34,175 bases of DNA from Actinomycetota bacterium (GTDB taxonomy: Bacteria > Actinomycetota > Aquicultoria > Aquicultorales > Aquicultoraceae). The translations under genes were made by a program, and so were the position numbers. The notes beneath the pieces are model-generated. The model was not told the origin of the DNA, ran no database searches, and saw nothing but the letters and a program-made list of their open reading frames with translations. The DNA is taken from the NCBI GenBank assembly GCA_014859275.1, contig JACUUO010000015.1:1-34175 (forward strand). Direction: 5' to 3'. This document shows positions 1 to 34,175 of this stretch, one piece after another. Positions within the stretch are counted from its first letter, which is position 1, and every line of letters starts with the position of its first letter.

Positions 1-410
1 CCAAGACCGAACTGATTCCCGGCAATAAATAATCCAAGGAAAAACACGCCTAAAAACAGGCTGCTCAATGGACCTGCGATCGCCATTTTGAATTCTACAC
101 TGGGTATCTGGGGTTCTTCGGTTAATTGAGAGACCCCACCGAAGACCAATAGGGTTATCCCCTCAATCGGAAGACCGTAGCTCTTTGCCACAAGTGAATG
201 CATCATCTCATGGAAGAGAACCGAGCCAAAAAAGAGAAGCGATGTAACGGTACCCATTATGATATAAGTAATCGTGCTTAGTCCAGGCACCGCCTGCGGG
301 AAAAGAACAGCAGCTAATCCCAAAGTGACTAGCGCAAAAATTAAAAACCAGCTATAGCTCAATCTCACTTCTATACCAAAAATCCTGCCGATTTTTATAC
401 CTCGATTCAT
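1..410 (-). CDS. Site-2 (M50) intramembrane metalloprotease, N-terminal part
   Basis: The minus strand is open from an ATG at 410 to the window edge, so only the first 136 residues are seen. The start has GGAGG 8 nt upstream. The protein begins MNRGIKIGRIFGIEVRLSYS, followed by a hydrophobic segment and a second one carrying FHEMMHS, the HExxH zinc site of M50 proteases, then LPIEGITLLVFGGV, typical of the SpoIVFB/sporulation-type branch of site-2 proteases. A GPLSS motif follows in the third hydrophobic stretch. Such enzymes cut membrane-embedded substrates such as anti-sigma factors. The C-terminal part, including the second zinc-ligand motif and any CBS domains, lies outside the window. 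The family call is firm; the substrate is unknown. Confidence 0.85.
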   Translation of the reverse strand, partial: MNRGIKIGRIFGIEVRLSYSWFLIFALVTLGLAAVLFPQAVPGLSTITYIIMGTVTSLLFFGSVLFHEMMHSLVAKSYGLPIEGITLLVFGGVSQLTEEPQIPSVEFKMAIAGPLSSLFLGVFFLGLFIAGNQFGL

Positions 411-738
411 GCCAAATGCCTCCAATCCTTGTAGGTTAATTCTTCTTTACCCACGGTCTCGCAATCAAAACCGTTTTACCGCCATGTAGAGTGATAGGCA
501 ATGGGATGCTGGGTTTATAAAGAGCGATCCATGGGTTGATTTGTTGACATAGCTTTATCGACGGGATAAACTGTCTCTTGCATCTATGAATGCGCTCGAG
601 CACCTGCGTTTACGCCCATTATCGGTTCAATTTACGGTGATTTTTACCATTGCTTAGATTTATGTGAAGAGTATAATTTATTTGTCTTAATACCCCCTGT
701 GGTAAAGAGACCGAGGTTAATTTTTTGGGAGGTATCAC
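411..738. other. Intergenic region with ferredoxin promoters
   Basis: This 328-bp spacer separates the divergent protease and ferredoxin genes. I see no coding sequence. Two sigma-A-like promoters face the ferredoxin: TTGACA (544-549), 17 bp, TAAACT (567-572); and TTGCTT (650-655), 16 bp, TATAAT (672-677). No strong hairpin or riboswitch was recognised. Confidence 0.5.
650..677 (+). promoter_or_regulatory. Probable promoter of the ferredoxin gene
   Basis: TTGCTT and a perfect TATAAT are separated by 16 bp, which would start RNA near 684 and give a leader of about 55 nt. A second candidate with a perfect TTGACA lies upstream at 544-572. Confidence 0.5.
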
Positions 739-927
739 ATGCATCCTGTTATAGATCACGACGAATGTATAGGTTGCGGACAATGCGAGCAAGTCTGCCC
801 GGAGGTCTTTGAGCTTCGCGATGACGGCTTCGCCTATGTGATCAACGAAGCTCCGAACGAGACCCTCATTCCAGAAGTAGATGAAGCTATCGAAGAGTGC
901 CCGACCGGGGCCATAAGCTGGGAATGA
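739..927 (+). CDS. Single-cluster [4Fe-4S] ferredoxin
   Basis: A 62-residue acidic protein that is probably a soluble electron carrier for cytoplasmic redox enzymes. It has CIGCGQCEQVCP near the N-terminus and EECPTGAI at the C-terminus. By analogy with one-cluster ferredoxins such as that of Thermotoga, the ligands are the first three cysteines and the last one. The extra cysteine before the first proline corresponds to one that forms a disulfide in Thermotoga, but its usual partner is Glu here (PEVDEAIEEC), so that disulfide cannot form. GGGAGG lies 6 nt before the ATG. The gene stands alone, with no enzyme subunit beside it, and converges on htpX without an obvious terminator between them. 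Confidence 0.93.
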   Translation: MHPVIDHDECIGCGQCEQVCPEVFELRDDGFAYVINEAPNETLIPEVDEAIEECPTGAISWE

Positions 928-983
928 GAATAGCGTGCAGGAAGTATAGCGGTTAGTCCTCTCATGATAGGTGCTCCTCCGGC

Positions 984-1826
984 TTATCTGATCTTTCTCA
1001 GCCTTGCGACCCGCTCGGCAACAGGTGGGTGGGTGCTAAACAGCCTCGCCATACTCTGGCCCGCCGAAAGGGGGTTGACGATAAACATGTGCGAAGCAGC
1101 CGGATTGACTTGCATCGGAATCGCCTGTGCACCCCGCTCGAGCTTAAGCAGTGCATTTACTAATCCATCCGGTCGACCAGCGATCTTGACGCCTTCTGCA
1201 TCGGCACCGTACTCTCTCGAGCGCGATATCGCCATTTGAACCAGTAAGGCCGCAATAGGCATAATGATTATCGTTGCAAGCAGCCCGATCATGCCAAATG
1301 GATTATCCCTGCTATCCCTACCGCCGCCGAATATAAGACCCCACTTGGTTATATTCGCAAGCATACTTATCGCACCTGCGATCATCGCAGCCATCGAGCC
1401 AACAAGGATGTCTTTGTTCTTTACATGTGCAAGTTCGTGCGCCAGCACGCCCTCAATCTCATCTTTTGATAACAGACTCATCAAGCCATCGGTTACCGCC
1501 ACAACCGCGTGGTTGGGATTTCGTCCCGTTGCAAAGGCATTTGGCTGGGGTGATGGTGTCTTGTATATACGCGGCATCGGCAAGCCGGCCCTTAACGACA
1601 GATTTCTGACCATCGAGTAAAGCTCGGGCGCCTCGTGCTCGCTTACCGGCTTCGACCTTGTCATCCTTGTAGCGATCTTATCGCTCCACCAGTAGCCAGA
1701 AAAGTTCATCAGTATCGCGAATACGAGCATGAACATCATGCCGTCAGGTCCGCCTATGAGATTTCCGGTCGTCACCAGTAGAACCGTTAGCACTCCCATC
1801 AGAAGCCAGGTTCTCATATTGCTCAT
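984..1826 (-). CDS. htpX: HtpX-type M48 membrane zinc metalloprotease
   Basis: A 280-residue membrane protein with two N-terminal hydrophobic segments (about 5-25 and 29-47), the zinc motif HELAH at 130-134, the third ligand Glu205 in SRSREYGADAEG, and two further hydrophobic stretches between (about 143-160 and 178-200). This is the full HtpX layout. The family degrades misfolded or damaged membrane proteins with its active site facing the cytoplasm. The ATG has GGAGGG closely upstream. It is a single-gene unit; a possible promoter (TTGCAG, 16 bp, TATAGA read on the minus strand) lies just upstream but is weak. Length and motifs are normal for the family. Confidence 0.95.
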   Translation of the reverse strand: MSNMRTWLLMGVLTVLLVTTGNLIGGPDGMMFMLVFAILMNFSGYWWSDKIATRMTRSKPVSEHEAPELYSMVRNLSLRAGLPMPRIYKTPSPQPNAFATGRNPNHAVVAVTDGLMSLLSKDEIEGVLAHELAHVKNKDILVGSMAAMIAGAISMLANITKWGLIFGGGRDSRDNPFGMIGLLATIIIMPIAALLVQMAISRSREYGADAEGVKIAGRPDGLVNALLKLERGAQAIPMQVNPAASHMFIVNPLSAGQSMARLFSTHPPVAERVARLRKIR

Positions 1827-1938
1827 TTTATCCCTCCATCCTAAGATATCTAAATTCTATACCTTTTGTAACAGCATCTGCAATAGTTCCGATATTGTCA
1901 ATACTATAGATAAGATCGTGTAGTAGCGCCCCTCTTTT

Positions 1939-1973
1939 CTAGGGCCGCAAATCCTGCGGCCCTAGCTTTTTTA
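1939..1973 (+). terminator. Strong intrinsic terminator, plus-strand sense
   Basis: A perfect 11-bp stem (CTAGGGCCGCA / TGCGGCCCTAG) with a 5-nt loop AATCC is followed by six T on the plus strand. On the minus strand the stem is followed by AAAAGAGG, so it does not work for a minus transcript. The only upstream plus-strand gene is the ferredoxin, about 1 kb away across htpX. Confidence 0.88.
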
Positions 1974-2056
1974 TCCTCGCCCAGGAGTCCATCGTTAAGC
2001 AATCTGATGTTTTTTGCCAGATATAGTTATAATCGGTATCATTTTTAATCCGGTGC

Positions 2057-2085
2057 TTGCCCGGTTTGAGATAATGCAATACTAT
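2057..2085 (+). promoter_or_regulatory. Probable promoter of the zur-znu operon (leaderless)
   Basis: TTGCCC (2057-2062), 17 bp, TACTAT (2080-2085). The predicted start of transcription, seven bases after the -10, is 2092, which is the A of the best start codon of the regulator gene; this suggests a leaderless mRNA. An alternative TATAAT at 2028-2033 lacks a good -35 element. Confidence 0.5.
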
Positions 2086-2093
2086 TGCATTAT
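2071..2093. promoter_or_regulatory. Perfect 23-bp palindrome, candidate Zur operator
   Basis: Arms ATAATGCAATA and TATTGCATTAT flank a single C. It covers the -10 element and ends on the second base of the regulator's start codon. Fur-family proteins bind AT-rich inverted repeats of this size with a one-base centre, so autoregulation of the operon by its first gene is the natural reading. The exact sequence does not match a Fur-family box I can name. Confidence 0.72.
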
Positions 2094-2553
2094 GGTCTAT
2101 GTGAAAGAAGCTGCTGGTATCCTAAAAAGGCATGGTTATAGGATCACGGCGCCGAGAAAAACTGTGATCGGCGTGCTCGGTGAGGCCGAGGGCCCGCTCT
2201 CGCCTTATGACATACAGAAGTGCCTGCGGGCAAACGATAATAGCCTTAATCATGTGACCATCTACAGGATTCTCGACCTCCTATGCTCACTGGACCTGGT
2301 GCACAGGGTGATAACAGCCGGGGGCTTTATGAGGTGCACCCTGGTCAACAAAAAGGGCTGCCACCGGCACATGATCTGCCGTTCATGCGGGTCGGTCACC
2401 GAATTTGCCGATGAGTCGCTCTGCGAAAAGGAAGATGCAGTCGTAAGACAGCTAGGTTTTTATGCGGAGCATCACATAACCGAGTTTTTAGGTCTCTGCT
2501 CAAGTTGCTATGATAGTGAAAATGGGGGCGTCGATGAAGCGAACCCTAGGTGA
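2092..2553 (+). CDS. zur: Fur-family metalloregulator, probably zinc uptake regulator
   Basis: A 153-residue Fur-family repressor. The N-terminal winged helix contains LKRHGYRITAPRKTVI and VTIYRILDLL. The C-terminal dimerisation half has two CxxC pairs, CRSCGSV and CSSCYD, which bind the structural zinc in this family, and the metal-sensing KKGCHRHMIC. The reading frame is open further upstream (to 2014), but that extension does not resemble Fur proteins and would cross the operator; ATG 2092, with GTG 2101 as alternative, fits the family start. The gene overlaps znuA by 20 bp and heads an operon for a zinc-type ABC importer, so zinc is the likely corepressor. Manganese or iron sensing cannot be excluded from sequence alone. 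Confidence 0.88.
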   Translation: MVYVKEAAGILKRHGYRITAPRKTVIGVLGEAEGPLSPYDIQKCLRANDNSLNHVTIYRILDLLCSLDLVHRVITAGGFMRCTLVNKKGCHRHMICRSCGSVTEFADESLCEKEDAVVRQLGFYAEHHITEFLGLCSSCYDSENGGVDEANPR

Positions 2554-3502
2554 CAGCATCGTTTTTTTGATGGTAATCTTACTGGTGGCGACCCTTGCCG
2601 GCTGCGCTAAAAATGAACCCGGATTGGATGGGCCCGTTAGCCCGAGCAAAAAATCCGGGGAGAGGCTAAGAGTAGTGACGACGTTTGCCCCACTATATTC
2701 CTTCGCCGTAAATGTTGCCGGGGATGTCGCCTCAGTTGAAAACCTCGTTCCGGTTGGAGCGAGCATCCACACCTTTCAGTCAAGACCGAGCGATATCAAG
2801 AAGCTCGCGCTAGCTGATGTTCTAATAATGAACGGGGTCGGGCTCGAGGCGTTTTTAAGCGATATAATCGATTCTGCATCCAACCCTGACCTTCTCATCG
2901 TCGATACCAGCAGATCCGTAAGTGTCCTAGATGCCCAGGAGCATAAGAAAGACGGCGGCGTGGGTCACGAAGAGCGTGGGGGTGGCGATCCGCATATCTG
3001 GCTCTCGCCTAAGAATGCGATTAGACAGGTAGAGGCGATACGCGACGCCTTCATGGAGGCCGACTCGGCCAATGCAAAAATCTATAAGAAAAATGCCTCG
3101 ATATACCTGGAACGCCTCAGGCGACTTGATGTGGAGATAGCGGAGAGCCTTCATGAAGTCGAGAAAAAAGATTATATCGTCTTTCATAATGCCTACCGGT
3201 ATTTCGAGCTGGAATACGGCCTAAAAAGCGCCGCTGTAATCGAGGAATTCCCAGGCAAAGAGCCGAGTCCAAGGTACCTGAAGGAATTAATCGATCTTAT
3301 AAGAAACATGGGTATTCACATAATCTTTACCGAACCTCAGTTTTCACCAAAGCTCATCAATGCCCTAAGGCAAGAACTTGATATCTGCACAGCCGAGCTC
3401 GACCCCATCGGGAGCGAGCTTTCGAAGGACGGTTACGAGAAAAATATGAGAAATAACCTCAAGGCGTTTTTGGAAGCGTTCGCCAAGGACAGTGGCCAAT
3501 GA
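2534..3502 (+). CDS. znuA: Zinc ABC transporter substrate-binding lipoprotein
   Basis: A cluster A-I (ZnuA/TroA) metal-binding protein of 322 residues. I chose ATG 2534 (MKRTLGDS) over an in-frame ATG at 2510 because a GGGGG ribosome site sits just before it and a normal lipoprotein signal follows, ending in LAGC. Family metal ligands are visible: GASIHTF, the DPHIWLSP motif, FHNAYRYFE and the final Asp in LDPIGS. Between the first two is a short histidine-containing loop (EHKKDGGVGHEERGG), a milder version of the His-rich loop of zinc-specific members. The mature protein is probably membrane-anchored outside the cell and delivers zinc to ZnuB. The next gene overlaps by 4 bp (ATGA). Confidence 0.93.
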   Translation: MKRTLGDSIVFLMVILLVATLAGCAKNEPGLDGPVSPSKKSGERLRVVTTFAPLYSFAVNVAGDVASVENLVPVGASIHTFQSRPSDIKKLALADVLIMNGVGLEAFLSDIIDSASNPDLLIVDTSRSVSVLDAQEHKKDGGVGHEERGGGDPHIWLSPKNAIRQVEAIRDAFMEADSANAKIYKKNASIYLERLRRLDVEIAESLHEVEKKDYIVFHNAYRYFELEYGLKSAAVIEEFPGKEPSPRYLKELIDLIRNMGIHIIFTEPQFSPKLINALRQELDICTAELDPIGSELSKDGYEKNMRNNLKAFLEAFAKDSGQ

Positions 3503-4188
3503 ATCGAAAAGTTCTGGTTAAGCTAGATAATGTGGGAGTGAGCTTTGGAAAAACCGCGGTGCTTGAGGGCATAGATTTAGAGATCCACGAGCGCGAGGTT
3601 GTGGCGCTTATTGGGCTTAACGGGGCAGGCAAAACAACACTTCTCAAAGCGATTCTCGGCATATATAAGCCATCTACCGGATCGGTTAAGGTAAATGCAA
3701 GGCGAATCGGTTATGTTCCGCAGAGGCTAAACTTTGATCGCTCCATCCCTATCACAGTCGGAGAACTGCTTCAGGCCTATGGTGGGGAAGCGGCTACGAT
3801 CAAGAGCAAGCTCACCTTAACAGGGGGATCCCACTTAGTTCGCAAGAGGGTCGGGGACCTAAGTAGCGGTGAGCTACAGAGGGTTCTGCTTGCAAATGCA
3901 TTGCTCTCCAATCCAGAGCTGCTTCTTTTGGACGAGCCGATGACCGGCGTCGACGTCATCGGCGAGCGGAGCTTTCTTGAAGTTATAAAAAGACTCCAGG
4001 ATGAACAGGATGTTGCGATTATCCTTGTCTCGCACGATATACACCTGGTCTACCGGTATGCGGACCGGGTTCTTTGCATAAATAAGACGATGCTGTGCCA
4101 GGGACCGCCGAACGCCATCATTGATGATAGCGGCTTTCTGGAACTCTTTGGAGATTATCTGATCCCATATGAACACGAGCATAATTGA
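3499..4188 (+). CDS. znuC: Zinc ABC transporter ATP-binding protein
   Basis: A 229-residue ABC ATPase with Walker A GLNGAGKTT, Q-loop region GYVPQRLNF, signature LSSGELQRV, Walker B LLLLDEP and switch His in VSHD. It powers the ZnuB channel. The start ATG overlaps the znuA stop by 4 bp, indicating translational coupling, and the 3' end overlaps znuB by 20 bp. The linker after the switch His ends in a short family-typical tail. Metal specificity is inferred from neighbours. Confidence 0.95.
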   Translation: MNRKVLVKLDNVGVSFGKTAVLEGIDLEIHEREVVALIGLNGAGKTTLLKAILGIYKPSTGSVKVNARRIGYVPQRLNFDRSIPITVGELLQAYGGEAATIKSKLTLTGGSHLVRKRVGDLSSGELQRVLLANALLSNPELLLLDEPMTGVDVIGERSFLEVIKRLQDEQDVAIILVSHDIHLVYRYADRVLCINKTMLCQGPPNAIIDDSGFLELFGDYLIPYEHEHN

Positions 4189-5020
4189 CGTGATCGTTGA
4201 GGCATTTTCATACCCTTTCTTTGTAAGGGCACTCTCTATAGGTGGCTTGATATCGCTTGCGGGAGCAGTACTCGGTATTTATGTTGTGCTAAGAAAAGAG
4301 TCGCTGATAGGGCATACCATATCCGACGTGTCTTTCCTGGGAATTGCAATTGGGCTGGCGCTGGGACTTAATATGAATGCGACAACCATAACGATTGCCG
4401 TGGCGGCCGCCATTATAATAGTCGCCCTGCAAAATACCGGGAGGTTCTCGCATGACTCGGTTCTCGCATTTACTGCCGAGATTTCGCTAGCCATCGCAAT
4501 AGTTATTATCAGCCGTCTCGAAGGATACCGTGTCGATCTCTTGCAGTACCTGTTCGGCGACATCCTCGGCATATCGCGATATGATGTAATTGTGGCAACC
4601 GCATTGATGCCGTTTATCCTGCTCACGCTTTTTGTAACCAGAAAGAAGGTCCTCCAGGTAACCTTCAATGAAGAGCTATCGATAAGTGCGGGAACCAATA
4701 TCTTCTTCTATAACGCCCTCTTTACCGTACTCGTTGCGGTCACTATAGCGATTGGGATAAAAATCGTCGGGGTTATCCTTATGGCGGCCTTCCTGGTCAT
4801 CCCGGCAAATATCGCAAAAACCGTGGCGCGAAGCTTTAAGGAAATGGTGCTTCTCTCCGCAGGCACGGCGCTGCTCGCAACACTCTTAGGGTTAATGCTC
4901 TCCTATGTGCTTGATGCTCCGAGCGGGGCGATGATCGTAATGTCCTTAGGCAGCATGCTATTTTTAGCGATTATAGTAAAGGGAGTGCTAGGGCTGGTAT
5001 CGAGAATCTCTAGTACATAG
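4169..5020 (+). CDS. znuB: Zinc ABC transporter membrane permease
   Basis: A 283-residue ABC-3 family permease with about eight or nine hydrophobic segments spread over the whole length and the family-like stretch VVGVILMAAFLVIPANIAKTV around residues 200-220. It forms the membrane channel of the importer. It begins inside znuC (20-bp overlap) and closes the four-gene operon. No clear terminator follows; a TATAAT for the next small gene lies 39 bp downstream. Confidence 0.94.
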   Translation: MNTSIIDVIVEAFSYPFFVRALSIGGLISLAGAVLGIYVVLRKESLIGHTISDVSFLGIAIGLALGLNMNATTITIAVAAAIIIVALQNTGRFSHDSVLAFTAEISLAIAIVIISRLEGYRVDLLQYLFGDILGISRYDVIVATALMPFILLTLFVTRKKVLQVTFNEELSISAGTNIFFYNALFTVLVAVTIAIGIKIVGVILMAAFLVIPANIAKTVARSFKEMVLLSAGTALLATLLGLMLSYVLDAPSGAMIVMSLGSMLFLAIIVKGVLGLVSRISST

Positions 5021-5058
5021 TAAAGGAAAAAGAGGTATTCCGTTGATGGCTTATCTTG

Positions 5059-5064
5059 TATAAT
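5059..5064 (+). promoter_or_regulatory. Candidate -10 element for the small membrane protein gene
   Basis: A perfect TATAAT lies about 30 bp before the start codon. The hexamer 17 bp upstream (TATTCC) is a poor -35, so the gene may also be read through from znuB. Confidence 0.35.
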
Positions 5065-5093
5065 CTGGTTAAAAGCAAAATTAGGAGGTAATG

Positions 5094-5276
5094 TTGATAG
5101 TTACTAGGAAATATATCGGTATCTTACTGGTGATTCTGGGAGGCTTGACATGGCTCGGCCTGCCATTTGGCTATAAGGCATCGCAAATACTTCCAATTCA
5201 TCTAATTCTTGTATTTACCGGCCTAGGGTTTAAGGGCAGCAGTCTGCTCGAACATATCAGGCAGCAACGAAGCTAG
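5094..5276 (+). CDS. Small two-helix membrane protein, unknown function
   Basis: About 60 residues with two hydrophobic segments (IGILLVILGGLTWLGLP and QILPIHLILVFTGLGF) and a charged C-terminus LLEHIRQQRS. AGGAGG at 5083-5088 is only 2 nt from ATG 5091 but 5 nt from the next codon, TTG 5094, so TTG is the better start. I recognise no family beyond resemblance to small membrane proteins of Gram-positive-type genomes. It follows znuB at short distance on the same strand, yet nothing ties it to zinc transport. Good ribosome site and helix pattern support it as real. Confidence 0.65.
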   Translation: MIVTRKYIGILLVILGGLTWLGLPFGYKASQILPIHLILVFTGLGFKGSSLLEHIRQQRS

Positions 5277-5304
5277 GTGAGAAAAAAGGCTTAGGCTAGG
5301 TAGG

Positions 5305-6204
5305 CTAGAATATCCCTAGTATCTCCCGCCCAGCTGCTATGGCGCCCCAGCGCAGCTGGTAAGCTAATGATATCTCGGCATGTGCGGCAAAACCGCAGAG
5401 CTTGCAGGAGCTATTATCCGATGCACGGTTTTTAAGATAGCAGCCATGGTTATAGGTTCCATCGGGTTCGATGTTCGCTATCAACCACGGCTCGCAAGAC
5501 CAGTTATTGGATTTTAGAGCGTCCAGGACCAATATCGAATCGCTTACCGGATAGCCCTCTTTTTTAAGCCCCTTGAGCTTCTCGAGGACCGCGGCTCGGT
5601 CTTTCCAGGAAAGCAGGAGCTCATCGCTCTCGGAATATGGGTAGAAAAACTGGATGGTGATGCCCTTCACTAAGGGCTCTAGGTGCTTAACGAGATCCCC
5701 AATCTCGTTATAATTCAGGCGGTTAATCGTGATATTGGCAAAGATTTTGGGGTGCTTTGAACCTTCTATATTACTTATTATTCGCTCGAAGGATTTGCCA
5801 CGTAACCGATCATGCATCTCTTGCAGCCCGTCAATGCTTACCCAGATTATATCCGATTCTATATCCAGGGGAAGCGTGCCGTTAGTGGTTACCCCAATGC
5901 AAAAGAAATATTTTTTTGCTTTTACGATAACATCGTTTATTCCACGGGTTCCATCCTTCCATAAAAGGGGCTCGCCACCTTCAAGGATTAGGATTCTGAT
6001 GCCCCGCTCATATAGTTCCGGAAGCATCCGCTGAATCTGAGGCCACCTAATATCTGGCATCGGCCGCCGCCAATAAGGGCATTGGTGGCATTTCAATGTG
6101 CACCTATGGGTTAGCTTCATACCGGCCAAAATCGGCCGCTTTTCGCCTAAAAATCTCGCCCTGGCGTAATACTGGGCAAGATACACCAATCGGGAAATCC
6201 TCAC
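5305..6204 (-). CDS. Radical SAM protein with C-terminal cysteine cluster
   Basis: A 299-residue radical SAM enzyme. The SAM-binding cluster motif is CTLKCHQC at residues 35-42, followed by the glycine-rich LEGGEPLLW, and a barrel-like middle part. The C-terminus carries several cysteines (SCEPW, HGCYLK, SSCKLCGF), resembling a SPASM/twitch auxiliary cluster region, although the full SPASM pattern is not clear. The GTG start at 6204 has GGGGG about 7 nt upstream. It stands between a convergent small membrane protein and the exported-protein genes; no peptide precursor or cofactor pathway gene is adjacent, so the substrate cannot be inferred. Similar stand-alone proteins are annotated as radical SAM/SPASM or MoaA-like. 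Confidence 0.85.
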   Translation of the reverse strand: MRISRLVYLAQYYARARFLGEKRPILAGMKLTHRCTLKCHQCPYWRRPMPDIRWPQIQRMLPELYERGIRILILEGGEPLLWKDGTRGINDVIVKAKKYFFCIGVTTNGTLPLDIESDIIWVSIDGLQEMHDRLRGKSFERIISNIEGSKHPKIFANITINRLNYNEIGDLVKHLEPLVKGITIQFFYPYSESDELLLSWKDRAAVLEKLKGLKKEGYPVSDSILVLDALKSNNWSCEPWLIANIEPDGTYNHGCYLKNRASDNSSCKLCGFAAHAEISLAYQLRWGAIAAGREILGIF

Positions 6205-6387
6205 TGTCGCCCCCAGCTCAGTTCCACATCTGTCGCCTACCCTCAGGTAATCACAATAAAAACCTGATGTCTAGATTAGCGACAGCTCTCCCCGCATCAT
6301 GGCCGTCTAATCCGGCTAGAACAGTGGATAATCCATTCTTTTTAAGCCCACGCTTGCTTCTAGACGTAGTAGCCCTACATCCTGAAG

Positions 6388-7071
6388 TTACCTTGTTGCC
6401 GGGTAAACGGGGTGCAGTTCAGCTCTTATAGCTTTAGCATCGGCAAAGACTACCCTGGGAATGTAGCCATCTATGATATTCGTTTCAAATCTAAATGCAA
6501 TGTCGCTTACGCCTTGAGGTAGCGAAAATTTGATCTTCATACTAGCAACAGCCGGACTGATTATTGGACTCTCAAATATTTTTGTACCATTAGCATAAGC
6601 TATCAATCTGCTATCGGCTTTAACTTTAGCGCTATCGTCAAATCCGAATATGCCACTAATGCTTGAGTACTTACCTTCTAATATTTTGTACTTCACAAAG
6701 GCATAATCCCTTGTATCAATGTTGCCATCTACAGTAAACTCGCCGATACCTAATCCCGTGCTGTGTTTCTTTCCCCCGATTGTGAAATCTTCCCCAGTCA
6801 GGTGCCATTTATCAAACCAGATTTCTCTACCATCGGCACTTATTTGCTGAAAAATACGGTCATTTGTTATGTGTTTAAATCCTGCGTGGCCCTGCTCTTC
6901 TGAGGTAGATCTGCCTGCTGCTTGACTCTTATCGGGGGTATTAGATTTTGCATCCTCTTTCATTGCCTGAAGCCCTTTTTGTATTGGTAAGGCCTCATCA
7001 TTGTCATAACAACCGCTCATCAATATGCCTGCTGCTGTCATGATAATTAAAACTGGCGCTATCTCCCTCAT
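6388..7071 (-). CDS. NPCBM-like domain lipoprotein
   Basis: A 227-residue predicted lipoprotein: the hydrophobic signal ends in LMSGC. After a polar linker (about 25-65), the rest resembles the NPCBM/NEW2 carbohydrate-binding fold: GREIWFDKWHL, GGKKHSTGLGIGEF, a central FVKYKILEGKYSSISGIFGF and a late FAFRFE-like strand. These domains bind sugars, usually as modules of glycosidases; here the domain is alone on the membrane surface. I prefer ATG 7071 (MREIAPV) to a TTG at 7089, because the signal peptide then starts normally. It lies 56 bp after the M23 gene on the same strand and is probably the last gene of that unit. Confidence 0.68.
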   Translation of the reverse strand: MREIAPVLIIMTAAGILMSGCYDNDEALPIQKGLQAMKEDAKSNTPDKSQAAGRSTSEEQGHAGFKHITNDRIFQQISADGREIWFDKWHLTGEDFTIGGKKHSTGLGIGEFTVDGNIDTRDYAFVKYKILEGKYSSISGIFGFDDSAKVKADSRLIAYANGTKIFESPIISPAVASMKIKFSLPQGVSDIAFRFETNIIDGYIPRVVFADAKAIRAELHPVYPATR

Positions 7072-7127
7072 CTCTCTGCTTCCCTTCAATGTATGCCATC
7101 TCTAAATTCAAGCGATAACGACACGCG

Positions 7128-8030
7128 CTACCTAACAATGTTCGTATAGAAGGCATATGGATTGGCAACGGCATTCGGATTAGGATCAGGTCTGTCATAC
7201 TTTGCGGGCGCCCAACAATACGGGTAGATAGTTGATGACAGACCGCCTCTCTTTATCCGTGCAAGCCAGTTTATCTTTGTACCTACCCGGTATTTGCCCG
7301 TGAAATCGTACGTGTAGGTGCTTGAGCCCTCTCTTTTCATTGCGCCGCCGCTCGTCCATGCAGAAGTCCCATCCTTTCTGTGGAATATGACTACTTCTGC
7401 AGGCGCATAATTTCCACATGAATCTTTAAAGTAAGCGGTTAACCCAGCCTTATTGCTGATCCATGTGGCCATGGCAAAGCTATCGACGTCTTTTCCACCG
7501 TTCCACGAGCTTGTCCACCGGTAATTAACTTCATTCCTATACCACTTTGAGCTTAAATTAGCGTTTACCCCACCAAAATGAAGATGTGGCGCGAGGGCAC
7601 CACCTTCATCACCCGATTTGCCAATTATAGATCCTTTGCCATAGTAACCGCTAGCCCCTTTAGAAGATAGATGGTAGTAATGACAGTAATAGGCTGCATC
7701 ATTCTTAATGCCATCGCAATTTGCATCCACCTGCAAACTCACGCTATACGTGCCAATAGAGGTTAACCAACCGCGCCATACCGCTCTAACATTAGAGCCC
7801 TTAGCAGCCCTCACGTCTACGCCGCGGTGAGGGTTTGTGCCGATAGACCTAGGCTGGTTCCATTTGCTTGTTACCAGAGCAAAGGTATCCAATGGGCAGC
7901 CCCATTGCATTATGGTGGGCGGGACATTGCCGAATATAGCGTTATAGGTGTAAGCAAATGATTTGGCAGGCAATGCAAAAAGTATTGCGAACGCCATGAG
8001 TAATGAAAGGGTCTTCTTGGGGGCAATCAC
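7128..8030 (-). CDS. Secreted M23-family peptidase
   Basis: A 300-residue exported protein with a signal peptide (about 1-26, ending PAKSFA). The LytM/M23 zinc site is present: H68 and D72 in NPHRGVD, HYYHL at 117-121 and HLHFG at 149-153. M23 enzymes cut peptide cross-links of peptidoglycan or other glycine-rich substrates outside the cell. An insert, VDANCDGIKNDAAYYC, lies between the motifs and has a paired-cysteine look. The C-terminal 120 residues are a separate beta-rich part of unknown family. The ATG overlaps the preceding gene's stop by 4 bp, so the two are translationally coupled. Confidence 0.87.
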   Translation of the reverse strand: MIAPKKTLSLLMAFAILFALPAKSFAYTYNAIFGNVPPTIMQWGCPLDTFALVTSKWNQPRSIGTNPHRGVDVRAAKGSNVRAVWRGWLTSIGTYSVSLQVDANCDGIKNDAAYYCHYYHLSSKGASGYYGKGSIIGKSGDEGGALAPHLHFGGVNANLSSKWYRNEVNYRWTSSWNGGKDVDSFAMATWISNKAGLTAYFKDSCGNYAPAEVVIFHRKDGTSAWTSGGAMKREGSSTYTYDFTGKYRVGTKINWLARIKRGGLSSTIYPYCWAPAKYDRPDPNPNAVANPYAFYTNIVR

Positions 8031-9313
8031 TTTGTATCATCCCCCTTCAGGCTATAGATCCAGGTAGATACTTCTCCCACACCGTTTATTACCTCTTCTG
8101 TATGAATGAGCAGCCTTTCATTATCGAGCCACTTGACGTCACCTAAAACATGCCCTCTTGAAGGGGGATCTGTTAGAACAAGTTCCTTTTTGCTGTTTAA
8201 GTCAACCACCGATATGTTTTCGGTGCCTCTGTCGTCTACCATGTACGCAAAAACCACCTTTGAGCCATCTGGGCTAAAACCTACTGAGTCATAGGTCAAA
8301 TGTGAGCAATCTATCTTGTGCAGCTTGATCAGACTTTTATCTGCACCAATCTTAGCAACAAAGATATCTTTGCCTGCTTCATAATCAGGCGTATGGGCTA
8401 TCATGCCATTGGGATGTTGAGCTAGCACTCCAGAAAGTGATGGCATATCCATTTCGGAATAGTTGCCGCTGATATCTGCAATAAAGGCATAGTCTAAGTT
8501 CCCAGTGAACTTGCTGTAGAGGATGTGATCATTATCAATCCATCCTCTAACCCTGTAGTGCTCCCCATTTTCATTGTTTTTTAGGGGATGCTCATCGCCT
8601 GTAGATAGATCAAGAAGCCATATTGAGGTCCCTTTTTCTAGGCAGTCCCTGTTTGTTACGTAGACTATTTTGGAGCCATCTGGACTAAATAAAGGGTTAT
8701 CGTTCCAGAAGAGCGACCAGCTCTCTTCCTTGCCTGTGGCTATACCATATCCCCTCAGTTCATCAATAGTTTTGCCACCATAACTGTCTGCGGTTATCTT
8801 TGTAGTTCTCTCTTTCTCTGGATCGACTAACCAGAGTCCCTTGCCGGTGGGGATTATGTACTTGCTATAATCACTTGATGGGGTGAGTTCAAAGCATGAG
8901 AATTCGGGCTCTATTGCTAGAAGCGCCTTGCCACCTGCTATAAACTTATTAACCTTGCCCACCCTTTGCCCTTCTTCATCTTCAAAGGCAACATCAAATG
9001 AGCTAGTTTTAACATCGGCAAGGCTGTTTTGTGGCAGAATTGTCTTGATTTTTAAGGGAGGCACTACATCGGGTCTTGAGTTTTTCCATCTCTTTTCAAT
9101 ACCCGGGTTTTTTGCTCTTGCCTCTACAATTCTTCTCTTATCTTTATCCTGTAATGCATTAAAAACAACCGGTAAGTCACCTACACGAGCTATCAACTTG
9201 TAGTCTTCAGAGCCTAAAAGTGTCCATTGGCTTCTTGATGCCATAATTGATGTTACAGCAAATAATAAAACCAATGCTAAAGCGATTGAAAATAGAATTA
9301 GCTTTCGTTTCAT
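8027..9313 (-). CDS. Membrane-anchored TolB/PD40-like beta-propeller protein
   Basis: A 428-residue protein with an N-terminal hydrophobic anchor or signal (KLILFSIALALVLLFAVTSI), then a predicted beta-propeller. Repeats of the PD40 type are visible: NPLFSPDGSKIVYVTNRD and VGFSPDGSKVVFAYMVDD, with related blades such as STGDEHPL and NGMIAHTPD. Such domains act as extracytoplasmic binding scaffolds. The ATG has GGAGGGATAAGGCAG before it. It is the first gene of the exported-protein unit, coupled to the M23 gene by a 4-bp overlap. I cannot tell what it binds. Confidence 0.75.
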   Translation of the reverse strand: MKRKLILFSIALALVLLFAVTSIMASRSQWTLLGSEDYKLIARVGDLPVVFNALQDKDKRRIVEARAKNPGIEKRWKNSRPDVVPPLKIKTILPQNSLADVKTSSFDVAFEDEEGQRVGKVNKFIAGGKALLAIEPEFSCFELTPSSDYSKYIIPTGKGLWLVDPEKERTTKITADSYGGKTIDELRGYGIATGKEESWSLFWNDNPLFSPDGSKIVYVTNRDCLEKGTSIWLLDLSTGDEHPLKNNENGEHYRVRGWIDNDHILYSKFTGNLDYAFIADISGNYSEMDMPSLSGVLAQHPNGMIAHTPDYEAGKDIFVAKIGADKSLIKLHKIDCSHLTYDSVGFSPDGSKVVFAYMVDDRGTENISVVDLNSKKELVLTDPPSRGHVLGDVKWLDNERLLIHTEEVINGVGEVSTWIYSLKGDDTK

Positions 9314-9591
9314 CTGCCTTATCCCTCCTTTAAGAAGTCTTTGGAGGCAGGTCCGATTCGCTGGATTAACACCCCCTCTTTCTTTCTAAATGCCTGCCCT
9401 CCGATCTCTTAGCAAGAAGCCTATACAAAAAGATGCTGGCTGTCTGCCGCCCGAAAGACTCAATTTTGAAAATTCTTTGTCACCCAAAAGACCTAATCTA
9501 CTAAAAATGGTTTGCCTGAGGTACAAGAGCAAGGATTGTCAAGCTACTTGGCAGCTTGAATTTGAGAGTTTTTGTCACAGAAAAACTCGGT
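9314..9591 (-). promoter_or_regulatory. Leader region of the exported-protein operon with pairing segments
   Basis: This 278-bp spacer lies between the LuxR-type gene and the propeller gene. Read on the minus strand it contains GGAGGGCAGG (near 9400) and CCTGCCTCC (near 9345), able to pair around a loop of about 45 nt just before the ribosome site. Inverted repeat GAGTTTTT/AAAAACTC at 9566-9588 lies right after the LuxR stop and may end that transcript, though it lacks a T-run. No riboswitch class was recognised. Confidence 0.35.
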
Positions 9592-10380
9592 TTAGCCGTT
9601 CCTTCTGTTTATCGAGTTGAGTTTACTGCTGAAGTAAAGGATGGCCTCTTTTCTAGATGAAACGCCTAGTTTCTTGTATATACGATAGAGGTGATTTTTA
9701 ACGGTCTTTCCAGAAATATGGAGCTCTTCGGCAATTTGCGGGCTGGTTTTTCCCTTGCTTAAGCAGGCGAGTATCTCGAGCTCACGACAAGAGAGAGGAG
9801 TGGGGTTTACGGTAGCTGCTAATAGCCCTTTGGTCTCATGAAGAAGCTCTTCTGCTTGAGCCAAGTCCCTTTGCACTTCCTCAACCTTACTGATGATATA
9901 CGCTGGGTATCCGAAGAAAATTGCAGTTAGAAAGAAGGCAAAGTAGTTTGAGATGAGCGTGTCTAAATTTTTATCCGCGACGATCCCCGATACGGTGTGC
10001 CCGTTTACGACAAGGCCGATTGTATAGAGAACACTAAAGTGCCCGGCAGCCAATACCCCGCCCGACACATGAAAAAAGAATGCTGTGATAAGAAGAGAGG
10101 TGAATGCATATAAAAAGTAGGGGCTCTGCCAGGTACCGCCGGTAAGCCAGATTGAGATCCCTGATATTATAAGATCTATCTGTAATATCAGGGGGCATCT
10201 CTTAATTATCCTCGTAACGCCATGCCAGAATAGGGTAAGTAGCAGGCAGTAAAAATTAAGGATAATAAATAGAAGGGCTGATCCAGCGCTCATTCCAAGC
10301 ATATAAAGAAGCGCTACGTGAATTAATGTAACCCAGCGTATCGCTAGTAAATGAAGAAGATCTGCTCCTGCACTACTCAA
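9592..10380 (-). CDS. Membrane-anchored LuxR-type transcription regulator B
   Basis: A 262-residue protein with about six hydrophobic segments in the first 170 residues, a short coiled linker (SKVEEVQRDLAQAEELL) and a C-terminal LuxR-type helix-turn-helix: LSCRELEILACLSKGKTSPQIAEEL followed by SGKTVKNHLYRIYKKLGVSSR (motif described in pieces). The open frame extends to 10512, but that part lies inside the upstream gene; TTG 10380 has GGAGG six bases before it and overlaps the upstream stop by 8 bp, so coupling is likely. Size then matches its paralogue (263 residues). The membrane part replaces a receiver domain, so it probably senses a membrane or envelope signal directly. The target is unknown; the exported-protein genes downstream are candidates. 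Confidence 0.82.
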   Translation of the reverse strand: MSSAGADLLHLLAIRWVTLIHVALLYMLGMSAGSALLFIILNFYCLLLTLFWHGVTRIIKRCPLILQIDLIISGISIWLTGGTWQSPYFLYAFTSLLITAFFFHVSGGVLAAGHFSVLYTIGLVVNGHTVSGIVADKNLDTLISNYFAFFLTAIFFGYPAYIISKVEEVQRDLAQAEELLHETKGLLAATVNPTPLSCRELEILACLSKGKTSPQIAEELHISGKTVKNHLYRIYKKLGVSSRKEAILYFSSKLNSINRRNG

Positions 10381-11164
10381 GACCGCCCTCCAGTCTTGTA
10401 GCTTGCGAAACGACCTCTTCCCTTGATGATGTATTGAGCTTTCTATGCGCTCGGCTGAGATATGTCTTAACCGTATTTTTAGAGATCCCGAGTTCTTGTG
10501 CAGTCTGTTCAACCGTTCTCCCTTCTAACGAAAGGATGAGCACCTGTATTTCGCGTTCAGATAGTTTATTTGCCTTTAAATGCGGCTCAAGGCATCTTTT
10601 TACTTCCTCAAGCTCAAAATCGATAATTGCCCTTCTTCTCTCTGCTGAGTCAAGCTCATTTAGTAGCTCTGCAAGGTAGGCAATAGCGATACCGGCGAGA
10701 AAGAAAAATAAGGAATAGGTTAAAATATGCTCACCGGCATTTACGATATCGGGCAATCTATAACCATTTGCATATATGGCAATAACAAAGAGCACGCTCT
10801 GGATGCCAGCTATAGAAAATGCACCGGTGTAGCTAAAAAGGAACGCCCCAAGAATAAGTGGGCTGAAACTGTGGAGATAATATAGGCTTTTAAATCCGCC
10901 TGATCCCAGAACAAGAATAAAACTCACCAGCATATCGATAAGCAAGAGGGAAGGGTATGCGCGAAGCCCTCTCATGATTGAAGATTTAAATATCAATATA
11001 GACACGTTATAAATAACCGCTAAAGCAAACGGCAAGATTGGGGTGGTTTTTGCCCCGATTAGAATAAGAATGGCTATGTGAATAAGCGTTAGCAAACGGA
11101 ACCATAAAAGAAACAGGGTGATGGCTTGCTCAGGCGATGTCCTTGATAAGGGGCTCATAATCAC
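10373..11164 (-). CDS. Membrane-anchored LuxR-type transcription regulator A
   Basis: A 263-residue paralogue of the next gene with the same plan: about six hydrophobic segments (first near 15-40, last near 145-167), a helical linker rich in Glu/Arg (ELLNELDSAERRRAIIDFELEEV is its core) and a LuxR-type helix-turn-helix near 200-255 (KLSEREIQVLILSLEGRT; ISKNTVKTYLSRAHRKL). The start is GTG 11164 or ATG 11158; the ribosome site is weak (AAGG). No phosphoacceptor receiver domain or kinase is present. The gene pair probably arose by duplication and is translated together. Two palindromes lie in its upstream region. Confidence 0.82.
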   Translation of the reverse strand: MIMSPLSRTSPEQAITLFLLWFRLLTLIHIAILILIGAKTTPILPFALAVIYNVSILIFKSSIMRGLRAYPSLLLIDMLVSFILVLGSGGFKSLYYLHSFSPLILGAFLFSYTGAFSIAGIQSVLFVIAIYANGYRLPDIVNAGEHILTYSLFFFLAGIAIAYLAELLNELDSAERRRAIIDFELEEVKRCLEPHLKANKLSEREIQVLILSLEGRTVEQTAQELGISKNTVKTYLSRAHRKLNTSSREEVVSQATRLEGGLE

Positions 11165-11199
11165 CAGACCTTGAGGTGCAAATGGCCAATTACATAATT

Positions 11200-11231
11200 G
11201 TGTTTATAAACACTATGGTGATATTATCACG
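11200..11231. promoter_or_regulatory. Two palindromes upstream of the LuxR-type gene pair
   Basis: GTGTTTATAAACAC (11200-11213) is a perfect 14-bp palindrome and GTGATATTATCAC (11219-11231) has 6-bp arms around one base. Both lie 40-70 bp before the start of regulator A, where operators of LuxR-type proteins usually sit. Promoter hexamers could not be fixed with confidence. The rest of 11165-11340 shows no gene. Confidence 0.4.
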
Positions 11232-11345
11232 CGCTAGTGATTCCAACAAGCGCAGAGTTACCGAGCATTCTATTAAGTACCGTTAGGGACCCCTCTTTCT
11301 GTCGATTTCCCTAAAAATAATGAAACCTGTATATAAAGGAAGCGA

Positions 11346-11378
11346 TATATAAAAGCCCTGGTAATATTACCAGGGCTT
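11346..11378 (-). terminator. Terminator of tRNA-Ala
   Basis: A perfect 26-bp palindrome (arms AAGCCCTGGTAAT and ATTACCAGGGCTT, 11353-11378) begins 6 bp past the tRNA 3' end. On the minus strand it runs into TTTTATATAT. The folded stem would be about 11 bp with a tight loop. Confidence 0.8.
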
Positions 11379-11384
11379 CAGGGG

Positions 11385-11457
11385 TGGAGAATAGGGGATT
11401 CGAACCCCTGACCTCCTGCGTGCAAGGCAGGCGCTCTCCCAGCTGAGCTAATTCCCC
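11385..11457 (-). tRNA. tRNA-Ala (anticodon TGC)
   Basis: A complete cloverleaf of 73 nt: acceptor GGGGAAT/ATTCTCC with the G3-U70 wobble that marks alanine tRNAs, D arm GCTC...GAGC, anticodon stem CCTGC/GCAGG with loop CTTGCAC, T arm AGGGG-TTCGAAT-CCCCT and discriminator A. The 3' CCA is not encoded (ACC then C). It is transcribed alone, followed by its own terminator, and not placed between 16S and 23S genes. Confidence 0.97.
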
Positions 11458-11489
11458 GTATTCAGTTCTTATTCCTGATGAGGGCGGGC

Positions 11490-11518
11490 AAAATATAAGG
11501 ACACCACTGGATGTCCTT
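11490..11518 (-). terminator. Terminator after the 64-residue ORF
   Basis: On the minus strand AAGGACATC pairs with GGTGTCCTT (9 pairs, one G-U, 4-nt loop) and is followed by ATATTTT. It starts 7 bp after the stop codon at 11526, so it ends the transcript coming from the phosphatase gene. Confidence 0.7.
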
Positions 11519-11525
11519 GAATATT

Positions 11526-11720
11526 CTATAGCATATTTGACCGAACATCAACTACCCGCGATTTTGAATCAACACCCAGCATCGTAATAGTCGAGAAAGA
11601 TTGCGATATTTTTACGAGGACAAGTGGACCGCTCTGCGTTTTTTTGCGACGGAGAAGGTAACGCCCCATCCAGCCTCCAACCGGTGGGTCCATAGGGCTT
11701 AGTTTTCTAACGTTTATCAT
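11526..11720 (-). CDS. Small hypothetical protein, 64 residues
   Basis: The ORF begins MINVRKLSPMDPPVGGWMGR and ends VVDVRSNML. It is basic in the middle (YLLRRKKTQ) and has no membrane segment. No family is recognised. It is placed 127 bp after the tyrosine phosphatase gene on the same strand and is followed within 10 bp by a terminator hairpin, which favours a real gene. Against it, the ribosome site (GGGGTGA) runs directly into the ATG without a spacer. It may be only the 3' end of the phosphatase mRNA. Confidence 0.38.
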   Translation of the reverse strand: MINVRKLSPMDPPVGGWMGRYLLRRKKTQSGPLVLVKISQSFSTITMLGVDSKSRVVDVRSNML

Positions 11721-11847
11721 TCACCCCTGGTACTTGCCGCCACTTACTTCGCTGCGGTAGTGCTGGATACCCAGGTCAAGCTTAAAGTGATGGCGGGATA
11801 TGTGCTCAAAAGTCCTGTTTATTGTATGCCTGTTGCCTGGAGATTGC

Positions 11848-12582
11848 TTAGATGCTAGAGCGTTTTTCGATAGTAAAAATATTGCCTGGGTTATCATATA
11901 CAAGGCGTTGCGCTGCCTGGCGTCCCACGATTTTAGCTGCCACCTTAAGAGCGCCTGTGAAATCGGGTGCGCGGTTATGCGGTGCATGGGCATCTGTTGC
12001 CATTATGTCGACCCAGCCCCGTTTTAGTAGCTTAATGGCTGTCTCTAAGCTGGCCCTGCCTAGCTCTCCTGTTACGCTGTTTGAGTTTACCTGCGCCATA
12101 CAACCCATATCGATAAACCTCCCCAGTCGCTCGGGATTTCGTTGAATATCATAGATGCGCTCCGGATGGGCAAGGATGGGTATCCATCCATCGACCCTTA
12201 GGCGAAATATGATTTCTTCAGCATAAAAAGGGGTGCCTTCAAATGGGAACTCAAGCAGTACATAGCTACTTTCAGCAAGAGGCAGAACCTCCCCCGCTTT
12301 TAATTTTTCCGGCAGGTCAAGGGAGATCCTTAATTCGTTGCCAGGGTAGATTTTGATAATAGGCATATCGGTCTTCTTAAGAGCGGAACGGAGAAGCTCT
12401 AGCATCGCTAATATCTCATTTCTTGAAGGATGATTACATTCGTTATGGTGCGGGGATGCGATGATTTCTGTAATGGCATTCTTGCGCGCGACACGCGCCA
12501 TCTCTACCGCTTCCTGGAGGGTGGCGGGCCCATCATCAAGGCCTGGCAATATATGATTGTGAATATCTATATATCCTTCCAT
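11848..12582 (-). CDS. CpsB/YwqE-type protein-tyrosine phosphatase (PHP fold)
   Basis: A 244-residue PHP-domain metal-dependent phosphatase. Motifs are DIHNHILPGLDDGP (metal-binding DxHxH and catalytic region), SPHHN, PGNELRI, ILAHPERI and ATDAHAP, which together are specific for the CpsB/CapC/YwqE group. These enzymes remove phosphate from bacterial tyrosine kinases and so tune polysaccharide export. ATG 12582 is chosen because AAGGAGG lies 7 nt upstream; a TTG at 12588 is too close. The cognate kinase is encoded 0.3 kb upstream on the same strand, but tRNA-Ile and its terminator lie between, so the two are separate transcripts. Confidence 0.93.
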   Translation of the reverse strand: MEGYIDIHNHILPGLDDGPATLQEAVEMARVARKNAITEIIASPHHNECNHPSRNEILAMLELLRSALKKTDMPIIKIYPGNELRISLDLPEKLKAGEVLPLAESSYVLLEFPFEGTPFYAEEIIFRLRVDGWIPILAHPERIYDIQRNPERLGRFIDMGCMAQVNSNSVTGELGRASLETAIKLLKRGWVDIMATDAHAPHNRAPDFTGALKVAAKIVGRQAAQRLVYDNPGNIFTIEKRSSI

Positions 12583-12666
12583 TGGCAAGCCTCCTTCACA
12601 GCAGGCAAATAGAATTTAATATCTAGTCTTATTCCATATCTGCCCAGCTACCCTATCTTGCTCTGC

Positions 12667-12702
12667 AATAAACAAGGGCCGTCTTAACGGCCCTTGTTTA
12701 TT
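12667..12702 (-). terminator. Terminator of tRNA-Ile
   Basis: A 16-bp uninterrupted stem (core ACAAGGGCCGT / ACGGCCCTTGT) with a 4-nt loop, flanked by A/T-rich ends, immediately after the tRNA on the minus strand. The U-rich tract (TTGTTTATT) overlaps the end of the stem. It may work in both directions. Confidence 0.78.
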
Positions 12703-12705
12703 ACG

Positions 12706-12779
<74 letters not shown>

Positions 12780-12840
12780 AAGGTGCTCAATTATATTGTA
12801 TGTAAATAATGCCGGCCTTATTCTTAACGGCCAGCTAAAT

Positions 12841-12869
12841 ATTGTACACGGCCGGGGTGGAAATATCAA
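12841..12869 (-). promoter_or_regulatory. Promoter of tRNA-Ile
   Basis: On the minus strand TTGATA, exactly 17 bp, TACAAT. RNA would start near 12834, about 55 nt before the mature tRNA. A second TATAAT lies at 12790-12795, right before the tRNA, but without a good -35. Confidence 0.62.
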
Positions 12870-12894
12870 GGCGGCAGCGTCGTCCTGGGCTTTG

Positions 12895-14457
12895 TTAATA
12901 TCTGAATCTCAGGGAAGTAAGAGACTCGGCGAAAAAGACGCTGAAAATCTTTTTCGCGACACCAATGTCTACTATAGCATCCAACGCAAGTACTGTGCCG
13001 GCGATTAGCAATACTGTAAATAATGCCTTTGCCCACACCTTCTTTGATCTCCCGGCGGAGGCGCCCTCACCATACGTCTTATGGGAGTATTCATAATACC
13101 CATAGGTGTGGGTGCTTTTAGTCGCATTTAATGCGAAGCCAAGTATGCGGGCATTCACCTTATCAAGCGCAGCCTTTGCATTAATAAAAGCCTTCCTGTT
13201 TGTTTCACCATGACGTGCGAGCATTATTACGCCGTCAGTGTGGGCAACAAGGACCAGCACGTCCGTAACTGTAGAGATCGGTGGGCTATCAATTATTATA
13301 AAATCATACCTCTGTTTTACGTCTTCAAGGAATTGCTCCATTCTCACCGATTCTAGAAGGTCGACCGGGTTTGGAGGAGTTGGGCCACTTGTAACTATAT
13401 CAAGATCCTTGATGCCGGTCTCCTGTATTGCCTTATCGGTGCTCGAGGTTCCTATTAAGATGTTTGCAATGCCTGCCTCGTTGCTTATGCCAAAAATTTG
13501 ATGAAGTCTCGGTCTTCTTAGATCACAATCTACAAGCAAAACCTTGTGGCCTGCGCCCGCCATAACAGCGGCAATATTGGCGCTGAATAAGGTCTTTCCT
13601 TCGCCTGTGCCGGGACTTGCTACAATCATAGCCTTAACCGATGATTCAAAATTAATGTATTGAATATTAGTTCTCAGCGTTCGAAATGCTTCTGCGGCAA
13701 AGGATTGTGGTTCAGCCTGTACGATAAGCTGATCTTTGATCTTTTTTATGGTGGGTATGTAACCAAGCGAAACGAGCCCGCTAAGCTGCTCCGCTTCGCT
13801 GGCTTCCTTGATCGTCATATCCAAATAACTAAGTAAAAAGGCGAGGCCCGTGCTTGCTATCAAGCCAACGAACAGCGCCAGTGCCGCATTTAACAACGGT
13901 TTCGGTTTCACCGGACTAACAGGCTCTAAGGCTGGATCAACAACCGATATGCTGACAAGTGGCTGGGTGCTGTCGGGATTCCTATTATCTCTTTCAATTT
14001 CGTTGACAATCCTCTCAAAAACAGCGCCTATGGTATTGGCGATAAGCTGAGCCTGTGCTGGGTCCTCATCCTGGACGGTAACCTTTATAAGCTGCGTATC
14101 ACGAATTGGCTCCGCCTTCACTTTTTTTATCAATTCAATTGGCGGGATAGGGATACCAAGCTTTTCCACAACCTTCTCTGCTGTTGAGCGATTCTGAATC
14201 ATCTGGCTAAACGTCTTGGCTAAACGCTCGCTCATTAGTACGGCCTGGTACGCATCCCCCGCGGTCGAACTGCCCCCGCCGATCACAATCTGCTTATGTC
14301 TTACCAGCAGCTGAAGCGATGCTTCATATATAGGCTCCACATACGCCGTAACGATAAGGGCTGATATCAAGCATACAAGGGCACCAAATATTATTAGCCA
14401 TTTATATTTGTTTATTACCTTAAGAAAATCTTGCAGTTCGATGGTTTCTTCTGTCAT
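12895..14457 (-). CDS. Wzz domain fused to bacterial tyrosine kinase
   Basis: A 520-residue polysaccharide co-polymerase and tyrosine autokinase. Order: TM1 (20-39), extracytoplasmic Wzz-type domain (about 40-186) with a proline-rich stretch before TM2 (SPVKPKP), TM2 (188-210), then the BY-kinase: Walker A SPGTGEGKT (281-289), Walker A' LLVDCDLRRP (307-316) and Walker B FIIIDSPP (386-393). A tyrosine cluster follows (Y452, Y454, Y455, Y457, Y462), the usual autophosphorylation site. Unusually the chain continues with a further hydrophobic helix (about 474-495) and a 25-residue tail. In the family it regulates chain length and export of surface polysaccharide. AGGAAG lies 6 nt before the ATG. 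Confidence 0.93.
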   Translation of the reverse strand: MTEETIELQDFLKVINKYKWLIIFGALVCLISALIVTAYVEPIYEASLQLLVRHKQIVIGGGSSTAGDAYQAVLMSERLAKTFSQMIQNRSTAEKVVEKLGIPIPPIELIKKVKAEPIRDTQLIKVTVQDEDPAQAQLIANTIGAVFERIVNEIERDNRNPDSTQPLVSISVVDPALEPVSPVKPKPLLNAALALFVGLIASTGLAFLLSYLDMTIKEASEAEQLSGLVSLGYIPTIKKIKDQLIVQAEPQSFAAEAFRTLRTNIQYINFESSVKAMIVASPGTGEGKTLFSANIAAVMAGAGHKVLLVDCDLRRPRLHQIFGISNEAGIANILIGTSSTDKAIQETGIKDLDIVTSGPTPPNPVDLLESVRMEQFLEDVKQRYDFIIIDSPPISTVTDVLVLVAHTDGVIMLARHGETNRKAFINAKAALDKVNARILGFALNATKSTHTYGYYEYSHKTYGEGASAGRSKKVWAKALFTVLLIAGTVLALDAIVDIGVAKKIFSVFFAESLTSLRFRY

Positions 14458-14475
14458 TAATGGCTTCCTATCTTA

Positions 14476-14503
14476 TAATTATTGTTTGATAATTATTGTT
14501 TGG
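14476..14503. repeat. Tandem 14-bp repeat before the tyrosine kinase gene
   Basis: TAATTATTGTTTGA is followed directly by TAATTATTGTTTGG (13 of 14 identical), with a partial third copy ATAATT. It lies 8-35 bp upstream of the ribosome site of the kinase gene. The remaining 14504-14696 spacer shows no gene or clear terminator. Confidence 0.7.
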
Positions 14504-14696
14504 ATAATTTTTATCGCTCCCACTTACTATTCTATGTGGATATTGTATGGTGCCACCATCATTGGCCTTATGTCATGATAACCATAAACACCAACGACGC
14601 GATTCTCCTGCCTCTTTGGATTTTATTCTTTATCGAGCGATTAGGCAACTAGTTTTTAATAGCCGGGTATCGGCCCTTTCCCTACGCCGCTTCTGC

Positions 14697-15956
14697 TTAT
14701 TTGCGATCAACAATATCTCTTCCGACTATCAATACAACCTGTGCATCTGAGCTAATGCCGTTAATGCCACTGAGAGGCTTAAGTGCTGAGACCCCGAGTG
14801 CTTCAGCTACTCTTTTTGCTTCCTGCTCCCAGCCAGCCAGGTAGAGGACAACCGATCCCCTATATATATAACCGGATAGGTTTCCAGCCACCCTTGCATT
14901 AAAGCCCTTGTTTTGAAGGCGTTGGCTCACGCTTACAGCCGATCCGGCAACACGGCCGCCATTAAAAACATCAATGGTAAGCTCCTTAGTCTTTGTGTCC
15001 TCCCCTACCTGTATGGTTGCTGTCACAGTCGTCTCTACCGTCTCGGTCGTTGATCCACCTGCCTCGGCTCTTTGCTCGGGAACGCATCTTTCGCCAGCAA
15101 CCATGGTGTCCCTTGTGACCGTCCTCCTTAAATTGTTCAATTCAGACCTTTGCTCGGCAACATATCTTATGCCTGAAATCAGACCGTTCTTTGTGACCAT
15201 CCTCCTTAAGTCTCCAAGGATATCTTCTTTTGGGATCCAGTAAGAAATACCATCTTCCTCACCCACTGAACCCGGCAAAACCACGACCGTGAGTTCTTTT
15301 AACAGTCCGATGGAGGCCATTGTTTTTTTGAACTCTTCCCTCTGGAGGTTTGTGCCGTGATTTTTGTATTCATCGCCATCTACAAAAGCGATAAAACAAT
15401 CTAGCACATCGTTAGAATACATGAGTTTTTCAAATATGCCATAGATTATAGCGTGATATGCTTCTGGCTTCCTCTTTTTTATGCTCCAGTAAAGCTCTTC
15501 AGCTACAGCGTTTCCGTCTATGGCCTTACCACCCTGTCGTACGCAAATACCGCCCATGTTGTCTACCAGGTCAGCAATACGCCTTGCTTCTGTTGCGATA
15601 TAGCGCCCCTTTCCATTTCTCACGCCCACAAACTTTGCTATACTCCTCGAGGTAAGCGATAGATCCTTGAAATAGTAAGCTTGCTTTATGCGATTATAGC
15701 CAACCCCGGGCATCTCAAGCATTGTGTCTTCTGGGATAATAATCGCAAAGAGGCCTCCTTTATCATCCATTGTGACGTAGGTGAGCACCTGGTATTGTTC
15801 CTTTTTGGGCCCGGAATCATTTACTATGGCAAAAAGAAATTGATCAGCCGCTACGGTGGTTTTTTGCTCCTTTTTTAGACAGCCCAGGGAAACAAAAGGT
15901 GTGACTAACACGCACACTACTAATAGATAGATAGAGCCTTTCCTCCACTTTTCCAC
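14697..15956 (-). CDS. Divergent LytR-CpsA-Psr family protein with LytR C-terminal domain
   Basis: About 419 residues. A signal or anchor (KGSIYLLVVCVLVTPFVSLGC) ends in a lipobox-like LGC. The next 220 residues follow the LCP fold: QVLTYVTMDDK, IIIPEDT, NRIKQAYYF, VDNMGGI, GNAVAEELYWSIKKRK. LCP enzymes move lipid-linked glycopolymers onto peptidoglycan; here the conserved Arg of IPRDT is Glu, so activity is doubtful. Residues about 250-301 are a 26-residue segment repeated twice. The end (about 325-400: TIDVFNGGRVAGSAV, LYLAGWEQEAKRVAEAL) is a LytR_C domain. GGGGG lies 9 nt before GTG 15956; TTG 15959 or 15980 are alternatives. Position next to the tyrosine kinase suggests a role in surface polymer attachment. 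Confidence 0.76.
   Translation of the reverse strand: MEKWRKGSIYLLVVCVLVTPFVSLGCLKKEQKTTVAADQFLFAIVNDSGPKKEQYQVLTYVTMDDKGGLFAIIIPEDTMLEMPGVGYNRIKQAYYFKDLSLTSRSIAKFVGVRNGKGRYIATEARRIADLVDNMGGICVRQGGKAIDGNAVAEELYWSIKKRKPEAYHAIIYGIFEKLMYSNDVLDCFIAFVDGDEYKNHGTNLQREEFKKTMASIGLLKELTVVVLPGSVGEEDGISYWIPKEDILGDLRRMVTKNGLISGIRYVAEQRSELNNLRRTVTRDTMVAGERCVPEQRAEAGGSTTETVETTVTATIQVGEDTKTKELTIDVFNGGRVAGSAVSVSQRLQNKGFNARVAGNLSGYIYRGSVVLYLAGWEQEAKRVAEALGVSALKPLSGINGISSDAQVVLIVGRDIVDRK
15054..15209 (-). repeat. 78-bp in-frame tandem duplication inside the LCP-like gene
   Basis: Two adjacent 26-codon units start with LRRMVTKNGLISG and LRRTVTRDTMVAG and contain YVAEQRSE and CVPEQRAE at the same positions. The DNA also matches in blocks (for example GTGACC followed by TCCTCCTTAA, 78 bp apart). 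It lies between the LCP and LytR_C parts. Confidence 0.85.
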
Positions 15957-16043
15957 CAACCGCAACCCCCACTGAAGCAATTCTTAACAAAGGCATAGTT
16001 AATAGTATTGCAGAACAATCCAAGATAGGCAATTGCATATAGG

Positions 16044-16061
16044 GGGTAATAATTATTACCC
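16044..16061. promoter_or_regulatory. Perfect 18-bp palindrome in a divergent promoter region
   Basis: GGGTAATAATTATTACCC lies between the LCP-like gene and the bifunctional-nuclease gene, which are transcribed apart. It is a likely operator for one or both. The AT core resembles Fur/PerR-type boxes but the even symmetry differs. The surrounding 15957-16218 spacer has no gene. Confidence 0.5.
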
Positions 16062-16218
16062 TGTTCTTAAACATGTATGCGCTTAATTTTATGCTTGGCG
16101 ATTTTTGCTCGACGTAGAGGGTCTGCATACCGCTGCGTCGCCATTCAGGTTGATTAATTGGTTAAAACTTTGCTATTGTGAGCATAGATATATTGGGCTC
16201 AGCGTTGGGGTGAAGATC

Positions 16219-16698
16219 TTGTTCGAGATGGAAGTTCATGGCATCAATCTAGATGTTTTAACAAACCAACCAGTTATTATATTAAAAGACCTTGGGGCTA
16301 ATCGATATCTGCCTATCTGGATAGGCCAATTTGAAGCAACCGCAATTCTAATGGAGGTTCAAGGAATACACCCGTCTCGGCCGCTTACACATGACTTGTT
16401 AAAAACAATCGTCGACACACTAAATGCCCAGATAACCCGCATAGTAATAAACGACTTAAAAGAAGGAACATTTTATGCGCAGATACACCTGTCGATGAAT
16501 TCGAGTCAGCTACAAATTGATGCTAGGCCGAGCGACGCAATTGCGCTTGCTGTGCGGTCTAACGTACCGATCTTTGCCCACGAGAGCGTTCTTGAGCAGG
16601 CCGCCATCTTCAGTGAGCCTGGTGAGGAGGAAGAGGTAGAGCGGTTCCGCGAATTTCTCGAGAGCGTGAGGCCGGACGATTTTAAAGAGGAAACCTAA
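16219..16698 (+). CDS. Bifunctional nuclease family protein (DUF151)
   Basis: A 159-residue protein with the family start EMEVHGINLDVLTNQPVI, the core RYLPIWIGQFEATAI, a middle VNDLKEGTFYA-like strand and DARPSDAIALAVR. Family members have been reported as nucleases (plant BFN1) or of unknown role in bacteria; the active site is not established. The reading frame is open from 16105, but family alignment from memory (M-x-EM-x-V) and GGGGTGA five bases before TTG 16219 favour that start; ATG 16228 is the alternative. Its stop overlaps the convergent gene's stop, with no terminator between them. Confidence 0.87.
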   Translation: MFEMEVHGINLDVLTNQPVIILKDLGANRYLPIWIGQFEATAILMEVQGIHPSRPLTHDLLKTIVDTLNAQITRIVINDLKEGTFYAQIHLSMNSSQLQIDARPSDAIALAVRSNVPIFAHESVLEQAAIFSEPGEEEEVERFREFLESVRPDDFKEET

Positions 16699-16955
16699 AA
16701 GCTGATCTCCCCGAGTACCTCCATGTTTTTAATCGTACCCTTCGGGATGATATGAAAATCATTATGTCGGTAGCCTCGACCTCGGTTCGTTAGATCGTAA
16801 TCCTGGACAAGAACGATATAATCGTCGGTCTCTTTCCACACCAGGCCGACCGTGATTTTTGACAGCCTGAATATCTCGAAATCATCTGGTATTTCAACCC
16901 TCGAATACGCAGTGATGTCTTCCCACCAGACAGCCGCAATGCTTTTCGTTTGCAT
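16695..16955 (-). CDS. Small hypothetical protein with ETDDYIVL motif
   Basis: An 86-residue acidic soluble protein from ATG 16955. Distinct pieces are AAVWWEDITAYSRVEIPDD, ITVGLVWKETDDYIVLVQDY and the C-terminal DFHIIPKGTI. It resembles small uncharacterised proteins in which a W/D-rich start, VG...ETDDYIVLA and a final IPK are conserved, probably a small beta-barrel, but I cannot name a family. The open frame extends to 17180; that extension looks non-coding and has no better start. The ribosome site is weak (AGAAGAA directly before the ATG). It ends tail-to-tail with the preceding gene. Confidence 0.6.
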   Translation of the reverse strand: MQTKSIAAVWWEDITAYSRVEIPDDFEIFRLSKITVGLVWKETDDYIVLVQDYDLTNRGRGYRHNDFHIIPKGTIKNMEVLGEISF

Positions 16956-17341
16956 TTCTTCTAGGTCTTGATCCTCATCAAGAAAATTGATGCCTGCCGT
17001 ACAAGGTGCTTCCGATATAGCCTTACCGCTAATGTTTGATGGTCGATCTTTCAATGCGCGATTCTCCCTTGAGCAAAGTCCGCGTGTTAAAATCCCTGGC
17101 AAAATTCTAAACTTTGGCTGCACCGCTGTCAAACAATTTATAACGTAAAACCGCAGGTCGTTGGAATGGTTGCCCAGCAACAGGATGCTTGGTTAGCTGT
17201 TTGCTTGCTATTTTTTGAGACGATTGGTTTACTTATGTTAGCATCATGCGTTTTATACAGGTAAGAATTGGGAATAAAAAAGGGGCTTGATGCCTCGCCA
17301 CGAAGCAAAACGGCGAGGCGGCCGGGAAGGCGGTCTGATCG

Positions 17342-17686
17342 ATGGAAATAATCAAAAAAGCTGTCGAACAGGTACCTGTGATCGAGATTCATGGGCAGAT
17401 TGATCTTGGCAATTGCTACAAGCTACATGAAGCGATAAACGATGAAGTAGAAGAGGGCAACCACTATCTTGTTATAAACCTGACCAAAATTAGCTATATT
17501 GATAGCTCGTGTCTCGGAGTCCTGCTTGGGGGATTGGAGAAAGTAAAGAAAAAAGGGGGTAATCTGGTGGTTGTCGGTAACCCCCTGGTTGATCGAGTCT
17601 TAACCTTGACTGGTCTTACTCGCATCTTCCCTTTCCATTCCACAGTAAACGACGCCCTTGAAGACATAAAGAGGGCGAGGGGTTAG
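17342..17686 (+). CDS. STAS-domain anti-sigma factor antagonist
   Basis: A 114-residue single STAS domain of SpoIIAA/RsbV type. Strands VPVIEIHGQID and YLVINLTKISYIDSS lead into the phosphorylation loop at 54-60, followed by LGVLLGGLEKVKKKGG and NPLVDRVLTLTGL. In the partner-switch family an anti-sigma kinase phosphorylates a serine of DSS(G) and releases the sigma factor; here Gly after DSS is Cys57. No kinase of the SpoIIAB/RsbW type and no sigma factor gene is nearby. The ribosome site is weak. The gene is alone, facing rtcB, with 147 bp of spacer that shows no clear terminator. Confidence 0.9.
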   Translation: MEIIKKAVEQVPVIEIHGQIDLGNCYKLHEAINDEVEEGNHYLVINLTKISYIDSSCLGVLLGGLEKVKKKGGNLVVVGNPLVDRVLTLTGLTRIFPFHSTVNDALEDIKRARG

Positions 17687-17833
17687 GTCCAGGAAGGGCT
17701 CTCTCGGGATTGACTGTTGGAAACCCTCTAGATCGAGACATCACTGAATTTTGCTGATCCTATCGGCATTGGTTTATGGGGGCAACTATCGGCACATTAG
17801 CGGATAACTGTGATTATAAACCGTAAAAAGCAC

Positions 17834-19279
17834 CTATCCCTTTAGTACGCCTAGGGGCCGCGTCTTTGCAACCTTGGTTGATATGCCCGTCTCGTGGCAG
17901 ACCTCAACAACCTGGCTCACATCCTTATATGCTGCCGGCGCCTCCTCGGCAAGAAGGGCCATGTTTCCCGCTATTACTTTTATACCTCTTGATTCCAGAT
18001 CGCTCTTAAGCTCATGGCTCCTGATCCTCTTCTTCGCCTGGCTCCTGCTCATAACCCTTCCTGCGCCATGGCAGGTCGAGCCAAACGTCTCCGACATTGC
18101 CCGCGCAGTTCCAACCAGTACATAGGATGCGCTTCCCATATCGCCAGGAACCAAGACAGGTTGTCCTGTGGTCCGATATGGCGGCGGAATTAGTGTGTTC
18201 CCGGGACCAAACGCCCTGGTCGCACCTTTTCTGTGAACGCATACGTTCCGGGCCTTGCCGTCAACGATATGTTCTTCAATTTTCGCAATATTATGGCAAA
18301 CATCGTAAAGCAGATTCATCCCCATAGACTTCGCGCTCTTGTTAAAAACGCGCTCAAAGGATTCCCGTACCCAATGCGCCAGAATCTCCCTGTTTACAAA
18401 GGCGTAATTAACGGCACAGGCCATAGCCGAATAGTAATCTCTTCCTTCTTTCGATTTGATGGGTGCGCATCCGAGCTGTCTATCCGGAATGCTTATTCCA
18501 AGAGACCTTACTGCTCTGTCCATAACCTTGATATAATCGCTGCAGGTCTGATGTCCAACGCCCCTTGACCCGGAATGGATCATGATTACTAGCTGTCCAC
18601 TGAACAGCCCGAAAACACCAGCTACCTTTTCGTCAAATACCTCTACGACTTCTTGAATCTCGACAAAGTGGTTTCCCCCACCCAGGGTTCCTGGCTGATC
18701 CTGGCCCCTCTCATATACCCTCTCGCTAACCTTGCTGGGATCAGCCCCTTCGAGGCGGCCTTTTTCTTCTATGTGCTCAATATCCTCGGGCCAACCATAA
18801 CCGTTTTTAACGGCCCAGGCAGCGCCATCAACCATAAGCCTTTCCATTTCTTTGCGATTTATCTTTATCCTGCCGCGGCTGCCTACCCCTTTAGGTATAT
18901 TCCTGGCGAGCTCATACACGATTTTTTCCAGTTTAGATTCTACTTCTTTTGCAAGAAGGTCCGTTTTCAGCAGGCGCACCCCGCAATTTATATCGAATCC
19001 CACTCCTCCCGGGGATATAACGCCCTTTTCAATATCGGTCGCCACCACCCCGCCGATGGGAAATCCATACCCCCAATGTATATCGGGCATGGCATAAGAT
19101 GCTGAAACCACACCGGGTAGGAATGAAACGTTTGCTACTTGCTCTACCGCCCTATCTTCTCGTGCCTTCAACAATAACCCTTCGCTGGCATATATTATGC
19201 CGGGGACCCTCATGCCCGCCCTGTAGCTAGTCGGGACCCGCCAGGTATATTTGGATATCCGCTCAAGAACATCAAACAT
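17834..19279 (-). CDS. rtcB: RNA 3'-phosphate/2',3'-cyclic phosphate ligase RtcB
   Basis: A 481-residue RtcB that joins RNA 2',3'-cyclic phosphate or 3'-phosphate ends to 5'-OH ends using GTP and manganese. Metal and catalytic motifs are complete: GGVGFDINCGVR with D96 and C99, GGGNHFVEIQ with H204, HSGSRGVGHQ with H235, HRKGATRAFGPG near 349-360, and the guanylylated H404 in CHGAGR. The length matches the archaeal and bacterial enzyme. GGAGG lies 10 nt before the ATG. Its activating partner archease is the gene just upstream (139-bp gap), so the pair works in RNA repair or tRNA-type splicing. No RtcR-type sigma-54 regulator is present. Confidence 0.96.
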   Translation of the reverse strand: MFDVLERISKYTWRVPTSYRAGMRVPGIIYASEGLLLKAREDRAVEQVANVSFLPGVVSASYAMPDIHWGYGFPIGGVVATDIEKGVISPGGVGFDINCGVRLLKTDLLAKEVESKLEKIVYELARNIPKGVGSRGRIKINRKEMERLMVDGAAWAVKNGYGWPEDIEHIEEKGRLEGADPSKVSERVYERGQDQPGTLGGGNHFVEIQEVVEVFDEKVAGVFGLFSGQLVIMIHSGSRGVGHQTCSDYIKVMDRAVRSLGISIPDRQLGCAPIKSKEGRDYYSAMACAVNYAFVNREILAHWVRESFERVFNKSAKSMGMNLLYDVCHNIAKIEEHIVDGKARNVCVHRKGATRAFGPGNTLIPPPYRTTGQPVLVPGDMGSASYVLVGTARAMSETFGSTCHGAGRVMSRSQAKKRIRSHELKSDLESRGIKVIAGNMALLAEEAPAAYKDVSQVVEVCHETGISTKVAKTRPLGVLKG

Positions 19280-19418
19280 TGAATCTCTTCCTCCGCAGGA
19301 TAACTAATCTCAGCTATTGCGATAGCCTTATTGAATAGCTTATTATGCTTACAGCTATAAGCAGAGACCCCTAGAATTCAACATGCTAGTTAAACAACCG
19401 GCACAACTATCATCCGGC

Positions 19419-19835
19419 TTAAACATCGAATATTACCTGTGCTGACCAAAAATCACTGTGCTCGATTTTCAGCATATGGTAGGTACAGGCCTTTATCTGC
19501 GTTTTTATCTGATGCCGGCCAAGATCAAGGGGTTCGCCATATGTTATAGCGCGCAGCCGGTATTCTTCGTCCCAATCGATTATCTCGCAACGCTTATAAA
19601 CTTTATATTCAACCTCGAATCGATACAGGAGCTCGTTTAACCACTCAACAAGCATGCTCTCCCGATCCTCAGCCTCTATGTATATCTCTTCGGATAAGGT
19701 GGATTTCACGTTCTCTAGGTCGGTTATCAGGCTAAACATGCCGATAGCGGCATTTTCAAATGTTTCTTTTAGGGTTTGACCATAAGCCTTTAACCCGATA
19801 TCGGCGGTATGTTCTATAACCTCAAACGGCTGCAT
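19419..19835 (-). CDS. Archease, RtcB activating cofactor
   Basis: A 138-residue archease with the hallmark EHTADIG near the N-terminus (Asp12 is a family metal ligand), VEWLNELLYRFE in the middle and a C-terminal QVIFDV. Archease speeds RtcB guanylylation and allows multiple turnover. GGAGAG lies 4 nt before the ATG. The gene begins 29 bp after gyrA on the same strand and may belong to the gyrase transcript. The 139-bp gap before rtcB contains an inverted repeat AGCTATT...AATAGCT (19312-19340). Confidence 0.94.
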   Translation of the reverse strand: MQPFEVIEHTADIGLKAYGQTLKETFENAAIGMFSLITDLENVKSTLSEEIYIEAEDRESMLVEWLNELLYRFEVEYKVYKRCEIIDWDEEYRLRAITYGEPLDLGRHQIKTQIKACTYHMLKIEHSDFWSAQVIFDV

Positions 19836-19864
19836 TGGGCTCTCCAGAAGTAATCACCCTATAC

Positions 19865-22315
19865 TTAAACTGAATTCACCTGATCGTTCTTTTCGTGGGT
19901 TATAAGCGCCACCGCGCTCACCTCGTCGCTATCGTTAAGATTCATTATCTTAACGCCCTGCGTATTTCTACCCATCTGAGAAATCTGCTTAACCGGCGTT
20001 CGTATTACGATGCCTTCGCTTGAGACCACCATTAATCCATGGCGCTCTTGGACCATTTTTGCTGCGGCGACACTTCCGCGCGTGGAAGTGTCCTTTAGCG
20101 TCTTTACTCCTTTGCCGCCACGTCCTTGAACTGGGTAGTTATTCATTGGCGTTCTCTTTCCATAGCCATTTACGGTTATAATGAGAAGGTCTGCCTCATC
20201 CCTTGCTACCTCAATGGCTAAAACCTCATCGTCTTCCAGGGCCATTCCCCTAACACCAGTTGCCGTTCGCCCCATCGGCCTTGCATCCGTCTCATGGAAA
20301 CGGATAGACATGCCCTTTTTTGAAACCAAGATTATGTCATCCGCGCCCCGGGTGATTTTAACACCGATGAGTTCGTCGTCTTCCCGCATCGTGATCGCCA
20401 GTATCCCATCACGGCGGGAGGTATCATACTCTCTAAATGGTGTCTTTTTAACCAGGCCATTTTTTGTGGACATCATCAGGTATTGGTCTTCTTCAAAGGT
20501 CTTGGTCGATATGACCGCCGCGATCTTTTCGTCCTGTGTGAATGGTAGCACATTAACTATTGCTTGCCCTCTAGCAGTTCTACTGCCGATTGGAAGCTCA
20601 TGAACCTTTAGCTTATACACCTTTCCTTTGTTAGAGAAGAACAATATGTAGTTATGCGTCGACGATATAAATAGGTGTTCGACGAAGTCTCCCTCTTTTA
20701 GGTTCATACCGGAGACGCCTTTACCACCGCGCGCTTGCTGCCTGTATGTTGTTACTGGTAGGCGCTTGATATAGCCCGAGCGCGTTATGGTTATAACCAT
20801 GTCTTCTTCGGCAATTAAATCCTCTATTTCTAGCTCGGCAGCTGCTGACGTTATTTGAGTACGGCGTGCGTCGCCGAACTTTGTTTTGGTTTCGGTAAGC
20901 TCATCTTTGATAATGTCAAGGACCATCTGCTCGCTTGTGAGGATACTTTTCAGATAAGCGATCCTTTCGAGCAGCTCTTTATATTCCTGCTCGATCTTCT
21001 GCCGTTCAAGAGCGGTTAAGCGCTGCAAGCGCATGTCGAGGATGGCCTGCGCTTGGATTTCCGTTAGCTTAAAGTTTCTCATCAAGCGCCGGCGCGCTTC
21101 ATCGACTGTCTTCGATTCTCTAATCATTTTAATAACAGCGTCGAGATTGCTTAGGGCAACAAGGAGGCCCTCGATAATATGTGCCCGAGCCTCTGCTTTT
21201 GCAAGCTCGAACTTCGTTCTCCGGATAACAACCTCTTTCTGGTGCTCAATGTAGTGATGTAGCAGTTGGGGCAGGGTGAGTGATAGTTGCGGGATGCCGT
21301 TAACGAGTGCGAGCATTATTATGCCAAAGCTCACCTCAAGCTGGGTGTGTTTATAGAGCTTGTTTAAGACGACCTGGGGTATCGCCTCTCTTTTAAGCTC
21401 AATTACGAGTCTCATGCCGCTTCTATCAGATTCGTCCCGTAGGTCCGAAATCTCCCCAATCTTTTTTTCTCGCACTAGCTCGGCTATTTTCTCGGTTAAC
21501 CGCGCCTTGTTCACTTGATAGGGGAGTTCGCTCACGATGATCCGGGTCTTATTCGACTTTGTCTGTTCCACGTGCGCCTTACCGCGCACCTTAATGCTAC
21601 CGCGACCGGTTTCATATGCCTGCCTAATATTGGACCTACCCATAATAATGCCACCGGTCGGAAAATCAGGTCCCTTTATATGCTGCATGAGTTCTTTAAC
21701 GGTAGCCCCCGGGTTATCAATAAGCATAATAGCCGCGTCGATAACCTCATTAATATTATGTGGCGGGATATTTGTCGCCATACCGACAGCGATACCGGAC
21801 GATCCATTTACCAGTAAGTTGGGGAAGCGTGCTGGTAGCACTACTGGCTCTTCTTCGGACTCGTCATAGTTGGGAACGAAATCGACCGTCTTCTTGTCTA
21901 TGTCGCGCAGCAATTCTACTGCGAGCTTTGAGAGACGCGCCTCGGTGTATCTCATGGCGGCCGGCGAGTCCCCATCAACCGAACCGAAATTGCCATGCCC
22001 ATCGATAAGCTCATATCGCATTGAAAAGTCCTGTGCCATGCGCACGAGGGTATCATAGATCGCACTGTCCCCGTGTGGGTGATATTTACCCATTACGTCG
22101 CCGACTATACGAGCGCACTTCTTATATGGCTTACCCGGTAATACCCCCATACCATGCATACCATACAGGATGCGCCTGTGAACCGGCTTCAATCCATCGC
22201 GCACATCTGGAAGGGCTCTTCCGACGATAACGCTCATGGCGTAATCTATATACGAGCTTCTCATCTCGTCTTCTATTTCAATTGTCTCTATTCTGCCTGC
22301 AAGGGCATCTACCAT
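19865..22315 (-). CDS. gyrA: DNA gyrase subunit A
   Basis: An 816-residue type IIA topoisomerase breakage-reunion subunit. The catalytic tyrosine is Y123 in [10 protein letters not shown]. The quinolone-resistance region [17 protein letters not shown] has the sensitive-type Ser84 and Asp88. The C-terminal six-blade wrapping domain starts after about residue 500 and contains the GyrA box QQARGGKG, which distinguishes gyrase from topoisomerase IV. AAGGAGA lies 6 nt upstream of the ATG. It follows gyrB by 36 bp in the same operon and together they introduce negative supercoils. Confidence 0.98.
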
Positions 22316-22351
22316 AATTAATCTCCTTCGTTGCCGGCAACTATCTTCCGG

Positions 22352-24316
<1,965 letters not shown>

Positions 24317-24329
24317 TCATAACTAATAC

Positions 24330-24338
24330 ATTATATCA
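24330..24338 (-). promoter_or_regulatory. Extended -10 promoter of gyrB-gyrA
   Basis: On the minus strand TGATATAAT, a perfect extended -10 (TGn TATAAT). The -35 region is poor, as allowed with an extended -10. RNA would start near 24323, giving a 73-nt leader. Confidence 0.55.
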
Positions 24339-24355
24339 TATTTGCCGTGAAATTT

Positions 24356-24898
24356 TTACCTGCAGAAGGCGCACCCTTTGCTGCTGCCGGAAAATATACC
24401 ATTACACCTCTCGCAGACATTCCAGCCGTTTTTGCGCCTCCATTTATTGAGTTTCTTGCTTTTTATAATGGCTTCAACAATGCTCCTCTTCAATTTATCA
24501 TCTTTTACCTGGCTTGCTATATTATTAATCAATTCCTGCTCGTCTTCTTCTATTTCGATTGATCCGATATCCGGTTTATATTTACTGCTACTGAGGTTTC
24601 TCTTCTTGTAGAAACCATCGTGAGAAAACCTTATCTCTTTAATTACCTCGCTGCGTGCTGCCGAATTGATCATCCTTTTTATTGTTGCATCGATCGCTTT
24701 TAGTTCCTGCGCCCAGGATGGGCTTTTTGTTCTAACAAAAAGCGTCCCGTTATTTATTCTATTAGGGGAGGTATTCTCGGCTATTTCTGGCCCAACCACA
24801 TCTTCCCAGATGGACAATACCTCGCCTTCGCGCATCTTAGTGCTAAACGTATCTTTTCTGTCACGCTCGCGAATTATATCGCCTAGCCTTTGCATCAT
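24356..24898 (-). CDS. dciA: DciA-type (DUF721) helicase loader with zinc-finger tail
   Basis: A 180-residue protein. The DUF721 part (about 5-95) has IWEDVVGPEIAENTSP, GTLFVRTKSPSWAQEL, the family signature. DciA proteins help load the replicative helicase DnaB in bacteria without DnaC/DnaI. After an acidic linker, the C-terminus has four cysteines, C162-x2-C165 and C176-x2-C179, a likely zinc knuckle. ATG 24898 overlaps the recF stop (ATGA), so the two are coupled. The gene order recF-dciA-gyrB-gyrA is common in Actinobacteria. Confidence 0.88.
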   Translation of the reverse strand: MMQRLGDIIRERDRKDTFSTKMREGEVLSIWEDVVGPEIAENTSPNRINNGTLFVRTKSPSWAQELKAIDATIKRMINSAARSEVIKEIRFSHDGFYKKRNLSSSKYKPDIGSIEIEEDEQELINNIASQVKDDKLKRSIVEAIIKSKKLNKWRRKNGWNVCERCNGIFSGSSKGCAFCR

Positions 24899-25989
24899 TG
24901 GCCTATCCTAATAATATTTGCCATAGACACATCGCTCTCTCCAAAATACTCTATGTTTGTGCTTGTTATGATGGTTTGTGTCCCATTGTTAATACTGCTC
25001 ATTAGTGCTCTTCTTCTCGTTTCATCAAGCTCAGACATAACATCATCTAACAACAGTATGGGTTGCTCCTTGATGCTGTCTGTCATTGCTGAGAATTCTG
25101 CTAATTTTAGTGCTAGCGCTGTGGATCTCTGCTCACCCTGTGATCCAAATGTGCGTATATCTACCCCCTTAACATATAAACCCAGATCATCTCGGTGGGG
25201 ACCAATAACTGTTTGCCCTCTCTCTATCTCAACACCCCTTTTTTTTTCTAATTCCTTTGCATAGCGCCTCTCAAGTGATTCTACCGAATCACCTTCTAAT
25301 AAGAGTTGATTTTCATACCTTAATAAAAGTGTTGAGTCGGTATCGGTTATCTTTTTATATGCTTCTTTTGCAGTCTCTTCCAGTTTTTCGATAATGCTCT
25401 TTCTTGCAAATATAATTCTTGCCCCCACACCTATGATTTGCTTATCCCAGTAATCTATGATATCACCCTTCATTCGACCAATATGGACATTTTTTAACAA
25501 CACGTTCCGCTGGCGAAGTATTTTTACGTACTGCTGCCGCCAGTAGCTGTAATTCGCCTTGATTTTTTCGAGTATCTCATCGATATATGAGCGTCTACAC
25601 TCAGGCACGTCTTTTACTATCTTTAGGTGATCAGGTGTGAATATAACTGTACATACTGGTCTTATTTTTCCACGAAGATTTTTCTGTACAACTCCGTTTA
25701 CCATTATTTGCTTTCCGCCCGCTTTTAAAATCTTCGCCTCAACCAGCAAATCGCGTTCCATTCGCCTAATAGACGCTTTTATCGTTGAAAAACCATCTTT
25801 CCACTTTATAAGCTCTTGATAATTACTTGTCCTATGCGATCTTCCATTTTCAAGAAAGTAAATCGATTCCAATAAGTTCGTTTTTCCAATCGCGTTCTCA
25901 CCTATAACAAGGTTTAAACCCTCTTTTAAATCAACGCAGTAATCGCTATAGTTCCTATAATTCTTTAAATGCAATGCCTTTATATACAT
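24895..25989 (-). CDS. recF: DNA replication and repair protein RecF
   Basis: A 364-residue SMC-like ATPase. Walker A is GENAIGKTN, the signature region is FGSQGEQRSTALALKL and Walker B is ILLLDDVMSELD. The start MYIKALHLKNYRNY is typical. RecF binds gapped DNA and helps load RecA with RecO and RecR. It begins 2 bp after yaaA and its stop overlaps dciA, inside the dnaN-yaaA-recF-dciA unit. Confidence 0.96.
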   Translation of the reverse strand: MYIKALHLKNYRNYSDYCVDLKEGLNLVIGENAIGKTNLLESIYFLENGRSHRTSNYQELIKWKDGFSTIKASIRRMERDLLVEAKILKAGGKQIMVNGVVQKNLRGKIRPVCTVIFTPDHLKIVKDVPECRRSYIDEILEKIKANYSYWRQQYVKILRQRNVLLKNVHIGRMKGDIIDYWDKQIIGVGARIIFARKSIIEKLEETAKEAYKKITDTDSTLLLRYENQLLLEGDSVESLERRYAKELEKKRGVEIERGQTVIGPHRDDLGLYVKGVDIRTFGSQGEQRSTALALKLAEFSAMTDSIKEQPILLLDDVMSELDETRRRALMSSINNGTQTIITSTNIEYFGESDVSMANIIRIGQ

Positions 25990-25991
25990 GA

Positions 25992-26204
25992 CTACTCTTT
26001 AAAAGAAATTTTTATGAAGTCCTTCCCTACTCTTACTACATCCCCACTTTTTAATTTATAACCCCTTCTCTTTTCAACTCTATCATTTACTAAAACCTTC
26101 CCATCTTGTATTATATTCTTTGCTTCTCCACCTGTAGATACAATATCTACATACTTTAGCAGTTGATCCAGCCTCGTACTGGGTTCTATCGACACTACCC
26201 TCAT
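25992..26204 (-). CDS. yaaA: S4-domain RNA-binding protein YaaA
   Basis: A 70-residue S4-like protein: TRLDQLLKYVDIVSTGGEAK, IIQDGKVLVNDRVEKRRGYKL (described in parts) and a short VRVGKDFIKI end. Members of this group sit between dnaN and recF in many Firmicutes and are thought to bind RNA or the ribosome. AGGA lies 8 nt upstream of the ATG. It is 4 bp from dnaN and 2 bp from recF, so it is co-translated. Confidence 0.9.
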   Translation of the reverse strand: MRVVSIEPSTRLDQLLKYVDIVSTGGEAKNIIQDGKVLVNDRVEKRRGYKLKSGDVVRVGKDFIKISFKE

Positions 26205-26208
26205 AAAA

Positions 26209-27306
26209 TTATCCTACTCTCACCGGCATAACTAAATAAATAAGGTCTTGGTCAACGGTTGGTCGTAGAAGGCCCGGCTTTAATGGACTATTCAACTCCA
26301 AAAAAACCTCCTCTTCACCGATTGAACTTAAACCATCTATTAAAAACTGAGCGTTAAAGGCAATCTCCATACCCTCTCCAATTATTTCCACTGCAACCTC
26401 CTCATTCGCCGAGCCAACATCCTGCGTCATCGCCTCTATCTGTGCTGTATTCCCTGCCACTTTCATTTTAATTAGCGCACTATTCTGTGCCAATAAGGAA
26501 ACCCTCTTTAAACTAGATAGTAAATTATCCTTATTAAATCTTACTCTTAGCATGCAATCATTCGGCAGTAGCTGCTGATAATTTGGGAATTGTCCTTCTA
26601 TTAATCTAGAGACGAGAACTATTTCTCCGACGTTAAAATAAATTTGATTTTTTGCCAGTCCCACTTCTACACTATCATCAACGCAAATTCTTGCTATCTC
26701 ATCCAGGCACCTTGCCGGTACTATGAATTTTATTTTATCGGCTGAAGCGCGCTCGACTTCCATCTCGCGTATCGATAGGCGATAACTATCAGTGGCAACC
26801 ATCTTTAATCTACCTTCCTCTATAATCATTAGAACACCGGTTAAAACCGGCCTTGTTTCATCCTTTGAAACCGCTCTTACTACCTGCCTTATCGATTCTA
26901 CTAGATCTTTTCCACTTACCGATATGCTCACCTCTTTTTGCATATCTGGAAACTGCGGAAAGCCTTCCGGCGAGAAAACTTTAATATTAAAAGACGAAGA
27001 ACCGCAAGTGAAATCGATACTGCCGTGATTTTCATCACCTCTTAAATCAATTCGTGCATCGGGTAAATTTTTTACAATATCTCCCAGCAGTCTTGCTGGT
27101 ACTATAACGGAGCCACCGCTATCGGCTTTAACCGGTAGTCTGTACTTTATTGACATCTCAAGGTCTGTCGTATAGAGATCAATAAAATCCTCTCCTACAT
27201 CAAAAAGCACTCCGGAAAGAATAGGTAGTATACTTCTAGATGATACCGCCTTTTGTACGATTTGAAGTGCGCTATTTAAATCAGCCTGATTTAAACTTAC
27301 TCTCAC
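26209..27306 (-). CDS. dnaN: DNA polymerase III beta subunit (sliding clamp)
   Basis: A 365-residue three-domain clamp. Landmarks are the start MRVSLNQADL, ILPILSGVLF, KDETRPVLTGVLM, ATDSYRLSIRE and the C-terminal YLVMPVR, which lines the protein-binding cleft. The GTG start at 27306 has AAGGAGGG upstream. It tethers the polymerase to DNA. It follows dnaA after a 185-bp spacer with a DnaA-box-like site, so a separate promoter there is likely. Confidence 0.98.
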   Translation of the reverse strand: MRVSLNQADLNSALQIVQKAVSSRSILPILSGVLFDVGEDFIDLYTTDLEMSIKYRLPVKADSGGSVIVPARLLGDIVKNLPDARIDLRGDENHGSIDFTCGSSSFNIKVFSPEGFPQFPDMQKEVSISVSGKDLVESIRQVVRAVSKDETRPVLTGVLMIIEEGRLKMVATDSYRLSIREMEVERASADKIKFIVPARCLDEIARICVDDSVEVGLAKNQIYFNVGEIVLVSRLIEGQFPNYQQLLPNDCMLRVRFNKDNLLSSLKRVSLLAQNSALIKMKVAGNTAQIEAMTQDVGSANEEVAVEIIGEGMEIAFNAQFLIDGLSSIGEEEVFLELNSPLKPGLLRPTVDQDLIYLVMPVRVG

Positions 27307-27491
27307 AGAACCCTCCTTACTAAAATAAATAAAGACTTATAGTAGTTGTTGTAAGTGTTGTTAATATGTTAATAAACACCATGAACGCTAGTAGTTGACT
27401 TAGTGACGCTGTTAATCAAATAATAGAAACCTTGTGTAAAATATATAAAGATCAGAAAGGCGTCGGAAAGTAACAGAATTATAAACAGGTT
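27307..27491 (-). promoter_or_regulatory. dnaA-dnaN spacer with a DnaA box
   Basis: An AT-rich 185-bp spacer. Read on the minus strand it holds TTTTACACA (27433-27441), which matches the DnaA box TTWTNCACA. Two adjacent copies of TGTTAATA (around 27357-27372) lie upstream of dnaN. DnaA may control dnaN or use this as an origin subregion. Exact promoter hexamers are uncertain. Confidence 0.5.
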
Positions 27492-28832
27492 TTACGTCTT
27501 TTGTTTAAGGCGGTTTGTTAATTCTTGAATCTGATTGTATACCTCTCTTTGAGTACTGATCATCTTGCTTATTTTAGTATTCGCATACATCACCGTTGTG
27601 TGATCCCTCCCGCCAAACTCATCTCCTATTTTAGGAAGACTGAGATCAGTTAGTTCCCTTGCTAAATACATCGCAATCTGCCTGGGATATACGACTCCCT
27701 GAGATCTTTTATTTCCGATCAGTTGCGATTTAGATATATTAAAGTATCTACAGACCTCCGATTGTATGACCTGTATTGTAATTGGTCGGCTTGCCCGATT
27801 TGGAAATATGTCTTTTAATACTTCATCTGCTAAGGAAAGAGTTAGCGGTGCTTTTGTTAGTGATGAGAATGCAATAATTCTTATTAAAGCACCTTCGAGT
27901 TCTCGAATATTTGATTGAATTCTTGAGGCAACGAATTCTAATATGTCATTCTGTACGGATAGCTTTTCCATCTGCGCCTTCTTGTGGAGGATCGCTATCC
28001 TTGTTTCGAGATCTGGCGGCTGAATATCTGTTATTAAGCCCCACTCAAATCTTGATCGTAACCTATCTTCAAGCGTTGCGATGTCTTTTGGGGGGCGGTC
28101 GCTTGAAAGAACAATTTGTTTGTTCGCTTCATGTAGAGTATTAAATGTGTGAAAAAATTCTTCCTGTGTAGCCTCCTTGTTCTCAAGGAATTGTATGTCA
28201 TCGACTAGAAGGATATCATTATCGCGATATCTCTTTTGGAAGCCACCTATCTTTCCCTTATCCCTAATAGAGTTGATAAAATCGCTTGTAAACTTTTCGC
28301 AGGAGACATACTTAATTTTAAGGGGTGGGTGATGCGTCACTGCATAATGTGCAATGGCCTGTAGAAGGTGAGTTTTACCAAGGCCTACACCCCCATATAT
28401 AAAAAGTGGATTATATGCCTTTGAGGGCGTCTCAGCGACGGCAATGGCCGCGGCATGAGCAAACCTATTACTTCCACCTATTACAAATGAATCAAATGTA
28501 TACTTAGAATTTAGTGTAGATTGAGGACCCTTTAATTCCTCTCTTTTACTCCTGCTATCTTGAGCGACTGAGAGCTGCTCGGAATCGTCGACCACCACTT
28601 TAATATGAAGTTCCTCACCAAGAACCTGAAAAAGAGCATCCATAATTAGGCTGCTGTATCTGGATTCAAGCCACTCCTTCGCAAAAGCATTAGGCGCAGA
28701 TATAACAATCGAGTCGCCATTAATTTGCGTCGGGCTCGTGTTTTCAAACCATGTTTTGAAAGTTGGTGTGTTTAGTTGCTTTTTTATTATACTAAGGACT
28801 TGTCCCCAAATAATATCTAATTGGTTTTGCAA
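27492..28832 (-). CDS. dnaA: Chromosomal replication initiator DnaA
   Basis: A 446-residue AAA+ initiator. Domain I (1-85) binds helicase or regulators; a short linker follows; domain III has Walker [11 protein letters not shown], Walker [10 protein letters not shown] and the arginine-finger region [11 protein letters not shown]; domain IV has the DNA-binding signature [11 protein letters not shown]. The start is TTG 28832 ([12 protein letters not shown]) with GAGG 8 nt upstream. It begins 10 bp after an ATPase/winged-helix gene, so it is not the first gene of its transcript, which is unusual. It binds the boxes in the spacer upstream of that gene and opens the origin. Confidence 0.98.
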
Positions 28833-28842
28833 GAAAAATACC

Positions 28843-29676
28843 TCACTTAAGAATTTCGTCCAGGTATTCTATACCTAAAGACGTAAGCACCCTTTTTCCT
28901 TGTTCATCGGAGGAGATTAGAGATTTCTCCTCTAAGTATGTCAAATCTCGGTATGCGGTGCTAAGGCTAACGCCTAGTTCACCTGCTATCTTAGAAGGAC
29001 CAACTGAGCCAAGTTCCATGGCGAGAAGAAGAACCTTTTTTTGTCTCTTATTAAGGTCAAGGTTGACCGGGGAAAATTCGGTGCTACTGTTACCTTTCTT
29101 ATTATTGTCGCAGGGTACACGGAGAGTGATAACTGTTCCTCTGTCGAGATTATCCTCAACGGTTAATGCACCGCCTAAAAAAGAGAGCGCCTCCCTCGCA
29201 ATTGGAAGACCGGAACCAACACCCTTTATAAAGATTTTCATATCGTCCGTAGCCGTAGAAAAGCCAGGCTCAAAAGCCTTCTCCTTATTTTTTATACCTG
29301 GTCCCTGGTCAGATATACGAACAGTGTTGCCATTATCCAATATACTGATTACAACCTCTTTAAAATATGAGTGAATGAGGTTTTCAATTATCTCTTTTAT
29401 GACCGTGTATGGCATGTTGCCGCCAACTTCTTTTGACGATTGATACGTTTTTGTAGCAAGGAGATTAATAAATTCTTCGTAGTCCTTTGCACTTAACTCA
29501 ACAACACGCGGAGCAGCCATTAAAGAATCGTAGATAGCAAGCCTTGCAGCAATATCACTGGATGCAGGTATTGTCCTTAGAAAAAAATCGTATGCCCCAT
29601 TATTTTTAGTGTAATCGCAGGAGTCAGGGTGGGCTGCCCCTAAATTTTCAACGAAACGGCGGAAATAGTTTTCCAT
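28843..29676 (-). CDS. HATPase-winged helix protein co-transcribed with dnaA
   Basis: A 277-residue soluble protein. Residues 1-85 are of no known family. Residues about 90-190 are a GHKL/histidine-kinase-type ATPase: N-box EIIENLIHS (95-103), G1 box DQGPGI (123-128), F-box-like AFEPGFS and G2 box [13 protein letters not shown] (152-164). Residues 208-277 form a winged helix ([20 protein letters not shown]). No His phosphoacceptor domain, receiver or membrane segment is present. The stop is 10 bp before dnaA, which has no promoter of its own in that gap. ATG 29676 is chosen with GAGG 6 nt upstream; ATG 29679 and TTG 29688 are possible. It could be an ATP-responsive DNA-binding regulator of dnaA or of the origin; this is inference from domains and position. 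Confidence 0.82.
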
Positions 29677-30460
29677 CATCACCCTCAATTGCTTTCAGGG
29701 CTTAAATTATCCCCCGAGTTATTAACAACAATCCATTCTAATATTACTTACAAAGGCCCATGTTTGCAGTGATTTTTGAGTAACCCAATAAGGGTTATTA
29801 AAAAATGAAAAACAGAAACGGCCTTTCTGACAGCAGAAATCCAGCGAAAATGCGACCAGTATCCACAATTCTTTCCACACCTGTGGAAAGAAGTCGAAAG
29901 CGAAAAACAAAATTCTCTCGAAGGGCAAGTAGTTAAAGAGAAAGCCGGATATGAACTTTTCAAAAAGCAATGCCCAATAAGAAAAACCGGGCGCCTGTGG
30001 AAAACAATTTTATAGAGTGATCTAGAAACACTTCCTTGTAAAATACACAGAAAGGCGGCTGTTAAATAATCAATTGTGACGGAATTTTAAATACCGTCTA
30101 TTACCAGGCGTTTCAAAACACATAAAAGCTTGCTAAATTATAACAAAGGTATATCCAACGAGCAAACAAGGAATAAAAAAAATAGAAGGGCCGAGATAAT
30201 AAAGAGTTATTAACATTATCCACAGGATAGGAGTAAGGCCCTTAACGGGGTGAGCACGAATTGGTGGGCGCTCCCGAAAGCAGCTTATTCTTAAATTTGC
30301 GCAACAATATGTCGCTTTGCTATTATACATACTTCGACCGCTCTAAAGGTGGTAAACAGGGAAGAGTTTTAAACACACACGACTATCATCCAAGGTGGTT
30401 GGGCGAGATTGGGAATTCGCGACGCGTGGATGAAGGTTTATAGGGAACACCGCCGTTTCT
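29677..30460. other. Probable chromosomal replication origin (oriC)
   Basis: This spacer of about 0.8 kb lies between the leftward dnaA unit and the rightward rpmH unit, and holds no convincing gene. DnaA-box-like sites: GTATCCACA (29859-29867), CTTTCCACA (29871-29879) and its inverted mate (29882-29890), TTTTCCACA on the minus strand (29996-30004), AAATACACA (30041-30049, weak) and a perfect TTATCCACA (30216-30224). AT-rich stretches between 30005 and 30215 are candidate unwinding sites. Gene strands change from minus to plus here, as expected for replication diverging from this point. 30225-30460 shows no feature I can name. Confidence 0.82.
29869..29892. repeat. Inverted DnaA-box pair
   Basis: TTCTTTCCACA, two bases (CC), then its exact reverse complement TGTGGAAAGAA. 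Two DnaA monomers could bind head-to-head here, next to a third box at 29859-29867 in direct orientation. Each box has one mismatch to TTWTNCACA. Confidence 0.75.
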
Positions 30461-30489
30461 TGACATGTGCAGGTAGACAGCAATATAAT
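30460..30489 (+). promoter_or_regulatory. Strong promoter of rpmH-rnpA operon
   Basis: A perfect TTGACA (30460-30465) and perfect TATAAT (30484-30489), 18 bp apart. RNA would start near 30496, about 26 nt before the rpmH start. Confidence 0.85.
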
Positions 30490-30521
30490 ATAGCCTGTTC
30501 TTTCTATAAAAAGGAGAAAAA

Positions 30522-30656
30522 TTGAAGAGAACCTATCAGCCGAATAGGAGAAAAAGAAAAAAGAACCATGGCTTCAGAGTAAGGATGAGAACAAAGGCGG
30601 GCAGGAGAATTATCGCAAACCGTCGAAGAAAAAACCGGGGCAAGTTGTCGGCCTAA
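30522..30656 (+). CDS. rpmH: Ribosomal protein bL34
   Basis: 44 residues, beginning [18 protein letters not shown] and ending NRGKLSA, with the family's [15 protein letters not shown] core. Very basic, part of the large ribosomal subunit. The start is TTG 30522 with AAGGAG upstream. It is first in the operon rpmH-rnpA-yidD-yidC-jag, from a strong promoter, in the usual place right of the origin. Confidence 0.97.
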
Positions 30657-30668
30657 AAAGGAAAAACG

Positions 30669-31034
30669 ATGAGGGCTGCATTTCTGACCGACAGCAAGGA
30701 TTACGAGAGTGTTTATAGGTATGGTGGGTCAGTAGCCAACGAGGAGCTTGTCCTCTATTTTCTAGAAAAGGAAGATTCTGGAAAACGTATCGGGATATCG
30801 GTCTCGAGAAAGATAGGGGCGGCGGTCGTCAGAAACAGAATAAAGAGACTTATACGAGAAGCTTTTAGGCACAATGAAAGTGCAATAAAACAGGGATATG
30901 ATCTGGTTTTTATCGCGAGGTCGCAATTGAGAGGAAAGTCTTTTCATGAAGTTGAAAAGGCTTTTATTGATGTTTTAACGAAGGCGAGGTTGCTTAAGGG
31001 GAAGGATGAAGAAGATAACAATAGGGTTCATTAA
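30669..31034 (+). CDS. rnpA: Ribonuclease P protein component
   Basis: A 121-residue basic protein that assists the RNase P RNA in cutting tRNA 5' leaders. It has the family signature [14 protein letters not shown] (near 55-68) after [11 protein letters not shown]. The start has an unusually short beginning ([16 protein letters not shown]) without the common basic N-terminal RLR stretch. AAGGAA lies just before the ATG, 12 bp after rpmH. The end overlaps yidD by 29 bp. Confidence 0.94.
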
Positions 31035-31215
31035 ACTATATCAAAGAGTGCTATCGCCGGTACTGCCTCCCTCCTGTAGGTTTTACCCGTCGTGTTCAAA
31101 CTACGCACTTCAAGCCATAGAAAAATATGGCACAGTAAAAGGGGGCATAATGGCCACCGATCGGCTGTTGCGCTGTCACCCTTTTTCTCCCGGAGGATAT
31201 GATCCAGTAAAATAA
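31006..31215 (+). CDS. yidD: Membrane protein insertion efficiency factor YidD
   Basis: A 69-residue protein with family pieces [27 protein letters not shown] (read in parts), KYGTVKGG and [16 protein letters not shown]. It has three conserved cysteines in CRFYPSC and RCHP and an amphipathic N-terminus that binds the membrane. It helps YidC insert proteins. It begins inside rnpA with AAGGGG upstream and ends 16 bp before yidC. Confidence 0.96.
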
Positions 31216-31231
31216 GTAAGGGGGCTATAAT

Positions 31232-31897
31232 TTGGGCGAATTGTGGCAAGGCTTAATTGAGCTATTATATGGAGTTCTAAATTTCTTTTATAATAACGTG
31301 GTAAGCGACTACGGTCTCGCCATCATACTGTTGACGGTTGCCGTAAGAATAGCCATTCTACCGCTAACCGTAAAGCAGACAAAATCGATGTACGAGATGC
31401 AGAAGGTCCAGCCGAAACTAAAAGAACTGCAAGAGAAATACAAAAACAATAAAGAAAAACTTCAGAAGGAAATGATGAAGTTTTATACCGAACACAAGGT
31501 AAACCCGCTTGGAGGTTGCCTACCGTTGCTTCTGCAGATGCCTATATTCATCGCGTTGTTCCAGATGTTGTTGAAGTATAAGGCGTCATTGGGATTATCT
31601 CTCGGGTTGTTTAAACTCGGTACAGCCCCAGGTGCTGCACTTGCATTTGGACCGATAGCGTTTATACCATACTTAGTTCTAATAGTGTTAATGGGGTTGA
31701 CAACATATCTTCCGATGAAGATGATGACCGCGGATCCGCAGCAGAAAAAGATAGGCCTCATGATGATACCGCTAATGGTGTTCTTCGCATGGAGCCTACC
31801 CACAGGTGTTTTGCTATACTGGATAACAACCAATATATGGACGATAGGTCAACAATACATAACCATAAGGCTTGCAAAAACGGCGGAGGTTAATTAA
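31232..31897 (+). CDS. yidC: Membrane protein insertase YidC/OxaI
   Basis: A 221-residue insertase of the short type, with five hydrophobic segments, a basic cytoplasmic hairpin (MYEMQKVQPKLKELQEKYKNN in part) and GGCLPLLLQMPIFIALF. The hydrophilic groove arginine is likely R in TVAVRIAILPL. TTG 31232 has AAGGGGG 7 nt upstream. It lacks the cleaved lipoprotein signal of Bacillus SpoIIIJ. It works with YidD and Jag, whose genes flank it; the stop and the jag ATG share one base. Confidence 0.96.
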   Translation: MGELWQGLIELLYGVLNFFYNNVVSDYGLAIILLTVAVRIAILPLTVKQTKSMYEMQKVQPKLKELQEKYKNNKEKLQKEMMKFYTEHKVNPLGGCLPLLLQMPIFIALFQMLLKYKASLGLSLGLFKLGTAPGAALAFGPIAFIPYLVLIVLMGLTTYLPMKMMTADPQQKKIGLMMIPLMVFFAWSLPTGVLLYWITTNIWTIGQQYITIRLAKTAEVN

Positions 31898-32526
31898 TGG
31901 CAAAGGCAATAGAGACGGAAGGAAATACCGTCGACGAGGCGGTGGAAGCCGCATTAAGTAAACTGGGGGTAGATCGAAAAAGTGTCGAGGTAGAGGTTAT
32001 TAAAGAAGGAGGCGTGAGTTTTGCTGGAGGGTTGGATCAATCGAGGGCAATGGTGCGCGTCTCGCTCATCGAGGAAGGCATAAAAAGAGTTGTAGGGCTT
32101 GTTAAAAACATAATTGATAGCTTAGGTGTTCAGGGGAATATTAGAGTATTAGATGATGAAAGCAGTGCAAAAATTAAAAAAATTAATGTAGATGGGCCAG
32201 ATGTCGGGTTGTTAATAGGGAGGCGAGGAGAAACGCTCGCGGCGATACAAGCAATAGCGAATATCGTTATGCGAAAGAGTGGTACCAATAAGAAATTAGA
32301 GATTGATATTGAGAATTATCGGGAAAGAAGAGCCGAGCGCCTTAAAGAGATGGCAAAACAGGCAGCGGAGAGAGCATTGCGCCTGAGGAGGCCGGTGCTG
32401 CTGGGACCGATGAACGCTTATGAGAGAAGAGTGGTTCATGTTGCACTGCAGGACAACAACCAGGTATTTACAATGAGCGAAGGGGAAGAGCCAGGTCGGC
32501 AGGTGAGGATCACGCCAAAGCAGTAG
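31897..32526 (+). CDS. jag: Jag/KhpB-type RNA-binding protein
   Basis: A 209-residue protein with an N-terminal Jag domain (IETEGNTVDEAVEAAL), a KH domain with the LLIGRRGETLAAIQ loop (about 105-120) and a C-terminal R3H domain (LGPMNAYERRVVHVALQ, ending RQVRITPK). It is a cytoplasmic RNA-binding protein linked to cell elongation in Gram-positive bacteria. It is co-translated with yidC and followed by a GC-rich hairpin. Confidence 0.94.
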   Translation: MAKAIETEGNTVDEAVEAALSKLGVDRKSVEVEVIKEGGVSFAGGLDQSRAMVRVSLIEEGIKRVVGLVKNIIDSLGVQGNIRVLDDESSAKIKKINVDGPDVGLLIGRRGETLAAIQAIANIVMRKSGTNKKLEIDIENYRERRAERLKEMAKQAAERALRLRRPVLLGPMNAYERRVVHVALQDNNQVFTMSEGEEPGRQVRITPKQ

Positions 32527-32548
32527 GGACAATACAAGGAAAATTTAA

Positions 32549-32585
32549 AGCACCCGGCCCATAAATGCCGGGTGCTCTGTTGTTT
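32549..32585 (+). terminator. Terminator after jag
   Basis: A perfect 10-bp stem AGCACCCGGC / GCCGGGTGCT with an 8-nt loop, followed by CTGTTGTTT, a broken T-run. Its tail overlaps the parS-like site. Confidence 0.62.
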
Positions 32586-32596
32586 CATGTGAAACA
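32581..32596. promoter_or_regulatory. parS-like ParB-binding site
   Basis: TGTTTCATGTGAAACA differs from the bacterial parS consensus TGTTNCACGTGAAACA at one central base. It is embedded in a longer palindrome (32578-32599, arms of 10 bp). It lies 2.4 kb from the origin, where ParB centromere sites cluster. parA/parB are not in the window. Confidence 0.72.
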
Positions 32597-32618
32597 ACAG
32601 AAGCGAGTCAGAAAGTTT

Positions 32619-32645
32619 GTTAACTTTTAGTTAACAATTGTTAAC
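32619..32645. repeat. Three GTTAAC sites with helical spacing before mnmE
   Basis: GTTAAC occurs at 32619-32624, 32630-32635 and 32640-32645, with 11- and 10-bp steps, about one DNA turn each, ending 23 bp before the mnmE start. This suggests a protein bound repeatedly on one DNA face. Confidence 0.6.
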
Positions 32646-32667
32646 AATGTTTTAGAGAGTGTTAAAT

Positions 32668-34059
32668 ATGATACTGAATGATGATGACACGATCGCTGCC
32701 ATATCAACGGCCATAGGAGAGGGCGGAATCGGCATAGTGCGCGTAAGCGGGAAGGAAGCCGTAACCGCCGTCGAGAAGGTTTTTAAAAACAGAAAGGGAC
32801 TGCCGATATCCAAAAGAAGAAGCCACAGTATCGTTATGGGAACGATTGTAGACCCTAATGATGGATCTGAGGTAGATGAGGTCTTAGTGTCCGTTATGCG
32901 CGCTCCGAACACCTACACAAGGGAAGATGTGGTGGAGGTAAACTGCCACGGGGGCAGCATGGCGCTTCGAAGGACCCTTGGGTTGGTTATAGCAGCGGGT
33001 GCGCGGGCAGCTGAGCCAGGAGAATTTACAAAGCGGGCGTTTCTAAACGGACGAATCAACCTCGCACAGGCTGAGGCAGTAATCGATATTATAAGGTCGA
33101 AAACCGATGTGGCATTAAAGACCGCCATGGGCCAGCTTGGTGGCGGTTTATCGAATAAAATAAGTGCGGTTGCAGAAACAGTCACCGAGGCATTAGTGCA
33201 AATAGAGGCTGCGGTTGATTTTTCAGATGAAGATATAGATGTACTCCCGGTTGAGGGCTTAGTGAGCATGCTGAAAGATTCGCTTGGTGAGCTCGAAAGG
33301 CTGCTTACAACCTCGATCAAGGGAAGAATTTTGAAGGAAGGTATAAGGACAGCGATTGTTGGGCGGCCAAACGTTGGTAAATCGAGCCTGTTAAACGCCC
33401 TCCTAAGAGCGGATAGGGCGATAGTGACGCCAGTTCCTGGAACAACGCGCGACATCATTGAGGAGATCGTAAACGTTAATGGTGTCCCGCTATGCCTAAT
33501 GGACACAGCTGGCATTAGGGAGGCAGATGGAGAAGTTGAAAGGATCGGAGTAGAGCTTTCAAGGCGAGCATTAAAGATATCTGAGCTCGTGCTATGTTTA
33601 ATTGATGGCAGCAAGGACGTCGGCGAAGAAGATCTTGCCCTTATAGGGGAAATAGACACCGGTGCCGCGATTCTCGTTATAAACAAGTCAGACCTTCCGC
33701 AGGCACCATCGGTAAGAGAGATACGCCTACCCGAAAGCTTTAAGGGCCAGGTTGAAATATCAGCGCTCACTGGTGCCGGCATAGGAGCGCTTGAAAAAGC
33801 GATAGAAGAGATATTTTTCGGTGGTGAGCTTGATGCTTCAGATACAGCAGTAATTACAAGCGTGCGCCATGAACAGCTGGTGAGCAATGCGGCAATGAGG
33901 ACAAGAGAGGCATTATCGCTGCTTTGCACCGGACAGCCGGAAGAGACCATATCGATAGTGCTGCGGGATGTAATAAGAGATTTAGGTGAAGTTACTGGAG
34001 AATCGGTCGGTGAAGATGTGCTCGGCAGAATATTTAGCCAGTTTTGCATAGGAAAGTAG
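32668..34059 (+). CDS. mnmE: tRNA modification GTPase MnmE
   Basis: A 463-residue GTPase that with MnmG makes cmnm5 wobble uridine. It has an N-terminal folate-binding domain (DTIAAISTAIGEGGIGIVR in part; CHGGSMALRR; GEFTKRAFLNGRINLAQAEAV), a helical domain and an inserted G domain: GRPNVGKSS, PGTTRD, DTAG, NKSD. The C-terminal CIGK with the catalytic Cys is present at the end. ATG 32668 is preferred because GAGAG lies 8 nt upstream; GTG 32659 is the alternative. It is flanked by two parS-like sites and followed by mnmG. Confidence 0.96.
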   Translation: MILNDDDTIAAISTAIGEGGIGIVRVSGKEAVTAVEKVFKNRKGLPISKRRSHSIVMGTIVDPNDGSEVDEVLVSVMRAPNTYTREDVVEVNCHGGSMALRRTLGLVIAAGARAAEPGEFTKRAFLNGRINLAQAEAVIDIIRSKTDVALKTAMGQLGGGLSNKISAVAETVTEALVQIEAAVDFSDEDIDVLPVEGLVSMLKDSLGELERLLTTSIKGRILKEGIRTAIVGRPNVGKSSLLNALLRADRAIVTPVPGTTRDIIEEIVNVNGVPLCLMDTAGIREADGEVERIGVELSRRALKISELVLCLIDGSKDVGEEDLALIGEIDTGAAILVINKSDLPQAPSVREIRLPESFKGQVEISALTGAGIGALEKAIEEIFFGGELDASDTAVITSVRHEQLVSNAAMRTREALSLLCTGQPEETISIVLRDVIRDLGEVTGESVGEDVLGRIFSQFCIGK

Positions 34060-34118
34060 ATCGGCGCCAGAGAGAAATTGCCGCGCGCCAAATATTAATG
34101 GCACGGGAAAAATTGGCG

Positions 34119-34134
34119 CATTTCACGTGAAACC
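34119..34134. promoter_or_regulatory. Second parS-like site
   Basis: The central 13 bases TTTCACGTGAAAC match parS exactly; the outer bases (CA at the left, C at the right) differ from the 16-bp consensus. It lies between mnmE and mnmG. Half of it is close to a long-loop hairpin (GCGCCAA at 34085, TTGGCGC at 34113). Confidence 0.65.
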
Positions 34135-34152
34135 AGGGGAGGATACGCTCAA

Positions 34153-34175
34153 TTGAAGGAAAATTGCTATGACGT
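34153..34175 (+). CDS. mnmG: Start of mnmG, cut by the window end
   Basis: TTG AAG GAA AAT TGC TAT GAC GT reads MKENCYDV. MnmG proteins begin with a short stretch and YDVIVVG, and mnmG normally follows mnmE. GGGGAGG lies 10 nt upstream of the TTG. Only seven full codons are visible, so the call rests on context and the YDV start. Confidence 0.5.

What the first reader, a model, noticed from the sequence alone, without database searches (positions are those of the whole stretch)
28843..29676. GHKL ATPase-winged helix protein in the dnaA operon
Sequence shows N, G1 and G2 boxes of a histidine-kinase/anti-sigma type ATPase and a C-terminal winged helix, without His phosphoacceptor or receiver domain, 10 bp upstream of dnaA. 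Established: GHKL domains bind ATP, winged helices bind DNA. Inference: a one-component regulator that uses ATP state to control dnaA transcription or the origin. I know of no named regulator with this architecture at this locus. The origin spacer lies directly upstream, so it could bind there.
Basis: partly seen in the sequence, partly recalled or inferred. Interest (0 to 1): 0.75.

Follow-up and report, generated by a model that had tools for sequence, protein, structure and literature searches.

The report
ATPase–DNA-binding protein leading dnaA operon
The gene just before the bacterial replication-start gene dnaA encodes an unnamed, anciently conserved protein that joins an ATP-binding module to a DNA-binding module, and it is probably an energy-sensing regulator of dnaA or of the replication origin in a large part of the phylum Actinomycetota.

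Summary
Window 28843-29676(-) encodes a 277-aa protein: a GHKL ATPase domain (Pfam HATPase_c, E 2.5e-14) joined by a disordered linker to a C-terminal winged helix, with no HisKA or receiver domain. Its stop codon lies 10 bp before dnaA, and the origin (DnaA boxes, GC-skew minimum) lies directly upstream. The gene occurs in 153 of 396 sampled Actinomycetota genomes and lies immediately 5' of dnaA in 100 of 100 testable genomes. N, G1 and G2 residues are invariant in 38 of 38 orthologues. The winged helix persists even in the most diverged members. The GHKL and DnaA trees agree, with no strongly supported conflict. No Pfam, NCBIfam or PADLOC family covers the whole protein, and I found no paper that describes it. 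Most likely it is a nucleotide-responsive, DNA-binding autoregulator of the dnaA operon, perhaps also acting at the origin. ATP binding, DNA binding and the target are all inferred. No operator specific to it was found: the only conserved palindrome is paired DnaA boxes, which also occur where the gene is absent. At least one genus has lost it cleanly, so it is not universally required.

The parts
28843..29676 (-). GHKL ATPase-winged helix protein, 277 aa, first gene of the dnaA operon
29114..29553 (-). GHKL (HATPase_c) domain, residues about 42-188; N box E95-N99, G1 D123-G127, G2 G152-G156
   Evidence: Pfam E 2.5e-14; invariant residues in 38/38; AF2 model
28848..29049 (-). Winged helix-turn-helix, residues about 210-276; recognition helix at 238-250
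27492..28832 (-). dnaA, TTG start, 10 bp after the GHKL-wHTH stop
   Evidence: Pfam Bac_DnaA E 2.8e-74
29677..30521 (.). Intergenic origin region between this gene and rpmH
   Evidence: DnaA boxes and conserved blocks; GC-skew minimum
29859..29890 (.). Three DnaA boxes, GTATCCACA / TTTCCACA-N2-TGTGGAAAG, the most conserved element of the spacer; also present in genomes lacking this gene
29707..29728 (.). Conserved block TTATCCCCCGAG-TTATTAACAA (DnaA-box-like) just 5' of the gene
   Evidence: TTATCAACA retained where the gene is lost
30207..30224 (.). Conserved block TTATTAACATTATCCACA, distal DnaA boxes

Best explanation
It is an autogenous, nucleotide-responsive transcription regulator of its own operon (this gene, dnaA and perhaps dnaN). 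The GHKL domain binds ATP or ADP as an energy readout. The nucleotide state changes the dimer or its domain arrangement, and the C-terminal winged helix then binds DNA in the promoter/origin spacer, setting DnaA supply and possibly origin firing. Shown here: architecture, invariant ATP-binding residues, retained wHTH, strict linkage to dnaA, vertical co-inheritance, position beside the origin. Inferred: ATP/ADP binding, dimerisation, DNA binding, the target and the direction of the effect.
For: HATPase_c plus wHTH domains. All N/G1/G2 residues invariant across 38 orthologues. Position directly 5' of dnaA in 37/37 testable relatives and 63/63 testable genomes of the wider phylum, usually with gaps of tens of bp. 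GHKL and DnaA trees share 15 of 16 well supported GHKL splits with no strong conflict. The wHTH is preserved in a member only about 40% identical. The origin adjoins the gene. No sigma, anti-anti-sigma or receiver gene was recognised among the neighbours I read. There is a precedent for a GHKL domain that binds ADP/ATP as an energy signal without hydrolysis: NifL (PMC9866876).
Against: No operator was found: the only dyad shared by many spacers is paired DnaA boxes, also present where the gene is missing. GHKL-DnaA rate covariation is no stronger than with control genes. The gene is cleanly lost in one genus (L047/L048), and the recognition helix has diverged in some lineages. No biochemical data exist.
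Confidence: 0.47

Rival explanations
1. It is a GHKL protein kinase of the SpoIIAB/RsbW or histidine-kinase type. It phosphorylates DnaA or another orisome protein in trans, and the winged helix tethers it to the origin.
For: N box E-x-x-x-N with HK/CheA-like EPGFSTA and GVGSGL motifs. Weak matches to spIIAB (28 of 38 members, best E 3.3e-7) and to HK catalytic domains.
Against: spIIAB score far below its cut-off (25.2 versus 135 bits). No phosphoacceptor domain, STAS or receiver partner recognised in the locus.
Confidence: 0.2
2. It is a non-transcriptional origin factor. It binds origin DNA and the DnaA protein (as YabA, DiaA or SirA bind DnaA) and uses ATP state to modulate orisome assembly.
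For: Position beside the origin. No YabA above cut-off in the genome. A short conserved N-terminal amphipathic peptide (MENYFxRFVxNL / FYPFVE) could be a docking motif.
Against: No special covariation with DnaA. The origin core is unchanged where the gene is lost.
Confidence: 0.18
3. Its targets are elsewhere (stress or metabolic genes), and the linkage to dnaA only provides replication- or growth-coupled expression.
For: No operator recognised in the spacer. The gene can be lost.
Against: 100/100 linkage over a phylum-deep divergence is more than expected for a regulator of unrelated genes.
Confidence: 0.15

Closest known systems
DIP2311 of Corynebacterium diphtheriae (PDB 3LMM); I place it from memory in the AlbA_2-HATPase_c_4-winged-helix proteins, COG2865
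   Same: GHKL-fold domain followed by a winged helix; best Foldseek match of the window model over both domains (E 1.7e-7, 258 columns)
   Different: No AlbA_2 and no HATPase_c_4 match in the window protein or among the families shared by most of 38 members; canonical HK-type HATPase_c motifs; fixed position at dnaA
Sensor histidine kinases / CheA catalytic domain (HATPase_c)
   Same: N, G1, F-like and G2 motifs; best sequence matches in PDB
   Different: No HisKA/DHp or P1 phosphoacceptor, no receiver, soluble, fused to a wHTH
Anti-sigma kinases SpoIIAB/RsbW
   Same: Small soluble GHKL protein with a strand and helix before the N box (strand-helix order compared from memory)
   Different: spIIAB score far below cut-off; extra wHTH; no sigma or STAS partner recognised in the locus
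Csa3/CasR CARF regulators
   Same: Closest named winged helix (TIGR01884 E 7.6e-11 over residues 185-263; PADLOC CasR E 1.4e-9)
   Different: No CARF domain, a GHKL domain stands in its place; no CRISPR context seen
NifL (GHKL domain as ADP/ATP sensor controlling a transcription factor)
   Same: Proposed mode of action: nucleotide binding rather than phosphotransfer
   Different: NifL has PAS and H domains and acts on NifA, not on DNA (PMC9866876)

Membership tests
Two-component sensor histidine kinase | HATPase_c catalytic domain with N, G1, G2 boxes | tested here: met
   Pfam PF02518 in 38/38 members; invariant residues
Two-component sensor histidine kinase | HisKA/DHp phosphoacceptor histidine | tested here: not met
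   No HisKA match; AF2 shows a beta hairpin and one helix before the N box
Two-component sensor histidine kinase | Cognate receiver domain in the protein or locus | tested here: not met
   No receiver match in the protein; none recognised among window ORFs by reading
Anti-sigma factor kinase (SpoIIAB/RsbW) | Match to the family model above cut-off | tested here: not met
   TIGR01925 25.2 bits versus cut-off 135; PF13581 in 2/38 only
Anti-sigma factor kinase (SpoIIAB/RsbW) | Partner sigma or STAS gene nearby | tested here: not met
   None recognised among window ORFs by reading
AlbA_2-HATPase_c_4-wHTH proteins (DIP2311) | Winged helix C-terminal to a GHKL domain | tested here: met
   AF2 models; Foldseek
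AlbA_2-HATPase_c_4-wHTH proteins (DIP2311) | AlbA_2 and HATPase_c_4 domains | tested here: not met
   No PF04326 or PF13749 match in the window protein at E up to 1, nor in the 25 most shared families of 38 members
Csa3/CARF regulators | N-terminal CARF domain | tested here: not met
   CARF-family models match only the C-terminal part, apart from one fragmentary Csa3 match starting at residue 144
Known DnaA regulator YabA | YabA profile match | tested here: not met
   This protein matches no YabA profile; the genome has no YabA above cut-off
Nucleotide-gated DNA-binding regulator (what it may work like) | ATP/ADP binding and nucleotide-dependent DNA binding | not testable with these tools
   Needs purified protein

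The most novel reading that the evidence does not exclude
A phylum-deep, previously undescribed class of replication regulator in Actinomycetota: a GHKL energy sensor fused to a winged helix that binds the dnaA promoter/origin and couples ATP/ADP state to replication initiation, in place of regulators such as YabA. It was lost in the lineages that hold the non-carrier genomes sampled here.
Probability: 0.33. Interest if true: 0.85.

Novelty: new variant of a known kind. Interest (0 to 1): 0.64.

Why it matters
How DnaA is controlled outside E. coli, B. subtilis and Caulobacter is largely open. PMC5720831 (abstract) notes that many bacteria, mycobacteria among them, have no identified DnaA regulators, and there the gene Rv0004 proved to be an essential new member of the replication machinery. 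The protein found here is a conserved, strictly dnaA-linked candidate with an obvious input module (nucleotide) and output module (DNA binding). It appears to be carried by cultured lineages too (several carrier genomes are complete chromosomes), so it can be tested directly.

Tried and rejected
Operator search by alignment and dyad enumeration in the rpmH spacer: only DnaA boxes emerged, and the block nearest the start codon (TTATCC..TTAT[TC]AACA) survives in part (TTATCAACA) in genomes that lost the gene, so I do not call it this protein's operator. Rate covariation GHKL-DnaA: not special (partial r 0.12-0.14; DnaN 0.58-0.65; DnaA distances to the diverged lineages are probably saturated). 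An in-frame TAG flagged in two genomes was not seen in the L105 ORF, so it is probably the true stop. Defence system: only the wHTH matches CasR/Csa3 models. Promoter scan: no excess over shuffles and no convincing minus-strand promoter for this gene. Literature searches found no description of this gene, but most subscription papers are not in the library. Other phyla could not be sampled: the one genome-contig scan, made with a single sequence, returned only close relatives.

Full report
Observation. The ORF at 28843-29676(-) is real and encodes 277 aa. Its stop codon ends 10 bp before the TTG start of dnaA, whose GTGAGG Shine-Dalgarno-like sequence overlaps the end of this gene. HATPase_c matches residues 90-189 (E 2.5e-14), and many wHTH families match 206-275 weakly. 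AlphaFold2 on 38 orthologues gives mean pLDDT 83: a GHKL fold from about residue 42 (beta hairpin, helix 66-83, N-box helix 90-103, strands and lid) and a wHTH (helices 210-222, 227-234, 238-250, wing 254-264, helix 266-276). The linker 194-201 and residues 14-38 are disordered. Foldseek's best PDB match over both domains is 3LMM (DIP2311, E 1.7e-7); most of the other listed matches are histidine-kinase catalytic domains.

Is it more than chance? In 38 orthologues down to 34% identity, E95 and N99 (N box), D123, G125 and G127 (G1), G152, G154 and G156 (G2) are invariant, as are R243 and L245 in the wHTH recognition helix. Close pairs show dN/dS 0.05-0.23 for the whole gene, and low values for the C-terminal 70 codons too. 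So both domains are under purifying selection. The wHTH is retained in a strongly diverged member (L103, helices and wing mostly at pLDDT 87-95), although its recognition helix differs.

Distribution. The own genome has one copy. Its relative L004 is Candidatus Aquicultor secundus (Actinomycetota, class Candidatus Aquicultoria). Among 60 relatives, 37 carry clear orthologues (E below 1e-37); the window's own copy makes 38. In the 37 of these 38 genomes that can be tested, the gene lies directly 5' of dnaA, with rpmH/rnpA/yidD/yidC diverging on the other side wherever the contig shows them. Across 396 genomes of the phylum, 153 carry it at E at or below 1e-20. Of 64 carriers checked, 56 have dnaA next downstream on the same contig, 7 have it across the join of a circular contig (contig lengths confirm this), and 1 is split over two contigs. 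That makes 100 of 100 testable genomes. From genome size, contiguity and diverged DnaA I think families f24, f31 and f47 are Coriobacteriia, but the tools withhold names, so this is inference.

History. Trees of the GHKL protein and of DnaA share 19 of 37 splits (permuted mean 0.2, maximum 3). Of 16 GHKL splits with SH-aLRT at or above 90, 15 occur in the DnaA tree, and no strong conflict exists. Presence/absence needs 5 changes on the DnaA tree (shuffled mean 16.8). The gene is therefore ancient and vertically inherited, with losses. L047/L048 (genus g25) show a clean loss: no GHKL-wHTH orthologue anywhere in those (incomplete) genomes, but the same DnaA-box core upstream of dnaA.

Origin and operator. 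The spacer 29677-30521 holds DnaA boxes at conserved positions, and cumulative GC skew is lowest near 28-30 kb. The most conserved element is a DnaA-box cluster at 29859-29890 with an inverted pair TTTCCACA-N2-TGTGGAAA. It is the only dyad shared by many spacers (21 of 29; shuffles never exceed 3), and the same arrangement is visible in genomes that lack the gene. I therefore found no operator specific to this protein. The block nearest its start codon looks like paired weak DnaA boxes and may serve DnaA autoregulation, as known in other bacteria (PMC8203912).

Mechanism. The anatomy is an input module (nucleotide) and an output module (DNA binding) with no phosphoacceptor, at the head of the dnaA operon. 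The simplest reading is an autogenous nucleotide-responsive regulator of dnaA expression. NifL shows that a GHKL domain can act as an ADP/ATP sensor without hydrolysis (PMC9866876). Kinase and orisome-factor readings remain open. Rate covariation does not single out DnaA as a partner.

Comparison with known systems. No Pfam, NCBIfam or PADLOC model covers the whole protein. It fails the defining tests of histidine kinases (no DHp), SpoIIAB (25 bits versus a cut-off of 135), DIP2311-type proteins (no AlbA_2 or HATPase_c_4) and Csa3 (no CARF). It is best filed as an unnamed GHKL-wHTH family tied to dnaA, a new variant of a known kind of regulator whose function is not yet tested.

Noticed in passing
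window 11383-12779: tRNA-Ala(TGC) and tRNA-Ile(GAT) lie 1.2 kb apart with a CpsB/PHP-like phosphatase-type gene between them and no rRNA; these two are usually found together in rRNA spacers.
   Followed up: no
window 30460-30522: A perfect consensus promoter (TTGACA-18-TATAAT, 12/12) lies upstream of rpmH, which starts with TTG.
   Followed up: no
L062 (G017), upstream of dnaA: dnaA appears broken near codon 178 and a transposase-like ORF lies upstream; no GHKL-wHTH gene was found in this genome. Possibly an insertion or assembly problem.
   Followed up: no
L104, L037 (carrier families f47, f24): The linker between GHKL and wHTH has grown to 150-200 residues rich in P, Q, G and Y, and DnaA of these lineages is strongly diverged.
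   Followed up: partly
window residues 1-13 and orthologues (A1, A2): A short conserved N-terminal amphipathic peptide (MENYFxRFVxNL, FYPFVE) precedes a disordered stretch; possible docking motif.
   Followed up: partly
L035, L036: In one carrier family the origin cluster is three perfect DnaA boxes at 12-bp spacing (TTATCCACA, TTATCCACA, TGTGGATAA).
   Followed up: no
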